The position numbers and the translations under genes are program-made. The notes under the pieces were generated by a model, which ran no database searches, had not been told where the DNA came from, and was given only the letters and a program-made list of their open reading frames with translations. A stretch of DNA of 64,000 nucleotides from the NCBI RefSeq assembly GCF_024347535.1, contig NZ_AP025498.1, positions 1,178,001 to 1,242,000 on the forward strand. The letters run 5' to 3'. This stretch comes from Vibrio kanaloae. Its GTDB lineage: Bacteria; Pseudomonadota; Gammaproteobacteria; Enterobacterales; Vibrionaceae. This document shows positions 1-64,000 of this stretch, in pieces; the stretch's first letter is position 1; each line of letters begins with the position of its first letter.

Positions 1-774
1 ATCTTTCCAGTAAACAGGACCACCAGAATCCCCCTGGCAAGTACCGCCGTATAACTTAGTGAAGGTACTATAGTTACCAACAAAACAAATTTGATTACTC
101 GTCAGTGCTGAACCACCATTGAATACTTTTGCACATGTAGGGTTATCTACATAATTTAATGGCGCTCTCTGTAATATCGTTGTGCCATCAAAGCCTGAAC
201 GTGTATCACCATGCCCAACAGCAACAAAGTTATTAACACCAACACGGTAACTCTCATCGAAAGGACGCTTAACCACATCGTTAACTGAATCGATGTTCAG
301 TGCGCTTTCTAGCTTGAGAACAGCAACATCATTACGTAATAGATCGCTCAACGCATTTGAATAGTCACTGCGATAGTAAACTTCTGAAACTCGTGCTTTT
401 TGAATGTTACCGTTAGGGAATTGGGAAGTGTCTTCCAGTTGAGGGACAACTGAAGTAAACAGCTGCCCTTCTTCATCACCGTAAATACAGTGCGCAGCGG
501 TTAAAATATGCGTTGGATTTAAAATTGTCGCACCACAATAAGGGCCTGTTGAATAGACGCCATCGTAATCGATACGGTCAATGAACAAGCTCGCCATTGA
601 AGAAAATTCACTGACTGAAGCGTCACTACCATTCACAATATAAGGTGTCACCCCTACGTCAGCAGTCATTTCGACCGTGCTTTCTACTGCCATAACATTT
701 GATGTATAGATTAATGGCGCTAAGAGCCCTAAAACGGCTTTACGAATCGGACTAACTGGATGGATCTCATTCAT
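1..774 (-). CDS. Secreted trypsin-like (S1) serine protease, 3' end cut by window edge
   Basis: The 258 visible codons start at an ATG (774) preceded by AAGGAGTTACCT-like ribosome-binding sequence. The N-terminus has a basic stretch and a hydrophobic segment (about residues 12-30) typical of a signal peptide. A zymogen cleavage motif (YIVNGS, about residues 45-50) follows. The complete chymotrypsin triad is visible: His95 in TAAHC, Asp149 in NDVAVLKL and Ser250 in GDSGGP. The gene is therefore an active-looking secreted endopeptidase of family S1. The C-terminal end, where Vibrio relatives (Ves-type proteases) often carry a sorting tail, lies outside the window. It shares the strand with gcvT but a terminator separates them. 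Confidence 0.93.
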   Translation of the reverse strand, partial: MNEIHPVSPIRKAVLGLLAPLIYTSNVMAVESTVEMTADVGVTPYIVNGSDASVSEFSSMASLFIDRIDYDGVYSTGPYCGATILNPTHILTAAHCIYGDEEGQLFTSVVPQLEDTSQFPNGNIQKARVSEVYYRSDYSNALSDLLRNDVAVLKLESALNIDSVNDVVKRPFDESYRVGVNNFVAVGHGDTRSGFDGTTILQRAPLNYVDNPTCAKVFNGGSALTSNQICFVGNYSTFTKLYGGTCQGDSGGPVYWKD

Positions 775-944
775 AGGTAACTCCTTGCAACCCCTACTAC
801 TTATTGAATAATGAAAGATTCGCTACCATAGCATGTCATAACTAACAGTATAGTGAATATTCTCAACTGTAATGACATACTTATTATTTTATAAGCCAAT
901 TTAAAATGACGAGACTTAAGCGTAGCAATTCAAACTAAATACGC

Positions 945-1006
945 TCTAAAAAACAAAAAAGCCCACTGTTATACTTCTCAATACAGAAAAGAAAACAATA
1001 GGCTTT
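945..1006 (-). terminator. Rho-independent terminator of gcvT
   Basis: On the minus strand AAAGCCTATTGTT pairs with AACAGTGGGCTTT (13 bp, two G-U pairs) and a run of Ts follows immediately. It lies 30 bases beyond the gcvT stop codon. Confidence 0.8.
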
Positions 1007-1037
1007 CGTTAAACTTGGTGTTTGCTCTTAAAAGAGA

Positions 1038-2171
1038 TTAACCACGGTAGTAACGTTGAGGTACGAATGGCATTTTTTCTACTGTCATTGGTAGCTTCTT
1101 ACCACGAACTTCTGCGAATACTTCAGTGCCAATAACCGCCAGGTCAGTACGAACGTACGCCATAGAAACAGGCTTGCCCGCGTTAGGACCCGCAGTACCA
1201 CTTGTTACTACGCCAATCTTGTTGTCTTCAGCATCGAACAGCTCAGCGCCTTCACGTACTGGAGCCTTAGTTTGACCCACTAGACCAACACGCTTGCGTT
1301 GAACGTCTTTAGTCGCGATTTGATCAAGGATGATATCAGCACCTGGGAAACCGCCTGCACGTTCACCATCAGTACGACGCACTTTTTGAATGCCCCATAG
1401 AAGGCTAGCTTCTACTGGCGTTGTTGTTGTATCTAGATCGTGACCATATAGACATAGACCACACTCAAGACGAAGTGAGTCACGTGCGCCAAGGCCGATC
1501 CACTCTACTTCTACTTCTGCAGTTAGTTTACGAGCAAGAGCTTCAGCGTGATCGTTTGGTACGGAGATTTCGTAGCCATCTTCACCTGTGTAACCACTAC
1601 GGCTCACGATGCATTCAACGCCGTCGATATCCATTTTTTGAACATCCATAAACAGCATATCGGCAACGCTTGGTTGGAAACGAGCCAGAACTTCCGATGC
1701 TTTAGGACCTTGAAGTGCTAATAGAGCACGATCATCAATCACTTCCATCTCTACGTCTGCAGGAAGGTGAGCCGTTAGGTGATCGATATCTTGTGTCTTA
1801 CAAGCTGCGTTTACAACAACAAACAGGTGATCGCCTAAATTAGCCACCATTAGGTCGTCCATGATACCGCCCTGCTCGTTAGTAAAGAACGCGTAACGTT
1901 GCTTACCAGAAGGAAGGTCAATAATATCTACAGGAACCAAAGATTCTAAGACAGCCGCTGCGTTCGCGCCATGAAGACGAAGTTGCCCCATATGAGAAAC
2001 ATCAAAAAGACCGGCAGCATCACGAGTGTGCAAGTGCTCTTTTTTTACACCTAGTGGGTACTGAACTGGCATATCGTAGCCAGCGAAAGGAACCATTTTT
2101 GCACCTTCTTCTATGTGAAGTGCATGCAGTGGTGTTGTTAGTAGGTCTTGATTAGCGTGTTCTTGAGTCAT
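1038..2171 (-). CDS. gcvT: Aminomethyltransferase, glycine cleavage T protein
   Basis: GcvT transfers the methylene group from the lipoyl-bound aminomethyl of the H protein to tetrahydrofolate, releasing ammonia. The protein has the family's N-terminal folate-binding part (PFAGYDMPVQYP, DVSHMGQL), the central SRSGYTGEDGYEI segment, and a C-terminal barrel domain ending in PFVPQRYYRG. I chose the start MTQEHANQ at 2171 (377 residues, the usual family length) because GGAGA stands seven bases upstream; an in-frame ATG at 2204 lacks such a site. It faces away from glyA-gcvH-gcvP with an XRE-cupin regulator between, so the four glycine-cleavage genes form two transcription units. Confidence 0.96.
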   Translation of the reverse strand: MTQEHANQDLLTTPLHALHIEEGAKMVPFAGYDMPVQYPLGVKKEHLHTRDAAGLFDVSHMGQLRLHGANAAAVLESLVPVDIIDLPSGKQRYAFFTNEQGGIMDDLMVANLGDHLFVVVNAACKTQDIDHLTAHLPADVEMEVIDDRALLALQGPKASEVLARFQPSVADMLFMDVQKMDIDGVECIVSRSGYTGEDGYEISVPNDHAEALARKLTAEVEVEWIGLGARDSLRLECGLCLYGHDLDTTTTPVEASLLWGIQKVRRTDGERAGGFPGADIILDQIATKDVQRKRVGLVGQTKAPVREGAELFDAEDNKIGVVTSGTAGPNAGKPVSMAYVRTDLAVIGTEVFAEVRGKKLPMTVEKMPFVPQRYYRG

Positions 2172-2665
2172 TTTCTTCTCCATGAAGCGTTGCAGGCTTT
2201 CCAAATCGAATCTGCCGCTTATATCTCTATTTAGAGTCGCTTCTAACGATAAGCTTCATCATTAGTCACCTCAGCGTATTCGCGTCAGTAACATTGACGT
2301 CTTAACCTTAGAAGCAGTAGATAGTAAAAAGTGATGCCTTTTATATAGGCTTACATCGTTAGCTTGATACATCGGGTTGGCTGTATAAAATCTCTACAAC
2401 TCACTTTCTAAGAATTCACTTCAGTAAACTTCAATCAACATGAGTAAACCGTGTTCACTATAATAAACAAGCCTGAATCAGTTTTACACCCTTAACAAGA
2501 TTAAAACAGCTCAAAATGTGACATTTAACAATTTAAAAACAATCACTCGTTACATACAAAAAACGCGACATTGATGATTTTCACATCAATATCGCGGCTA
2601 TTGGCTAACGTTCGAAACAAAAGCAAACGTTTGCATTCACTATAAGAAATTCTAAGATTGTTAAT
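2172..2665. other. Untranslated region upstream of gcvT
   Basis: This ~490-base gap holds the gcvT promoter and leader (minus strand) and the terminator of the regulator gene. I found no glycine-riboswitch signature (no GGAGAG/CCGAAG tandem core) on the minus strand. At 2217-2234 the plus strand reads GCTTATATCTCTATTTAG, which resembles GCGTTTATCTCTACCTAT upstream of glyA (3624-3641). It also contains the small palindrome CTCTATTTAGAG. No other gene is visible. Confidence 0.5.
2555..2596 (-). terminator. Terminator of the XRE-cupin regulator gene
   Basis: Minus-strand CGCGATATTGATG pairs with CATCAATGTCGCG (13 bp, one G-U) around a seven-base loop, followed by TTTTTTGT. It lies about 70 bases past the regulator's stop codon. 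Confidence 0.8.
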
Positions 2666-3289
2666 TTATTTTGCAGTCACCCACAAAATGAGCGCATCTT
2701 CTGTACTGATAGAAACCAACATATGGCCCATATTAGCGTCGTAATACATGCTATCGCCTTCGCTCATTGGTACCGGTTCGTAGAATTCTGAGTAGAACAT
2801 CACATCACCCGAAATGATCATTAAGAACTCTTCACCGTCGTGACGAACCCAATCACTATACTCTTCAAAAGTACGTGCTCTTACGCGGCTTTTAAACGGC
2901 ATCATTTTCTTATTAGAAAGCTCAGTCGCAAGCAATTCATGCTCATAAGTCGGTGTTGGGTGAGGTTTGCCTTGACCAGCCTTAGTTAAGTCACGACGTC
3001 CTGTTGCGACTTTTTTCCTTGGCGGTTCAAAGAGTTGTGGCATGTCAATTTGCAAACCCATCGCTAATTTTTGCATAGCTTGAAAGGTTGGCGAGATTTG
3101 TTCGTTCTCTATTTTACTAAGCGTAGAGCGTGCCAAGCCCGTTCTTTGGCTTGCTTCTTCTAGCGTAATCCCGAGCTTACCGCGGATATCTTTAATACGC
3201 TGACCGAGCTTTAGTGGTTCGATATTCTGATCTAACGTTTCCTTCGCCAACGTTAAAGATGGGTACTCATCATAAATGTCTTCTGACAT
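2666..3289 (-). CDS. XRE-family transcriptional regulator with C-terminal cupin
   Basis: The protein has 207 residues. Residues ~28-85 form a helix-turn-helix of the XRE/Cro type (GQRIKDIRGKLGITLEEASQRTGLARSTLSKIENEQISPTF is split over the recognition helices). Residues ~130-207 form a cupin barrel (VRHDGEEFLMIISGD, then GDSMYYDANMGHM), the usual ligand-sensing module of this family. It sits between gcvT and glyA and is divergent from glyA. That placement makes it the likely regulator of glycine/serine one-carbon flux here; the ligand is unknown from sequence. AGGGACCT precedes the start. Confidence 0.85.
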   Translation of the reverse strand: MSEDIYDEYPSLTLAKETLDQNIEPLKLGQRIKDIRGKLGITLEEASQRTGLARSTLSKIENEQISPTFQAMQKLAMGLQIDMPQLFEPPRKKVATGRRDLTKAGQGKPHPTPTYEHELLATELSNKKMMPFKSRVRARTFEEYSDWVRHDGEEFLMIISGDVMFYSEFYEPVPMSEGDSMYYDANMGHMLVSISTEDALILWVTAK

Positions 3290-3730
3290 AGGTCCCTCAT
3301 TATATTTTTACTTCCTGTCTATTCATTTAATTGTTGCATGGAACGCTTTGTTGATTAAAGAGCACACACAGAAATAAAGCGTGCTCCTCGTAGCAAAATA
3401 AGAAAAGTTGTTTCCTATTGGAAATTTTTATTGAAAATTGATTTTATCGGAGCTATGTTATCGACTTGTTAGATGAAGAGATGCTACTTCAGCTTGTACC
3501 AAATGAGTATTTTAACATTTGTAAGAGCTGTTTTTTTACCCGAACTTTTGGGAATTAATTCGTGCTGCATTGACCCTACAACGATCGCTTAGACGCCGTA
3601 AGAGTATATTTAAAACGCAATTAGCGTTTATCTCTACCTATACAGCGCAAACGATACCGATGCAGAAATCAACGTAAGACCTAATGGACTATAAAAACAA
3701 TCACCATTAGCTTAATGAAAGGTCTCGACA
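3290..3730. other. Divergent promoter region between regulator and glyA
   Basis: The 441-base gap must hold both divergent promoters and a long glyA leader. Besides the palindrome at 3411-3424 I see GCGTTTATCTCTACCTAT at 3624, shared in outline with the gcvT leader. I see no glycine-riboswitch core and no ORF. Confidence 0.5.
3411..3424. promoter_or_regulatory. Candidate operator palindrome TTTCC-N4-GGAAA
   Basis: TTTCCTATTGGAAA has perfect five-base arms and lies 122 bases upstream of the regulator's start, in the divergent region. Its size and symmetry suit a dimeric XRE-type repressor. The assignment to the neighbouring regulator is inference from position only. Confidence 0.4.
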
Positions 3731-5023
3731 ATGAACGCTTACCAAAACCATAGCTTAGACAGCTTTTTCACTACGAACTTATCTGGTACTGACGACGCCG
3801 TATTTGCTGGCATCCAAGCAGAGAACACTCGTCAAAACGAACAAATCGAACTTATTGCTTCTGAGAACATCGTTTCTAAAGCAGTAATGCAAGCTCAAGG
3901 CACTTGCCTAACTAACAAATACGCAGAAGGTTACCCAGGCCGTCGTTACTACGGTGGTTGTGAGCACGTAGATACCGTTGAAGCTATCGCGATTGAGCGC
4001 GCTAAACAGCTTTTCAAATGCGAATACGCAAACGTACAGCCTCACTCTGGCGCTCAAGCAAACGGCGCGGTTAAACTTGCGCTACTTCAACCTGGCGATA
4101 CTATCCTAGGTATGTCTCTTGACGCTGGTGGTCACCTAACACACGGTGCGCGTCCTGCAATGTCTGGTAAATGGTTCAACGCAGTTCAATACGGTGTAGA
4201 CCGCGACACTCTAGAAATCGATTACGAAGCAGTTCGCGCTTTAGCTATCGAAAGCCAACCTAAAATGATTATTGCTGGTGGTAGTGCTATTCCACGCGTT
4301 ATTGATTTCGCTAAGTTCCGCGACATCGCTGACGAAGTTGGCGCTATCCTAATGGTCGATATGGCACATATCGCGGGTCTTATCGCGACAGGTGCTCACC
4401 CTAGCCCACTACCTCACGCACACGTTGTAACTACAACAACACACAAAACACTTCGTGGTCCACGCGGCGGTATGATTCTGACTAACCACGAAGACATCAA
4501 CAAAAAGATCAATTCTGCAGTGTTCCCTGGCCTACAAGGCGGCCCACTTATGCACGTTATCGCAGCTAAAGCAGTGGCGTTTGGTGAAGCACTTGGCCCT
4601 GAATTTAGTACTTATATTGATTCAGTGATCGACAACGCAAAAGTTCTTGCTGAAGTATTGCAAACTCGCGGTTGTGACATTGTGACTGGCGGTACAGACA
4701 CGCACCTGATGTTGGTTGACCTTCGCCCTAAGGGCTTGAAAGGTAACGTAACTGAAGAAGCATTAGAGCGTGCAGGGATCACATGTAACAAAAATGGTAT
4801 ACCATTCGATACAGAGAAGCCTATGATTACTTCTGGTATTCGTTTAGGTACGCCAGCTGGAACCAGTCGTGGTTTTGGCACTGAAGAATTCAAACTTATC
4901 GGTGAATGGATCGGTGATGTACTTGATGGCTTAGTTGAAAGCCCTGAAGGCAACGCTGAAGTTGAGCAACGTGTTCGCAAACAAGTTAAAGAGCTTTGCA
5001 AGCGCTTCCCTCTTTACCGTTAA
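3731..5023 (+). CDS. glyA: Serine hydroxymethyltransferase
   Basis: PLP enzyme interconverting serine and glycine with transfer of a one-carbon unit to tetrahydrofolate. Its 430 residues include the N-terminal LIASENIVS segment, YPGRRYYGG, the cofactor contacts VDMAHIAG (Asp210, His213) and the Schiff-base lysine Lys239 in [28 protein letters not shown] precedes the ATG. It opens the plus-strand glyA-gcvH-gcvP unit. Glycine made or broken down here feeds the cleavage system encoded next to it. Vibrios normally carry another glyA on chromosome I; this would be the glycine-cleavage-linked paralogue (inference). Confidence 0.97.
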
Positions 5024-5074
5024 ACCGTTTTTAAGATTTAAATTAAAACCTCATAAATTTTTGGAGAATAAGCA

Positions 5075-5455
5075 ATGGACAATACACTAAAGTTTGCAGA
5101 CAGCCACGAGTGGGTAAAAGACAACGGTGACGGTACTGTGACTATCGGTATTTCTGAGCACGCTCAAGAAATGCTAGGTGACGTTGTGTTTGTTGACCTG
5201 CCTGACACTGGAGACGAAATCGAAGCTGGCGAAAGCTTCTCTCTCGTTGAATCAGTAAAAGCAGCTTCTGATATCTACGCACCAATCTCTGGCGAAATTG
5301 TAGAAATCAACGAAGAATTAGAAGATAGCCCTGAGTTAATTAACGAAGAATCTTATGAAGGTGGTTGGATTGTTAAAGTGAAGATGTCTGATGCATCTGA
5401 ACTAAACAACCTTAAAGATGCGGAAGAATACCTAAGCTCTATCGAAGAAGACTAA
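5075..5455 (+). CDS. gcvH: Glycine cleavage H protein (lipoyl carrier)
   Basis: Small lipoylated shuttle protein (126 residues) that carries the aminomethyl group between P and T proteins. The lipoyl lysine is Lys62 in [14 protein letters not shown], flanked by the typical hammerhead-fold glycine/valine pattern. The spacing from glyA is 51 bases with a good ribosome-binding site (TTGGAGAATAAGCA). It is very acidic, as usual for the family. Confidence 0.97.
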
Positions 5456-5474
5456 TAGGTTCCTCATTACGATA

Positions 5475-5500
5475 AAGCTGCTCTTTAGAGCAGCTTAATT
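5475..5500 (+). terminator. Hairpin between gcvH and gcvP (attenuating terminator)
   Basis: AAGCTGCTCT pairs perfectly with AGAGCAGCTT around a TT loop and is followed by AATTTTA. The stem is strong but the T run is short. It probably lowers rather than abolishes read-through into gcvP, which begins 43 bases later. Confidence 0.6.
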
Positions 5501-5543
5501 TTAGGGGCTAGCTCACGGCTCCAAAGAGAAAGTAGAACATATC

Positions 5544-8423
5544 ATGACTGAATTACTTCAAAGCCAATTACTAAAAGACTTGGGTACTCAAAACGAGTTT
5601 GTTGCTCGCCATAACGGCCCAAATAAAGCAGACCAGCAGAAAATGCTTGAAACGATCAACGCGACTAGCTTAGACGCACTGATCGACGAAACGGTTCCTG
5701 CACAAATCCGTCTTGAAAAACCAATGACACTTGCTGCGCCACAGAGCGAAATGGACATGCTGACCTCTCTTAAAGAGATCGCTAACCTAAACCAAGTGAA
5801 ACGTACTTTCATTGGCCAAGGCTACTACAACACATTCACTCCAAACGTTATTCTACGTAACGTTTTAGAGAACCCAGGCTGGTACACAGCTTACACACCA
5901 TACCAACCAGAAATTTCTCAAGGTCGTCTTGAAGCTCTACTCAATTACCAACAAATGGTAATGGACCTAACCGGTATGGAAATCGCGAACGCATCCCTTC
6001 TTGATGAAGCGACAGCGGCAGGCGAAGCGATGACACTGTGTAAACGTGCTGGCAAAAGCAAGAGCAAAGTATTCTTCGTTGCTGACGATGTTCACCCTCA
6101 AACACTAGAAGTTGTTAAAACTCGTGCTGAGTACATCGGTTTTGAAGTAATGGTTGGCGCTCTTGAAACACTTCCAGAGCAAGACGTATTTGGTGCGCTT
6201 CTTCAATACCCGAGTACAACGGGTGAAGTTCGTGACCTAACAGACATCATTGCGAAAGCTCAAGCGAACAAAACACTGGTTACAGTGGCTACTGACCTAC
6301 TTGCTTCTGCTCTACTTAAGCCTGCGGGTGAAATGGGCGCAGACGTAGTAATCGGTTCAGCGCAACGTTTCGGTGTTCCTATGGGTTACGGCGGTCCACA
6401 CGCTGCATTCATGGGTACTCGTGAAAAGCATAAGCGTACAATGCCAGGTCGTGTAATCGGTGTATCTATCGATACTCACGGTAACCAAGCGCTACGTATG
6501 GCAATGCAAACTCGTGAGCAACACATCCGCCGCGAGAAAGCGACATCGAACATCTGTACAGCTCAAGCACTTCTAGCAAACATGGCGTCTTTCTACGCTG
6601 TTTACCACGGTGCAGAAGGTCTTCGTACTATTGCTCGTCGTACACACCACATGACAGCTATCCTAGCGGCTGGCCTGACTAAAACGGGTTACGAGCTAAC
6701 CAACAACAGCTTCTTTGATACCATCACGCTGAACACAGAAGACAAGACAGATTCACTGTACGCGAAAGCGCAAGCAGCAGACATCAACCTTCGTCGACTT
6801 GTTGGAAAAATCGGTATCAGCTTAGATGAAACAACTACGGTCGACGACGTGAACGCACTGTTCGCAATCTTCGACGTGAAAGAAGACGTTCAAGCGCTAT
6901 CTTCTGACATTGCATCAAATGAGTTTGCAGCAATTCCAGAAAACTGCCGTCGTGAATCAGAGTTCCTAACTCACCCAGTATTCAACACGCACCACAGCGA
7001 AACGCAAATGATGCGTTACCTAAAACAGCTTGAGAACAAAGACTTCTCACTAACGCACGGCATGATCCCACTGGGCAGCTGTACGATGAAGCTGAACGCT
7101 GCTGCTGAGATGATTCCAGTAACATGGCCTGAGTTTGGTTCAATTCACCCATTCGCACCTCTAGAGCAAGCCGCTGGTTACACTGCACTAGCAAAAGATC
7201 TCAAAGAGAAGCTGTGTGAAATCACCGGTTACGACGATTTTTCACTACAGCCTAACTCTGGTGCATCTGGCGAATACGCAGGTCTAATCGCGATTCAACG
7301 TTACCACGCAAGCCGCGGTGAAGCTCACCGTAACGTTTGTCTGATTCCAAGCTCTGCGCACGGTACTAACCCTGCAACAGCGTCTATGGTTTCAATGAAG
7401 GTAGTGGTTGTTAAGTGTGATGAAGATGGCAACATCGACATGACAGACCTAGCAGCGAAAATCGAGAAGCACAAAGAAAACCTATCAAGCATCATGATCA
7501 CTTACCCTTCTACGCACGGCGTATATGAAGAGCAAGTGAAAGAAGTGTGTGAACAAGTTCACGCAGCGGGCGGGCAAGTCTACCTAGACGGCGCGAACAT
7601 GAACGCTCAAGTAGGCCTAACTTCACCTGGCTTCATCGGTTCAGACGTATCTCACTTGAATCTACACAAAACATTCTGTATCCCACACGGTGGTGGCGGT
7701 CCAGGTATGGGTCCTATCGGCGTTAAATCGCACCTAGCACCTTTCCTACCAGGTCACATCGAAAACGGTGTACAAGGTTCTGACTACGCGGTATCGGCTG
7801 CAGATCTAGGTAGTGCTTCAATCCTACCTATCTCTTGGGCTTACATCGCGATGATGGGCGAACCAGGCCTAACAAATGCAACGAAAGTAGCGATTCTGAA
7901 CGCGAACTACGTGATGGAAAAACTACGTCCTCACTACCCTGTTCTTTACCGTGGCACTAACGGACGCGTAGCGCACGAATGTATTATCGATATTCGCCCG
8001 CTTAAAGAAGACACAGGCATCAGCGAAGAAGATATTGCTAAGCGTCTAATGGACTTTGGTTTCCACGCACCTACTATGTCTTTCCCTGTCGCTGGCACAC
8101 TAATGGTTGAGCCAACTGAATCTGAAGGTTTAGAAGAGCTAGACCGTTTCTGTGAAGCGATGATCGCAATCCGTCACGAAATGGCAGCAGTGAAGGCCGG
8201 TGAATGGCCACTAGACAACAACCCTCTAGTGAACGCACCGCACACACAAATTGACCTTTCAGGCGCAGAGTGGGATCGCCCTTACTCTCGTGAACTGGCT
8301 TGCTTCCCATCAAAAGTAACGAAGAACTCGAAGTACTGGCCGACTGTTAACCGTGTAGACAACGTATACGGCGACCGTAACTTAATCTGTTCTTGCCCAA
8401 GCATCGACAACTACGAAGACTAA
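5544..8423 (+). CDS. gcvP: Glycine dehydrogenase (decarboxylating), P protein
   Basis: PLP enzyme that decarboxylates glycine and loads the aminomethyl group on the H protein. The 959-residue single-chain form (fused P1 and P2 halves) is normal for Gammaproteobacteria. The P1 half contains FIGQGYYNT and [18 protein letters not shown]. The P2 half contains [13 protein letters not shown], the glycine-rich [11 protein letters not shown] and Lys709 in [13 protein letters not shown], which binds PLP. It is the last gene of the unit and is followed by a strong terminator. Confidence 0.97.
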
Positions 8424-8454
8424 TTCGTAGCGGCGCTAAGCAGCACAAAATAAG

Positions 8455-8485
8455 AAAAGGCGAACCATTTGGTTCGCCTTTTTGT
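8455..8485 (+). terminator. Rho-independent terminator after gcvP
   Basis: AAAAGGCGAACC pairs with GGTTCGCCTTTTT around ATTT, ending in a T run. Confidence 0.9.
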
Positions 8486-8511
8486 TGCCTGAAATCTGAG
8501 TCATAAATGCA

Positions 8512-8542
8512 TTGACCTTACCGTAAGGGAAAGGTTTATGGT
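8512..8542 (+). promoter_or_regulatory. CueR-type (MerR family) promoter with 19-bp spacer
   Basis: A -35 box TTGACC and a -10 box TATGGT are separated by exactly 19 bases. The spacer carries the interrupted dyad ACCTTACC...GGAAAGGT (one mismatch). MerR-family activators such as CueR act on over-long 19-bp spacers holding such a dyad. The sequence closely resembles the E. coli cueO and copA promoters as I recall them (TTGACCTTCC...GGAAGG). The start codon of the next gene lies 34 bases downstream. Confidence 0.78.
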
Positions 8543-8575
8543 GACATGAAATCCACGACGAATTAGGAAACGATT

Positions 8576-8683
8576 ATGGGATGTTGCAATAAAGCGCCAA
8601 AAGGTGGTGCCCCTCTTGGCTTACTTCTAAAAGTAACGCTTGGAATTGGTCTTTTTGTGTTTCTGCTGGCTCTGTGGCAGTAG
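8576..8683 (+). CDS. 35-residue membrane peptide with N-terminal Cys-Cys, probably copper-induced
   Basis: The ORF begins MGCCNKAPKGG and continues as one hydrophobic segment (about residues 13-34) ending in TGG-CAG-TAG. TAGGAAACGATT gives a ribosome-binding site eight bases before the ATG. Vicinal cysteines at positions 3 and 4 followed by a single membrane span are consistent with a metal-binding or metal-sensing peptide at the inner membrane. The CueR-type promoter directly upstream is the main argument for a copper link. I recognise no named family. It is too short for most gene callers. Confidence 0.7.
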   Translation: MGCCNKAPKGGAPLGLLLKVTLGIGLFVFLLALWQ

Positions 8684-8796
8684 GAAACTTATAATACGGC
8701 ACTAAATTTGTAGCTTAGATGTGATGGTATCAAAACATAGATAGCGCCAAAATAACTATTGGTCTCATAGTCTCTTGTTATATGTAGAACTCAAAG

Positions 8797-9285
8797 CTAA
8801 AAGTATGCTGGTATTGATCCATTAGAAGCCACTGGTTCCTTTGTATAAATCATGCAGTCAGAACCCTGAATACTAACAAAACCAAGCTTCATATAGAACT
8901 GCTGTTCAATATCACTATGTAGGTACAAGGCCTTACCATCATTTTTATCAAATAACTCAGATTTGACTAGATTAACCAACTTTGACGCATAGCCTTGGTG
9001 TCGTAGTTCTAGGGATGTAGCCACAGAGCCAATACCAAAAGAGTTCTCTTTAAGACCGAACATGCCGCTATAAACAATAAGAGATGATACGACTTGATCA
9101 TTTTCAACCAATACGTACCAAGTACCTGATAAGTATTTTTCACTGTTACGACAACCTGCTAGGTACTCCTCGGACGAAAGACCGTCACCCCAGACATCGA
9201 AGCCCATTGAGTAGATGAAGTCTAACTCATGATCCTCTGCTTTTCTTAGCAATCCTAAATTGGCCAAAACATATAACGCCTGCAT
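8797..9285 (-). CDS. GNAT-family N-acetyltransferase
   Basis: 162 residues. The acetyl-CoA pyrophosphate loop is seen as LRHQGYASKLVN (motif A, Q/RxxGxA), preceded by a beta strand (FGIGSVATSLE) and followed by the FYMKLGF motif-B end. The substrate is unknown. The only ATG upstream (9285) lies inside an attC site (9274-9393), so the true 5' end was probably replaced or created by cassette insertion; an internal TTG near Leu12 could serve instead. It is the leftmost ORF of the array. To its left I see only TCTCTTGTTATATG as a faint attC half, so it may be the terminal cassette or a flanking chromosomal gene. Confidence 0.75.
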   Translation of the reverse strand: MQALYVLANLGLLRKAEDHELDFIYSMGFDVWGDGLSSEEYLAGCRNSEKYLSGTWYVLVENDQVVSSLIVYSGMFGLKENSFGIGSVATSLELRHQGYASKLVNLVKSELFDKNDGKALYLHSDIEQQFYMKLGFVSIQGSDCMIYTKEPVASNGSIPAYF

Positions 9286-9393
9286 AACACGTTCACTTCT
9301 ATGCGATTATACTTAATATTGACGCCTTAAACGAGAAACACTCGGCAAACTGAGATTGCCGAGTTTAGTATAACGTGTTGATGCATTTGTTAT
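9274..9393 (-). repeat. attC site of a divergent type
   Basis: TAACGCCTGCATAACACGTT is an imperfect inverted copy of AACGTGTTGATGCATTTGTTA; TGCAT and AACACGTT match exactly. The centre holds a separate hairpin (ACTCGGCAA/TTGCCGAGT). The right core overlaps the methyltransferase stop codon, as in the other cassettes. Its arms are unlike the rest of the array. Confidence 0.65.
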
Positions 9394-10043
9394 GTTTTTT
9401 TACCTGAAAATAACGCAACACATCCTATCACTTCTACTTTTACATCAGTAAAGTGTTTGTTTAACAATAACAGCAATGTGTCTAGATCATCGTTGTTATT
9501 ACTAAATATTCCTTTCTTATTGTAAACACCCATCAATTTTTTGGCGAAAAAGTTTAGTTTTGTACCCTTGCCCAAAATTGTACTACCAAACAATACCCCA
9601 TCATCGTTCAGATGATCCTTTAGGTGCTTAAACATAATACACTTATCAATCAGATTTCCAGGCAAGCAATGAAGTAAATAATTAACACTAATTGAATCAA
9701 ATTTATCGATATTTAACTCAAGAGGCTCAAGCACATCCCCGCAGTAAACTTCAGGTTCAAAGTGGTTGATTGCTTTTGAAGTTGTATCAAGACTATTTTG
9801 ATTCAAATCTAGCAAAGCGATACGTTTTGTTGATTGAGGTAGAAAATTCTTTAGATAATAACCTGAGCCAACACCAACATCTAAATGGTTAGATGAAACT
9901 AACATTGAAAATTGCTCACTAATAAATTTAGTTGGGCATTTCCAAAAATAGTTATTTGAGATACCTAAAACCCAGAGATCGTATATTGAGAGTACTTTCT
10001 TAGAGTAGACAGCTTGTCCAGCAACTGTGGATTCTTTATTCAT
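9390..10043 (-). CDS. Class I SAM-dependent methyltransferase (cassette gene)
   Basis: The Rossmann SAM-binding motif I is clear (HLDVGVGSGYYL), followed by an acidic strand end (IALLDLNQNSL, motif II) and NYLLHCLPG (motif IV region). I chose the start MNKESTVAGQ at 10043 (217 residues) because the upstream extension to 10106 is only a hydrophobic AT-rich stretch; neither start has a strong ribosome-binding site. The methyl acceptor is unknown. The protein is AT-rich compared with the core genes. Its stop codon sits in the attC right core. A decayed IS30 element begins about 75 bases upstream. Confidence 0.7.
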   Translation of the reverse strand: MNKESTVAGQAVYSKKVLSIYDLWVLGISNNYFWKCPTKFISEQFSMLVSSNHLDVGVGSGYYLKNFLPQSTKRIALLDLNQNSLDTTSKAINHFEPEVYCGDVLEPLELNIDKFDSISVNYLLHCLPGNLIDKCIMFKHLKDHLNDDGVLFGSTILGKGTKLNFFAKKLMGVYNKKGIFSNNNDDLDTLLLLLNKHFTDVKVEVIGCVALFSGKKT

Positions 10044-10118
10044 TTTTAATTTCATATAGTTATAAATTATCAAACTTAAATTTATACTAAAAAATAAAGA
10101 TAGCAAATCTTACCAGAC

Positions 10119-11199
10119 TGGATTCAAGTACGAAGTGGCCCCCCCTGAACATAAAAACAATAAGGTGCGATAATCATGAAGTTTGCTCCCGCCAAGAAGT
10201 AAAAAACATGAAATACACGCACCTCACCGAGAATGAAAGGTATATGATTTCTGCACTCAGAAAGCAAGGAATGAGTACCGCTAAAATAGCCAAACAACTG
10301 GGTCGTCACAAAGCACCATACATCGAGAAATCGAACGTAATTCCCTTACAACAAGTTCTTCAATAGATACTCATACGAACCCGAACGAGGCCAAAAAATG
10401 ACTCGTAACCGGTTGAGTCGTTCACGTAGAAATAAACGCTATGACAAACTTTACTTCAAACTTCCTGAACCTTGCTACGGCTGGACTGGAGCCCTGACCA
10501 AATCATCGGTTACCTAAGGGGAGTGGCTATCCAACAATGAGCCACAAACTCATTTATCAGCACGCTTGGAACGACAAAGTACTCGGCGGAACGCTATGGA
10601 AACACCTACGACAATCGACTTAAAAAGGCGTAAAAGGTACAACTCAAAAGACAGCCGAGGACGGCTGGCAGCAAAGCGTCATATTACGAAAGGCCTATAA
10701 AAGCTGAGCATCGAAAAGAGCCTGGCCATTGGGAAATTGATACCGTCGTTGGTCGCGAAACCAAGCACTGTATCGTGACTTTAGTCGACAGAATGACTAA
10801 CTACACATTTATTGGTTAAATGGACGATAGAACAAGCGAGTAACTCAACGTGAGAATGAGTAAAATCATGACCCGCTCTGATTTACCTTTTAAAACGATA
10901 ATTGCTGATAACGGCATTGAATTCCACGGTTACGGACAACTAGAAAAACACCGTAACTGTCTATTTTACTTTGCAAATCCATACCATTCATGGGAACGAG
11001 GTACTAATGAAAACACCAATGGCTTGATACAACAGTACTTACCAAAACGAACTTCTATGTCACACGTGACACAAAAGCTCTGCAATGAAATTGCACACAA
11101 ATTAAATACGCGCACACGTAAAAGATTTGGGTATAGAACGCCAACGGATTACATTCATGCGCATCTATAAAAAGTGTCGCACTTCAAACTTGATACTAA
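10119..11199 (+). mobile_element. Decayed IS30-family insertion sequence
   Basis: This is a degenerate relative of the intact element at 20911-21999. The left end reads TGGATTCAAGTACGAAGTGG and the right end CACTTCAAACTTGATACTA. The left inverted repeat is damaged after GAAGTG (a C-rich run replaces GCGACAC). The element replaced whatever lay between the methyltransferase cassette and the acetyltransferase at 11196, including that gene's attC. Confidence 0.8.
10208..11170 (+). pseudogene. Broken IS30-family transposase
   Basis: It aligns along its length with the intact transposase at 21002-21970 but has a one-base deletion near 10310 (CACAAAGCACCATACAT for CACAAAGCCACTATCTAT), further indels near 10345-10500 and stop codons (GGTTAAATGG at about 10815 where the intact copy has GGGCAAATGG). 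An open 106-codon stretch (10850-11170) keeps the second Asp (ADNGIEF) and the Glu (ERGTNENTNG) of the DDE triad. Confidence 0.85.
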
Positions 11200-11642
11200 G
11201 AGGCAAGTTGAAGCGACAAAGAAAGGAAGTTTTCATCGCTTTCAGTCACCTTATAGCCAAGAGATTTGTAAAAACTTACCGCTGACTCATTTCTAGTAAA
11301 GCTTGATAAGGTTACTTGACTACGCTCTTGCTCTCGCGCTATGTCGTGAACCATATTCATGACCCTTTTGCCCAATTGTTGATTTTGAAATTCTGGAAAT
11401 ATAATGAGTAAATGTACATGAATGGCATTGTCGTATGGCTTGAAGCACAGCATTCCAACTTGCGTGTTATTGAGACAAACCCAGTGAAACCAATGAGGCT
11501 CATAGTCACTTTTTAAGCGATTGACCTGAAACTCATTACACCAACCAAAGACGGCATCAACATGCGAATAAAGTCCTTGTTTCACAACTGAAAACAGACT
11601 TTCAAACTCATCACTTTCTATTTTTATTAGTTGAATATCCAT
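11196..11642 (-). CDS. GNAT-family N-acetyltransferase, 3' end rewritten by IS30
   Basis: The ORF from ATG 11642 (MDIQLIKIES, GAGG four bases upstream) encodes 148 residues; an in-frame ATG nine bases further up is possible. Motif A is FQNQQLGKRVMNMV, motif B ends in SAVSFYKSLGYKV. The stop codon TAG is supplied by the terminal bases of the IS30 right end, so the last residues may not be native, although the GNAT fold is essentially complete. Its attC has been lost. Confidence 0.75.
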   Translation of the reverse strand: MDIQLIKIESDEFESLFSVVKQGLYSHVDAVFGWCNEFQVNRLKSDYEPHWFHWVCLNNTQVGMLCFKPYDNAIHVHLLIIFPEFQNQQLGKRVMNMVHDIAREQERSQVTLSSFTRNESAVSFYKSLGYKVTESDENFLSLSLQLAS

Positions 11643-11650
11643 ATGCCTCA

Positions 11651-11771
11651 TAACGCCAAGCTAAGTGGCTAACAAACGTGCCACTTCACTCAATTAAAAC
11701 ACCTTAAACACGCAACTAAACCGAACTAAAAATGCCAAACGTTTGTTAGTCCGTCTTAAGCGTTTTGTTAG
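11651..11771 (-). repeat. attC, repeat-cassette type B (TGGCTAACAAAC arm)
   Basis: Outer arms TAACGCCAAGCTAAG / CTTAAGCGTTTTGTTAG; inner arm GGCTAACAAACG / CGTTTGTTAGTCC. Belongs to repeat cassette copy 1. Confidence 0.85.
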
Positions 11772-12171
11772 TTTGCCACCGCGATGAAACTAAAGGTTTA
11801 GCGCCAAGGTGCTGAATTAGCTATGAAACTACTGGCTTTAAACCCAAAAGTAAAACGGACAGCTCATAATTTAAACCCAACTAACAAAACGCACTTGGCC
11901 AAGAAGACTTTCGTAGATGCCGACAGCCACAAATGCAATTCTCAATGTTCCCGCTTAACTTTCAAAACCAAAGAAGCAGCGCGCAAGAACATGGAAAAAT
12001 GAACCTTACTAACACGGAAGAAATGAATAACACGAAAGCCAATTAACCGAAAAACTGGCTACGCGAGATGCCTATTTCGATGAAAAAGTCTTTGGGAAAT
12101 AACAGGTGAATAGCTAGAACGCAGAACAAGGCTTTTAGACCACAAACGCTTTTCTGCTCCTTGCAAACTAA
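11654..12171 (-). repeat. Repeated 517-bp cassette, copy 1 (518 bp)
   Basis: Bounded by the cassette cut points CTAA/CGCC at both ends. After its attC the interior starts GTTAGTTTGC and ends GCAAACTAAC, a perfect inverted repeat. The interior is about 80-90% identical by eye to eight other copies in this array. It holds an intact 59-codon ORF on the plus strand, antisense to the cassette direction. Confidence 0.9.
11823..12002 (+). CDS. 59-residue basic hypothetical protein of the repeated cassette (Cys form)
   Basis: It starts MKLLALNPKVKRTAHNLNP and ends FKTKEAARKNMEK, a short, strongly basic protein with no membrane segment. The middle carries KCNSQCSRL in this copy, versus KYHLSMFPL in copy 5. 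It lies opposite to the cassette reading direction and has only a weak ribosome-binding site (AAGGTG, 12 bases upstream). The ORF is intact in copies 1, 4 and 5 and damaged in the others. I recognise no family; it may be a fortuitous ORF over a conserved non-coding element. Confidence 0.4.
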   Translation: MKLLALNPKVKRTAHNLNPTNKTHLAKKTFVDADSHKCNSQCSRLTFKTKEAARKNMEK

Positions 12172-12260
12172 CGCCGCATTAAGGTGTGAGCGACGCTTGG
12201 CTATACTTGAGCGAAGCGAAACCGCCAAGCGTTGCGAATCACTCTTAAATGCTTTGTTAG
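12169..12260 (-). repeat. attC, short 92-bp type
   Basis: TAACGCCGCATTAAGGTGTGAG / CACTCTTAAATGCTTTGTTAG with an inner GCTTGGC / GCCAAGC stem and a GAGCGAAGCGAAAC loop. Nearly identical sites at 24377, 27382 and 27912. Confidence 0.9.
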
Positions 12261-12267
12261 CAGCAAC

Positions 12268-12723
12268 TTACAACGCGAGTTTAAACCCTTCATGTGTTGC
12301 TTTAAATCCAAGTTTCTCATAGAACCTGATTGCATCAGGACGCTGCTTGTCACTTGTTAGCTGAACGATTGTACAACCTTTATTCTTTGCCAATTCGATG
12401 GCATGTGCGAACATTTGCTCACCGAAACCTTGTCCACGATAGTCACTATGGATTCGAACACCTTCGATAAGACAACGCCAACTACCAATATGCGTTAGGT
12501 AAGGAATAAAAGTAATTTGAAGCATCCCAACTAGAGAGTTTTCCAGCTCAACAACAAGTAATTCGTTATTTGGATCTCTTACAATTGCTTCGAACGCTTC
12601 AAGATACCCACTATTCAACGGAACAGATGCATCTTCTCTTTTACTACCAAGTGGGTCATTTGAGAGCAAAGCTACAAGACTTTCCAAATCTTCAAAATCA
12701 GCTGAACGATACTTTAATTCCAT
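12268..12723 (-). CDS. GNAT-family N-acetyltransferase (cassette gene)
   Basis: 151 residues with a complete GNAT fold: motif A is VRIHSDYRGQGFGEQMF with the canonical RGQGFG loop, and the C-terminal segment has DAIRFYEKLGFKATHEGF. AGGAGCCATAA precedes the ATG. The acceptor substrate is not deducible. It is the most canonical acetyltransferase of the array and is closest to small-molecule or toxin-type GNATs by length only. Its attC is the short 92-bp type to the left. Confidence 0.88.
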   Translation of the reverse strand: MELKYRSADFEDLESLVALLSNDPLGSKREDASVPLNSGYLEAFEAIVRDPNNELLVVELENSLVGMLQITFIPYLTHIGSWRCLIEGVRIHSDYRGQGFGEQMFAHAIELAKNKGCTIVQLTSDKQRPDAIRFYEKLGFKATHEGFKLAL

Positions 12724-12750
12724 TTATGGCTCCTTATTACTTCTGGCTGC

Positions 12751-12873
12751 TAACGCCGCGTTAAGTGGTGAGCAACGCAGGCCACCCTACCTAAACCATT
12801 GTGCCGTAAACACTAAAGCTGAATCAAACCAAAAATGCCAAGCGTTGGGAATCCGTCTTAAACGCTTTGTTAT
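12751..12873 (-). repeat. attC of the 12870 cassette
   Basis: TAACGCCGCGTTAAGTGGTGAGCAACG-type left arm, CGTTGGGAATCCGTCTTAAACG-type right arm; right core TTTGTTAT includes the ORF's TAA stop. Confidence 0.9.
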
Positions 12874-13730
12874 ACGATATTCCAAGCGCTGTACTGTCTA
12901 TCCTGTGACGAAGCTTGCAAGTAACTTGATTCAACCCCTAACGTTGCAGCTATCAACTTAGTGTTGAAACTTGAAAAATCAACATCATAATTTTCTTCTG
13001 GGTGCGCATAGCCAATTGGTTTCCCCGCATACAATGCCTCGTGAGCCAATTCATTTCTTAATTTCGATAAAACGCTACTACCGTTTTCAAGCTCAGCCCA
13101 ATTAGGTAGTAAGAGGCTATACTTTTGAGCAAGCGCAGCAGGTCGCTGAGTATGAGGACAACGAGCAATACCTGATAACTTAAACAGCCCATCCAGAACT
13201 TTATACTGAGCTTCAAAGCGATCCCATGGATAATAATGTGATTGTCCGATGAGGAACCAATGAATTACTGCAAACATCCCAGCCCGCTTTTCGTCTGAGC
13301 TATCATCATAAAACTTAGCCAAATAATTCAGAGCTAACTCAATATCTTTTCCAATAGGTATAACCCCTGTTAATTTCCCTTCTGCGTATGCCACTTTGCC
13401 TATGTTGTAATACTCAGCAGGCGAAAGATAAACACCAAAAAAGAAGCCTATACCAAGAATAAGAAACTTCGCTTTTTCATAATCGTAGGGGTGAAAGATA
13501 ATAGAATGGGTTGCTGGCAAGGTATAGTACTCTGCAAACACATCGAACTTTTTGGTGTGGGCTTCTCGTTTCAATTTACGAGCTTCAACTAAAGGAGGAT
13601 ATATCCACCCATCACTAATATTTGCCTCATCTTGAAATTCAGAAATCACTCTATCTATGTCCCATAGTGGTCGAATTTCAATATCATCTGCTACGTAGCG
13701 ACGATTTGATTTCAACAGTCCAAATTCCAC
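12870..13730 (-). CDS. Hypothetical cassette protein with HEPN-type RX4H motif
   Basis: 286 residues, mostly helical after residue ~95. Near residue 225 it reads KLRNELAHEALYAGK; Arg-Asn-Glu-Leu-Ala-His is the RX4H signature of HEPN-superfamily ribonucleases, which are common in toxin-antitoxin and phage-defence proteins. The N-terminal ~90 residues are mixed alpha/beta without a motif I know. AGGAGATAAATGTG gives a good start. Nuclease activity is inference; some HEPN proteins are catalytically inactive. No antitoxin partner is visible in the cassette. Confidence 0.7.
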   Translation of the reverse strand: MEFGLLKSNRRYVADDIEIRPLWDIDRVISEFQDEANISDGWIYPPLVEARKLKREAHTKKFDVFAEYYTLPATHSIIFHPYDYEKAKFLILGIGFFFGVYLSPAEYYNIGKVAYAEGKLTGVIPIGKDIELALNYLAKFYDDSSDEKRAGMFAVIHWFLIGQSHYYPWDRFEAQYKVLDGLFKLSGIARCPHTQRPAALAQKYSLLLPNWAELENGSSVLSKLRNELAHEALYAGKPIGYAHPEENYDVDFSSFNTKLIAATLGVESSYLQASSQDRQYSAWNIV

Positions 13731-13747
13731 ATTTATCTCCTATCGTA

Positions 13748-13867
13748 TAACGCTAAGCTAAGTAGTGAGCAACGTAATACGAAGCCACCGCATAACACCT
13801 TAAACACATAAATCAACGCATAGTAAAAATGCCGCGCGTTGCGAGTCTGTCTTAAGCGCTTTGTTAG
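13748..13867 (-). repeat. attC, repeat-cassette type A (AGTAGTGAGCAACG arm)
   Basis: Left arm TAACGCTAAGCTAAGTAGTG, right arm CTTAAGCGCTTTGTTAG. Part of repeat cassette copy 2. Confidence 0.9.
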
Positions 13868-14268
13868 TTTGCCACCGCGATGAAGCCAAAGGATTAGCGC
13901 CAAGGTGCTGAATTAGCTCTAAAACTAATGGCTTTGAACGCAAAAGTAAAACGGGCAGCTCAGAATTTAAACCCAACTAACAAAACGCACTTGGCTAAGA
14001 AGACTTTCGTAGATGCCGACAGCCACAAATACCATCTTTCAATGCTCCCGCTTAACTTTCAAAACCAAAGAAGCAGCGCGCAAGAACATGGAGAAATGAA
14101 CCTTACTAACACGGAAGAAATGAATAACACGAAAGCCAATTAGCCGAAAGACGGGCTACGCGAGATGCCTATTTCGATGAAAAAGTCTTTGGGAAATAAC
14201 AGGTGAATAGCTAGAACGCAGAACAAGGCTTTTAGACCACAAACGTTTTTCTGCCCTTTGCAAACTAA
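13751..14268 (-). repeat. Repeated 517-bp cassette, copy 2 (518 bp)
   Basis: The plus-strand ORF starts at an alternative ATG (13928, the CTG codon of copy 1 reads ATG here). It has the TACCATCTTTC allele without the compensating deletion, so the frame shifts after KYHLSMLPL and runs to 14143 (71 codons) with an unrelated tail. Confidence 0.9.
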
Positions 14269-14386
14269 CGCTAAGCTAAGTGGCTAACAAACCTGCCACC
14301 CAACTCAATTTGAACACCTTAAACGCGCAACGAAACCGAACCAAAAATGCCGAACGTTTGTTAGTCCGTCTTAAGCGCTTTGTTAG
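14266..14386 (-). repeat. attC, repeat-cassette type B
   Basis: Left arm TAACGCTAAGCTAAGTGGC, inner CTAACAAACC / CGTTTGTTAG. Part of copy 3, which abuts copy 2 directly. Confidence 0.9.
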
Positions 14387-14774
14387 TTTGCCACCGCGAT
14401 GAAGCCAAAGGTTTAGCGCCAAGATGCTGAATTAGTTATAAAACTACTGGCTTTAAACCCAAAAGTAAAACGGGCAGCTCAGAATTAACAAAACACACTT
14501 GGCTAAGAAGACTTTCGTAGATGCCGACAGCCACAAATGCAATGTTCAATTCTCACACTTAACTTTCAAAACCAAGGAAGCAGCGCGCAAGAACGTTGAG
14601 AAGTGAACCTTACTAACACGAAAGAGTTGAATGACACGGAAACCAATTAACCGAAAAACTGGCTACGCGAGATGCCTATTTCAATGAAAAGTCTTTGGGA
14701 AATAACAGGTGAATAGCTAGAACGCAGAACAAGGCTTTTAAACCACAAACGCTTTTCTGCCCTTTGCAAACTAA
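14269..14774 (-). repeat. Repeated 517-bp cassette, copy 3 (506 bp)
   Basis: Tandem with copy 2. The small ORF is destroyed: the start reads ATAAAA and an 11-base deletion removes TTAAACCCAAC before AACAAAACACAC. Confidence 0.9.
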
Positions 14775-14894
14775 CGCCGCATTAAGTGGTGAGCAACGCA
14801 GACCACCATACCTAAACCATTGTGCCGTAAACACTAAAGCTGATTCAAACCGAAAATGCCAAGCGTTGGGAATCCGTCTTAAATGCTTTGTTAT
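14772..14894 (-). repeat. attC of the 14891 cassette
   Basis: Left arm TAACGCCGCATTAAGTGG, right arm GTCTTAAATGCTTTGTTAT; the stop codon TAA of the cassette ORF is in the right core. Confidence 0.9.
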
Positions 14895-15463
14895 GAGTCA
14901 GTTGCAAGACTTTGAAAGTAAGTTGATAACTGGACTGAAGACTCAATGTAATGCGCCACAGACGTTTTTGTAAACTCAGCGTCATGAACGTGGACAGCTT
15001 CATTTCGAAGGTGTCGTAACTGCTCGAAGATAACCAACTGTTTCGGACTAAGAACTTGTGCTCTCTGCAAATTATCCCGCATAGCTGATGGACCATAACC
15101 AACACGACCTTCACTACTACCACGCAAAGCAATTAACTTAGCAGCTGAAGACTCCACTAATATCCATGCTTCTAAAATTGCGGCTCTTGGTGCAATGTCC
15201 GCGATTGCCTCTAAATGGGACTTCACACTTTCAATAGATTCGCTTTTCTGGATACTATCTTTTGGCAAGCTAGCTTCCACTTCACCGGCAATTGTTTTCA
15301 TCGCAGCATCAAATTCTAACTCTACATCCTTATACTTAAACTTCCTTAAAGATGTAGCTAACTTAGGCAATTCAGAGCGAAGCAGGAGAATCACTGTGAC
15401 GACAGTAACAGGCCAAGCTATGGATGCCACCAAGCTATCAATAAACTCTAATATTTCCACCAT
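14891..15463 (-). CDS. Membrane-anchored hypothetical protein with HEPN-type RX4H motif
   Basis: 190 residues. One hydrophobic segment (about residues 10-29, SIAWPVTVVTVILLL) is followed by a charged linker and a helical domain. The domain ends LRHLRNEAVHVHDAEF near residue 160, with Arg-Asn-Glu-Ala-Val-His as the RX4H signature of HEPN proteins. The layout (N-terminal anchor, C-terminal HEPN-like four-helix domain) is seen in uncharacterised bacterial proteins. AGGAGATATGGTGG places a ribosome-binding site before the start. Function unknown; a membrane-tethered RNase is one possibility. Confidence 0.68.
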   Translation of the reverse strand: MVEILEFIDSLVASIAWPVTVVTVILLLRSELPKLATSLRKFKYKDVELEFDAAMKTIAGEVEASLPKDSIQKSESIESVKSHLEAIADIAPRAAILEAWILVESSAAKLIALRGSSEGRVGYGPSAMRDNLQRAQVLSPKQLVIFEQLRHLRNEAVHVHDAEFTKTSVAHYIESSVQLSTYFQSLATDS

Positions 15464-15478
15464 ATCTCCTATGACTCA

Positions 15479-15598
15479 TAACGCTAAGCTAAGTAGTGAG
15501 CAACGTAATACGAAGTCACTGCATAACACCTTAAACACATAAATCAACGCATACTAAAAATGCCACGCGTTGCGAGTCTGCCTTAAGCGCTTTGTTAG
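15479..15598 (-). repeat. attC, repeat-cassette type A
   Basis: TAACGCTAAGCTAAGTAGTG / CCTTAAGCGCTTTGTTAG; part of copy 4. Confidence 0.9.
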
Positions 15599-15998
15599 TT
15601 TGCTACCGTGATGAAGCCAAAGGTTTAGCGCCAAGGTGCTGAATTAGCTATGAAACTACTGGCTTTGAACGCAAAAGTAAAACGGACAGCTCAGAACTTA
15701 AACCCAACTAACAAAACGCACTTGGCTAAGAAGACTTTCGTAGATGCCGACAGCCACAAATGCAATTTTCAATGTTCACAGTTAACTTTCAAAACCAAAG
15801 AAGCAGCGCGCAAGAATATTGAGAAATGAACCTTACTAACACGACAGAATTGAATAACACGAAAGTCAATTAACCGAAAAACGGGCTACGCGAGATGCCT
15901 ATTTCGATGAAAAAGTCTTTGGGAAATAACAGGTGAATAGCTAGAGCGTAGAACAAAGCTTTTAGACTACAAACGCTTTTCTGCCCTTTGCAAACTAA
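15482..15998 (-). repeat. Repeated 517-bp cassette, copy 4 (517 bp)
   Basis: Plus-strand ORF intact (15650-15829). Copy 5 follows directly in tandem. Confidence 0.9.
15650..15829 (+). CDS. 59-residue basic hypothetical protein of the repeated cassette (Cys form)
   Basis: Same length and ends as the copy-1 protein, with MKLLALNAKVKRTAQNLNP at the start, KCNFQCSQL in the middle and ARKNIEK at the end. The two cysteines keep their spacing (CxxxC) relative to copy 1. Coding status is uncertain for the reasons given at copy 1. Confidence 0.4.
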   Translation: MKLLALNAKVKRTAQNLNPTNKTHLAKKTFVDADSHKCNFQCSQLTFKTKEAARKNIEK

Positions 15999-16114
15999 CG
16001 CTAAGCTAAGTAGTGAGCAACGCAATAGAAGCCACCGCATAACACCTTAAACACATAAATCAACGCATACTAAAAATGCCACGCGTTGCGAGTCTGCCTT
16101 AAGCGCTTTGTTAG
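15996..16114 (-). repeat. attC, repeat-cassette type A
   Basis: TAACGCTAAGCTAAGTAGTG / CCTTAAGCGCTTTGTTAG; part of copy 5. Confidence 0.9.
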
Positions 16115-16514
16115 TTTACTACCGCGATGAAGCCAAAGGCTTAACGCCAAGGTGCTGAATTAGTTATGAAACTACTGGCTTTAAACGCAAAAGTAAAACA
16201 GGCAGCTCATAATTTAAACCCAACTAACAAAACGCACTTAGCTAAGAAGACTTTCGTAGATGCCGACAGCCACAAATACCATCTTTCAATGTTCCCGCTA
16301 ACTTTCAAAACCAAAGAAGCAGCGCGCAAGAACGTTGAGAAGTGAACCTTACTAACACGGAAGAATTGAATGACACGAAAGCCAATTAGCCGAAAAACTG
16401 GCTACGCGAGATGCCTATTTAGATGAAAAAGTCTTTGGGAAATAACAGGTGAATAGCTAGAGCGTAGAACAAAGCTTTTAGACCATAAATGCTTTTCTTC
16501 CCTTTGCAAACTAA
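15999..16514 (-). repeat. Repeated 517-bp cassette, copy 5 (516 bp)
   Basis: Carries the TACCATCTTTC allele together with a one-base loss (CCGCTAAC for CCGCTTAAC) that restores the 59-codon plus-strand frame. Confidence 0.9.
16166..16345 (+). CDS. 59-residue basic hypothetical protein of the repeated cassette (Tyr-His form)
   Basis: Identical length to copies 1 and 4, but the central Cys segment is replaced by KYHLSMFPLTF through a +1/-1 pair of indels eighteen bases apart. The C-terminus FKTKEAARKNVEK is back in frame. Either this is the ancestral sequence or the second indel is compensatory. Confidence 0.4.
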   Translation: MKLLALNAKVKQAAHNLNPTNKTHLAKKTFVDADSHKYHLSMFPLTFKTKEAARKNVEK

Positions 16515-16634
16515 CGCCCAATTAAGGGGTGAGCAACGCCACCACCCAACCTAAAGCATTGTACCGTAACCACTAAAATTGAAGTAGATGCAAAAATGCC
16601 AAGCGTTGGGAATCCCTCTTAAATTGCTTGTTAG
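16512..16634 (-). repeat. attC of the 16631 cassette
   Basis: TAACGCCCAATTAAGGGGTG / CCCTCTTAAATTGCTTGTTAG; stop codon of the ORF in the right core. Sister site at 28398. Confidence 0.9.
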
Positions 16635-17446
16635 CCGTCCTTTTTAGGCATACGCATTTCTACTCCACCACCTGCCATCATTATACTTGCTGTGACCTCG
16701 TCATCAGCTGTTCGTCTTAGGTTAGGCTCATAATCACCGTTTTGGTACATTGCCCACTCAGCATCGATTAGCTTCTCTTCAAAGTAATTTAGATTTAAAT
16801 TGAGCCAGTTTTGAAGCTGCTGAAAGTTGTGTGCTACAGAGGTTCCTTGCTGCTCTTTAAGGAAAGTCTCTAAATCAATTGGATAGCTCATCTTTTGTGC
16901 TTCCATGATTGCTTTCCTAGCCGTCGACAGCAAAAGTTGACCTACGAATTTGAAAGAAAAATCAAACAGATCTTGTCTCAAGCCATATTTAATGCGAACT
17001 TTCTTGGAGTGAGACCAATATCGGTCCTCTATTAAGTGCAGCCTCTTGCTATACATTTTTAATATTTCAGCTTCAACCATGTCTTTGGTTTCAGACTTAA
17101 GTTCATCAAATGTTTTTAACTTAACGTTAGTATTTTCAGCTGCTTCCATCGCCCCCTTCTGAAAGCCCACTTTTGATACAATGAAGCCTCTATCTGCACC
17201 AAGATCATCTACTATCGTTCTCAATGCGAGAACATGATTCTTGCTTACACGCTTTTTCCAACACTTGGCTTCAATTACCCAAGTAATATCCTCACCTAAA
17301 AATTTAGTTTTAACTAAGACATCAACATCGTGATTCGTTCTAACACCAACCACAGTAACATTTGTTTCAGCTTCTGCTCCTAATGAAAGAAAATGGTCAC
17401 ATATTTCTTCTTGAAACTGATACCAGTCATGATTTTGTTGTTTCAT
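16631..17446 (-). CDS. Mrr-like PD-(D/E)XK restriction endonuclease (cassette gene)
   Basis: 271 residues. The N-terminal half has the restriction-endonuclease core: NHDVDVLVKTKF (catalytic Asp), TWVIEAKCWKKRV (E-x-K with the EAKCW variant typical of Mrr-type enzymes) and GADRGFIVSKVGFQKGAMEAA, a segment characteristic of this fold. The C-terminal ~140 residues are helical and unassigned. Mrr-type proteins are often modification-dependent nucleases that restrict incoming DNA. No methyltransferase partner lies next to it, which fits a type IV or solitary nuclease. Good candidate for phage or plasmid defence (inference). Confidence 0.82.
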   Translation of the reverse strand: MKQQNHDWYQFQEEICDHFLSLGAEAETNVTVVGVRTNHDVDVLVKTKFLGEDITWVIEAKCWKKRVSKNHVLALRTIVDDLGADRGFIVSKVGFQKGAMEAAENTNVKLKTFDELKSETKDMVEAEILKMYSKRLHLIEDRYWSHSKKVRIKYGLRQDLFDFSFKFVGQLLLSTARKAIMEAQKMSYPIDLETFLKEQQGTSVAHNFQQLQNWLNLNLNYFEEKLIDAEWAMYQNGDYEPNLRRTADDEVTASIMMAGGGVEMRMPKKDG

Positions 17447-17462
17447 TAACTCTCCGGATGGC

Positions 17463-17585
17463 TAACGCCGCATTAAGGTGTGACCAACGCTACCACGAAT
17501 CTTAACCAGACCACCGTAAACACTAAACCCAACGATGGAATGAAAAATGCCATGCGTTGGGAATCACTCTTAAATGCTTTGTTAG
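17463..17585 (-). repeat. attC of the 17588 cassette
   Basis: TAACGCCGCATTAAGGTGTG / CACTCTTAAATGCTTTGTTAG with a long (123-bp) centre. Confidence 0.9.
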
Positions 17586-17587
17586 TT

Positions 17588-18484
17588 TCATTTTCCAAGC
17601 ACAAGACATTGATATTGCGCTATTTTATTTAAATCCGCAGTATATTGCGGAAACTCAGATTGTAACAAGCATAGAGCATCAGCAAATGTGATTTGATGCA
17701 AATTTGACGTGTAATCAAAGATTAAGCAATTTATACGTGATTCAAACGATTCTATACCCGGCTCAGCCTTGCATTGCCCCCACATGACTTGATCGATTTC
17801 ATCTTCGGGGTCTTCCAAAGGACTATTGGCCTGAACATATAAGTTTGACAGCATTGCTTCATACAACGATGTTGATAACTGATCTTTGCAACGTAATAGC
17901 CAAGCCAAAGTGATCAAGTTGTGTCCAAAGAAACCAAACTGCTCAATACAAGATGATAATACATCTGAGAGACTGGTCTTTACTGGCACTGGTTTCGAGT
18001 TGACGTTATCTATATTTGAAAACGTAGACGTAACGAACTCTGTAAAACGATTAAGAAAGGCTGGGATCTGATGCTCATTCAATTGCCTAAAGACACTATT
18101 CATTGCAAGCAATATCGTCACATTGTGGGATAAGTATTCATTAGCAGATGCTGCTTTGGTGGCAAAGTGGCTAAAAACCTCATCAAAACCTTTGTTTTGA
18201 TACCACTGAAAAGTAGCTTGATAAGCTGCGGGATAAATACCACGATTCAGTATTCTTTGAATACGAAAGTCTTGTAATGCTGGTGCTTGAACAGATCCCT
18301 CATATGTAGGCTGTACCAAAACTGAATCATTAGCCATCAAAATAGACGTATGAGAAAAAAGTTTGTCATTTTCACCAAAACGTTTAGCAAGGAAATTTGC
18401 TGATAAAAATGCTTTCAACGCATGAGGTTGATGAATTATTGCCCCACTATGTAAGGCTTGCTCTAACAATTCCGAATTGTTCAT
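17588..18484 (-). CDS. Hypothetical cassette protein, helical, unknown
   Basis: 298 residues, no family recognised. It looks soluble and largely alpha-helical, with hydrophobic helices near 190-215 (FFGHNLITLAWLLR) and an acidic stretch PLEDPEDEIDQ near 235. No signal peptide, no catalytic signature. GGAGGACATATG gives a strong start. The questionnaire-like pattern of repeated helices with conserved aromatic residues could be a repeat protein, but I would not name one. Confidence 0.7.
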   Translation of the reverse strand: MNNSELLEQALHSGAIIHQPHALKAFLSANFLAKRFGENDKLFSHTSILMANDSVLVQPTYEGSVQAPALQDFRIQRILNRGIYPAAYQATFQWYQNKGFDEVFSHFATKAASANEYLSHNVTILLAMNSVFRQLNEHQIPAFLNRFTEFVTSTFSNIDNVNSKPVPVKTSLSDVLSSCIEQFGFFGHNLITLAWLLRCKDQLSTSLYEAMLSNLYVQANSPLEDPEDEIDQVMWGQCKAEPGIESFESRINCLIFDYTSNLHQITFADALCLLQSEFPQYTADLNKIAQYQCLVLGK

Positions 18485-18499
18485 ATGTCCTCCATGAAA

Positions 18500-18620
18500 C
18501 TAACGCTAAGCTAAGTAGTGAGCAACGCAATACGAAGTCACCGCACAGCACCTTAAACACATAAATCAACGCATAGTAAAAATGCCACGTGTTGCGAATC
18601 TGCCTTAAGCGCTTTGTTAG
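18500..18620 (-). repeat. attC, repeat-cassette type A
   Basis: TAACGCTAAGCTAAGTAGTG / CCTTAAGCGCTTTGTTAG; part of copy 6. Confidence 0.9.
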
Positions 18621-19020
18621 TTTGCCACCGCGATGAAACCAGAGGTTTAGCGCCAAGGTGCTGAATTAGTTATAAAACTACTGGCTTTGAACACAAAAGT
18701 AAAACGGGCAGCTCAGAATTTAAACCCAACTAACAAAACGCACTTGGCTAAGAAGACTTTCGTAGATGCCGACAGCCACAAATACCATCTTTCAATGTTC
18801 CCGCTTAACTTTCAAAGCCAAAGAAGCAGCGTGCAAGAATATTGAGAAATGAACCTTACTAACACGGAAGAATTGAATGACAAGGAAGCCAATTAACCGA
18901 AAAACGGGCTACGCGAGATGCCTATTTCGATGAAGAGTCTTCGGGAAATAACAGGTGTATAGCTAGAACGTAGAACAAAGCTTTTAGACTACAAACGCTT
19001 TTCTGCCCTTTGCAAACTAA
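18503..19020 (-). repeat. Repeated 517-bp cassette, copy 6 (518 bp)
   Basis: Small ORF lost: start codon reads ATA and the TACCATCTTTC allele is uncompensated. Confidence 0.9.
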
Positions 19021-19138
19021 CGCTGCGTTAAGTAGTGAGCAACAATGTCACCTAACTAAACCACTGTGCCGTAAACACTAAAAACGATTCAGACTAAAAA
19101 TGCCGAGCGTTGCGAATCTGCCTTAAACGCTTTGTTAT
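19018..19138 (-). repeat. attC of the 19135 cassette
   Basis: TAACGCTGCGTTAAGTAGTG / CCTTAAACGCTTTGTTAT, stop codon in the right core. Confidence 0.9.
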
Positions 19139-19458
19139 GTACGTGGCTCACTTTTACCGAGAAGGTAACCCGTTAGCAATGCATCAAGTTCGATTCGACT
19201 CATGTGACCGAACGATTTGACTAAATACTTTGTAGCTTCAGACGAATGAGAGGCACCAGTAACACCAAATTCAGACTTATAGTTGCCCACTTTCGCTTTT
19301 ACCGACTCAAACTTTAGTCCTGTCGACGCTGCTAATACTTCACAAAGATCACTTTGTAGCCCTCGCGGGAAATCAAGCTCTTCAAGCGTTTTGTAGACGA
19401 TCAAACACCTTATCTCAGTTTCAACACTCCAACCTGAGTCAACTCTGAATGAGAACAT
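19135..19458 (-). CDS. Small hypothetical cassette protein, possible helix-turn-helix
   Basis: 107 residues. LCEVLAASTGLKFESVKAKVGNYKS (about residues 38-62) has the spacing of a small helix-turn-helix seen in front of some HNH-type restriction enzymes, where a 'grown-in' motif of the kind VKxKxxNY recurs; here it stands alone. AGGAGGAAATATG gives a very good start. Function unknown. Confidence 0.62.
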   Translation of the reverse strand: MFSFRVDSGWSVETEIRCLIVYKTLEELDFPRGLQSDLCEVLAASTGLKFESVKAKVGNYKSEFGVTGASHSSEATKYLVKSFGHMSRIELDALLTGYLLGKSEPRT

Positions 19459-19474
19459 ATTTCCTCCTAGTACA

Positions 19475-19595
19475 TAACGTCCTGTTAAGGGGTGAGCAAC
19501 GCATTACTGAAGTCGCCGCATAACGCCTTAAACACTAAAACCAACGCATAGTAAAAATGCCACGCGTTGCGAATCCCTCTTAAACAGTTTGTTAA
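19475..19595 (-). repeat. attC of the 19592 cassette
   Basis: TAACGTCCTGTTAAGGGGTG / CCCTCTTAAACAGTTTGTTAA; stop codon in right core. Confidence 0.9.
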
Positions 19596-20275
19596 CTGTA
19601 TTGTTTGAGGTGTCCTAAGAGCCTTTGCCTTCTGCGCTGAAAGCCTAAGATTGCCTCTAATGAATTAACTTTGTCCTTAGGCGCTTTGGGCTGAAATGGA
19701 ATTTCATTAGCTATGCCAAGTAGGCCGGTACCAACCAACTTTTTATCTGACGCATCATTGATATTGTCCATTAATTTTTGAAGATCTGTGATTGCGTCTT
19801 CAACCTTTTTACCAACTTCTTCCGCCAACATGCCACCACTAGCACCTCGTTTAATTGCCTCAAGTTGATTGATAGACTTTTGGATTGAACCAATAATACC
19901 CACGCGAGCTTCTAACCGGATAACGTCTTGTTGCTTTGCCCCAGACTCAAACGTTGTGTGAGAAATTATATAGTCAGTTACTCGTTTGGCGTCAGCGTAC
20001 ATAAATTGGATTCCTTCTCGAAAGTCCTTGTAACCCGAGATAAATTGGAAAAGTACGCTGATCGTACCAAGTACAGTGATTCTTGCGATTAAAGAGCCTT
20101 CTTCAAACTCAATTTCTATTGGTAAACCTGGAGATAAGAAAAAGCCGATCCTTTGACGAGCAAATGCCTCAAGCTCCACCTTAAATTGTGCTAATTCCTC
20201 TTTTGATTTAAGTTTCTGAGGCTCGATGTGTATGTAAGCCTGACTTAAGATGTTTTTATTTATGTAATCAGCCAA
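19592..20275 (-). CDS. Hypothetical cassette protein with central hydrophobic segment
   Basis: 227 residues. The N-terminal 60 residues are soluble, then IARITVLGTISVLFQFISGY (about residues 68-87) is hydrophobic enough for one membrane helix. The rest is helical and charged (IQKSINQLEAIKRGA, KVEDAITDLQKLMDNIND suggest coiled coil). I know no family for it. GGAGAAAATAATTGG precedes the start. Confidence 0.68.
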   Translation of the reverse strand: MADYINKNILSQAYIHIEPQKLKSKEELAQFKVELEAFARQRIGFFLSPGLPIEIEFEEGSLIARITVLGTISVLFQFISGYKDFREGIQFMYADAKRVTDYIISHTTFESGAKQQDVIRLEARVGIIGSIQKSINQLEAIKRGASGGMLAEEVGKKVEDAITDLQKLMDNINDASDKKLVGTGLLGIANEIPFQPKAPKDKVNSLEAILGFQRRRQRLLGHLKQYS

Positions 20276-20295
20276 TTATTTTCTCCAAATACAGT

Positions 20296-20418
20296 TAACG
20301 CCGCGTTAAGTGGTGAGCAACGCAGACCACCCTATCTAAACCATTGTGACATAAACACTTAAGCCAAAGTAAGCTGAAAATGCCGAGCGTTGGGAATCCG
20401 TCTTAAACGCTTTGTTAT
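20296..20418 (-). repeat. attC of the 20415 cassette
   Basis: TAACGCCGCGTTAAGTGGTG / CCGTCTTAAACGCTTTGTTAT, stop codon in right core. Confidence 0.9.
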
Positions 20419-20756
20419 GCGCGTACTTCACCATTAAGTGATTCAAGATATTCTTCTAGTTCTTTGGATCTAGATTTTGATATAAACAACCCTACTGGCT
20501 GCAACAATACAATAGCCAATATGATAGAACCTAGAATGACATTGCCGTAAACGAAACCGACTATTACATTAATCGACAACCCTATCATTACGACAATATA
20601 GCGCCAGTATTCAATATTTAACTCGTAGGTGTTTCGTTCAGTGTTGTGAGATATTGATACTGGGTATGACAACAGCGAAAGATTAACAAAAATGCTCTTA
20701 TTCCGCATTTTTGCTTTAAACCCACGTTTTAGTAACTCTTCTAACAACTTATTCAT
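20415..20756 (-). CDS. Small two-span membrane protein (cassette gene)
   Basis: Starting at MNKLLEELLKRGF (20756, AAGGATATCGA upstream) it has 113 residues; the longer frame to 20795 runs into the neighbouring attC. After a basic N-terminal third, two hydrophobic helices follow back to back (IVVMIGLSINVIVGFVYGN and ILGSIILAIVLLQPVGLF). A charged C-terminus follows (SRSKELEEYLESLNGEVRA). Role unknown. Confidence 0.65.
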   Translation of the reverse strand: MNKLLEELLKRGFKAKMRNKSIFVNLSLLSYPVSISHNTERNTYELNIEYWRYIVVMIGLSINVIVGFVYGNVILGSIILAIVLLQPVGLFISKSRSKELEEYLESLNGEVRA

Positions 20757-20785
20757 TCGATATCCTTTTTGAACGATATAGCGCA

Positions 20786-20905
20786 TAACGCCCAATTAAG
20801 TGGTGAGCAATGCACTGACCAAGCCGCTGCATTACACCGTAAACACAGCATTCACTGCAAACCAAAACCGCCACGCGTTGCGAATCCACTTGAATTGTTT
20901 GTTAG
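20786..20905 (-). repeat. attC with its cassette gene cut off by IS30
   Basis: TAACGCCCAATTAAGTGGTG / CCACTTGAATTGTTTGTTAG. Only five bases separate it from the IS left end, so the cassette body now lies beyond the IS. Confidence 0.88.
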
Positions 20906-20910
20906 CTGCC

Positions 20911-21999
20911 TTGGATTCAAGTACGAAGTGCGACACCTCTGAACATAAAAACAGTGAGATGCGATAATCATGAAGTTTGCTCCCGCCAAGAAGTAAAAAA
21001 CATGAGATACACGCACCTCACTGAGAACGAAAGGTATATGATTTCTGCACTCAGAAAGCAAGGAATTAGTACCGCTAAAATAGCTAAACAACTGGGGCGT
21101 CACAAAGCCACTATCTATCGAGAAATTGAACGCAACTCCCGATACAACAGACACTTTAAAAGGTACTCCTATCAGGCATGGAGAGCCCAACAAATGGCTC
21201 GCAACCGGCTGCGCCGGTCGCGCAGAAATAAGCGCTACAGCGAAATCGACTTCAGGTTACCTGAAGCCTTGCTACGACTGGATTGGAGTCCTGACCAAAT
21301 CGTCGGATATCTGAGGGTAAGAGGCTATCCAACAATGAGCCACGAGCTCATTTATCAGCATGTTTGGAACGACAAAACTCTCGGTGGAACACTATGGAAA
21401 CACCTACGCCAATCCACCAAGAAAAGGCGTAAAAGGTATAACTCAAAAGACAGCCGTGGACGGCTAGCTGCAAAGCGTCATATTACCGAAAGACCAGCAA
21501 ATGCAGAGCATAGAAAAGAGCCTGGTCATTGGGAAATTGATACCGTCGTTGGCCGCGGAACCAAGCACTGTATCGTGACTTTAGTCGACAGAATGACAGG
21601 CTACACTTTTATTGGGCAAATGGACGATAGAACAAGCGAGTCGCTCAACGTAAGAATGAGCAAAATAATGACCCGCTCTGACTTACCTTTTAAGACGATA
21701 ACTGCTGATAACGGCACTGAATTTCATGGTTACGCACAACTAGAGAAACATCATAACTGTCTGTTTTACTTTGCAAATCCATACCACTCATGGGAACGAG
21801 GTACAAATGAAAACACCAACGGCTTGATACGACAATACTTACCAAAACGAACTTCTATGTCACACGTGACACAGAAGCTCTGCAATGAAATTGCACACAA
21901 ATTAAATACGCGCCCACGCAAAAGGCTTGGGTATAGGACACCAACGGAGTATATTCATGCGCATCTGTAGAAAGTGTCGCACTTCAAACTTGATACTAA
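20911..21999 (+). mobile_element. Intact IS30-family insertion sequence
   Basis: About 1.09 kb. The ends are imperfect inverted repeats: left TTGGATTCAAGTACGAAGTG, right (complement) TTAGTATCAAGTTTGAAGTG, both continuing CGACAC. One transposase ORF fills the element. I cannot identify a clear target duplication. Confidence 0.9.
21002..21970 (+). CDS. IS30-family transposase
   Basis: 322 residues from ATG 21002 (an in-frame GTG at 20954 is less likely). N-terminal helix-turn-helix: YTHLTENERYMIS and KQGISTAKIAKQLGRHKATIYREI. The DDE catalytic triad is visible as EIDTVVGRG (Asp), TADNGTEFHG (Asp) and ERGTNENTNGLIRQ (Glu), with the spacing and the HSWERGTNEN context typical of IS30. It reads on the plus strand, against the cassettes. 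Confidence 0.95.
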   Translation: MRYTHLTENERYMISALRKQGISTAKIAKQLGRHKATIYREIERNSRYNRHFKRYSYQAWRAQQMARNRLRRSRRNKRYSEIDFRLPEALLRLDWSPDQIVGYLRVRGYPTMSHELIYQHVWNDKTLGGTLWKHLRQSTKKRRKRYNSKDSRGRLAAKRHITERPANAEHRKEPGHWEIDTVVGRGTKHCIVTLVDRMTGYTFIGQMDDRTSESLNVRMSKIMTRSDLPFKTITADNGTEFHGYAQLEKHHNCLFYFANPYHSWERGTNENTNGLIRQYLPKRTSMSHVTQKLCNEIAHKLNTRPRKRLGYRTPTEYIHAHL

Positions 22000-22410
22000 G
22001 TGCTGCGCATTGGCCTGCGATGTTCACCAAAATGCTTAACTGGGAATAACCATATGGCTTTCTAGCGAGAATGTAAAACGGACAGCTCAACACTTAAACC
22101 AAAAACGCAAAACGGGCTTGGCAAAGAAGAAATGGCAGACAAACTGAACCACGGATACTTTGGCTGAATTTGCAAAGAATACGATCGAAGAAGCCTGACA
22201 ACCAAACCCGAAAAACGCTTTTAATTGTGAGCCAGTTTCCGCAACAAAGAAACCACACCATTTCAAGTAAAAAGCTTGGGATGATTCAACCACTTTTGTG
22301 GAAGTGCCACTGGCGAGATACGCGGGGAAATGCAGACTTTCAGGTGCAAAGCTAGAACCTCAAAATCAGTAAATTAAACACTTAACTTTTTGATTTTGAA
22401 TAACACCAGC
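22000..22410. other. Cassette remnant distantly related to the repeated cassette
   Basis: No convincing ORF. The plus strand at about 22070-22135 encodes VKRTAQHLNQKRKTGLAKKK, similar to VKRTAHNLNPTNKTHLAKKT of the repeated cassette, and GTAAAACGGACAGCTCA is shared exactly in DNA. The rest is unrelated to the nine copies. It is probably the body of the cassette whose attC is at 20786, split by the IS. Confidence 0.6.
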
Positions 22411-22531
22411 TAACGCCCTGTTAAGGTGTGAGCAACGCAATACCGATGTTCCCGCATAGCACCCTAACCACTAAACATAACGCATAGTAAAAATGCCACG
22501 CGTTGCGAATCACTCTTGAACAGTTTGTTAA
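22411..22531 (-). repeat. attC of the 22534 cassette
   Basis: TAACGCCCTGTTAAGGTGTG / CACTCTTGAACAGTTTGTTAA. Confidence 0.9.
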
Positions 22532-22533
22532 GT

Positions 22534-23088
22534 TTACATTTCGAGATGATTGAATTTGAATGGATAGCCACCGTTGAGAGGTTCTGAAAACCTCGTGCCA
22601 ATTTCCTTGATCAAGTATTCGTTCATTCTAGATTCTTGGTACTTACATAGAGTGACGGCTGAACGAACGTTCTCGATAGAAAGTAGAGGTGTCGACACTC
22701 CAAACATAGGCTCATCTAAAATATGACGTTGCTCGCCAGCAATAAGCGTCCCACCCACCGGATAAATAGTTAGCTCATTACTCGAAATGTCGCTATGCGC
22801 AACCACTTTGTTCCGATAATCAATCATCTGTGAATGAGTCTCGGCTAAGACTTCATTTCCAGCGAACTTTTTCCATTTACTAGCCATATTTCCAAACCCA
22901 TCATTATTAGTGAAAGGCCTGCAATAAGAAGTTACAGCACCAAACAACAATGACTGATAAAGCTTGTCACCTAGTTGCGCATTTAACTCTAAGATATTCT
23001 CAAAACCATCTTGTGCGCAGGATATATCTCGCGCTGCAACTGCAATTCTGTGAACCTCTAAGCTCTGATTCAGTCTTTTTTTACTCAT
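22534..23088 (-). CDS. Hypothetical cassette protein with HEPN-type RX5H motif
   Basis: 184 residues from MSKKRLNQSLEVHR (23088; TTGGGAATT upstream). Near residue 105 it reads MIDYRNKVVAHSDI: Arg-Asn-Lys-Val-Val-Ala-His is an RX5H motif of HEPN-like helical domains, with the preceding helix TSYCRPFTNN and ASKWKKF also typical of AbiF/DUF-type HEPN proteins. No signal peptide. The catalytic role is inference. It is the third cassette with such a motif in the array. Confidence 0.68.
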   Translation of the reverse strand: MSKKRLNQSLEVHRIAVAARDISCAQDGFENILELNAQLGDKLYQSLLFGAVTSYCRPFTNNDGFGNMASKWKKFAGNEVLAETHSQMIDYRNKVVAHSDISSNELTIYPVGGTLIAGEQRHILDEPMFGVSTPLLSIENVRSAVTLCKYQESRMNEYLIKEIGTRFSEPLNGGYPFKFNHLEM

Positions 23089-23106
23089 AATTCCCAACTG
23101 TAAACT

Positions 23107-23227
23107 TAACGCCCTGTTAAGGTGTGAGCAACGCAATACCGAAGCCGCCGCATACCACCTTAAACACTAAAAGCAACGCATAGCAAAAATGCCACGCGTT
23201 GCGAATCACTCTTAAACAGATTGTTAG
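23107..23227 (-). repeat. attC of the 23224 cassette
   Basis: TAACGCCCTGTTAAGGTGTG / CACTCTTAAACAGATTGTTAG; stop codon in right core. Close sister of the site at 22411. Confidence 0.9.
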
Positions 23228-23838
23228 GGCTCTTGTTTGACGATGAAATAGACTGGCTTATGCTGCCACCCTCGAGTAAACCAGGGACCATCACCTGGTC
23301 TACGATTCAGCTCAGTCATAATATTGATTGCTTGCTCCCAGGGCATAGGATGGTAATGTCGCCTAATAATGCAAGTAATATCTTCATGTCTAACCTGTTC
23401 TACTACACTATATGGATCGTTTACTTCAACATCACTGCGGTTTGTTAAGTTGAACACGACCTCATTGTATTCTGGTGCGTTTGGTGGGATATAAAACCAT
23501 ATATTTTCAGCGTTAGAAAGTTCAAATAGGTTTTGAGCAATTGACATACCACAGAAAACTGGAATGTCGAATTTCTTAGCTATCTCATTAAACTCAAATA
23601 TGTACGGGTTAATCTTGCCTTGAAGCTGCCCCTCTACACCAATATGAACTTTAGGGCGTCTAGCAAAAAACGCAATTAGGTATACAGACTCCATACCATG
23701 TAATGCATAAGAAGTCTTATTACCTTCCCTCGTCTTCCAATATTGGATAGGCGTATTTTCACCCAATTCATTTAACAATGAAGAAAACGCAGGAATCAAA
23801 GAAAATTCAGTCGTTTTCTCTGTACAGTAACTAATCAT
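23224..23838 (-). CDS. Hypothetical cassette protein, unknown
   Basis: 204 residues from ATG 23838 (AGGAATATTTG upstream). Soluble alpha/beta composition: VYLIAFFARRPKVHIGVEG reads like a buried strand followed by a charged loop, and the C-terminus is rich in Trp and His (HYHPMPWEQAIN, GDGPWFTRGWQHKPVYF). I know no family; no catalytic signature is evident. Confidence 0.68.
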   Translation of the reverse strand: MISYCTEKTTEFSLIPAFSSLLNELGENTPIQYWKTREGNKTSYALHGMESVYLIAFFARRPKVHIGVEGQLQGKINPYIFEFNEIAKKFDIPVFCGMSIAQNLFELSNAENIWFYIPPNAPEYNEVVFNLTNRSDVEVNDPYSVVEQVRHEDITCIIRRHYHPMPWEQAINIMTELNRRPGDGPWFTRGWQHKPVYFIVKQEP

Positions 23839-23860
23839 CAAATATTCCTATTCTGAGCCC

Positions 23861-23980
23861 TAACGCTAAGCTAAGTAGTGAGCAACGTAATACGAAGCCA
23901 CCGCATAACACCTTAAACACATAAATCAACGCATACTAAAAATGCCACGCGTTGCGAGTCTGACTTAAGCGCTTTGTTAG
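23861..23980 (-). repeat. attC, repeat-cassette type A
   Basis: TAACGCTAAGCTAAGTAGTG / GACTTAAGCGCTTTGTTAG; part of copy 7. Confidence 0.9.
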
Positions 23981-24379
23981 TTTGCCACCGCGATGAAGCC
24001 AAAGGTTTAGCGCCAAGATACTGAATTAGCTATAAAACTACTGGCTTTGAACACAAAAGTAAAACGGACAGCTCAGAATTTAAACCCAACTAACAAAACG
24101 CACTTGGCGAAGAAGACTTTCGTAGATGCTGACAGCCACAAATGCAATGTTCAATGCTCCCGCTTAACTTTCAAAACCAAAGAAGAAGCGCGCAAGAACA
24201 TGGAAAAATGAACCTTACTAACACGAAAGAATTGAATAACACGAAAGCCAATTAACCGAAAAACGGGCTACGCGAGATGCCTATTTCGATGAAAAGTCTT
24301 TGGGAAATAACAGGTGAATAGCTAGAACGCAGAACAAAGCTTTTAGACCACAAACGCTTTTCTGCTCCTTGCAAACTAA
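23864..24379 (-). repeat. Repeated 517-bp cassette, copy 7 (516 bp)
   Basis: The plus-strand frame is open through KCNVQCSRL to ARKNMEK, but its ATG has become ATA (about 24033), so the ORF lacks a standard start. Confidence 0.9.
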
Positions 24380-24468
24380 CGCCGCATTAAGGTGTGAGCG
24401 ACGCTTGGCTATACTTGAGCGAAGCGAAACTGCCAAGCGTTGCGAATCACTCTTAAATGCTTTGTTAG
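24377..24468 (-). repeat. attC, short 92-bp type
   Basis: Nearly identical to 12169-12260 but attached to an unrelated gene. Confidence 0.9.
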
Positions 24469-24470
24469 GC

Positions 24471-25223
24471 TTATTCGTACGAAAATTCCTGAAAGATATC
24501 GTTTTCAAAGTCAATATCATCATGCGAAAAACCATAGCAACATTCTTCAGGGAGCGAAGAAGGATATTTAAGCCTGAATAATCCGCCAATACTCGGTGTG
24601 AAACCATCAGATGGTCCACCACTGTTAATACCAAACGATTCACCTGCTGGCGAAAAATCATGATGTATAAACTGGGAAGCAATAATAACAGCAAGGCCAC
24701 ACACAGCTTCAACTAAGTTATCAAGGTTTGCATTACGAAAGTTATGATGCCTGTCGTGCTTTGTAGAATTATACGCTTCGTACCACGGAAGTGGTTCACC
24801 AGCACCCCATTTTTTGAACGGTGTTCTGATGGAGCTTTCCCCATGCCAATTTGGTACTTTAATTTCGTACATGGATAAAAAGTGGCTTTGTTCAACTTTT
24901 TTATAGTCTCCCATATTCCAATACCCATTTTTTACATATCCATTTTCTTTTAGTATCGCTTTACAGTTGGCTTCGACTTCAACACAAGTTCTAAGTAATA
25001 GTTCATTTATTCTGTGAGAGTATGTCGCTTTATTTAAATCTGACGGCTCGACAAAGCTAAATAACTCAATAAGATCATTTTGAATTAGTAAAAATGCGCG
25101 AATATAGTTTTCTGGACTCTGTGCATATTTAGGGTTCAATATGTATTGCCACTTTCCACTGTCGGAGTAACTTCCATCAACAAAAATTCTCGCTGTTCTT
25201 CTATAAGGTTTTGAAATACTCAT
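24471..25223 (-). CDS. Hypothetical cassette protein, HEPN-like helical family
   Basis: 250 residues. The helical centre contains EAYNSTKHDRHHNFRNANLDNL (split here: NSTKHDRHHNF, then NANLDNL) followed by VEAVCGLAVIIASQF. The NxxKHxR...NF...ANL pattern recurs in a group of uncharacterised bacterial proteins predicted to be HEPN-like; I offer this as a weak assignment. The C-terminal 60 residues are acidic and aromatic. GGAGGAAATATG gives an excellent start. Confidence 0.62.
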   Translation of the reverse strand: MSISKPYRRTARIFVDGSYSDSGKWQYILNPKYAQSPENYIRAFLLIQNDLIELFSFVEPSDLNKATYSHRINELLLRTCVEVEANCKAILKENGYVKNGYWNMGDYKKVEQSHFLSMYEIKVPNWHGESSIRTPFKKWGAGEPLPWYEAYNSTKHDRHHNFRNANLDNLVEAVCGLAVIIASQFIHHDFSPAGESFGINSGGPSDGFTPSIGGLFRLKYPSSLPEECCYGFSHDDIDFENDIFQEFSYE

Positions 25224-25239
25224 ATTTCCTCCATAAGCC

Positions 25240-25360
25240 TAACGCTAAGCTAAGTGGCTAACAAACCTACCACTTCACTCAATTAAAACACCTTAAACAC
25301 AAAATTAAACCAAGCTAAAAATGCCCAACGTTTGTTAGTCCGTCTTAAGCGCTTTGTTAG
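25240..25360 (-). repeat. attC, repeat-cassette type B
   Basis: TAACGCTAAGCTAAGTGGC with inner CTAACAAACC / CGTTTGTTAG; part of copy 8. Confidence 0.9.
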
Positions 25361-25760
25361 TTTGCCACCGCGATGAAGCCGGAGGTTTAGCGCCAAGATG
25401 CTGAATTAGCTATAAAACTAATGGCTTTGAACGCAAAAGTAAAACGGGCCGCTCAGAATTTAAACCCAACTAACAAAACGCACTTGGCTAAGAAGACTTT
25501 CGTAGATGCCGACAGCCACAAATACCATCTTTCAATGTTCCCGCTTAACTTTAAAAACCAAAGAAACAGCGCGCAAGAACGTTGAGAAGTGAACCTTACT
25601 AACACGAAAGAGATGAGTAACACGAAAGCCAATTAACCGAAAAACGGGCTACGCGAGATGCCTATTTCGATGAAAAGTCTTTGGGGAATAACAGGTGAAT
25701 AGCTAGAACGCAGAACAAGGCTTTTAGACCACAAACGCTTTTCTGCTCCTTGCAAACTAA
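25243..25760 (-). repeat. Repeated 517-bp cassette, copy 8 (518 bp)
   Basis: Plus-strand ORF uses the alternative ATG (25421) and carries the uncompensated TACCATCTTTC allele, ending after 54 codons at 25585 with a shifted tail. Confidence 0.9.
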
Positions 25761-25877
25761 CGCCCGCTTAAGTGGTGAGCAACGCAATGCAATGCTTCCG
25801 CACACCACCTTAATCACTAAAATCAACGCATGGTAAAAATGCCACGCGTTGCGAATCCGTCTTAAAGCGTTTGTTAT
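25758..25877 (-). repeat. attC of the 25874 cassette
   Basis: TAACGCCCGCTTAAGTGGTG / CCGTCTTAAAGCGTTTGTTAT; stop codon in right core. Confidence 0.9.
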
Positions 25878-26152
25878 GTGACATTTCTACGTTTTGACTC
25901 TTTTTGATATTTTGATTCTCGATGCAGCCAAATTCCCCAATACACAAAGAACATAAATGCTGAAAAAATAAAATAATTAAGAACTTGTTCACTTAAATAC
26001 TCGAAAAGAGTTTCCGACGGTGATGATGAGTACTGAAAGAGCACATTGAAAATGATGTAGAACGTAGTTATCAAGAAACAACTTTTGAAGATCCAAGCGA
26101 GAAAACCCTGTTCTCTTACTTTTTGCCAGTGTTCAAACATTTGATTTTTCAT
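25874..26152 (-). CDS. Small membrane protein (cassette gene)
   Basis: 92 residues with two hydrophobic helices: LAWIFKSCFLITTFYIIFNVLF (about 18-39) and NYFIFSAFMFFVYWGIWL (about 59-76), separated by a Ser-rich loop, and a highly basic C-terminus (HRESKYQKESKRRNVT). Positive-inside rule places both ends in the cytoplasm. About 80 bases of AT-rich sequence precede it before the next attC. Function unknown. Confidence 0.65.
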   Translation of the reverse strand: MKNQMFEHWQKVREQGFLAWIFKSCFLITTFYIIFNVLFQYSSSPSETLFEYLSEQVLNYFIFSAFMFFVYWGIWLHRESKYQKESKRRNVT

Positions 26153-26227
26153 ACAACACCTTATACCAATAACATAGTTCTAAATTCTCTAACATTATGG
26201 ACCTATCGACTTTTCCAACTGGTCACA

Positions 26228-26347
26228 TAACGCTAAGCTAAGTAGTGAGCAACGCAATACGAAGTCACCGCATAACACCTTAAACACATAAATCAACGCA
26301 TAGTAAAAATGCCACACGTTGCGAGTCTGCCTTAAGCGCTTTGTTAG
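26228..26347 (-). repeat. attC, repeat-cassette type A
   Basis: TAACGCTAAGCTAAGTAGTG / CCTTAAGCGCTTTGTTAG; part of chimeric copy 9. Confidence 0.9.
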
Positions 26348-26777
26348 TTTGCCACCGTGATGAAACCCGAGATTTAGCGCCAAGGTGCTGAATTAGCTCT
26401 AAAACTAATGGCTTTGAACGCAAAAGTAAAACGGGCAGCTCAGAATTAAAACCCAACTAACAAAACGCACTTGGCTAAGAAGCGACATACGACAAACAAC
26501 CACGGTTTGAAGCGCTTTAACTGACAAAGGATTCGTTCGACCAACCTGACAACCAAGTGTGATCAAGCCATTTGTTAACAAATTAGCTGCCAAGAAAAAG
26601 AAAACGCACCAACGAATTAACAACAATGTTAGAGTCAGTAAGTGACTAACGCACCGCAAACGCTTCCAACATAGTGCCACCGGAAAGTTCGTGAGATTGG
26701 AAAACGGACAGGTGAATAGCTAGAACGTAGAACAAGGCTTTTAGACCACAAATGCTTTTCTGCCCTTTGCAAACTAA
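26231..26777 (-). repeat. Repeated cassette, copy 9, chimeric (547 bp)
   Basis: The attC, the first ~130 bases of the interior (to CTTGGCTAAGAAG at about 26482) and the last ~75 bases (from AACAGGTG/GACAGGTGAATAGCTAG at about 26705) match the other copies. The ~220 bases between are unrelated to them. No convincing gene is seen in the replaced part. Confidence 0.85.
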
Positions 26778-26896
26778 CGCCGCGTTAAGTGGTGAGCAAC
26801 GCTATCACCCGACCTAAACCATTGTGCCGTAATCACTAAAACTCAATCAAATTGCAAATGCCGAGCGTTGGGAATCCGCCTTAAACGCTTTGTTAT
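26775..26896 (-). repeat. attC of the 26904 cassette
   Basis: TAACGCCGCGTTAAGTGGTG / CCGCCTTAAACGCTTTGTTAT. Confidence 0.9.
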
Positions 26897-26903
26897 ATGC
26901 GTG

Positions 26904-27317
26904 CTATTTGGTTACGCTGTTTAATTGCAGTAAGTCCCACTTGTTACCGTATAAGTCTTGGAACACAACTACTGTCCCGTACTCTTCAACTCGTGGCTCT
27001 TCGTTAAATACAACGCCATTTGCCTTCATTAGTTCGTAGTCTCGCCAGAAATCGTTTGTTTGTAAGAACAAGAAAACACGACCACCAGTTTGATTACCTA
27101 CTGCTTGAGTCTGTTCTTCGGTACTAGCTTGAGCCAAAAGTAGATTCGTACCATTAGAATTTGGAGGAGAAACTTGAACCCAACGTTTGCCACCGCCTAA
27201 GTCAGTATCTTCCATCAATGTAAACTGAAGTTTTTGAGTGTAGAACTCAATAGCATCATCGTAATTTTCAACAACTAGAGCAATATTTCCGATTTGCTGT
27301 TGCACAAGTTTAGACAT
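26904..27317 (-). CDS. VOC-superfamily (glyoxalase/bleomycin-resistance-like) protein
   Basis: 137 residues with the two beta-alpha-beta-beta-beta halves of the VOC fold: IGNIALVVENYDDAIEFYTQKLQF opens the first and VFLFLQTNDFWRDYELMKANGVVF the second; VVVFQDLYGNKWDLLQL is the typical C-terminal metal-ligand strand. Possible roles are glyoxalase, antibiotic binding or dioxygenase; metal ligands cannot be assigned with confidence. Such proteins are common in Vibrio cassettes. Confidence 0.85.
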   Translation of the reverse strand: MSKLVQQQIGNIALVVENYDDAIEFYTQKLQFTLMEDTDLGGGKRWVQVSPPNSNGTNLLLAQASTEEQTQAVGNQTGGRVFLFLQTNDFWRDYELMKANGVVFNEEPRVEEYGTVVVFQDLYGNKWDLLQLNSVTK

Positions 27318-27381
27318 GATTATTTCCGATGTTTCAAAACCCTAATTCTACACTACGCTATGATTTTTTCGAGAAAGCATA

Positions 27382-27473
27382 TAACGCCGCATTAAGGTGT
27401 GACGCACGCTTGGCTATACTTGAGCGAAGCGAAACTGCCAAGCGTAAGGAATCACTCTTAAATGCTTTGTTAG
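27382..27473 (-). repeat. attC, short 92-bp type
   Basis: Same as 12169 except GTGACGCACGC / GCGTAAGG in the inner arms. Confidence 0.88.
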
Positions 27474-27474
27474 G

Positions 27475-27891
27475 CTAGCTCTTTGAGGAAAACTCTACTT
27501 CTGTTGGAGAGTTGTGTTCCTTGTTACTAATAACGACAGTATTTGCAAGTTTATCATGCCACCCTTGCTTACGCTTATCCCAAGCAACCCAAAATATTCC
27601 CAACCCCAACGGAATAGTAGCGACAAAATAACCTAAGTATCTGACGATATATTGCTGTAATGTTGGTTTCTCTCCTGTTTTTGCATCCACAATCCTTGCT
27701 GATATTGCCATTTTTCCTGGTGTTGCTTGTTTATAGGTCCAAAAAACAACAATAGCAATTAGAGGAAATACCCAGCTAACCATAAAATCTGCAAATCCAA
27801 CTATGATGTCATCACTCTCAAAATACGCCCACCCATAAATACCCACCAGTATCGGGTATGTAATAACGCAGAGTATTATTGTATCGATCAA
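27475..27891 (-). CDS. RDD-family membrane protein (cassette gene)
   Basis: 138 residues with three to four hydrophobic segments. ATPGKMAISARIVDAKTGEKPT is the RDD-type cytoplasmic loop between helices 2 and 3, and RYLGYFVATIPLGLGIFWVAWDKRKQGWHDKLANTVVI is the standard C-terminal part (WDKRKQGWHDKLA). RDD proteins are small integral membrane proteins, some linked to ion antiport; the cassette copy's role is unknown. The N-terminus (MIDTIILCVITYP) appears to lack the usual R-DD lead residues, so the start may be truncated at the attC. Confidence 0.82.
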   Translation of the reverse strand: MIDTIILCVITYPILVGIYGWAYFESDDIIVGFADFMVSWVFPLIAIVVFWTYKQATPGKMAISARIVDAKTGEKPTLQQYIVRYLGYFVATIPLGLGIFWVAWDKRKQGWHDKLANTVVISNKEHNSPTEVEFSSKS

Positions 27892-27911
27892 ACTAGCGCC
27901 AATGGATAGCC

Positions 27912-28003
27912 TAACGCCGCATTAAGGTGTGAGCGACGCTTGGCTATATTTGAGCGAAGCGAAACCGCCAAGCGTTGCGAATCACTCTTAAATGCTTTGT
28001 TAG
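27912..28003 (-). repeat. attC, short 92-bp type
   Basis: Differs from 12169 by one base in the loop (CTATATTTGAG). Confidence 0.9.
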
Positions 28004-28005
28004 CA

Positions 28006-28362
28006 CTAAAATTCTTCGATTGTGCTACGTTCTTCGACTTCTAGAATATCGAACTCTACTTCGCCATCATCCCCAAGGGTGAAAGTAACAGAAGACTCTT
28101 CTTCTCCTTCAAGATCCATGTCAGCACAACCATTATAAATAGACCACTGATACTGGTAATCAAGCTGATATTCATTACCACCGAGAAAAGTAACATCGAA
28201 TATATCAATTCCAGTGTGGTTTTCAGCACGAGAGTTAATATGTGACAAATCAGGTACAAGAGATGAGCCAAAAGATGGTTCATGCTCTATGAGGAAAGCT
28301 TTCAATTCTTGGCAAAGATGAGCGCCATGCTCAATTTCACCCGACTTACTTTGGAAAATCAT
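28006..28362 (-). CDS. Acidic hypothetical cassette protein
   Basis: 118 residues from MIFQSKSGEIEHG (28362), chosen for the GAGGT seven bases upstream; longer in-frame starts reach into the next attC. The protein is strongly acidic in its C-terminal half (DMDLEGEEESSVTF, VEFDILEVEERSTIEEF) and has alternating strands (YQLDYQYQWSIYNG). It resembles small immunity-type or antitoxin-type proteins only in charge and size. No family recognised. Confidence 0.65.
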   Translation of the reverse strand: MIFQSKSGEIEHGAHLCQELKAFLIEHEPSFGSSLVPDLSHINSRAENHTGIDIFDVTFLGGNEYQLDYQYQWSIYNGCADMDLEGEEESSVTFTLGDDGEVEFDILEVEERSTIEEF

Positions 28363-28397
28363 GTTTATACCTCGAACCTTAATATTCATATTAGTGC

Positions 28398-28520
28398 TAA
28401 CGCCCAATTAAGGGGTGAGCAACGCTACCACCCAACCTAACGCATTGTACCGTAAACACTAAAATTGAAGTAGAAGTAAAAATGCCAAGCGTTGGGAATC
28501 CCTCTTAAATTGTTTGTTAT
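28398..28520 (-). repeat. attC of the 28530 cassette
   Basis: TAACGCCCAATTAAGGGGTG / CCCTCTTAAATTGTTTGTTAT. Confidence 0.9.
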
Positions 28521-28529
28521 GTTTGTACT

Positions 28530-29060
28530 TCAAACGATTGCAAATCTACCAGTTAGCTTATCTAGCTTTATAATTTTGTCTTCACGAAGTTGTTGAATGA
28601 GCTCTTTGACTAAACTTGGCGGATAACCCGTTTTTCCACTAAGTATACTGGTCCCAGTAAAACCCTCTTTAATATATTCAAGAATGCATTCACGCTCGGC
28701 TTGATACAAGTTCCTTTCAATTGATTTATTTAAGGCTTGTTGTAGCTTATGCATTTCATCTTTCGAGTAATTATCGAACTGACTAGCTTCACGGCTAAAG
28801 AAGTAATCAACAGAACGCTGAACCTTCAGGGCAGTTAAAAACTTATCTTCGTCTCTCCAGTCACTAGGAGCATATAAAACCAATGGTTTAAAAACTAAGA
28901 CTAGGAAAAACAATATCACAAGAAGCACTGGAAACCAGATTACAAACTGTACGAACTTAACCTGTATTTCTGGGGGGAGAGCGACTAATGCTACAGTCGC
29001 AAAACTCTCAGCTATACCCGAAAATATAGCTATTATCGTTAGGGGATTGCTCACTTTCAT
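28530..29060 (-). CDS. Membrane protein with C-terminal winged-helix-like domain
   Basis: 176 residues. Two N-terminal hydrophobic helices (TIIAIFSGIAESFATVALVAL and WFPVLLVILFFLVLVF) are followed by KPLVLYAPSDWRDEDKF, a segment I associate with a widespread uncharacterised membrane family. The C-terminal ~60 residues (ECILEYIKEGFTGTSILSGKTGYPPSLVKELIQQLREDKIIKL) look like a winged helix. It may couple membrane sensing to a cytosolic partner; nothing more can be said. Confidence 0.7.
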   Translation of the reverse strand: MKVSNPLTIIAIFSGIAESFATVALVALPPEIQVKFVQFVIWFPVLLVILFFLVLVFKPLVLYAPSDWRDEDKFLTALKVQRSVDYFFSREASQFDNYSKDEMHKLQQALNKSIERNLYQAERECILEYIKEGFTGTSILSGKTGYPPSLVKELIQQLREDKIIKLDKLTGRFAIV

Positions 29061-29082
29061 CTATAGTAAACCTCTAAAAACA

Positions 29083-29204
29083 TAACGCCGCGTTAAGGGG
29101 TGCTGGCACGCAATACAAAAGCTACCGCACAGCGCCATAAACACTGAACTCAACGCATAGTAAAAATGCCACGCGTGCCAAATCCCTCTTGAACGCTTTG
29201 TTAT
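29083..29204 (-). repeat. attC of the 29224 cassette, rightmost in the array
   Basis: TAACGCCGCGTTAAGGGGTG / CCCTCTTGAACGCTTTGTTAT; inner arms GCTGGCACGC / GCGTGCCAAA. Cassette body ends at CATAAC (29754-29757). Confidence 0.9.
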
Positions 29205-29223
29205 GTGAATTTTTTCAGAGTGC

Positions 29224-29748
29224 TCAATACACACAACCATTAAATTCAATGACTTGATCGCTTAAAGCATGACTGCCATTGTAAGACTTAACCATACCAC
29301 CACGGTAAACAAACTGACTCCAAGTTTTCTGCTGTACGTCGAAGTAATGAATAGGCAAAACTAACTCCGAATACCCTGAGCTTCGATAAACATCTGGCTC
29401 ATAAGCGAAGAGAAAAGAATGAGTTACCCCAAAAGACACTAAGCATCGATCGAGTTCTTTCACGATGACTTTAGCTAAGCCCAAACCACGCTTACTTGGT
29501 GTAATGGCAATACCACCAATTATGCCCCCTTTGAAGCTTATTGAGCCCTGCCTCATTAAACGACTATAAGCCAAACCAGTAGCGATAATCTGATTATCGT
29601 CTTCAATGAGAATTGCACAGACGAACTCACGATTGAAAATGAACATAGAATCTTGGCCAAAAACGGAGTTTAGATGAGCATTAAGTGCTGCTTCGTAAGC
29701 CTCAATCTGACCACTTTTGACAACTGATATTTTCAAGATTGACTCCAT
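29224..29748 (-). CDS. GNAT-family N-acetyltransferase, first cassette
   Basis: 174 residues. Motif A reads IGGIAITPSKRGLGLAKVIVKEL, with the pyrophosphate loop variant KRGLGLA; the following strand is THSFLFAYEPDVYRSSGYSEL. The long C-terminal extension is typical of the YitH/Eis-like 'aminoglycoside-type' GNATs only in outline. The substrate is unknown. Being next to the right boundary of the array, it occupies the position nearest to where an attI would be expected. Confidence 0.78.
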   Translation of the reverse strand: MESILKISVVKSGQIEAYEAALNAHLNSVFGQDSMFIFNREFVCAILIEDDNQIIATGLAYSRLMRQGSISFKGGIIGGIAITPSKRGLGLAKVIVKELDRCLVSFGVTHSFLFAYEPDVYRSSGYSELVLPIHYFDVQQKTWSQFVYRGGMVKSYNGSHALSDQVIEFNGCVY

Positions 29749-29757
29749 TCACATAAC

Positions 29758-30195
29758 AGCTATTAGACCGAAAGATTCTGCATTTAAATACAGAATCTTT
29801 CTATCTAGTTTTTTATGCCGCCGATTGTACTAGCCTTTGTGTATCCATAACAATCACTTATATCGTCACCTTGGTGATTAATGTGGCAAATATAGAATTT
29901 ATCTGTTTAGTATAACTTCTATTAAAATTATCAACTTATGTACGTTAAAACAGTATTTTAACCATCAGATCCCGTCTCTATCTCTGAGCATGTTGAACTC
30001 TATAAATCTAATGCTTGATCCTATACGGTAAGGTGTTTAAGAAACGTGACTTGCCACCAGCAAGTGCTCCATTGGCAAACTAAGATAGATCATCAAGCTA
30101 ATACAAAAAAACGCGTTATTGCTACTTGGCAATAACGCGTTTTTTATTGAATTCGAATAAGCCTTAATCTAAATAGAGTCGTTTAGCTACTCTGG
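29758..30195. other. Right flank of the cassette array, no integrase
   Basis: No ORF. Immediately right of the last core (CATAAC, on the minus strand TGTTATGTG) a hairpin AAAGATTCTG / CAGAATCTTT spans 29770-29802. The rest is AT-rich and shows no attI-like or integrase sequence. Confidence 0.6.
30104..30145. terminator. Bidirectional terminator, perfect 17-bp stem
   Basis: AAAAACGCGTTATTGC and its exact complement flank a TACTTG loop; an A run on the left and a T run on the right make it work in both directions. It lies 50 bases past the small minus-strand ORF. Confidence 0.85.
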
Positions 30196-30375
30196 TTAGC
30201 ATTCGTCGTTCACTACTCGGACTGGACATTCGCTCCCAGTAACTCGTCCACCAAAACAATCATAGATAACATAGCCCCCCGAAGGCAAAGCATCGTCAGT
30301 TAGATTGTTACTACTAAGGTCTGCTTCAACTAAATGAATGAGTGTACCCAACGACCGTGTGTCGGTTCCCAACAT
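30196..30375 (-). CDS. Possible 59-residue protein or gene remnant
   Basis: An ORF from ATG 30375 encodes MLGTDTRSLGTLIHLVEADL..., ending GSECPVRVVNDEC. The frame stays open upstream to about 30460 without a start codon, so it could be the 3' end of a decayed gene. In favour: a terminator follows at the right distance, and TTGACA (complement of 30464-30469) stands in a -35 position upstream. Three cysteines near the C-terminus suggest an exported protein. No family recognised. Confidence 0.35.
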   Translation of the reverse strand: MLGTDTRSLGTLIHLVEADLSSNNLTDDALPSGGYVIYDCFGGRVTGSECPVRVVNDEC

Positions 30376-30518
30376 TTTATGTATCGCGTCAGAGCTATTG
30401 TATAGTCGATTTTTTGACCTTGCTTTGAATTCAAATACCTTTAAACTGAATCCTATCTTGTTTTGTCAATTATGATTTCCTGATACTTGGCTTAGCCTTA
30501 TTATCGGACTAAAATTAC

Positions 30519-31178
30519 ATGACAGTTAAACTTCGTATTCGCTACCAAACGATTGAAATCGAAAACACAGATATACACCTTTGTACCCTACGTGATAATC
30601 AACAATTTAATGACCCTGATAATGTTGCACTCAATATCGGTATTTCATCCGCATCGTGGCCAATTTTTGGGATTGTTTGGCCATCAAGTTTAGTCCTTGC
30701 CCACCATATGCTTCATTTTGATACTAAAAACAAACGTATTCTTGAAATAGGATGTGGTATGGCTTTATCTAGTTTGCTCCTCAATGAGCAACGAGCCAAC
30801 ATCACCGCTACCGACTTTCACCCTGAAGTTGAAGAGTTCTTAAATAGAAACATACAACTAAATAACAGAAAGAAAATTGCTTTCGAACGCGTAGATTGGG
30901 CAGACAAAGAAAGTCAATTAGGTCTTTTTGATCTTATAATCGGTAGTGATCTTCTATATGAAGACCAACATGTTGAATTGTTGTCCTATTTTATCCAAAA
31001 CCATGCCAACGATACTTGTGAAGTGATCATTGTCGATCCAGGCCGTGGACGAAAAAATAAACTGAGTGCCAAAATGAGCGAGTACGGGTTTACAAATGAC
31101 CACATACAACCAGAAAATACTGATTACTTAGAGCAAAAATTTAAAGGTCACATACTAAGATTCTCTCGTAACGCCTAA
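30519..31178 (+). CDS. Class I SAM-dependent methyltransferase, METTL21-like
   Basis: 219 residues. IFGIVWPSSLVLAHHML precedes motif I (RILEIGCGMALSSLLL), then TATDFHP (motif II) and LFDLIIGSDLLYEDQHVEL (motif IV, with the D-L-L-Y pattern of the METTL21/Methyltransf_16 protein-lysine methyltransferase family). The C-terminus EVIIVDPGRGRKNKLSAKMSEYGF also fits that family. Target unknown. It stands alone with its own promoter region and is outside the cassette array. Confidence 0.85.
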   Translation: MTVKLRIRYQTIEIENTDIHLCTLRDNQQFNDPDNVALNIGISSASWPIFGIVWPSSLVLAHHMLHFDTKNKRILEIGCGMALSSLLLNEQRANITATDFHPEVEEFLNRNIQLNNRKKIAFERVDWADKESQLGLFDLIIGSDLLYEDQHVELLSYFIQNHANDTCEVIIVDPGRGRKNKLSAKMSEYGFTNDHIQPENTDYLEQKFKGHILRFSRNA

Positions 31179-31436
31179 AAGTACAGTACATTTCATTTAT
31201 ATGGGCGGCAATATCCAGACTTGAGTGCAGTCAGTCTAAGTGCCAGTATGAAGAGACTTAAGGTGCGCTATATTGATGCACGAGTGAACCGCTCACTCAC
31301 ACATATTTAAAAAACATTTTGAGTATATATTATTAAACGGCATTTAATGTTTGTCATTCTATTGCGTAAAACTGGTACATTAAAACAAAGTTTTGGTATA
31401 ACAGTCCAACTACCTACACTGCTCATAGGAAGTTAA

Positions 31437-32828
31437 ATGAACGAAGTAGCGCCATTATTACCTGAGTCTAATTACATTCAATTGTCTGAGCTAATGCTAT
31501 CGTTGACAACAGCTCTGGATATGACGGAAGGACAACCACCGGAACATTGTATCCGTTGCTGCTGGATTGGCATGCACATAGGTGAGAAAATCGGTTTATC
31601 AGAAAGCGAACTTCATGACCTCTATTTTACCCTGTTATTAAAAGATACTGGCTGTAGTAGTAATGCGGCTCGTATTTGCGAACTCTATCTCGCTGATGAT
31701 AGGGAGTTCAAACGTAATTTTAAGACAGTGGGGACAAGCCTATCAAGTGTCATCAACTTTGTTATTCGTAATACGGGGAAAAATAAAAACTGGCTAACTC
31801 GCATCACCAAGACGATCGATATCTTAAAAAATGGTGATTCCTACGCTCAAGAGTTGATAGAAACTCGCTGTTCGAGAGGTGCCGATATTGCGAGAGAGCT
31901 AAGGTTTAATGAAAATGTCGCATTGGGGGTTCATTCTTTGGATGAACATTGGGATGGTAGTGGTCGCCCAGAAAACCTCGCTCAACAAAATATTCCATTA
32001 AATTCTCGTATTGCGTTACTTGCACAAGTCATTGACGTTTTCCAATTTGAACACAATTTCGAAACCGCGCTAAACGAAGCAAACGAGAGAAGTGGAAGTT
32101 GGTTTGACCCAACTTTAGTTTCTGCGATAAACGAAATAGCAAAGGATAACGAATTCTGCACTGCCTTAACCTCATCAAATATCATTGATAAAGTCATGGC
32201 ATTAGCGCCAGCAAAAGCCAGCATACTCATTGATGATGACTACCTTGATTGCATCGTTTTTGCGTTTGGAAAAATCATCGATAGTAAAAGCCCTTTCACA
32301 TCTGGTCATAGTGAGAGAGTTGCCTTCTTTACTGACCTTATTGCTATAGAAATGGGGATATCAGAAGAAGAACGGAAATGGCTTAAGCGTGCAGCATTAT
32401 TGCACGATGTTGGGAAGCTAGGTGTGAGCAATTCGATACTCGATAAACCTGGAAAATTAGATGACGATGAATGGTTATCCGTTCAACAACATGCCCAATT
32501 TACTAAAGATATATTATCGCAGATAACCCCCTTTAAAAACCTATCAAACATGGCAGGTAGCCATCATGAGAAGCTTGATGGCACTGGATATCCCAACAAA
32601 CTAAGTGCTGAATCCATTGTATTGTCAACCCGAATTATCACTACCGCTGATATTTTTGATGCTATTACAGCAGAACGACCTTACCGCGGAGCAGTACCAG
32701 TACCAAAAACATTGAATATAATGTCTGAAAATTTAAATACTGCGATTGATCCTGAATGCTTTGAAGCATTAAAGCGTGCGTTGGATAAATTGCCAGAGGA
32801 ACTGACAACTCTTGATTCCACTGTTTAA
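31437..32828 (+). CDS. Tandem HD-GYP cyclic-dinucleotide phosphodiesterase, first domain degenerate
   Basis: 463 residues with two HD-GYP-like halves. The C-terminal half is complete: HSERVAFF, LLHDVGKLG (His323-Asp324), NMAGSHHEKLDGTGYP with the HHE and GYP signatures, and TTADIFDAI. The N-terminal half keeps the fold but has LLLKDTGCSS in place of HD and EHWDGSGRP in place of HHExxDGxGYP, so it is probably non-catalytic. HD-GYP enzymes hydrolyse c-di-GMP or, for some Vibrio members with tandem domains, 3'3'-cGAMP; the substrate here cannot be told. AGGAAGTTAA precedes the ATG. Confidence 0.9.
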   Translation: MNEVAPLLPESNYIQLSELMLSLTTALDMTEGQPPEHCIRCCWIGMHIGEKIGLSESELHDLYFTLLLKDTGCSSNAARICELYLADDREFKRNFKTVGTSLSSVINFVIRNTGKNKNWLTRITKTIDILKNGDSYAQELIETRCSRGADIARELRFNENVALGVHSLDEHWDGSGRPENLAQQNIPLNSRIALLAQVIDVFQFEHNFETALNEANERSGSWFDPTLVSAINEIAKDNEFCTALTSSNIIDKVMALAPAKASILIDDDYLDCIVFAFGKIIDSKSPFTSGHSERVAFFTDLIAIEMGISEEERKWLKRAALLHDVGKLGVSNSILDKPGKLDDDEWLSVQQHAQFTKDILSQITPFKNLSNMAGSHHEKLDGTGYPNKLSAESIVLSTRIITTADIFDAITAERPYRGAVPVPKTLNIMSENLNTAIDPECFEALKRALDKLPEELTTLDSTV

Positions 32829-32878
32829 CCATCGCTTCATATTAGGGCTTGGTACTACCACTCGGCATGGTGTTAGAA

Positions 32879-32922
32879 TACAAAAAAAGCGCGTTACTGC
32901 CAATTAGCAATAACGCACTATT
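32879..32922 (-). terminator. Terminator of the chemoreceptor gene
   Basis: Minus-strand GCGTTATTGC / GCAGTAACGC (one G-U) followed by GCTTTTTTTGT. Confidence 0.8.
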
Positions 32923-32970
32923 GAATAACGGGAAATCCGACATACCTCTTAGAAAGATATGTTAGGAAAT

Positions 32971-34530
32971 CTAGATTTTAAATGAACCAACATAACGATC
33001 GAGGGCTTGCGACAGATCGGCCAGTTGCTGGCTCGATTGTTCCAACTTTTCACTTGCGCTTAAGCCATTCTTCACTGAATTATTAACCGTATCCATATTC
33101 ATATTGATCTCATTCGCTACCGCTGATTGCTGCTCGGTTGCTGTCGCAACTTGAGTGTTAATATCGAGAATAGCCAAAACTTGTGTAGAGATTTTTTCCA
33201 AAGCTTGGCGCGCCATTTCGGTTTCGGTGGTGCCCTCTTCAATTAAGCTCTTACTATTACTCATCGAGTTAACGGCGTTTTTAGCTTCAGTTTGAAGTTG
33301 GTTGATCATGGTGTCAATTTCATCTGTCGACTGTGCCGTTTTTGTTGCAAGGTTACGAACTTCATCGGCAACGACAGCAAAACCTCGACCGGCCTCACCG
33401 GCACGTGCCGCTTCAATTGCAGCGTTAAGCGCAAGCAAATTCGTTTGTTCAGAGATACCTCTAATAACATCAAGAATAGTGCCGATCGACTGTGTGTTAT
33501 CAGCAAGACTCACGATGATGTTAGACGCACTCGTCATTTCTGCTTCAAGGTTAGCAATCGAGATTGTTGTCTTTTCGATCGTGTTATGTCCTTCTTGAGT
33601 CTCGCTGGTTGCCATATTTGCAGCATTTGCAGCATTTGCCGCGCTCGATGCAATTTCATTAACCGTAGCAATCATTTCATTCATAGATGTCACAACCAAC
33701 ATCGTTTGTTCGTTTTGTTCTTGTCCTCTTTGCAATGCTTGTTGTGACTGTTCACGAAGAGCAATAGCGGTGCTATTTAATTCAACGCCGGTATTTACTG
33801 TTTGCGTAATTATCTCGTGTACCTTGCCCACGAACACATTGAAAGCTGACGAGATTTGAGCGACTTCATCGTTACCCTTAATTGGTAATCGGACGGTTAA
33901 ATCGCCATCACCTTCAGAAATATCGTGTAATGTATTTTTCAATACCAAGAGGGGCTGCATCAGTTTGTTTAAAAGGAATGATAGAACAACGAGACAAACA
34001 ACAAAAATAACAATCATTGAAACCAATTGGTAACTAATTATTCCATTTGTAGCTTGGCTGACTTCGGTAATTGGAATACCGATATCAAAGGTGCCATAAA
34101 GTTCACCGTTGACATAGATAGGCGCCATGATATCAAACACCCATACTTGCTGCACATCAGCGTACCACTTCGAATACTGCTGTACGCCTTTAGTTGCACC
34201 TTCAACGGTATAACTATCTTCATAAACTTTGTTGAGTTTCTTTTTATCACTGTGTGCAATAGCAGTTACGTTACTATCAATAACAATGGCATAACTAACA
34301 TCATTACGCTGTTTAAGTTCACTAACCAGTTTTTGTAAGTCTTGAACTGGATTGTTCGAGTTTTCTAGGACATACCCTGCATTGCCAGCTAAAAATTCCG
34401 CTTGAACTTGAGATTTATTTAAGATTATTTCATCAATTTTTTCGCTTGAAATGAGATAGGTTGAAACCATACTCGCAGCGACCGCAATACCAAACATAAT
34501 AAAAACGGCTAATAGGATTGTTTTCTTCAT
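32971..34530 (-). CDS. Methyl-accepting chemotaxis protein with periplasmic sCache-like domain
   Basis: 519 residues. TM1 (about 5-27), a ~150-residue periplasmic sensor with the single-Cache pattern ([29 protein letters not shown]), TM2 (about 170-192), a HAMP domain ([27 protein letters not shown]) and the signalling domain with its hairpin tip [35 protein letters not shown] (recognisable segments [18 protein letters not shown] and [14 protein letters not shown]). It relays a ligand signal to CheA/CheW. The ligand is unknown. Monocistronic, with its own terminator. Confidence 0.95.
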
Positions 34531-34938
34531 TTAGGTAGTCTCAACGCAAGTTTATTAAAAATTCTTTAGAGGTTTAAGAACTAAACCTGAGCTCGCATAC
34601 AACACTTCTCATGTTAAAGCTCGCTACTGTTCTTTATCTGTCTAAAGCTCGATAACTTTAGCGAAATTGTATGAAAAACCATGAAATCGTAACATTTGCA
34701 CAATGTTTCCTAATTATTTGGAACGCGTTAGTTACTTGAAGGTTGGGAGAGAAGTATAAAGACGATAAATAGAAATGATTAAACACAAATACTTACGGTA
34801 TCGCAGCTTTAAATCATGCCAATTTAGAAAGGATTAGGGGATTTAACAAAAGCGGCCCTAAGGAGGCCGCCCTGCTAGTGATATCTAGTCAGCCACATAG
34901 CTAGTTGAGGTAATGGCCTAGCCATCAAATATACCGAT
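34531..34938. other. Intergenic region upstream of the chemoreceptor
   Basis: About 400 bases with the chemoreceptor promoter (minus strand) and the terminator of the carbonic anhydrase gene at 34848-34870. I see no ORF or repeat. Confidence 0.5.
34848..34870 (-). terminator. Terminator of the carbonic anhydrase gene
   Basis: Minus-strand GCGGCC-TCCTTAG-GGCCGC followed by TTTTGTT. Confidence 0.8.
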
Positions 34939-35799
34939 TTAGTTGCGGATTGGTGACAGTAGATCTGGGTTTACCACTAAATTTCTCACACCGTGTGCGT
35001 GATCTTCGTTAAAGTCGTTTCCTTCACACCAACGGCCAACAGTCGCAATATTAACTTTCGCCACTTGTGGTCTCACGTTCCATGTTACTTGGAAAGGCGA
35101 GCCTTGTTCATTGTAACTAGGACCGGTGGTAGAACCTGAATATTGAATCGCAGTTCCTGTATCTTTCGGAATATTGGGGGCTTGGTGCAAGCCATCGACT
35201 TTAGTGTGCTTAGCCAAGGTTTCAAAGTCGAGTGCTTTATCGTCATTCACCAACACATAGACTTGGGTTTCTACACGCAGTTGCGGGTTAGTAATTGCAT
35301 CATTGAAACAAGCCGCAAGCGTTTCACCCGGTGCGACTTGCGCCGTTGAGTACACGTAATGCACCTCAATAGTATCACCCGAATAAAGAGAGCCATGCTC
35401 ACTAGGGCAAACCTTTTGACTAAATGATTTAAGCTCATTGGTACTCAACTTACCTTCGTACTTGTAACCACTTTGGAAACCTTTACCATCACCGTTACCG
35501 ACGTATTGAGTAAACTCACCGCCTTTGTGCTCAGCATTTTTATGAAAATGAATATTACACAAGTTCATAACCGCTGAATCTGGTGCGTCCGAAAACAGGT
35601 GGGCGTTAGTGCCTTCGAAAGAACCTAAATCTCGAGGAGCTTGCGGGCCAAACCCTTTCCCTTGTGTATTTTCCAATAACTGCATTCTTTGCTCGGCTAT
35701 GACACTGTCGGAAACGGGCTCATGGTTCGCGTTAGACGCGCTTGCTTGACCTGACAATATAGCCATAACTACACTTAAAAATACACTTCTACTCTTCAT
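34939..35799 (-). CDS. Secreted delta-class carbonic anhydrase
   Basis: 286 residues beginning with a classical signal peptide (MKSRSVFLSVVMAILSGQASA). The zinc-site region reads NLCNIHFHKNAEHKGGEF (Cys81, His84, His86, Glu90, His91), which matches the delta-carbonic-anhydrase pattern first known from diatoms and found annotated in some marine Gammaproteobacteria. Conserved partners TIEVHYVYS and QVTWNVRP occur downstream. It would interconvert CO2 and bicarbonate in the periplasm or outside the cell. Class assignment rests on motif recognition only. Confidence 0.8.
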   Translation of the reverse strand: MKSRSVFLSVVMAILSGQASASNANHEPVSDSVIAEQRMQLLENTQGKGFGPQAPRDLGSFEGTNAHLFSDAPDSAVMNLCNIHFHKNAEHKGGEFTQYVGNGDGKGFQSGYKYEGKLSTNELKSFSQKVCPSEHGSLYSGDTIEVHYVYSTAQVAPGETLAACFNDAITNPQLRVETQVYVLVNDDKALDFETLAKHTKVDGLHQAPNIPKDTGTAIQYSGSTTGPSYNEQGSPFQVTWNVRPQVAKVNIATVGRWCEGNDFNEDHAHGVRNLVVNPDLLSPIRN

Positions 35800-35933
35800 G
35801 CTTCGTCCCTAAAATATTGATAAATCGACCTAAATATCGAACTTCACCGCGCACATATTACAGTAATCAAAAGTGAATATAAGGTACCGTCTTAGTAAGA
35901 TTAGATTCCATTGTTTACTTTGATATGAGTGTA

Positions 35934-35963
35934 AAAGCTTTTGAGAATAGTCTTAAAAGCTTT
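35934..35963 (-). terminator. Hairpin downstream of the tryptophanyl-tRNA synthetase gene
   Basis: AAAGCTTTTAAGA / TCTCAAAAGCTTT (one G-U), 13-bp stem with a CTAT loop but a poor T run. It lies 130 bases past the trpS stop. Confidence 0.5.
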
Positions 35964-36091
35964 AATACACGTAGCGCGTTAAACACGATAAATACCTGAC
36001 AGATCGAACAAGCGCCTAATTGTGTCGACGGTATCTTTATTCAAATAGGTCGATCCGTAAGGTTCCAATATCAGAGATTGCATCTACTTAT

Positions 36092-37138
36092 TTACAAAAT
36101 ATTCAGCCCAAATAGGTCTTTAACCTCAAACAGCACTGATTCAGTTCTCTCTTTCGAGACCTGAGTGCCTTTACGTAAGATATCGATAAGCTGTGCTTTA
36201 TCATCTAAAAGCTCAGCTCGTCTTTCGCGGATTGGACGCAACATATCTTGCAGGCACTCTTCCAATACTTTCTTCGTCTGACCATCGCCTAACCCACCTC
36301 TTCGGTAGTGCTCTTTTAGTTCACTGATATAGTTAACGTCAGTATGAAAAGCATCAAGATAAGTGAACACTATATTCCCCTCGACGTTGCCAGGGTCTTC
36401 AATTCTTAGATGAGTTGGATCGGTATACATAGATTTCACAGCCGCCCGAATTTCTTTCTCTGTTGCACCTAAATTAATGGCGTTACCCATTGATTTAGAC
36501 ATCTTGCTTTTGCCGTCGGTGCTAGGAAGACGAGAGGCATTACTTAGCAGAGGTTTACACTCATTTAAGATTGGCGGACCCGCGAGTGAGTTTACTTTTC
36601 TCACTATCTCATTGGTCTGTTCTAGCATTGGCAATTGGTCGTCACCAACAGGAATCAAGGTTGCATTGAACGCCGTAATATCGGCAGCTTGAGAGATGGG
36701 ATAAGTCAGAAAGCCAGCAGGAATTGAGCGCCCAAATTCTTTGTTCTGGATTTCGCTTTTCATGGTTGGGTTACGCTCCAACCGAGCGATAGATACAAGG
36801 TTGCTGTAGAACATAGTGAGTTCAGCCAGTGCTGATAGGTGTGATTGAAGGCAAATCGTGGTCTTGGTCGGATCAATGCCCACCGCGAGATAATCAGCCA
36901 CCACATTGAGAATGTTAGACGAAACCTTTGCTGGATTATGGGCGTTATCAGTAAGCCCCTGCATGTCGGCAACCAGTATCGTTTGGTCGTGAATATGCTG
37001 CAAAGAGACTCTTTGTTTAAGTGAACCGACGTAATGACCTAAATGCAAAGGCCCAGTTGCTCTATCGCCAGTCAGAATGATTTCAGGCTTGTTGGTATAG
37101 CTGTTGCTGTCGATATGGCTGTTTGAGTTGGTATTCAT
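36092..37138 (-). CDS. trpS: Tryptophanyl-tRNA synthetase, attenuator-controlled paralogue
   Basis: 348 residues of the class I synthetase fold. The HIGH motif is GPLHLGHYVG (about 29-38) and KMSKS lies at 212-216 (GKSKMSKSMGNA); IPVGDDQLPMLEQ is the family's tRNA/Trp pocket segment. It charges tRNA-Trp. Vibrios carry a housekeeping trpS elsewhere, so this chromosome II copy is likely the inducible second enzyme (inference). The start has GGAGATACACC upstream, and that ribosome-binding site can pair with TATCTCCA about 25 bases before it. A Trp-Trp leader peptide lies further upstream. Confidence 0.92.
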   Translation of the reverse strand: MNTNSNSHIDSNSYTNKPEIILTGDRATGPLHLGHYVGSLKQRVSLQHIHDQTILVADMQGLTDNAHNPAKVSSNILNVVADYLAVGIDPTKTTICLQSHLSALAELTMFYSNLVSIARLERNPTMKSEIQNKEFGRSIPAGFLTYPISQAADITAFNATLIPVGDDQLPMLEQTNEIVRKVNSLAGPPILNECKPLLSNASRLPSTDGKSKMSKSMGNAINLGATEKEIRAAVKSMYTDPTHLRIEDPGNVEGNIVFTYLDAFHTDVNYISELKEHYRRGGLGDGQTKKVLEECLQDMLRPIRERRAELLDDKAQLIDILRKGTQVSKERTESVLFEVKDLFGLNIL

Positions 37139-37250
37139 GGTGTATCTCCAAGTTAAAAAGGCTACTGGAGATAAAAAGAGGCGACATTTTTGATGACATT
37201 CTTAGCTACCGTCCAGCAGCTAAAGAATGTGAGTATTCCGTGCTGCTCTG
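37139..37250 (-). promoter_or_regulatory. Predicted attenuator between the leader peptide and trpS
   Basis: Mutually exclusive pairings follow the leader peptide on the transcript. Segment 1 UGCUCU (the last leader codons) pairs with AGAGCA (2); AGCAGC (2) pairs with GCUGCU (3); and CAUUCUUUAGCUGC (3) pairs with GGUAGCUAAGAAUG (4). Stalling at the Trp codons would free 2 to pair with 3. The 3:4 hairpin lacks an immediate U run, and a further pair UAUCUCCA/UGGAGAUA covers the trpS ribosome-binding site, so control may be partly translational. Confidence 0.6.
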
Positions 37251-37301
37251 TTAAGAGCACCACCAAAAGAAAATTGAAGTTGAAGCAGAATTAAATTTCA
37301 T
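37251..37301 (-). CDS. Trp leader peptide of trpS (16 residues, Trp-Trp)
   Basis: ATG at 37301 opens MKFNSASTSIFFWWCS followed by TAA. Two adjacent TGG codons (37260-37265) sit three codons before the stop, directly in front of the first hairpin, exactly as in attenuator leaders of amino-acid genes. TTGATAAG with AAATTTAAT-type sequence upstream could be the promoter. No strong ribosome-binding site is evident (AAGTTTTAACC). Confidence 0.7.
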   Translation of the reverse strand: MKFNSASTSIFFWWCS

Positions 37302-37388
37302 GGTTAAAACTTATCAACAATACTGACGAGCGACAACTGTTATTTACGCGCACCAAGAAAATAGGTTTAAGATTAACAGGTTATAGGC

Positions 37389-38189
37389 TTAATCGTTACT
37401 GGTACACAGTTCAGTGATTCGGTCACACATGGCTTGATTGACTGTAAAGTGGGTGTTGAGGAACGCTAATTGGGCAAGTGCCGATTCAGCAGTACGCTCG
37501 TAACCTTGTGTAAAACTTGGTAGCAATTGAGCAAACTTAGGAAAGCGTACTTCTAACCTTCTATCAGACATAAATTCATCAACGAATTCAGGCTCAGGCT
37601 GTTCAGTTTGATCCACAAGATCGATCAAACGATCGAGAGCGTAAGATTGAACAAACCGACTGCCCGACAGTTTTTCGCCTCGGTTATAACGAGACATGCC
37701 GACATAAAGATTGGTTAATGCTTCGCCTATGATCCACGCTTGCGAATTAACTTCTGCCGTGCCCTTTTGTGATGGGATACAGCACTGAGTATCAAATTCA
37801 GGTCGCTGCCAAACTATGCGCCCTTCAGCAAAGGGGATATGCGCTAACTCGTGGGGTTCAAACACCGCAAACTCGCAAAAAATTCCGTCGGCGTACAGGA
37901 CTTTATAGCCATCGACAGTATTTCTCACCGCGTAGTCGATTGGGTGAATATCAGATAGCCAATGCAAACTGTCTAAGAAATACTGCTTGTGCCCTGTTTG
38001 TACTATCGCGAAAAAATCGACATCTGAATACTGATCAAGTCGCTCCGTTTCAATACCTACTGAGCCCAATCCCAATAAAGCATGAGCCTTACTCGATGCT
38101 TCCAAAGACTCCCCGATTGCATCTAAACGCTGGAGTAATTTTTCTGGTGTGTTTATGTGTCTTGTCTGCATCACTTTATCCGTTTGCAT
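37389..38189 (-). CDS. Nucleotidyltransferase-fold protein, aminoglycoside adenylyltransferase-like
   Basis: 266 residues. LGLGSVGIETERLDQYSDVDFFAIV (about 41-65) has the polymerase-beta nucleotidyltransferase signature GS...D-x-D (SDVDF). The C-terminal half is helical (EALTNLYVGMSRYNRGEKL), as in AadE/LinB-type enzymes. It may adenylylate a small molecule; resistance to an aminoglycoside or lincosamide is possible but not shown. AGGAATTAAGCA precedes the ATG. Its neighbours are unrelated. Confidence 0.75.
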   Translation of the reverse strand: MQTDKVMQTRHINTPEKLLQRLDAIGESLEASSKAHALLGLGSVGIETERLDQYSDVDFFAIVQTGHKQYFLDSLHWLSDIHPIDYAVRNTVDGYKVLYADGIFCEFAVFEPHELAHIPFAEGRIVWQRPEFDTQCCIPSQKGTAEVNSQAWIIGEALTNLYVGMSRYNRGEKLSGSRFVQSYALDRLIDLVDQTEQPEPEFVDEFMSDRRLEVRFPKFAQLLPSFTQGYERTAESALAQLAFLNTHFTVNQAMCDRITELCTSND

Positions 38190-38443
38190 TGCTTAATTCC
38201 TATCAAGTTAAATGCCACTCAACCTAACTGATAGTTAGAACATCTAAGAAGTTTAATTTATAAAATGTGTGTTTTGGATAACGATCTGCGCAAGTTATTG
38301 TTTAAGTTACGATGGGAATTAGAGGTGAGAAAGAGTGTGTTCAACCGATAAACAACACTCTTCTATCATGACTTATCTTTTAACCGCTGATATTTATAAC
38401 AGCTTCTCTTTGTAAAAAACATTAGCTCATAAAAGCTTGGGGG

Positions 38444-39775
38444 TTAAACCGATGACTTAGCTAAGTAAGCTGCCATTTCTTGTGATGGCACCATGCCTCC
38501 GCCTGTCGCCCACACAAGGTGTGTTGCATTCGCTAGAGTCGACTCATCAATTTCTAGACGAGCAAGGTATTCACTATTTTGCTCAACATGAATCGCACCC
38601 GGCATACCCACGAGTGCTGAAGGCTCAAGTTGAATACCCTCTGCTTGGTTCAGTTCACCTAGTAGTTGATACATGCGTTCATCGGTTAATGTGTAATAAC
38701 CATCAAGCAAGCGCTCCATCGCTCGACCGACAAAGCCAGATGCCCTCCCCACCGCTAAACCGTCTGCGGCGGTGAGGTTGTCGATACCAAGATCTTGCAC
38801 CGCAATCTCATCATGCAAACCGGTATGAACACCGAGCAACATACAAGGTGAATGAGTCGGTTCAGCAAAAATACAATGGACATGATCACCAAAAGCCATC
38901 TTCAAGCCAAATGCGACACCACCGGGCCCACCACCTACTCCACATGGTAAGTAAACAAATAATGGGTGCTCTTTATCTACTGAAATATGTTGTTGCTCAA
39001 ATTGCTGTTTGAGCCTTTGCCCTGCCACCGAATAACCAAGGAACAAGGTTTGCGAGTTTTCATCATCAATGAAAAAGCATCGAGGATCTTGTTCTGCCTC
39101 TTTACGTCCTTGCTCCACCGCAACGCCATAGTCTTGTTCATATTCAACAACGTTGACGCCATGCTCACGAAGTTTGCTTTTCTTCCAAGCTCTCGCGTCT
39201 GCCGACATATGAACAGAGACCGTAAAGCCCAATTTGGCACTCATGATACCGATCGACATGCCTAAATTACCAGTGGAGCCTACCGCAATGCTGTATTGTT
39301 GGAAGAAGTCACGAAATTCAGGTTCGAGTAACTTACTGTAGTCATCACTCTCAAGCAGTAACCCAGCTTCAATCGCAAGCTTCTCAGCATGCGTTAGTAC
39401 TTCATAGATACCACCGCGCGCTTTGATTGAACCTGAAATCGGCAAATGGCTATCTTTCTTCATCATCAAACGCCCTTTGATAGACTGCTGATAATGTGCT
39501 TCCAATACTGATTTCATAGATGGAATGTCAACAAGCTCAGACTCGATGATGCCATTGGTCACTTGAGTTTCAGGAAACGCCTTGGCTAGGTAAGGAGCAA
39601 ACCTTTGTAACCTCATGCTCGCATCGTGAATATCTTGTTCGCCTAATCCCACATAGGGTAAACCTTGCTTCAACGTCGTGATGTTTGGGTTAAACCAAGT
39701 CACTTCTTCCAAATCAACTAACCGTTGAAGCAATGGGAAGTCTGAAATGAGCTTGTCAATATTCAATACAGTCAT
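38444..39775 (-). CDS. dsdA: D-serine dehydratase (ammonia-lyase)
   Basis: 443 residues, the same length as E. coli DsdA. The PLP lysine lies in [17 protein letters not shown], followed by [20 protein letters not shown] phosphate-binding turns ([16 protein letters not shown]) and [14 protein letters not shown]. It converts D-serine to pyruvate and ammonia. No DsdC-type LysR gene or DsdX transporter stands beside it; instead the remains of an MFS transporter lie upstream on the other strand. Confidence 0.95.
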
Positions 39776-39909
39776 GGGTGACCTTCTCTAGTAAAGCGCG
39801 AACTACGCTGGTTCAGTTATTAGTAAACCTATTTAAACGGTATTTGTATAATCATTCAATGCTCTGTAGGCTAGCTTTTCTTCTCATAAGTAACCAATAG
39901 AGCAACCTA

Positions 39910-40280
39910 TGAGGGCCTCTCTTAGTAATAGCACATTTCTGCAATTTTCGACTATGGTTCCGGGAATGCTGTTACTGCCATTCTTAGCCAAAAGTGAAAA
40001 TCAACAATGGCTCATCACTCTTTGGATTAGCCAACTGCTCGACGTTTATTACCGCACTCTCTTTTGTTGACTTACGTACATCGAATAGCAGCCAAGCGCA
40101 TCATTATCGGGTATGGCTCAAGAAATCGGTTATGCCTTAGCGGCAAAGGGTCCAACGCTGGTGGGTAAGCTTCATGCTCAAACCGATTCTTGGAGCGTTC
40201 CCATTCTGCTGATCGCATCGTTGCATTTGCGTGCACGATTTTCGCGGCATTGGCAGCACAAGACAAAAAAGTGAGCGTTT
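39910..40280 (+). pseudogene. Remnant of a CynX/NimT-like MFS transporter
   Basis: Two reading frames carry transporter-like fragments. About 39910-40065 reads FLQFSTMVPGMLLLPFLAK then SENQQWLITLWISQ; about 40110-40265 reads GMAQEIGYALAAKGPTLVGKL then QTDSWSVPILLIA, which resembles the last helices of CynX/YycB-family permeases (GMAQSxGYxLAAxGP). The frames are shifted and the N-terminal half is missing. Confidence 0.55.
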
Positions 40281-40296
40281 AGGACAAACAGAATGG

Positions 40297-41094
40297 TTAT
40301 GGCGTCGCGACTCTATTGCTGACGATGGTTTTTATGTATTCACTTGGTGACAAACCAAATTTGCCTTTAAAGCGCTGACTAAAACGCCCTTCCGATTGAT
40401 AACCGCAAGACTGAGCCAACATCGCAACATTTTGTTGTCCGTTTTGCATCAGATAAAGCGCATGGCTCAAGCGAACTTCAGCCAGTACCTCACGATATTG
40501 CATACCTTCCAGTTTGAGCTTCCGAATCAGTGTCGCGCGACTCATCGCAAAGCGTTCCGCTACCGATTCTAGCGGATGCTTCTCATCAGGTGAATGTGAA
40601 AGGTAGTGGCTGAGCTTTTGGCTAAACGAGACGTTGGCACTCGCAAACAATCGATGCAACACCCCTTTTTCGGCTAATTGCTGGTACAAGCCCTGCAACC
40701 AAAACTGTTGAGTCTCTTTGCTCATGCTCTGTGTATCAAACGAAAACAGCGCGTTGAGTGAGTCTTGTAAGTTTCGATCCGCTTTGACTGTAGGCAACCC
40801 CAGATCATTCGACCATTCCTCACTTAAATCAAGCATCGCCTGAGAAGGTTGGAATTGAAAGCTGAATACTCGCGACAAGAAGCGCCCTTTGTGGGGCATG
40901 TTCTCAAAGCTTAGTGAAGCTGATGCCTCACACAACAACAGCTCAGAATGTGAGAGTTCGGCCGCTGAGTCTTTCCAAAACAGGCGCTTACTGCCTGTAA
41001 TGATCTGAATGATACTAGGGGATAGAATCCTCACATTACGCAGCTTTTGTAACTGCTCTGCACGAAAGATCGTCACTTGATATTGATGATTCAT
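40297..41094 (-). CDS. AraC-family transcriptional regulator
   Basis: 265 residues from MNHQYQVTIFRAEQ (41094, AAGGGGATGAG upstream). The C-terminal double helix-turn-helix is clear: ESVAERFAMSRATLIRKLKLEGM, then NVAMLAQSCGYQSEGRFSQRFKGKFGLSPSEY. The N-terminal half is the divergent effector/dimerisation part seen in GadX/ToxT-like regulators. It starts 23 bases after the stop of the PEBP gene and is co-transcribed with it, so it may control that gene. Confidence 0.9.
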   Translation of the reverse strand: MNHQYQVTIFRAEQLQKLRNVRILSPSIIQIITGSKRLFWKDSAAELSHSELLLCEASASLSFENMPHKGRFLSRVFSFQFQPSQAMLDLSEEWSNDLGLPTVKADRNLQDSLNALFSFDTQSMSKETQQFWLQGLYQQLAEKGVLHRLFASANVSFSQKLSHYLSHSPDEKHPLESVAERFAMSRATLIRKLKLEGMQYREVLAEVRLSHALYLMQNGQQNVAMLAQSCGYQSEGRFSQRFKGKFGLSPSEYIKTIVSNRVATP

Positions 41095-41117
41095 CTCATC
41101 CCCTTGTTTACTTATTA

Positions 41118-41651
41118 TCAACGAGTATAAGTTGCCGTCAGTTTCGCTTTGTCTAAAGCCATGCTGTTCAACGTGAATCCAACCACTGCCGACGGCGTGT
41201 TTTCGTCTAAGTTAAGTTTGTCCGTTGGTAATGCCCAAACTGTAAATTGGTAGCGGTGCATACCATCTTTTTCTGGAGGGCAAGCGCCACCGTAGCCAAC
41301 TGTACCGTAATCAATACGACCTTCTTTGCCGCCGACTTTAGAGATGTCGACACCACGAGGAAGCTCGTTCACAGTTGCAGAGATATCAAACGCAACCCAG
41401 TGCCAGAAGCCACTTTCTGTTGGTGCGTCTGGGTCGTAAGCTGTAATAGCAAAGCTTTTGGTACCTGCTGGCACATCTTTCCACATCAACTGCGGTGATA
41501 AGTTATCTCCATCGCAGCCCCAGCTAGAGTATTCAAACGTCTTCGCCATAGGATGACCTTCTTGAATATCACTACTCATTAGTTCAAATGCCTGAGCCGA
41601 GCCTGCAGCCAAAATACTCATTGCCAATATTGATTTAATAGTTGTTTTCAT
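41118..41651 (-). CDS. Exported YbhB/YbcL-family PEBP (Raf-kinase-inhibitor-like) protein
   Basis: 177 residues from MKTTIKSILAMSILAAGSAQA (signal peptide; AGAGGAACTACC upstream). The PEBP fold shows in GDNLSPQLMWKDVPAGTKSFAITAYDPDAPTESGFWHWVAFDI (segments DNLSPQLMW, SFAITAYDPDAP and FWHWVAFDI) and YGGACPPEKDGMHRYQFTVWAL. PEBP proteins bind phosphorylated ligands through DPDAP and GxxxPP-type loops; the bacterial role is poorly known. The longer in-frame extension upstream is not needed. Confidence 0.9.
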   Translation of the reverse strand: MKTTIKSILAMSILAAGSAQAFELMSSDIQEGHPMAKTFEYSSWGCDGDNLSPQLMWKDVPAGTKSFAITAYDPDAPTESGFWHWVAFDISATVNELPRGVDISKVGGKEGRIDYGTVGYGGACPPEKDGMHRYQFTVWALPTDKLNLDENTPSAVVGFTLNSMALDKAKLTATYTR

Positions 41652-41923
41652 GGTAGTTCCTCTTATTAGATTTAAATCCAGTATAGTCACTCTCACTCTT
41701 AAAAAAATGACAGTAAGTATACAATCAATCAACTTAAAACCATCAAATGATACTTACTGAAATTCATCGTCATTATACAAGTACATAATTTTAGCTACCT
41801 GTATTATTTATCTTGCAGGCTTATCACAGTTTTAAATAAAAATGCACTTGTTGACATTCAGGTTACAAATCTCAGCCAAAACTCTTTAGACTCGCCCTAA
41901 TGACTTTTAATGAGAATGACTGG

Positions 41924-43333
41924 ATGCGCAGGCTGACATTAGCCCTTTGTTTGACCCTTTGGCTACCAACATTAGCCAATGCCCAAAGCTTGCAAGACAA
42001 GTGGCAAACCCTGTACCAACTCAGTTGGCAATCGTCTCCTATCTCTATTTCTCAAAAAGAGTTATCTCAGTATCCAAAAGTTTTGCTTCAGGAAAGCAGC
42101 CGCTACCCTGATTTCAAAAAATTCAGTTGGGGCGACATCACTGCGCTAGCCACAATACAAGATAGTTGCCTAACGATTGAAAACACCAACCCTTTTTTGA
42201 ATGATGCCATCGAATTCGAGCTGGCTTTGTGTCAGGAAAAACCGTTGGATTCCATCTGGTTTGCGGCACACTCAAAACGACATCCTGCTGGTGGCAGTTT
42301 TGCTGACCGTTATGTGGCTCATTACCCAGAGAAACGTGAACAAATTCATCCATTTTTAAGTATTAGCAATCCGTTTCACCCGTTGTACAACAAGCTAGAA
42401 AGCTTAGAAAAAAACGGAAAAGAGGCGCTACTCAATGGATACCGCGCTTGGCAACAAGGTGATGTTCTTTGGTTAAGTGGTGAACAAGGTTGGAAAGCGA
42501 TTCCGTCGGAAGTTTGGCAACCTATCGCTGATCAACAAAAAGTGACATTGTTAGGGAAAAACTGTTCTTTTCGTTACAGTAACCTGTGCCTGGCTGAATC
42601 GAACAATGGCACGCTTCTAATGAAAATTTTGGCCTTTGTCCTGCTGTTTTTGCTACTTTCAGTACTAGGCCGAGTCTTATACCTGCGACGGAAAGACCGC
42701 AAAGAGAAGCAGTTTGTACTGCAACTCCTTACTCATGAACTACGAACCCCGATCACTAGCCTTGGCTTAACCGTCGAAATGTTTAGAAATCGGTACGATG
42801 AATTTCCCGATGATACCCAAGATGCGGTTTGGCGCTTAATCTCAGACTATCAAAGGCTCTCTCAGCTCACCGAAAACAGCAAAGTGTACCTAAGTGCGGA
42901 TCAGTCGGAGCCTTTGTTAAAGCAAAACGCATCCTTAGAGGAGTGGCTCGATCATGTATGTGAAAAGCACAATATCGAGTATCAATGTGAATCAAGTGAT
43001 GCCGAACTTAACCTACCGTATTACTGGCTAACCATCTGCCTAGATAACTTGATTAAAAACGCCAAACAACACGGTAAAGGTGAGGTTTTGGTAAAAGTCG
43101 AACTCGCTGAAAAGCTCAGGGTTGAGGTGCAAGACGAAGGCCACTTCCCTTCTTTTCTGCAACGGTTTGTATCTCGAACAACACCGAATACCAATCACAG
43201 ACAAGACAACATGGGCATTGGCCTAACTATTGTCGAACACCTGATGAAACAAGTGAATGGTCGCCTCATTATTCTTCGTAACCCGACTCGATGTATTTTG
43301 GAACTAGCTTATGAACACCCTACTGCTGATTGA
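41924..43333 (+). CDS. vxrA: Sensor histidine kinase, VxrA/WigK type
   Basis: 469 residues from MRRLTLALCLTLWLPTLANA (a signal peptide; an earlier ATG at 41900 gives eight more residues). A periplasmic DUF3404-like sensor of ~200 residues follows, then TM (LMKILAFVLLFLLLSVLGRVLYL), the HisKA box FVLQLLTHELRTPITSLGL (phospho-His about 271) and an ATPase domain (LDNLIKNAKQHGKG, NMGIGLTIVEHLM). In V. cholerae and V. parahaemolyticus this kinase senses cell-wall damage and drives envelope and type VI functions. Identity is inferred from domain order and the operon. Confidence 0.85.
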   Translation: MRRLTLALCLTLWLPTLANAQSLQDKWQTLYQLSWQSSPISISQKELSQYPKVLLQESSRYPDFKKFSWGDITALATIQDSCLTIENTNPFLNDAIEFELALCQEKPLDSIWFAAHSKRHPAGGSFADRYVAHYPEKREQIHPFLSISNPFHPLYNKLESLEKNGKEALLNGYRAWQQGDVLWLSGEQGWKAIPSEVWQPIADQQKVTLLGKNCSFRYSNLCLAESNNGTLLMKILAFVLLFLLLSVLGRVLYLRRKDRKEKQFVLQLLTHELRTPITSLGLTVEMFRNRYDEFPDDTQDAVWRLISDYQRLSQLTENSKVYLSADQSEPLLKQNASLEEWLDHVCEKHNIEYQCESSDAELNLPYYWLTICLDNLIKNAKQHGKGEVLVKVELAEKLRVEVQDEGHFPSFLQRFVSRTTPNTNHRQDNMGIGLTIVEHLMKQVNGRLIILRNPTRCILELAYEHPTAD

Positions 43334-43958
43334 AGACGACCATTTGCTTGGACAAGGCCTCGTCAGCTTCTTTGAATCCAATGGTTACCAATGCCTTTGG
43401 GCGAAGGATTCACAGAGTGCCAGTAAGCAATGGTTTCGAGCCGATCTTGTGATACTGGATCGACAACTCGAAGACGGTGACAGTTTGCGACACCTGCCGA
43501 ATTGGTTATTGCTCAAAGCGCTTCCTGTGATTGTGTTAACCGCTAAAGTGGAAGTCCAGCAACGCGTAGAAGGCTTAATGGCAGGCGCTAAAGATTACGT
43601 GACTAAGCCTTTTTCTAACGAAGAGTTGCTTGCTCGAGTCATTACCCAACTTCGTCCGTTAGGTGTGAGCCTCTTAAATTACGCAAATATCCAAATCAAC
43701 TTGTCGGAACGGATCGCTTATCTGGATGAAAGCCCTATCACGTTAAAACCTAAAGAGTTTCAGTTATTGGTCTTGTTTATTCAGAACCAAAGCCGAGTGT
43801 TTCACCGAGATGAGTTACTCAATAAGATTTGGGGGTATCAGGCCTTTCCTAGTACTCGAACTATTGATAATCACATACTGCGCTTACGCCAGAAGCTGCC
43901 AACATTGAATATCGAAACACATCGCGGCGTTGGTTACCGCTTGGCTGGGGAGTCATAA
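43311..43958 (+). CDS. vxrB: OmpR-family response regulator, VxrB/WigR type
   Basis: 215 residues. The receiver has the acidic pair (LLIEDDH), phospho-acceptor Asp50 in LVILDRQLEDGDS and the Thr/Lys pair VIVLTAK / YVTKPFSN. The C-terminal winged helix is of the OmpR type (LKPKEFQLLVLFIQNQSRVFHRDELLNKIWG, RTIDNHILRLRQKL). It overlaps the kinase gene by 23 bases, so the two are translationally coupled. Confidence 0.9.
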   Translation: MNTLLLIEDDHLLGQGLVSFFESNGYQCLWAKDSQSASKQWFRADLVILDRQLEDGDSLRHLPNWLLLKALPVIVLTAKVEVQQRVEGLMAGAKDYVTKPFSNEELLARVITQLRPLGVSLLNYANIQINLSERIAYLDESPITLKPKEFQLLVLFIQNQSRVFHRDELLNKIWGYQAFPSTRTIDNHILRLRQKLPTLNIETHRGVGYRLAGES

Positions 43959-44776
43959 TGAAAGTCACTTCGTTAACCGCACTGCTCTGCACCTTGCCGT
44001 TCACAAGTCATGCGGCTTGGTTTACTGACACGCCATTGCAGCACACCTATCAATCTCTGCTTGATGACCAGCCTCAAGTTGCGTGGCAAGAGCTGCAAAT
44101 CGCACTTAATCAGGAGAAACTTGATAGCCAACTTTGGCTACCCGTAAAACAAGAGATCTTAAGTAGGACTCAATGTGGAGGCACTCTTGAACAAAGTGCA
44201 GCACACAACAACCACGTCCAAGTGAGCTTTATCTGGCGCCATGGCCTTTCCTCACAAGGCTATCAGATTAAACTCTCTGTCGAGCAGTTGAATGGAGCGA
44301 TAGAAGCTCAAACACGACGAATATCTCTGGTGTCACCTGATGGGAAAACTATTATCGACGGGCAACTCAATTCTGATGCGGCATATCAAGAGATTGAAAC
44401 TAACGAAATGTTTCTCAAACCGGAATCTGGTGTTTATCAGTTAACCATAGGATCACACAACTACCCTATTGTTGCGGCTTTGGATGACAGCAAACGATGG
44501 CTAATACTCGAAAGCAAACTCAATAACCCGCATATTTTGGTAACGCCACCCAAGGTAATCGACAACTGTCCAGACACCCATGTCAATTGGCAGTGGTTTG
44601 ATGAAAATTACAATATGTTAGGTTTCAAGGTACCACTCAAAACAACGCGAGCACCGGTTCCAACAGAAAGCCCTTCAGGTTCAAAAGCTAAACATTTGAG
44701 TGCTTCGGTTGAAATGTTTGAATACCAAGGCGCTATTGAAGTCCAATATGTGCAACGCGTCGCCGTGCCTTTCTAA
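43958..44776 (+). CDS. vxrC: DUF2861-family exported protein, VxrC-like
   Basis: 272 residues with a signal peptide (MKVTSLTALLCTLPFTSHA). Its ATG overlaps the regulator's stop (TAATG), keeping the operon order kinase-regulator-DUF2861 known for vxrABC. A Cys-pair spaced over the chain (CGGTLEQS, DNCPDTHVNW) fits a periplasmic protein. WxWFDENYNMLGF marks the C-terminal part. Its biochemical role is unknown; in V. cholerae the downstream vxr genes modulate the stress system. Confidence 0.82.
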   Translation: MKVTSLTALLCTLPFTSHAAWFTDTPLQHTYQSLLDDQPQVAWQELQIALNQEKLDSQLWLPVKQEILSRTQCGGTLEQSAAHNNHVQVSFIWRHGLSSQGYQIKLSVEQLNGAIEAQTRRISLVSPDGKTIIDGQLNSDAAYQEIETNEMFLKPESGVYQLTIGSHNYPIVAALDDSKRWLILESKLNNPHILVTPPKVIDNCPDTHVNWQWFDENYNMLGFKVPLKTTRAPVPTESPSGSKAKHLSASVEMFEYQGAIEVQYVQRVAVPF

Positions 44777-44878
44777 TTGAATACCACTAAAGCCAAACAG
44801 AAATAGAGACATATAGGTGACAAAGCACTAGCGCTACTTAGGTGTAATAACCGTACTTACCCTTTACGGAATCTAGAT

Positions 44879-47263
44879 ATGCTCAGCGTACGTCACCCTC
44901 TCAATCTTTCTACTTGTGCCATTGTGGCTTTAACAACAGCTTGTCTGTTTTCATCCAATGCACAAGCGAGCCAAATAACGCTCACCAGTAACAGCACTGT
45001 TAACGCTAACACCACTACCAGCAATACCGTCTCTATTTCATCAAAGACTTTTGGGATAGATTGGAACGGCTTAAGCGTTAACAGTGGTACTCTCATGGTT
45101 GATAGCAAACCACAGAAAGCGACCAACCTGGTCGTTGGCTTTTCCGATAAAGCTGACTCAGCAAAAATCGCCATTTGGACCTTAGTACCCAGCGGGATAA
45201 ACGTTGAGGCCGAGCTTAATCAAGATCAGCTCACTTTTCAGTTCAGCTTGCCTTCAAATATACAGGTGAAGCGAAACGAACCCGTAGAGTTGGCGTGGTT
45301 TGATCTTGCAGAACAACAAACTCAGACACTATTTCTACCCTTTAGTGAAGGCATGCGCGTACCTACTGATAACAAGCTTTGGGCAAGCTATCTCGTCGGC
45401 AACCATTCTGGAAGTAACACCACTCAAGACTTAAAGATGCCTTTTTGGACGGTGCAGCAAAACAATCATTTCATTAGCTATCAGATGGTTAATGCAACCA
45501 GCAATCAACTGCTTTTTTCAGAAGCATCCTCTGATACCTCATCTAATTCCAAGACCAAAATTGATATGAAGGCATCACACCAATTTACGATGCTCAATCA
45601 ATCACAGCCTTTTATTGTTCGTATCACCCTTGGAGACTCATGGTTAGATGGAGCGAAACACTACCGCGATTCGCGTGTCGAAAATGACCTTTCTGAAACA
45701 CTGATTGCTAAACAAAAACGCAATCCAGATGTGAGTAAGTTAATCGGTGCAAGCCACATTTACCTGTTTGGCAAAGATCCATTGAGCACCCAAGACGTAA
45801 GCAACTGGTGGGGATTGAAAACATGGTATCTAGAGAGGTCTAAACTCAGCGTTTCTGCGGAAGCGAAAAGGGAGCTTTCATCATTCTCCAAGGGTAAAGA
45901 TTGGTTCAGTCAGTACCACAAACAGTTATTGTTGGACTCTATTAGCCAGTCGTTGCAGGTGTTATTTCCAATCGGTAATCCGACACTCGAAAACAACACG
46001 ATTAAAGCGCAATACAAAGCAGCACAGAATAAAAAGAACTGGTTGCTAGAGCACGCTTCCCCTTACCTAAACTCGTCACAGACTTGGGGACAAGCGTTGT
46101 CTTCAGACATGGTCGCCAATCTAAACAAGGCAGGTTTAAACAAACTGTGGCTCGGATTCGACAATTGGATGCCAGCATTCTATCAACCTAACGCCGTGGC
46201 TCTGGCAAAACAGTCCGGATATCTGGTCGGTACTTACGATTCCTACAACACAGCCATTCATGCGAAACTCAATGACAACTGGCTAACCGCTCAATTACCA
46301 GAGCCGATGCGTCAGAGTTGTGCCATTGAAATGGCAGATGGGAGCCTAAAAAAAGGGTTTCGAGGTAACGGGTTCTATCTAAACCCGAATTGCCATTTAG
46401 AATACGTAAAACAGCGCGCTCAAGACATTATGAGATTCGGCAACTTCAACAGCTTGTTCTTAGATGTTGATGCAACCGCCATGGCACGTGAAGATTACAG
46501 CGGATCTATAGACAATCATAGCAACAGTAATGGTAATACAAACGAGTCGGACATGCTTTCTGCCTTCAACAACCGAATGCAGTGGCTTAGCGAGCAACCA
46601 TCGTTAGTATTAGGCTCCGAAGACGGCAACAGCCTAACCACAAAAGGCATCACGTTTGCACACGGCTTAGAAACGGTTGGTTTTGGCTGGACAGATAAAG
46701 ACATGAAAGAGAACCGTCAATCTCCCTATTACTTAGGTCGTTGGTACCCAGACCACAAGCCCGACTTCTTCTTTAAACCCGCCGAGGTTAAAGAGCCCTA
46801 CAAGTCGCTACTGTTTTCGCCACAATATCGAATTCCGCTTTACCAAGCCGTTTTCCATGATGAAGTAATCAATACGCACCATTGGCACTCAGACAGCCTT
46901 AAGTTCACTAATGTACAAGCAGAACGAGACTTAACCGCCATGTTGTACAACACACCACCGATGGTTCACTTGACCAGAGATGAAGCTTTATCAAGTTCAA
47001 GTCCAAGGATCAAAGCACTCAAACACTATCAAGATGGCTTTGAACCGATGCACGAACAGTTATGGGATAAACAGTTGGTCGATTTCGACTGGTTAGACAA
47101 AAGCGGCGAAGTTCAACAAACCGAGTTCAGTGACGGGAGTAAGATCATTGCCAACTTCTCCAACAAGACCTTTCGTCACGATAACATTGATATTGCAGCC
47201 CTGTCGGTCAAAGCTATATTGGCGAATGGACAAATCGTCGATTGGCAGTCAACTTATCATTAG
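44879..47263 (+). CDS. Large exported glycoside-hydrolase-like protein
   Basis: 794 residues. A signal peptide (about 1-31, ending NAQA) and a Thr/Ser/Asn-rich linker precede a beta-rich domain. From about 330 a TIM-barrel-like region follows: LNKLWLGFDNWMPAFY, SGYLVGTYDSYN, FNSLFLDVDATAMAREDY (candidate nucleophile Asp) and LGSEDGN (candidate acid/base Glu). This layout resembles GH101-type retaining glycosidases, but I cannot fix a family. It is read in the same direction after vxrC with a 100-base gap. A role in cell-wall or exopolysaccharide trimming would suit the Vxr context (inference). Confidence 0.7.
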   Translation: MLSVRHPLNLSTCAIVALTTACLFSSNAQASQITLTSNSTVNANTTTSNTVSISSKTFGIDWNGLSVNSGTLMVDSKPQKATNLVVGFSDKADSAKIAIWTLVPSGINVEAELNQDQLTFQFSLPSNIQVKRNEPVELAWFDLAEQQTQTLFLPFSEGMRVPTDNKLWASYLVGNHSGSNTTQDLKMPFWTVQQNNHFISYQMVNATSNQLLFSEASSDTSSNSKTKIDMKASHQFTMLNQSQPFIVRITLGDSWLDGAKHYRDSRVENDLSETLIAKQKRNPDVSKLIGASHIYLFGKDPLSTQDVSNWWGLKTWYLERSKLSVSAEAKRELSSFSKGKDWFSQYHKQLLLDSISQSLQVLFPIGNPTLENNTIKAQYKAAQNKKNWLLEHASPYLNSSQTWGQALSSDMVANLNKAGLNKLWLGFDNWMPAFYQPNAVALAKQSGYLVGTYDSYNTAIHAKLNDNWLTAQLPEPMRQSCAIEMADGSLKKGFRGNGFYLNPNCHLEYVKQRAQDIMRFGNFNSLFLDVDATAMAREDYSGSIDNHSNSNGNTNESDMLSAFNNRMQWLSEQPSLVLGSEDGNSLTTKGITFAHGLETVGFGWTDKDMKENRQSPYYLGRWYPDHKPDFFFKPAEVKEPYKSLLFSPQYRIPLYQAVFHDEVINTHHWHSDSLKFTNVQAERDLTAMLYNTPPMVHLTRDEALSSSSPRIKALKHYQDGFEPMHEQLWDKQLVDFDWLDKSGEVQQTEFSDGSKIIANFSNKTFRHDNIDIAALSVKAILANGQIVDWQSTYH

Positions 47264-47335
47264 CTTCGATACGGTTTAGGCAAAAGCGATTAATAGGAAG
47301 CCTAAGCACTTATTTACCCGCTAAGGTTTTCCCCG

Positions 47336-48238
47336 TTACTTTTGCTTCCTATTTTGAAAGGCAGTCAGTAGATAGTCGATAAAGACCTTTTTACGTTTCG
47401 GCATCAACTGCCTGTCTGCATACACTAGGCTTACTGAAACTTCTGGCATCTCATATTCAGGTAACAAACGAATCAGCTTACCTGTCTTGAAGTGTTCCCG
47501 ACAAATGAACTCAGGAAGCACCGCCAAGCCGAGCCCATCCACACAAGCTGTTAGGCATGCCGTGATGGTATTCACCCGTAACTGACACGGCAGATCGATC
47601 AAAATCGGCTCTCCGCCTTCTAATTGCAAATGCCACTTAGGTAGACGTGCCGCCTTGTTCACCACCTCAATCATTCTGAATGGCGGTTCAAGATCATTGG
47701 GCGAAGAGATTTCATCGAACTGCTCTAAATACTCAGGGCTGGCTACCAATACACGCTTCGATGTTGTGAGGTAGCGAGAAACCAAGCTCGAATCCACCAA
47801 CTCACCAATTTGCGCGTAAAGATCGATCCCCTCTGCAATGATGTCAACTTCTCGATTCGACAGTTCTAAGTTCAAAGTCACATTTGGGTGCTCTTTTAGG
47901 AAACTGTGGATGTATGTGGCTAATACTTGATGTCCCAATTCGACAGGCAACACAACATTCAACTGCCCTCGGATCAAATCCTGATTGGCAGAAACCTCTA
48001 ACTCAGCTTGGTTCATGATCTCTTGCATCTGCATGCTCGACTGATAAAAACGCTCCCCCTCTGGCGTTAAGACTAAACTTCGTGTCGAACGAGTGATCAA
48101 CCTCACACCTAGATGCTGCTCTAACTCGTCAAGCTTTCGGCTGACGGTCGACTTGGTCATGTTCAATGCTTCAGCTGCGTGCGTGAAACTCCCACAATCA
48201 ACAACTTGTGTAAAAACAGTCACAGCATTTAAGTCCAT
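47336..48238 (-). CDS. LysR-family transcriptional regulator
   Basis: 300 residues. N-terminal winged helix: MDLNAVTVFTQVVDCGSFTHAAEALNMTKSTVSRKLDELEQHLGVRL (recognisable as FTHAAEALNMTKSTVSRKL). The C-terminal periplasmic-binding-like effector domain is of the CrgA/DmlR subtype. It is transcribed away from the efflux pair and shares a 128-base promoter region with it, so it is probably that pair's regulator. Confidence 0.92.
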   Translation of the reverse strand: MDLNAVTVFTQVVDCGSFTHAAEALNMTKSTVSRKLDELEQHLGVRLITRSTRSLVLTPEGERFYQSSMQMQEIMNQAELEVSANQDLIRGQLNVVLPVELGHQVLATYIHSFLKEHPNVTLNLELSNREVDIIAEGIDLYAQIGELVDSSLVSRYLTTSKRVLVASPEYLEQFDEISSPNDLEPPFRMIEVVNKAARLPKWHLQLEGGEPILIDLPCQLRVNTITACLTACVDGLGLAVLPEFICREHFKTGKLIRLLPEYEMPEVSVSLVYADRQLMPKRKKVFIDYLLTAFQNRKQK

Positions 48239-48366
48239 CGTACTTCTCCCAAAGCGCTATTGGTTATATTTTTGCAACAGTGTTTCCCTTTATTCCTATC
48301 TTATCAGTCAATCGAATTCATTTACAATTCGTTACATCTAAATAAAAACAAAATGAGAAATAAAAA
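48239..48366. promoter_or_regulatory. Shared promoter region of LysR gene and efflux pair
   Basis: AT-rich 128 bases between divergent starts. TTTGCAACAG and ATTCATTTACAATTCG are candidates for LysR T-N11-A contacts, but no clear dyad stands out. AAATGAGAAATAAAAA provides the ribosome-binding site of the efflux adaptor. Confidence 0.45.
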
Positions 48367-49431
48367 ATGACAGAGAACAACAATGCTTCGCAATCAGTAA
48401 GCACAAAAAAACGTAAAAAAGCCCCGCTTATTGCTACTGCGATCATGCTGTCATTGGGTTTAGCCGGCGCTGGATACTGGTATGGCTATGGCCAGTACTT
48501 TGAATCTACCGACAATGCCTACCTACAAGGCGACATCACTAATATAAGCCCGAAGGTGTCGGGTTATATTGTTAAGTCTTACGTGAGTGATAACCAATCG
48601 GTTAAACAAGGTGACTTGTTGGTTCAAATCGATGATCGTGATTACCAATCTGCACTTGCTCAGGCGAATGCGCATTTAAGCGTCGTTCAATCAAGCGTAC
48701 ACAACCTTATCGCTCAACAAACGTTACAACGTAGCCAAATAAATCAAGCCGAGAGCCGTGTTGATTCCGCACAAGCTGAATACGAGCGTGCAATCCAACA
48801 AGTCGTGCGTTCTCGTAGCTTATTAAAGCGTAACTATGCTTCGCAAGATGAAGTCGACAGCATGGTCGCACAACAAAAAGTCACCCAAGCAGAACTTGAA
48901 GAAGCGAAAGCAAACCTTGTCGCAAGTAATGATCAACTAATCGTGATTGCGAGTGAAATCGAACAAGCAAACGCATCCGTGACTGAAGCTCAAGCACAAA
49001 GAGATCAAGCACAACTTAACCTTGATTACACCAAGGTTTACGCGCCAGCGGATGGCGTGATTGGTAAGCGTAGCGTCCGTGAAGGCTTGCTGATCCAAGC
49101 AGGCGCGCCACTTATGAGCTTGGTACCAAACAACCAGGTATGGATTGAAGCTAACTTCAAAGAAACACAGCTAAGCGGCATTCACAAAGGCCAAACGGTA
49201 GAAGTCGAACTGGATGCCTTTCCGGGTCAGCCACTTAAAGGCGTGGTAGACAGCTTCTCCCCTGCGACTGGCGCTAAGTTTGCGCTCTTACCACCAGAAA
49301 ACGCGACCGGTAACTTCACTAAAATCGTTCAACGTGTACCGGTTAAAATTACGATTCCAGATCAGCAAGAATTGAAAGGTCGACTGCTTCCTGGTTTGTC
49401 TGTGGTAGCGACCATCGATAAACGAGGCTAG
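48367..49431 (+). CDS. EmrA/HlyD-family membrane fusion protein
   Basis: 354 residues. One N-terminal transmembrane helix (LIATAIMLSLGLAGAGYWYG) is followed by a lipoyl-like half-motif (FESTDNAYLQGDITNISPKVSGYI), a long alpha-helical hairpin (about 95-210, QANAHLSV...AQRDQAQLNL) and the second half (DYTKVYAPADGVIGKRSVREG). It bridges the inner-membrane pump and an outer-membrane channel. It lies three bases before the pump gene. Export substrate unknown. Confidence 0.93.
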   Translation: MTENNNASQSVSTKKRKKAPLIATAIMLSLGLAGAGYWYGYGQYFESTDNAYLQGDITNISPKVSGYIVKSYVSDNQSVKQGDLLVQIDDRDYQSALAQANAHLSVVQSSVHNLIAQQTLQRSQINQAESRVDSAQAEYERAIQQVVRSRSLLKRNYASQDEVDSMVAQQKVTQAELEEAKANLVASNDQLIVIASEIEQANASVTEAQAQRDQAQLNLDYTKVYAPADGVIGKRSVREGLLIQAGAPLMSLVPNNQVWIEANFKETQLSGIHKGQTVEVELDAFPGQPLKGVVDSFSPATGAKFALLPPENATGNFTKIVQRVPVKITIPDQQELKGRLLPGLSVVATIDKRG

Positions 49432-49434
49432 ACC

Positions 49435-50985
49435 ATGAGTAACGCTGGTGTTGTCACCCAAACGAATTATGATGGAGAGGTTTCAAGACGCCATTGGATC
49501 GCCCTATTCGGCGGCTTAATTGGCGCGTTTATGGCGATCTTGGATATCCAGATCACCAACTCGTCTCTCAAAGATATTCAAGGTGCGTTATCAGCCACCT
49601 TGGATGAAAGCTCGTGGATTTCTACGTCTTACCTAGTCGCAGAGATGATCGCTATCCCACTCAGTGGTTGGCTTTCTAAAGCGCTCGGAAAACGCCGTTA
49701 TATCACGTGGACAACGGCCATCTTCACCATTTCATCTTTGTTGTGTTCGTTCTCTTGGAACATGACCTCGATGATCGTGTTTCGAGCGATGCAAGGCTTC
49801 AGTGGTGGCGCTTTAATCCCGCTTGCTTTCTCGTTAGTGATTCAGTTATTGCCTGTTAACAAACGTGCTGTGGGTATGGCACTGTTTGGCGTAACCGCGA
49901 CCTTTGCTCCATCGATCGGCCCAACATTTGGTGGTTGGCTGACGGAGAACTTTTCATGGCACTATATTTTCTACATCAATATTCCGCCTGCTTTGCTTGT
50001 GATCACCATGATCCGATATGGCTTGGATGATGAAAAGCTCGACCTTGGCACACTGAAAAAAGCCGACTGGTTTGGTATCGCCACCATGGCATTGGGGCTA
50101 GGTTGTTTGGAAGTGGTACTAGAAGAAGGTAACCGTGAAGAGTGGTTCAGTTCGAGCTTTATTATTGGCTTGAGTATCGTGTCGGCGGTGAGTTTGGTTT
50201 ATTTCGTGATAAACGAACTCCAACACAAAAAGCCATTGGTTAACCTGCGGCTATTGCGGGATGGGCAATTTGCTATGTCTTGTATCGCCTATTTGATTTT
50301 GGGGATGGCATTGCTCGGCTCTATCTATGTTCTGCCGATGTATCTCACTCAAATTCAGCAATATAACGCGATGGAAATTGGTGAAGTGCTAATGTGGATG
50401 GGTTTCCCACAACTTCTGATATTCCCAATTGTGCCCAAGCTAACACAGATCATTAAGCCTAAGTACTTGGTTACCTTTGGCTTCGCAATGTTCGGTTTCA
50501 GTTGTTACGTGAATACGCACATGACAATCGATTTTGGTGGCCAGCAGCTGATTTTGTCTATGGTTCTGCGTGCTATCGGTAGCCCATTTATTATGGTTCC
50601 GCTGTCTTTGGTTGCAATGAAGAACATCAGCAAAATGGACACGCCAGACGCATCAACGTTAACCAACGTGATGCGGAACTTAGGTGGCGCTTTCAGCATC
50701 GCGATTATCGCTACGCTACTCGACAACAAAACGCGTGAGCACTTGGCACACATCAAGGAATCGTTACCTTCCGTGAGTCAACTTGGTTGGCAGACGCTTC
50801 AGCAACAACAAGCGTTTTTCATTCAGTCAGGAAGTGATGCCGCGACAGCGATGCAACAAGCGCAAGCAAGCTTACTTGGGACTATGCAACGTGATGCAGC
50901 CATCATGGCCTACAATGATGTGTTCTTGATGATGACCGCTTTCTTAGTGTTGGCCGCTGTATTGATTCTGAATATGGGTGATTAG
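49435..50985 (+). CDS. DHA2-family MFS multidrug efflux pump (EmrB-like)
   Basis: 516 residues with 14 predicted membrane helices. MFS motifs are visible: FMAILDIQITNSSLKDIQG (motif D1 area), LGKRRYITWTTAIF (motif A) and GVTATFAPSIGPTFGGWLTENFSWHYIFYINIPPAL (motif C plus the DHA2 signature WHYIFYINIP). Partner of the fusion protein just upstream. Drug-proton antiport is the family function; substrates cannot be told. Confidence 0.93.
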   Translation: MSNAGVVTQTNYDGEVSRRHWIALFGGLIGAFMAILDIQITNSSLKDIQGALSATLDESSWISTSYLVAEMIAIPLSGWLSKALGKRRYITWTTAIFTISSLLCSFSWNMTSMIVFRAMQGFSGGALIPLAFSLVIQLLPVNKRAVGMALFGVTATFAPSIGPTFGGWLTENFSWHYIFYINIPPALLVITMIRYGLDDEKLDLGTLKKADWFGIATMALGLGCLEVVLEEGNREEWFSSSFIIGLSIVSAVSLVYFVINELQHKKPLVNLRLLRDGQFAMSCIAYLILGMALLGSIYVLPMYLTQIQQYNAMEIGEVLMWMGFPQLLIFPIVPKLTQIIKPKYLVTFGFAMFGFSCYVNTHMTIDFGGQQLILSMVLRAIGSPFIMVPLSLVAMKNISKMDTPDASTLTNVMRNLGGAFSIAIIATLLDNKTREHLAHIKESLPSVSQLGWQTLQQQQAFFIQSGSDAATAMQQAQASLLGTMQRDAAIMAYNDVFLMMTAFLVLAAVLILNMGD

Positions 50986-51014
50986 AGCACTCCAATCCTC
51001 TTAACCTAACATTC

Positions 51015-51046
51015 AAATGGCGAGCTAATCAGTTCGTCATTTTTAT
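51015..51046 (+). terminator. Terminator of the efflux operon
   Basis: AAATGGCGAGCT / AGTTCGTCATTT with two G-U pairs and an AATC loop, followed by TTATAGG. Confidence 0.65.
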
Positions 51047-51208
51047 AGGTAGCTACACAGAGCATTCTATAAAATGAGATTTTTACACCATAGAAAATAG
51101 TATTCTATCAATATCTTAATAGTGAAAAATCCTAGTTTCCGGGATCTTGACTTTATGCAACTCGACACCTAAATTGAATTTATAGTTGAATATCTAGGGA
51201 AAGAAGGT

Positions 51209-52792
51209 TTGAACTTATCGCCGGGCCTAAGGGTTTTAATTGTGGACGACTCTAGGAGTGCCACTATTCTTATCAAACAGCAGCTTGTCAGCCTGGGGAT
51301 GTCGCATGGAAATATTTTCATTGCGACCAACTATCAACAAGCGGTCAAAGCAGTTGAAACACACTCTTTCCATGTACTTCTCATCGACTATCATCTAGAG
51401 CAATCTTTTACCGGTTTCGAACTGCTAGGTATTCTCTATCGTAACCGACTTATAGACCATACCGTTGCGACAATATTGCTATCTGGTGACATGCGTCAGG
51501 AAACGGTATTGACTGCTTTATCCGGTGAAGCACAACATTTTATAACCAAACCAATCAATACTGCCGCGCTTGGAAAGAAGGTCCAAACAGCACTGCTTGA
51601 AGCAAAACAAATATCTCAGCTCATTAGCCTTTACCCCATAAATGATCAAGCAGCACTGAAATCCGCATTAAAAATTCCCGGTAAAAATACCAAAGGACAG
51701 TTTGAAGCAACGTTAATTGAGCATTTGATTACTGGTAAGAAGTGGGAACTGCTCTCAGATTTACTCAATGAATCGCAGACCAATATGCACCCAACGAAAC
51801 TGGTCGCAGAAGCATTGATTTTAGATGGGTTGGGTAAACCAAAATCAGCGATAAATAAACTGCACAATTACCTCGTTGCACAACCGCTTTCTTTGAGCGT
51901 GATAGACTGTCTAAGCTGTCTTTACGAAAAGCATCAGATGTTATTGCCAGCCTTAAAGTTAGCATTACGATCTTTTGAATTAACGCCTAGTGTTAGCCAT
52001 CGTGCAATTCGCGCCATCGATTTAGCTGAAAACGCCGACAATACACAAGTATTAATCAAACTAGGTGAGATTTATGCGAGTAGCATTTCATCTGCCGATA
52101 TTGATGCTCTTAATTCCATATCAACCTACTTCAACTCTTTGAAATCAACTTATGAGCGTGAAACGGATACCAACAATAAAAAAACAATTATCGAACATGC
52201 AGGCCAGTTCGCAACACAGGTTAATTTAAAACTGCCAAGCAATCTTCAACATCAAGTTCTCTCAAACTTGGCTATCTTCCACTGTCACATACTCATACTT
52301 GAAAACAATGAAAAGCTCGCACATCAAAAACTGATAAAAGCGGCCACGTTACTTTCTTACCGCTTTTACGAAACCCCAACCGATCTACTCAACCGATTGT
52401 TACCACTATTTGCTCACTTTGGAGAGTACTCCCTATATCGTGTAGTCATAGAATGTATCCGATTTCGTGGTGCTACTGCATTGTATCGAGATCAGCCCAA
52501 AACACTATCACCTTCCATGTTGGTCAACCTCGAAAGTTTGGATTCGGTAAAAGTTCTTAAAGACTATATTCACAGTTATCCCTATTCGATAGCCGCTAAA
52601 CTTGACTATCTATATGCTGTTAATAGAACTCAAATACAAGAACAGCTTAGTAACGATTTTATACAAGACATCACCCAACTAGAACTTCCCAAAAGATGGA
52701 AGCAATGGATTAACGACGCATCGCATCATGGTTTTTCCACTAAACCTCCTAGCCCAATTTCAACATGTAACCGACAGGAGTCCTTATGCTAG
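51209..52792 (+). CDS. Receiver-domain protein with TPR-like C-terminal part
   Basis: 527 residues from a TTG start (51209; AGGGAAAG nine bases upstream; no ATG fits, because VLIVDDSR must be included). The receiver spans about 1-125: acidic pair VDDS, phospho-acceptor Asp60 (HVLLIDYHLE), SGD and FITKPIN (Lys). The remaining 400 residues are helical, with alternating helices of TPR-like length and no DNA-binding or enzymatic domain. It probably acts by protein-protein contact. It overlaps the HPt gene by seven bases; no kinase is adjacent. Confidence 0.82.
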   Translation: MNLSPGLRVLIVDDSRSATILIKQQLVSLGMSHGNIFIATNYQQAVKAVETHSFHVLLIDYHLEQSFTGFELLGILYRNRLIDHTVATILLSGDMRQETVLTALSGEAQHFITKPINTAALGKKVQTALLEAKQISQLISLYPINDQAALKSALKIPGKNTKGQFEATLIEHLITGKKWELLSDLLNESQTNMHPTKLVAEALILDGLGKPKSAINKLHNYLVAQPLSLSVIDCLSCLYEKHQMLLPALKLALRSFELTPSVSHRAIRAIDLAENADNTQVLIKLGEIYASSISSADIDALNSISTYFNSLKSTYERETDTNNKKTIIEHAGQFATQVNLKLPSNLQHQVLSNLAIFHCHILILENNEKLAHQKLIKAATLLSYRFYETPTDLLNRLLPLFAHFGEYSLYRVVIECIRFRGATALYRDQPKTLSPSMLVNLESLDSVKVLKDYIHSYPYSIAAKLDYLYAVNRTQIQEQLSNDFIQDITQLELPKRWKQWINDASHHGFSTKPPSPISTCNRQESLC

Positions 52793-53118
52793 ATTTAGAT
52801 GCTTTAAACGATTACTTAGATAACGACAGAGATGTCATCTTCGTAGTGTTATCGACGTATCAAGAAGATCATGGAAACTCGTTAAACGAAATACATGAAT
52901 TAGTGCAACAGCAAGATTGGGGGAAGCTTCATTTTACGGTACACACACTGAAAGGCATATTAGCCAGCTTTGGTGAAAAAGAAGCCACGGTAGCCTTAGA
53001 ACGAGTTGAGCAGAACACACTTAATAAACTCGCACCACAGGATAACGATCTTGACGTTATATATAGAGAAATAAAAATTATCAACCAACAAATAGATGGA
53101 GTACTCAGCACCTATTAA
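52786..53118 (+). CDS. Histidine phosphotransfer (HPt) domain protein
   Basis: 110 residues forming one HPt four-helix bundle. The phospho-acceptor is His53 in LHFTVHTLKGILASFGEKEA, the standard HxLKG signature. It overlaps the upstream receiver gene (TTATGC), and CAGGAGTCCTT is a good ribosome-binding site. Together they form a portable phosphorelay module that must be fed by a hybrid kinase encoded elsewhere (inference). Confidence 0.88.
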   Translation: MLDLDALNDYLDNDRDVIFVVLSTYQEDHGNSLNEIHELVQQQDWGKLHFTVHTLKGILASFGEKEATVALERVEQNTLNKLAPQDNDLDVIYREIKIINQQIDGVLSTY

Positions 53119-53497
53119 CCACAGTGTTCGGTAATTCAGACAAGCGATAGCTAAACATAGAAAAGAGATCGAGTGTTCTGAATTATTTAAAGCCCTGTTC
53201 TTTGGCTTGTTTTTATATTTGAATTCCCAAAAGCACGCGCCTTAAATTCACCATGACTATTTAGAATCGACAACAGATTACACTGACTTTGCAAACGATT
53301 ACACAATCAGAACGAAACACGTACTTTCAAACAGAAATCAGTTAAAAATTTGCACTAGGTTTTGTGACCACAACATATGAAATTACATTTTATTTGTTGG
53401 TAAGGAAGAAACTGTTACCTACACTCTAATTAAACAACATAATAGTAACCAAGTTGCATAAAACAGAACGTTCAGTCGGCTATATAAGGACAAGGAA
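53119..53497. other. Intergenic region upstream of the sigma factor
   Basis: The 379 bases hold the HPt terminator (53189-53215) and the sigma-factor promoter. No ORF or repeat. I see no convincing -24/-12 (RpoN) or LuxR-type element. Confidence 0.45.
53189..53215 (+). terminator. Terminator of the receiver-HPt operon
   Basis: AAGCC / GGCTT short stem followed by GTTTTTAT. The stem is only five pairs, so it is a modest signal. Confidence 0.5.
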
Positions 53498-54394
53498 ATG
53501 AACAATGAAGGTTTTGCTAAGTTCCCAGGATTTATAGATGATTCTCCTATTAAAGACCACTTTTCTGCAAGTCGAGATCCCTACACTCACTATCTGAAAG
53601 ATATTGTGGGCATCGATTTGTTATCGCGTGAAGATGAATTATATTACGCAAAATTGAACCGTTCAGGCGACAAAAAAGCTCGTGACCTCATGGTCGAATC
53701 TAACTTACGTCTTGTGGTAAAAGTTGCCAAGAGTTATCTGAAGCGTAAAGGGAATAACTTTACGTTGTTGGATCTCATTGAGGAAGGCAACATTGGCCTG
53801 ATCAAAGCCATTGACAAATACGACCCTGATCCGGGTTATCGGTTTTCAACATACGCAGTGTGGTGGATTCGCGAAAACATCGAATCCGCATTGATGAACA
53901 AAGGGCGTACTGTTCGGTTACCGGCTCACGTTTGCAAAGAAATAAATAACCTCGCATCAAAAAAACTTAATATCAGTAAAAAAATGAGTAAAGAGGTTTC
54001 TATTTCAGAGCTATCGGAAAATTCTGGTATTGAAGCCGAACGTGTTAACCAACTAGTCGCTTTAAGTGGCTTTATTGATGTCACAACAACGGTTGGTATC
54101 AATCACGTACCTTTAGTTTTAGAGCAATGTGAATGTGAACACATTCCAGATCCTCAGCAAGATTGTGAGGATCAATGTTTTACAGAAGCATTAGAGCAAA
54201 TCATAAACACGTTACCACCTAGGTTACAGAAAGTCCTTATTCATCGTTTTGGCTTCTTCGAAAATAGGGTAAAAACATTATCTGAAGTTGGAGAAATGCT
54301 CGATATCAATGTTTCCAATGAGCGGGTAAGACAAATGCAAAAAGAGGCGGTGGAGAGGATTCAAAAGCGGCTTCAATTTGACGGTTGGGTGTAA
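53498..54394 (+). CDS. RpoS-like alternative sigma-70 factor (RpoQ/RpoX type)
   Basis: 298 residues, group 2/3 sigma layout. Region 1.2 ([21 protein letters not shown]), region 2 ([61 protein letters not shown]; segments [14 protein letters not shown] and [12 protein letters not shown]), region 3 and region 4.2 ([20 protein letters not shown]). It is shorter than RpoS and close in size to the second RpoS-like factors of Vibrio (RpoQ in V. fischeri, RpoX in V. alginolyticus). Those affect motility and biofilm. AGGACAAGGAA precedes the ATG. Confidence 0.85.
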
Positions 54395-54447
54395 TTAAAC
54401 CTTTTTCCTGCTCAGACACAAGATCAAGCTTTCATCAATATATTCGT

Positions 54448-54469
54448 CGCCTATAACTAGTTGTAGGCG
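54448..54469. repeat. Palindrome between convergent genes
   Basis: CGCCTATAAC-TA-GTTGTAGGCG, ten-base arms with one G-U. No T run follows, so it is either a weak bidirectional terminator or a protein site. Confidence 0.4.
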
Positions 54470-54507
54470 CTAACAAGTATTGTCAATAAGACAACGAAAC
54501 TTCATGA

Positions 54508-54870
54508 CTACAATATGTGCTCTTCATATAAAACTCGCTCACCGCGTAATAGCAAGTAATTGACATAAGTAGTTTCTATACTCTCTTGATCCCACACAGA
54601 TAGAATTCGTTTGGCTGCGAAATAATAATCTCTGTTTCGCAATAACACTCCAACAGTATGGCTCAGTTTCTCAAAGCGGATTTGGTCGCTTTTCGAAATG
54701 TAGTGATCATCACTTTGAATAATAGGAGCTAACCCATCAGCAAACCAATTATTTAAGATTTCCCGCATTTCCAATTCAGACTCAGGCACATCCACACTCG
54801 ACAACTCGCGGTGTAGAGGGGGCGGCACGATGTACTTTGACGCTTGCGGTGAACTGACATATCGATACAT
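54508..54870 (-). CDS. Small hypothetical protein
   Basis: 120 residues, unknown. The N-terminal third is Pro/Ser-rich (SSPQASKYIVPPPLHRELSS), the rest helical (SELEMREILNNWFADG, RFEKLSHTVGVLLRNRDYYFAAKRILSVW). No signal peptide or membrane segment. AGGAGGAACGAC before the ATG is a strong ribosome-binding site, which supports a real gene. It ends tail-to-tail with the sigma factor. Confidence 0.7.
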   Translation of the reverse strand: MYRYVSSPQASKYIVPPPLHRELSSVDVPESELEMREILNNWFADGLAPIIQSDDHYISKSDQIRFEKLSHTVGVLLRNRDYYFAAKRILSVWDQESIETTYVNYLLLRGERVLYEEHIL

Positions 54871-54961
54871 GTCGTTCCTCCTTTTGTTTCGTCTTTATTA
54901 TAGCTAAGAGCATTTTTATCAATTCTCAAGATTTTGTTACTGGGTAATCCGCATGAACCAT

Positions 54962-54998
54962 AAAAAGGCCATGTAGAGATAACTCTACATGGCTTTAT
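54962..54998 (-). terminator. Terminator of the giant adhesin gene
   Basis: Minus-strand GCCATGTAGAG-TTAT-CTCTACATGGC followed by CTTTTTATGG, 30 bases past the stop codon. Confidence 0.9.
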
Positions 54999-55027
54999 TC
55001 AAGCAAATTAACACAGGGCTCTAGAAA

Positions 55028-58000
55028 TTAAATTGAGCTTTGGTCAAAATCGTTGCTTTGGTCGGTACCGGTTTGTGAATCTGAATCGTAGCTGCCAGAG
55101 TCGTCCGTGAAGTCAACGCCTTGCTCTTGACCACCTGAACTTGTCCAGTCGCTGCTACCAGACTCCATACCTGCCATGTCCGCTTGCTGCTCTTGAGTAG
55201 AACCTTGCATGGTGTATTGATCATCGACTTCAACTGCAACAGAACCACTTGCACCGTCTATTGAGCTACCCAACTCGTCGTAACCTTGGAACTGGATCTC
55301 GCTAGTCCCTTCATAACCCTCAGGAAGTTCAACCGATACAGGCTGCTCCAAGTTGCCACTGACTGTAAAGCTACCGTCACCGTTATCCAACGCATTACTT
55401 ACATTCGAGCCCTCAGGTAAGCCGGACATTTCAGCGTAATCAACGGATTCGTTAGCGATCACTTCATCTGGTATTGAGATAGATATAGTATCGCCCGGTG
55501 CCGCGGTTACATCTGCTGTGCTGTCTTCAGTTTCAGCATCTTGAGCTTGGTCATCAGCTTGTTGACCCACTTCCACTTGTTGCTCTTCTGTAGCTTGAGC
55601 TGCTTGAACTTGTGGTTCATCACTTTGTACTGAATCATCTTCAACTTGGATGCTTACGCTGTGACTTGATACTTCACCGCCGTCGTTAACTTCAACATTC
55701 ATCGCTAAATTGCCATCGAAGTCTTCGTTCGGCCAGTAAGTCCACTCACCTTCGCCAGATTCCGCAAAGAAGCCAGCATCGTTCGCGTCTGCAACATCGA
55801 CAACGTTTGCCGTATCGCTAACGCCTAACTCATCCACCAATTGCGATTCTGTGATAGTTAATGAACCATCCCCCGCTAAGGCATAACCTTCACTTGCCGT
55901 TGCTTCATCGCCACCTTGAATATCTACGTTGAAAAAGCTCTCGATGCGATTTTCACCATCCGTCGCAATGAAGCCAACTTGAACATCTCCGGTGTAGTTT
56001 TCAGCAGGTGTGAATTGATAGTTACCTTGATTATCACTCTCTATCACGCCCTGACCTTCCATCAAGCTTACCGACTCAATGCTCAAACTATCGCCCTCTG
56101 CATCGCTCAGGTTCGCTAACATGTCTTCATCAGTAAATGACAAAGTGGCGTCCGCTGACATTTCTGTTGTCGTTATGCTGTTAACTTCTGGTGCTGCATT
56201 CTCTTGTAAATCGCCTTCTTTTACGACTACGCCTGTTTGCTCATCATGAAGCACACCATCTTTATCAATCACGTAAGCAATGTCTGCTTCTCCAGTAAAG
56301 CCTGGAGCCGGTGTGAAAGTCCATGTGCCATCACCATTGTCGATAATTTCACCTTGGCTACGGTCTGCAAGATGAACCAGTTTCACTTCATCATCACCAT
56401 CCGCATTCACGTTTTCAGCTAAGCCGATCAGTTCATCAGTTGTTAAGATGATCGCGTCACCCGCTACCGTTTCGAAGTCACCTGAATCGATACCATCTTG
56501 GAACGCTTCTGGATCATCGCCGTAATCGACCGTTGTTGCGCTAACGGTGATAAAGAACTCACCACTGAAGTTTTCAGGAGGCGTCATTTGAATGTTTGAG
56601 ATATCCCATTCGAACAGGTCTATATATTGACCCGGTTCGGTGATCATCACAGTGTTCACACCATCCGTCACTTCGAATCCGACAGGGAAACCGGTCATCA
56701 CTAGGTTACTTAACGTTTCTGAATCGTCGACTAGACCAACGTTCAGTCCTAGGTGCCCCGTTTCATCTTCACCGAAGACTAACGGACCGTCATGGTCGGT
56801 TGTAATAACCGCGCCATCTGCGACTGGACGTACAAACACAGGAACATCAAGAACCGTTTCGAATTCTCCGTCACTTACAACCACTTGTAGATCAGACGTG
56901 CCAGAAAAGTCGCCGGTTGGTGTGAATGTCCAAGTTCCATCACCGTTGTCAGTGAGCTCACCGCCATCTTCACCGTCTGCGTTGATGATTCGTGAAACAA
57001 CCAAGTCTGTAGTATCAATGTCACCGAACAGGTTCATCAAGTCGCCAGCATCGAAGGTGAACGCGCCATCTTCGTTTGTGGTCATCATTGCGTTACCGAC
57101 ATTAAATGGTGCGTCGTTAACTGGAATCACATCTACATTCAGTGAGCCCTCAACCACTTCTTCGCCATCAGTTGCTTGATATCCTAGCTCTACTAAGCCA
57201 TTAAAGTCTTGAGTAGTGACTAAGTGATACATGCCGTCAGGCTGCTGAGTTAAGGTCGCATTCGCAGGAGATCGAACCGTGATGCTCTCAATACTGATCT
57301 CGTCACCATCAAGATCCGTCACTTGATCTGCAATGTAAGCAGGGTCAATCACCATGACTACATCTTCTTCGCCTTGCATTTCAATCGTTGGCGCTTCAGG
57401 TGCATCATTCACTGGCGTAACATCGATGTTGCCGTCGACCGAAATTGTCTCTTGGCCATCGCTAACGTTAAACGTCATTGGTACATCGCCATTGAAGTTC
57501 TCGTTCGGTGTGAATGACCAAGTACCATCTTCGTTGTCTAACAACTCACCCAAACTAGGGTCGATTTGTAGACCAGAAGCTGACAGCTCATCTGCGGTGT
57601 TATCGATATCCGTAGCCTGAGCCAGCAACATATCTTGAGTGATCAAAATGGTGCTGTCTTCTGCTGTAGTGAGTTTCACATCCTCAGATTCAGGCCCATC
57701 GTTCACAGCTAGAACTTCAATACCCGCGGTAGTCTGAGCCGTTGCACCGTCGTCATCAATAACCGTCACATCAAGGTTGATGTCGCCGTTAAAGTTTTCG
57801 TTTGGAGCGAAGGTGACTGAGCCATCTTCATTTTGAACCAAGATACCGTCGGCACCCGAGTAGCTCACGCTATCAAGCGACACGTCACCGTCCACATCTG
57901 AGCTGTTGGCAATCAACTGCTCAGGACTCAATGTGATGGTGCCATCTTCGTTCATTTGGTAAGACGTAGCGCCTGACACTGGTGCATCGTTAACGTCTGT

Positions 58001-61000
58001 TACCGTTACATCAATGTTTGCATCAACCGTCTCTGTACCGTCAGATACTGAGAAGTCCAGACTTACTTCGCCATTGAAGTTCTCGTTTGGTGCAAAGCTA
58101 TACGTGCCATCGCCATTGTCGGTAAACACACCCTCTGCGCCAGTGTAAGACACGTCGGCAACTGAAAGCTCATCACCATCAATATCAGAAGCACCCGCTA
58201 GCAGTTGCTCGTCTGTAAAGGTAAGTGAACCGTCTTCTTCAATGGTGTAAGCGACATCTTCTACAACTGCGATGTCATTCACTGGATTCACAGTAAGATC
58301 GGCCGTTGCAACAACCGTTTCAGTACCATCAGAAAGGTCGAAGCTTAGGTCAATATCGCCGTTGAAGTCCGCATCCGGCGTGATGGTAAATGAACCATCA
58401 TCGTTGGCCGTCACCGTCGCGTTGTCACCCGCGGTTAAGTTCGCAGCCGTGAGATCATCGCCATCCACATCCGATGCTTGAGCAAGCAGTTGCTCTTGGC
58501 TTAGGGTGATTGAACCATCTTCATCCACTGAGTAAGCCAAGTCGCCCGCCACTGGCGCGTCATTAACTGCAATGACTTCAATACCCGCGGTAGTCTGAGC
58601 CGTTGCACCGTCGTCATCAATAACCGTCACATCAAGGTTGATGTCGCCGTTAAAGTTTTCGTTTGGTGCGAACGTTACCGAACCATCTTCATTTTGAACC
58701 AAGATACCGTCGGCACCCGAGTAGCTCACGCTATCAAGCGACACGTCACCGTCCACATCTGAGCTGTTGGCAATCAACTGCTCAGGGCTCAATGTGATGG
58801 TGCCATCTTCGTTCATTTGGTAAGACGTAGCGCCTGACACTGGTGCATCATTAACGTCTGTTACCGTTACGTCGATGTTTGCATCGACTGTCTCAGTGCC
58901 GTCAGATACTGAGAAGTCCAGACTTACGTCACCGTTAAAGTTCTCGTTCGGTGCAAAGGTGTAAGTGCCATCGCCATTGTCGGTAAACACACCCTCTGCG
59001 CCAGTGTAAGACACGTCGGCAACTGAAAGCTCATCACCATCAATATCAGAAGCACCCGCTAGCAGTTGCTCGTCTGTAAAGGTAAATGAACCGTCTTCTT
59101 CAATGGTGTAAGCGACATCTTCAACCACGGCGATGTCATTCACTGGATTCACAGTAAGATCGGCCGTTGCAACAACCGTTTCAGTACCATCAGAAAGGTC
59201 GAAGCTTAGGTCAATATCGCCGTTGAAGTCCGCATCCAGCGTGATGGTAAATGAACCATCATCGTTGGCCGTCACCGTCGCGTTGTCACCCGCGGTTAAG
59301 TTCGCAGCCGTGAGATCATCGCCATCCACATCCGATGCTTGAGCAAGCAGTTGCTCTTGGCTTAGGGTGATTGAACCATCTTCATCCACTGAGTAAGCCA
59401 AGTCACCTGATACTGGTGCGTCGTTGACTGCAATGACTTCAATACCCGCGGTAGTCTGAGCCGTTGCACCGTCGTCATCAATAACCGTCACATCAAGGTT
59501 GATGTCGCCGTTAAAGTTTTCGTTTGGAGCGAAGGTGACTGAGCCATCTTCATTTTGAACCAAGATACCGTCGGCACCCGAGTAGCTCACGCTATCAAGC
59601 GACACGTCACCGTCCACATCTGAGCTGTTGGCAATCAACTGCTCAGGGCTCAATGTGATGGTGCCATCTTCGTTCATTTGGTAAGACGTAGCGCCTGACA
59701 CTGGTGCATCATTAACGTCTGTTACCGTTACGTCAATGTTTGCATCAACTGTCTCTGTACCGTCAGATACTGAGAAGTCCAGACTTACTTCGCCATTGAA
59801 GTTCTCGTTTGGTGCAAAGCTATACGTGCCATCGCCATTGTCAGTGAACACACCTTCAGCGCCCGTGTACGACACATCCGTGATAGACAGCTCATCACCA
59901 TCTATATCAGACGCGCCTGCCAGCAGTTGCTCGTCTGTGAAGGTTAACGAGCCGTCTTCTTCAATGGTGTAAGCGACATCTTCTACCACCGCGATGTCAT
60001 TCACTGGGTTCACCGTGAGGTCAACGCCCGCTTGCACGGTCTCAAGGCCATCAGAGACATCGAAGCTTAGGTCTATATCACCGTTGAAATCAGCATCCGG
60101 CGTGATGGTGAATGAACCATCATCGTTGGCCGTCACCGTCGCGTTGTCACCCGCGGTTAAATTGGCAGCCGTTAGATCATCGCCATCCACATCCGATGCT
60201 TGGGCAAGCAGTTGCTCTTGGCTTAGGGTGATTGAACCATCTTCATCCACTGAGTAAGCCAAGTCGCCCGCCACTGGCGCGTCATTGACGGCGATAACAT
60301 CAATACCCGCCGTTGTGGTCGCTGTTGCACCATCGTCATCAATAACCGTCACATCAAGGTTGATGTCGCCGTTAAAGTTTTCGTTTGGTGCGAACGTTAC
60401 CGAACCATCTTCATTTTGAACCAAGATACCGTCGGCACCCGAGTAGCTCACGCTATCAAGCGACACGTCACCGTCCACATCTGAGCTGTTGGCAATCAAC
60501 TGCTCAGGGCTCAATGTGATGGTGCCATCTTCGTTCATTTGGTAAGACGTAGCGCCTGACACTGGTGCATCATTAACGTCTGTTACCGTTACGTCAATGT
60601 TTGCATCAACCGTCTCTGTACCGTCAGATACTGAGAAGTCCAGACTTACTTCGCCATTGAAGTTCTCGTTTGGTGCAAAGCTATACGTGCCATCGCCATT
60701 GTCAGTGAACACACCTTCAGCGCCCGTGTACGACACATCCGTGATAGACAGCTCATCACCATCTATATCAGACGCGCCTGCCAGCAGTTGCTCGTCTGTG
60801 AAGGTTAACGAGCCGTCTTCTTCAATGGTGTAAGCGACATCTTCTACCACCGCGATGTCATTCACTGGGTTCACCGTGAGGTCAACGCCCGCTTGCACGG
60901 TCTCAAGGCCATCTGAGACATCGAAGTTCAGGTCTATGTCGCCATTGAAGTCCGCATCCGGCGTGATGGTGAATGAACCATCATCGTTGGCCGTCACCGT

Positions 61001-64000
61001 CGCGTTGTCACCCGCGGTTAAGTTGGCAGCCGTGAGATCATCGCCATCCACATCCGATGCTTGAGCAAGCAGTTGCTCTTGACTCAGCGTGATTGAACCA
61101 TCTTCATCCACTGAGTAAGCCAAGTCACCTGATACTGGTGCGTCGTTGACTGCGATAACATCTATTCCCGCAGTTGTTTGAGCGGTTGCACCGTCTTCAT
61201 CTGCAACGGTGACATCTAGACTGACATTACCGTTGAAGTTTTCATTTGGTGCGAAGCTGTAAGTACCATCACCATTGTCAGTGAAGATACCGTCTGCGCC
61301 TGAGTAGGAAACGTCGCTAACGGATACATCACCTTCAATATCTGAGCTATTCGCAAGAAGCTGCGCTTCATTGACGGTAATCACGTTATCTTCGTCAACG
61401 CTGTAGGTCGTTGAACCTGCAACTGGCAAGTCATTAACAGCAATGACGTCGATACCAGCGGTTGTTTCAGCGGTTGCGCCATCTTCATCCATAACAGAGA
61501 CATCAAGACTGATGTCACCGTTAAAGTTTTCGTTTGGAGCAAAGGTGTAAGTACCATCACCATTATCAGTGAATACACCATCAGTGCCGCTGTAGCTTAC
61601 ATCGCTGACAAACACCTCCCCTTCAACATCCGAGCTATTTGCTAAAAGTTGTGCATCGCTTAGGGTGATACTGCCGTCTTCTTCAACACTGTAAGTAGTA
61701 GAGCCAGCTACCGGTACGTCATTAATTGGAACAACTTGAACATCAATATTCGCCGATACAACATCAGTACCATCACTGACATCGTAAGTTAGGTCGATAT
61801 TGCCATTGAAGTTTTCGTTTGGAGCGAAAGTGTAAGTACCATCACCGTTATCCGTAAACACACCATCGGTGCCTTCGTAGTTAACAGATTCAACAGAAAG
61901 GCCGTCGCCATCGATATCTGTTGTACCAGCCAGTAACTGCTCGTCAGTAAAGGTCAATGAGCCATCTTCATTGATGGTGTAGTCGTGGTCGTAAATAACA
62001 GAAAGGTCGTTAACTGCAGTTACGGTGACGTCTAGTTCCGCAGGAGTAACCCCACCGTTACCGTCATCCACGTTATAGCTAATTGAGAATTCACCGTTGA
62101 AGTTCTCTTCAGGAGTGATGGTGTAAGTGCCGTCACCATTGTCAGTGATAAGTGCATTCTCGATTGAGACGTCTCCAACACTCGGCTCGTTCCCCCCCGT
62201 ATCACCAGAGTCGCCACCTTCATCACCCATTAGTAATTCAGAAATATCAATGCCGTTTACATTCGCTAATACTTCTTCTGACGTTGGTAACTCGAATGAG
62301 TTTTCACTACCCACATCTTGGCTTGGAACCACAACGCCATTAACGATATCAAATACGTGCCAGTGTTCGCCTGATGGGTTTTCTGGTAGTTCTGGGGTAA
62401 AGGTTTCAACTAAGGTATCACCAACAAACACCTGAACTTGCACATCTTCAACACCATCTACATCCCAACTTCTGTTGGTGTAGTTGTGTACTGAATAATG
62501 CATGTCAGCATCTTGATAATTTGGAATAGTGATGGTTTCTGGACCATTACCATTCGTATCATCAACATCTTGTTGGACGACATTACCTTCACCAAGGTCG
62601 TGGCTCATGTCGCGGTAGTAGATATGGTCTAACTCATTGCCCGTTTCTGTATCGTAAAGCCACAAGTGGTTATCCATATCTTGAGGGCTTTCACCCCATG
62701 TGACCACGATACGCATATCTGTTTCTTCGAGTACTTCAGATATTGCCGTCACGCCACCATTGGTATCTTCACCAGCTGGAACAAGGAAACTGCTGGTAAT
62801 GGAGCCTTCTTGTTCAATAGTAACGCTACCTTGGTCAACAACAGGGCCATTCACGGAATAGTTACCAGATTGGTCTGTTACCGTTGTATATGAGTGACCT
62901 GCGTTATCGGTCAGTGTGACGTCTGCACCAACTACTGGGTTACCCGTTTCAGCATCTAGAACCGTTCCTATAACGGTCGTTTCATCGCCCTGCTCTCCAA
63001 TAATCGCGGTCATATCATCGTCTTCGATATCAGTCGCGAATTGTAAAAGCTCTTCTTGGGTAATGGTGTACGAACCGTCTTCTTCAATGGTTATCGCCAC
63101 ATCAGCAGAGACAATCGGCGCATCGTTAACAGGATCAACCGTTAAGCCTAAGTTAGCCGCAATCGGTGTGTCACCATCGCTGATGCTGTAAGCCACATCA
63201 ATGTAGCCATTAAAGTTTTCGCTTGGGGTGATTGAGAATGTACCATCACCATTATCGACAATCGTTGCATCGTCACCCACTAAGGTTAAGTCGGAAGCGA
63301 CAAGGTCGTCGCCCTCAATATCAGCGGCATTCGCAAGTAGCTGCTCCTGTGTGATAGTGATGACGTTGTCTTCATCAACGTTTGCGTAAACATCAGATGT
63401 CGTTGGCAAGTCATTGACTGGATTTACCGTTAGGTCGGCGTTCGCCACAATTGACGCAGTGCCGTCCGAAATATCAAAGTTTAGGTCGATATTGCCGTTG
63501 AAGTCAGTGCCAGGTGTCACCGTAAAGGTACCATCGCCATTATCAACGACGGTCGCGTTATCGCCTGCACTTAGGTTGCTTGCCGTTAGGTCATCGCCAT
63601 CTACATCAGCGGCTTGAGCAAGTAATTGCTCTTGGCTTAAGGTGATCGACCCGTCTTCATCAATGCTATATGCCAAGTCACCTGATACCGGAGCATCGTT
63701 AACAGGCAGAACATCAATGCTTGCGTTGGTCGCTACGGTTGCGCCTTCTTCGTCAGTAACGACAACATCAAGGCTTACATCGCCATCGAAGTTAGCGTTT
63801 GGTGCGAAGCTGAATGTTCCGTCACCATTGTCGGTAAAGATACCGTCTGAGCCTGTGTAAGTAACACTATCAATCGCCACTTCACCTTCGATATCAGAAG
63901 CGTTCGCCAACAATTGCTCTGCACTGATGGTAATAACTTCATCTTCGCTGACGGAGTAACTGGTTGAACCAGCGATTGGTGGATCGTTAACCTCAAGTAC
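55028..64000 (-). CDS. Giant tandem-repeat (cadherin/tandem-95-like) surface adhesin, C-terminal part
   Basis: The frame is open to the right edge, so the visible 2990 residues are the C-terminal part. At least 25 modules of ~95 residues repeat the pattern VNDAPV...YSVDEDGSITLSQEQLLAxASDxDGDxL...DNGDGTxxFxPxxxFNGxxxL..., the tandem-95/cadherin-like beta-sandwich of RTX-type and Bap-type adhesins. Asp-rich DxDGD and FNGD turns are expected to bind calcium. Around 62.2-63.05 kb one module is interrupted by a carboxypeptidase-regulatory-like and a YfaP/DUF2135-like domain. The last ~330 residues are more diverse, Gln/Asp/Ser-rich and acidic, ending DQSNDFDQSSI, with no GGxGxD calcium nonapeptides in the window. 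Secretion and anchoring modules must lie in the missing N-terminus or differ from the LapA type. Confidence 0.9.
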   Translation of the reverse strand, partial: VLEVNDPPIAGSTSYSVSEDEVITISAEQLLANASDIEGEVAIDSVTYTGSDGIFTDNGDGTFSFAPNANFDGDVSLDVVVTDEEGATVATNASIDVLPVNDAPVSGDLAYSIDEDGSITLSQEQLLAQAADVDGDDLTASNLSAGDNATVVDNGDGTFTVTPGTDFNGNIDLNFDISDGTASIVANADLTVNPVNDLPTTSDVYANVDEDNVITITQEQLLANAADIEGDDLVASDLTLVGDDATIVDNGDGTFSITPSENFNGYIDVAYSISDGDTPIAANLGLTVDPVNDAPIVSADVAITIEEDGSYTITQEELLQFATDIEDDDMTAIIGEQGDETTVIGTVLDAETGNPVVGADVTLTDNAGHSYTTVTDQSGNYSVNGPVVDQGSVTIEQEGSITSSFLVPAGEDTNGGVTAISEVLEETDMRIVVTWGESPQDMDNHLWLYDTETGNELDHIYYRDMSHDLGEGNVVQQDVDDTNGNGPETITIPNYQDADMHYSVHNYTNRSWDVDGVEDVQVQVFVGDTLVETFTPELPENPSGEHWHVFDIVNGVVVPSQDVGSENSFELPTSEEVLANVNGIDISELLMGDEGGDSGDTGGNEPSVGDVSIENALITDNGDGTYTITPEENFNGEFSISYNVDDGNGGVTPAELDVTVTAVNDLSVIYDHDYTINEDGSLTFTDEQLLAGTTDIDGDGLSVESVNYEGTDGVFTDNGDGTYTFAPNENFNGNIDLTYDVSDGTDVVSANIDVQVVPINDVPVAGSTTYSVEEDGSITLSDAQLLANSSDVEGEVFVSDVSYSGTDGVFTDNGDGTYTFAPNENFNGDISLDVSVMDEDGATAETTAGIDVIAVNDLPVAGSTTYSVDEDNVITVNEAQLLANSSDIEGDVSVSDVSYSGADGIFTDNGDGTYSFAPNENFNGNVSLDVTVADEDGATAQTTAGIDVIAVNDAPVSGDLAYSVDEDGSITLSQEQLLAQASDVDGDDLTAANLTAGDNATVTANDDGSFTITPDADFNGDIDLNFDVSDGLETVQAGVDLTVNPVNDIAVVEDVAYTIEEDGSLTFTDEQLLAGASDIDGDELSITDVSYTGAEGVFTDNGDGTYSFAPNENFNGEVSLDFSVSDGTETVDANIDVTVTDVNDAPVSGATSYQMNEDGTITLSPEQLIANSSDVDGDVSLDSVSYSGADGILVQNEDGSVTFAPNENFNGDINLDVTVIDDDGATATTTAGIDVIAVNDAPVAGDLAYSVDEDGSITLSQEQLLAQASDVDGDDLTAANLTAGDNATVTANDDGSFTITPDADFNGDIDLSFDVSDGLETVQAGVDLTVNPVNDIAVVEDVAYTIEEDGSLTFTDEQLLAGASDIDGDELSITDVSYTGAEGVFTDNGDGTYSFAPNENFNGEVSLDFSVSDGTETVDANIDVTVTDVNDAPVSGATSYQMNEDGTITLSPEQLIANSSDVDGDVSLDSVSYSGADGILVQNEDGSVTFAPNENFNGDINLDVTVIDDDGATAQTTAGIEVIAVNDAPVSGDLAYSVDEDGSITLSQEQLLAQASDVDGDDLTAANLTAGDNATVTANDDGSFTITLDADFNGDIDLSFDLSDGTETVVATADLTVNPVNDIAVVEDVAYTIEEDGSFTFTDEQLLAGASDIDGDELSVADVSYTGAEGVFTDNGDGTYTFAPNENFNGDVSLDFSVSDGTETVDANIDVTVTDVNDAPVSGATSYQMNEDGTITLSPEQLIANSSDVDGDVSLDSVSYSGADGILVQNEDGSVTFAPNENFNGDINLDVTVIDDDGATAQTTAGIEVIAVNDAPVAGDLAYSVDEDGSITLSQEQLLAQASDVDGDDLTAANLTAGDNATVTANDDGSFTITPDADFNGDIDLSFDLSDGTETVVATADLTVNPVNDIAVVEDVAYTIEEDGSLTFTDEQLLAGASDIDGDELSVADVSYTGAEGVFTDNGDGTYSFAPNENFNGEVSLDFSVSDGTETVDANIDVTVTDVNDAPVSGATSYQMNEDGTITLSPEQLIANSSDVDGDVSLDSVSYSGADGILVQNEDGSVTFAPNENFNGDINLDVTVIDDDGATAQTTAGIEVLAVNDGPESEDVKLTTAEDSTILITQDMLLAQATDIDNTADELSASGLQIDPSLGELLDNEDGTWSFTPNENFNGDVPMTFNVSDGQETISVDGNIDVTPVNDAPEAPTIEMQGEEDVVMVIDPAYIADQVTDLDGDEISIESITVRSPANATLTQQPDGMYHLVTTQDFNGLVELGYQATDGEEVVEGSLNVDVIPVNDAPFNVGNAMMTTNEDGAFTFDAGDLMNLFGDIDTTDLVVSRIINADGEDGGELTDNGDGTWTFTPTGDFSGTSDLQVVVSDGEFETVLDVPVFVRPVADGAVITTDHDGPLVFGEDETGHLGLNVGLVDDSETLSNLVMTGFPVGFEVTDGVNTVMITEPGQYIDLFEWDISNIQMTPPENFSGEFFITVSATTVDYGDDPEAFQDGIDSGDFETVAGDAIILTTDELIGLAENVNADGDDEVKLVHLADRSQGEIIDNGDGTWTFTPAPGFTGEADIAYVIDKDGVLHDEQTGVVVKEGDLQENAAPEVNSITTTEMSADATLSFTDEDMLANLSDAEGDSLSIESVSLMEGQGVIESDNQGNYQFTPAENYTGDVQVGFIATDGENRIESFFNVDIQGGDEATASEGYALAGDGSLTITESQLVDELGVSDTANVVDVADANDAGFFAESGEGEWTYWPNEDFDGNLAMNVEVNDGGEVSSHSVSIQVEDDSVQSDEPQVQAAQATEEQQVEVGQQADDQAQDAETEDSTADVTAAPGDTISISIPDEVIANESVDYAEMSGLPEGSNVSNALDNGDGSFTVSGNLEQPVSVELPEGYEGTSEIQFQGYDELGSSIDGASGSVAVEVDDQYTMQGSTQEQQADMAGMESGSSDWTSSGGQEQGVDFTDDSGSYDSDSQTGTDQSNDFDQSSI
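57721..61164 (-). repeat. Four tandem 861-bp super-repeats inside the adhesin gene
   Basis: The word TACCCGC (plus strand) and its context recur at 57721, 58582, 59443, 60304 and, diverged, about 61165, each 861 bases apart. One unit is 287 codons, three ~95-residue modules. Copies differ at few positions by eye, far fewer than neighbouring modules, so they arose or were homogenised recently. Confidence 0.9.
62210..63010 (-). other. Domain insertion within one adhesin module
   Basis: The module that begins IEEDGSYTITQEELLQFATD breaks after MTAIIGEQGD. VIGTVLDAETGNPVVGADVTLTD and GNYSVNGP (a carboxypeptidase-regulatory-like fold) follow, then RIVVTWGESPQDMDNHLWLYD and SWDVDGVEDVQVQVFV (YfaP/DUF2135-like). 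A Gly/Asp linker (MGDEGGDSGDTGGNEP) ends it, and the interrupted module resumes at VSIENALITDNGDGTYTITP. Confidence 0.7.

Follow-up and report, generated by a model that had tools for sequence, protein, structure and literature searches.

The gene trpS2 of Vibrio kanaloae, which codes for an auxiliary tryptophanyl-tRNA synthetase (TrpRS), is preceded by a leader that is likely to act as a ribosome-mediated translational attenuator, sensing the charging of tRNA-Trp and controlling the production of this enzyme. Leader and gene are located on the minus strand of the analysed DNA stretch of 64,000 nucleotides (referred to as the window, whose positions are used throughout). The Trp-Trp leader is no artefact; it is found widely among gammaproteobacteria and is under selection.

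As the initial annotation had proposed, the gene downstream of the leader (37138-36092, minus strand) encodes a second tryptophanyl-tRNA synthetase. Its product of 348 aa is closest among solved chains to 1yi8/2a4m (E 2.5e-102), which we take to be the TrpRS II of Deinococcus radiodurans, and it scored 226 bits on TIGR00233 (trpS), above the cut-off of 176.75. Judged by its closest solved relative and by the trpS signature, the protein can be classed as a TrpRS II of the D. radiodurans type. A housekeeping-like TrpRS copy resides on another contig of the genome and shares 30% identity with the trpS2 product.

The leader peptide ORF (MKFNSASTSIFFWWCS, 37301-37251, minus strand) was recognized from the sequence and its relatives. 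It comprises 16 codons from the ATG at 37301-37299 to the TAA at 37253-37251 and, as originally described, harbors two adjacent TGG codons close to its end (37265-37260, minus strand), the putative stall site. To follow its conservation, 227 genomes of the Vibrio genus were searched, in which trpS2 was found to be patchy. A near-full-length copy was present in 87 genomes, and in 86 of them it was preceded by a leader with tandem TGG near its end, the peptide usually terminating in ...WWRS or ...WWCS. In the sole exception (G198, also represented by L043/L181) the 5' end of trpS2 and the leader were lost; by eye, this truncation adjoins an apparent insertion-sequence end at the contig edge. Altogether, the Trp-Trp leader with its TGG TGG was detected in 125 of 126 trpS2 loci examined, a set that includes second copies, remnants and named contigs partly repeating the same genomes, and that comprises 101 different versions of the interval between TGG and the trpS2 start. 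The leader peptide measured 16-20 residues in 100 of the 101 distinct leaders and 36 residues in one. A leader-specific DNA pattern gave 91 matches in 89 of the 227 genomes and none in the reversed control. Eighty-eight matches correspond to leaders in the loci collected beforehand, three more (G066, G113, G166) precede a broken trpS2, and two of the collected leaders (G102, G171) were missed by the exact pattern. Within the Vibrio genus, the pattern marks only trpS2 or its remnants (91/91). Leaders still in front of broken or partial trpS2 genes were seen in L246 (G066), L247 (G166) and L248 (G113), in G002 and G069, and in second copies of G108 and G149; at such loci, gene decay seems to precede the loss of the leader.

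Further afield, the leader was absent by the same criterion from 44 distant loci (L069-L112), which belong to Cupriavidus, Firmicutes and others and include a partial match of Vibrio ostreicida. An order-wide sample of 394 genomes yielded trpS2 matches at E<=1e-80 in 65 genomes spanning 20 of 114 genera. Of 58 further loci (54 genome loci outside the genus and four stretches of a plasmid collection), 48 carry the leader, which is missing in L190, L198, L199, L212, L230-L233 and in the Acinetobacter and Rhizobium stretches. It was found in the families f2, f6, f7, f10, f12, f13, f19 and f25 as well as in E. coli and Klebsiella plasmid copies. Family f25 is Aeromonas-like, judging by a named A. 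caviae record with a nearly identical leader, and f19 was taken as enterobacterial because its leaders resemble those of Klebsiella and E. coli. The leader is known from Photobacterium, Alteromonas, Moritella, Aeromonas and enterobacterial relatives. By tblastn, 95 records of the plasmid collection were matched, 46 of them with at least 60% identity; some are chromosome-sized, but the records also include plasmids of 150-270 kb from E. coli and Klebsiella. Three stretches (L234, L235, L237) place trpS2 on plasmids: the E. coli copy, close to IS26 and IS1, and the Klebsiella copy each have the leader, whereas the Rhizobium copy, flanked by two IS6-family transposases, lacks it. The plasmid copies represent a mobile spare synthetase.

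A promoter was predicted immediately upstream of the leader with the help of the relatives (37308..37336, minus strand). It consists of a -35 region TTGTCG (37336-37331) and a -10 region TAAGTT (37313-37308), separated by a 17-nt spacer ending with TGA, and only 6 nt lie between the -10 region and the leader ATG. An alignment of the 101 distinct loci anchored at this ATG disclosed TTG near -35, the 17-nt spacer and an extended -10 region TGnTAgnTT. T at -35 and the TG extension were each present in 95 of these sequences, and the distance from the -10 region to the ATG was 6-8 nt in 97 (6 nt in 73, 7 nt in 20 and 8 nt in 4), while the six bases just before the ATG contained at most 0.26 bit of information each. 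In the 48 further loci, this distance was 6 nt in 25, 8 nt in 17, 7 nt in 2 and another value in 4, and TG occurred in only 25. A Shine-Dalgarno sequence was not seen for the leader ATG, whose anti-Shine-Dalgarno pairing amounted to -0.99 kcal/mol versus -1.65 kcal/mol for shuffled sequences and reached -5 kcal/mol or lower in 11 of 101 leaders. The corresponding value for trpS2 was -6.76 kcal/mol, with 99 of 101 reaching this limit. The promoter spacing puts the predicted transcript start at the leader AUG; together with the missing Shine-Dalgarno sequence, this makes it probable that the leader peptide is leaderless. A generic promoter scan of 36800-38600 did not list the predicted promoter. 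Upstream of it, on the same strand, lies an ORF of 266 aa (37389-38189, minus strand), nucleotidyltransferase-like as judged by eye, which stops 52 nt before the promoter. Since the scan of 36800-38600 revealed no terminator between this ORF and the promoter, read-through into the leader is possible, in which case the leader would not be leaderless.

The RNA downstream of the Trp codons can be divided into six segments of the minus strand. Segment 1 (UGCUCU, 37254..37259) pairs with AGAGCA of segment 2 (37235..37249). Segment 2 also offers AGCAGC to GCUGCU of segment 3 (CAUUCUUUAGCUGCUGGA, 37212..37229), and helix 2:3 is continued by an inner part GGAAU/AUUCU that the initial annotation had not listed. 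Segment 3 is a site of competition between segments 2, 4 and 5. With segment 4 (GGUAGCUAAGAAUG, 37197..37210) it forms helix 3:4, CAUUCUU-u-AGCUGCU/GGUAGCU-AAGAAUG, which has one bulged U and a GGAC loop. The apex of this hairpin includes a Shine-Dalgarno mimic GGA(C)GGUA (37207..37214), which pairs with UAUCUCC of segment 5 (UAUCUCCAGUAGC, 37161..37173), at once an anti-Shine-Dalgarno sequence and an alternative partner of segment 3. Segment 6 (37143..37149) is the trpS2 Shine-Dalgarno sequence GGAGAUA, and helix 5:6 (UAUCUCC/GGAGAUA) extends across it. The overlapping stems 1:2, 2:3 and 3:4 and the pair over the trpS2 ribosome-binding site, which the initial annotation had reported, are all in the sequence. 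The region 37120-37320 (minus strand) folded with -49.2 kcal/mol compared to -36.3 kcal/mol (sd 4.1) for 200 shuffles (z -3.2), none of which was as good.

Pairing of these helices was determined in the aligned leaders, with columns numbered from the first TGG of the reference L120. Paired cells made up 98.2% in 1:2, 96.2% and 88.6% in the outer and inner parts of 2:3, 80.3% and 90.8% in the outer and inner parts of 3:4, 95.3% in the mimic:5 pairing, 96.7% in the extension of 3:5 and 93.5% in 5:6. Shifting the partner by 1-3 columns lowered the pairing of every helix. Because related sequences inflate such counts, each column was simulated 1000 times on the trpS2 gene tree (4 of 101 sequences partial), with its changes preserved in number and kind; for 3:4, the two outermost listed pairs were left out of the count. 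The observed pairing was reached by none of the 1000 simulations for outer 2:3, outer 3:4, the 3:5 extension (observed 0.967, null 0.690) and the whole antisequester, i.e. the helix of segment 5 with the 3:4 apex, and by 15 for inner 2:3, three for inner 3:4 and nine for 5:6. Helix 1:2 (367/1000) and the mimic:5 pairing alone (143/1000) were not significant against this null. Double compensatory changes exceeded expectation in outer 3:4 (7 vs 1.09), inner 3:4 (3 vs 0.16) and the 3:5 extension (3 vs 0.17); 5:6 exhibited none in the 101 leaders. In L160, a C-to-U change at base 47 of segment 3 is accompanied by G-to-A changes in all its partners, at 23 in segment 2, 60 in segment 4 and 93 in segment 5, so that all three alternative helices are kept. 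Independent changes are few in these short helices, and an APC-corrected covariation test of single pairs on the leaders' own tree gave no significant pair (best E 1.5).

Helices 2:3, 3:4 and 5:6 are kept beyond the tree-based null. The initial annotation had made its attenuator dependent on conservation of the TGG pair and covarying stems; the codon pair and these three helices stood up to this examination, while 1:2 and the covariation of single pairs did not reach significance. With TGG TGG retained at nearly all loci and selection acting on the mutually exclusive helices 2:3 and 3:4, the architecture of ribosome-mediated attenuation was recovered. The leader might also be a conserved relic without regulatory function, or it might be controlled by a Trp-binding protein instead of a ribosome. 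Leaders that persist before broken trpS2 copies speak for a relic, but tandem TGG codons and pairing compensated in three partners at once would not survive in one, and we regard this reading as very improbable.

The pairing of segment 5 (37173-37161) with the 3:4 apex GCUGCUGGA-n-GGUA yields a continuous helix of 13 bp with one bulged base, in which GGA-n-GGUA imitates the trpS2 Shine-Dalgarno sequence GGAGAUA. This antisequester, which links the stall to the ribosome site, was absent from the initial account, as was the leaderless promoter arrangement. An earlier reading, in which only segments 4 and 5 paired, was replaced by the continuous helix. For a test independent of the alignment, the best duplex between the mid-leader and the segment before the Shine-Dalgarno sequence was compared with shuffles. 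Of 143 distinct leaders, 124 reached p<=0.05 and 100 reached p<=0.01. The former value was obtained for 73 of 79 Vibrio leaders, 13 of 20 in f25, all nine in f19 and 15 of 18 leaders of other genera from the first search for relatives; p stayed above 0.05 in 19 of the 143, in one case (L235) because the stretch did not have the length needed for the test. In f19 the duplex is built of different letters: GCCGGAAG pairs with CUUCCGGC in L202, and GCCGAAAGG with CCUUUCGGC in L223. Automatic picking of the 3:4 hairpin had chosen wrong hairpins in seven of seven f2 leaders and in some f25 and non-Vibrio leaders, and the apex:5 test was redone without any choice of hairpin.

The initial annotation had guessed that the final step acts on translation instead of transcription. 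The window agrees with this: helix 5:6 over the Shine-Dalgarno sequence is well kept, and no terminator-like site exists on the minus strand within 36800-38600, the only one found being far away on the other strand. In the absence of such a site, we read the output as translational. Terminator-like features in some relatives had not been foreseen, and they raise the alternative that 3:4 is an intrinsic terminator and 2:3 an antiterminator, as in the trp operon, with the Shine-Dalgarno hairpin being secondary. A terminator-like 3:4 hairpin was present in all 20 f25 leaders, in five of nine leaders of f19 and in the single E. coli plasmid copy that was scored, and by a looser count at least six T in eight bases within 3 nt of 3:4 were found in 44 of 101 leaders. 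Against such transcriptional attenuation, the terminator rule itself was passed by only three of the 101 leaders of the main set, and only one of 18 distinct leaders with the WWC ending of the window had the U-rich tract, though the same rule detects the terminator of the trp operon leader in this genome (C1:1920848). Moreover, the conserved helices 3:5 and 5:6 would be left unexplained, and we consider purely transcriptional control unlikely. It is somewhat less improbable, yet still doubtful, that two locks are combined, namely premature termination at 3:4, perhaps assisted by Rho, and hiding of the Shine-Dalgarno sequence, in proportions that vary by lineage, the window clade relying mainly on the second. 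The wide distribution of the Shine-Dalgarno and 3:5 pairings and the lineage-variable terminator features suit this combination, but the window has no terminator-like site, and outside the window the proposal overlaps with the translational reading.

A third arrangement would make 3:5 itself the terminator, given the U-rich CUUUUUAA downstream of it in the window, and would make 3:4 the antiterminator. Even though at least six T in eight bases follow the 3:5 helix in 42 of 101 leaders, this terminator would shut the synthetase off just when tRNA-Trp is uncharged, its loop is long, and the U-run is missing in L160, L163, L166, L167, L200, L203 and L223, which keep 3:5. We give this arrangement hardly any chance. 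The window copy is best read as translational, and related lineages may use both locks.

Stepwise folding was performed with the 101 growing leaders, whereby refolding was allowed only below a barrier threshold. The bases that a ribosome would cover were masked, either up to position 14 for a stalled ribosome or as for one at the stop codon. At a barrier of 9 kcal/mol, the stalled mask resulted in 3:5 in 67 and 5:6 in 21 of the 101 leaders. With the ribosome at the stop codon, 3:5 appeared in 2, 3:4 in 99 and 5:6 in 89. At 7 kcal/mol, 3:5 and 5:6 were formed in 49 and 34 leaders under the stalled mask compared with 8 and 80 at the stop codon; 53 sequences switched the right way and seven the wrong way, and a stalled mask to position 16 rather than 14 gave 46 and 36. 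The contrast was weak at 5 kcal/mol (28 right way, 15 wrong way), where stalling produced 3:5 in only 16 of 101. At equilibrium nearly all leaders were OFF in every state, the stalled mask still giving 5:6 in 80 and 3:5 in seven of 101. If the switch exists, it must hence be a kinetic one that operates during transcription. The window leader adopted the full 13-bp antisequester together with inner 2:3 when stalled, and 3:4 with 5:6 when the ribosome was at the stop codon. In its stalled fold, the Shine-Dalgarno sequence was still drawn in a small 4-bp hairpin. Among the first six sequences folded, the predicted switch was seen for L001 and L120 but not for L160 and L163, while L055 and L166 showed it only in part or not at all. 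By sequence, the leader has both a hairpin hiding the Shine-Dalgarno sequence and, from 3:5 covariation and the masked folds, an alternative helix that would release this sequence upon stalling.

In the mechanism that we infer, the transcript would begin at the leader AUG, and a ribosome would load at this 5' end without a Shine-Dalgarno sequence and read the 16 codons. If Trp-tRNA is plentiful, it would reach the stop codon and cover segment 2; 3:4 would form, later segment 5 would pair with segment 6, and the trpS2 ribosome site would be hidden (OFF). If Trp-tRNA is scarce, the ribosome would stall on UGG UGG and cover only segment 1. Segment 2 could then engage segment 3 and block its zipping with segment 4, and the open 3/4 apex would capture the emerging segment 5, leaving segment 6 free for the translation of trpS2 (ON). 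Uncharged tRNA-Trp would in this manner induce the synthetase.

The trpS2 leader is a variant of ribosome-mediated attenuation and not a new category. Work by Vecchione and Sello from 2010 is said to have placed the gene of an auxiliary antibiotic-resistant TrpRS of Streptomyces under ribosome-mediated transcriptional attenuation. Like trpS2, that gene specifies an additional TrpRS and is preceded by a Trp leader and an attenuator, but the Streptomyces system was reported as transcriptional and belongs to Actinobacteria, whereas the trpS2 leader occurs in gammaproteobacteria, hides the Shine-Dalgarno sequence by means of mimic and antisequester, is probably leaderless and has no terminator-like site in the window. 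Attenuators before trpS were also predicted in some Streptomyces, according to PMC1262725.

In a printed alignment, Gln60 of the trpS2 product stands opposite a His of the solved chain 2el7. From the motif, this His is presumably H43 of the Bs enzyme, the positions being taken as equivalent. Exchange of H43 to Asn in a Bacillus TrpRS leads to indolmycin resistance, as stated in PMC4899734. A TrpRS kept in reserve, unaffected by an inhibitor and switched on when tRNA-Trp is uncharged, would be a counterpart of the Streptomyces system. A Salmonella gene named trpS2 (STM4508) was raised 2-fold in biofilm together with trp genes, as PMC2805695 reports.

The genome also possesses a trp operon leader at C1:1920848, recognized by Rfam as Trp_leader (RF00513). 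In this leader (L173), Trp occurs in two pairs (NWWRTWTSSWW), and the terminator is good. The attenuator of the trp operon employs the helix logic of 1:2, 2:3 and 3:4, which the trpS2 leader shares along with a WWR leader peptide; the former has a clear terminator and is recognized by Rfam, whereas the latter is not recognized. No Rfam family matched in the window, and RF00513 and RF00230 were also unmatched in nine relatives. As is predicted for the trpS2 leader, the RNA of the trpL attenuator of Sinorhizobium meliloti is leaderless and begins with the ATG of the leader peptide (PMC7298713). It differs in being a transcription attenuator of trpE(G) in an alphaproteobacterium.

In translational attenuators of the erm type, which respond to antibiotics, the ribosome stalled on the leader determines whether the following ribosome site is accessible. 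The rtpLP-rtpA system of B. subtilis senses uncharged tRNA-Trp by translation and works by proximity to the next gene; we know of no three-way hairpin with a Shine-Dalgarno mimic in rtpLP. Control of the next ribosome site by a stalled leader ribosome is what both have in common with our model of the trpS2 leader. T-boxes (RF00230), which sense uncharged tRNA before relatives of the same enzyme, differ by binding the tRNA directly and were not matched here. They precede TrpRS-II-type relatives in nine of 13 distant loci searched (L076-L081 and L084-L086, mostly Firmicutes). Related genes are consequently preceded by two RNA sensors that detect one and the same signal but are unrelated to each other, the T-box in Firmicutes and the Trp-Trp leader here. 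Amino-acid attenuators are well established and, to our knowledge, nearly all of them end in a transcription terminator. The trpS2 leader instead seems to start with the very first transcribed base and to finish at the ribosome site of the following gene. An account of the Vibrio trpS2 leader was not found in the openly accessible literature, and a prior description elsewhere is possible.

A more far-reaching picture, which we put forward tentatively and would not yet favor, is that of a 5'-terminal tRNA-Trp charging switch throughout the gammaproteobacteria. It would combine a leaderless peptide, a three-way competition of arms with an apex imitating the Shine-Dalgarno sequence and a naturally drug-insensitive spare TrpRS, and leader and gene would travel as one self-regulated cassette from chromosome to plasmid and back, staying silent unless the housekeeping TrpRS failed or was inhibited. 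The large set of natural variants, ranging from terminator-like to terminator-free, makes it possible to examine directly how transcriptional attenuation and its translational counterpart interconvert. If the proposed control is true, the spare TrpRS would be a self-contained backup, switched on only when the charging of tRNA-Trp fails, e.g. under a TrpRS inhibitor.
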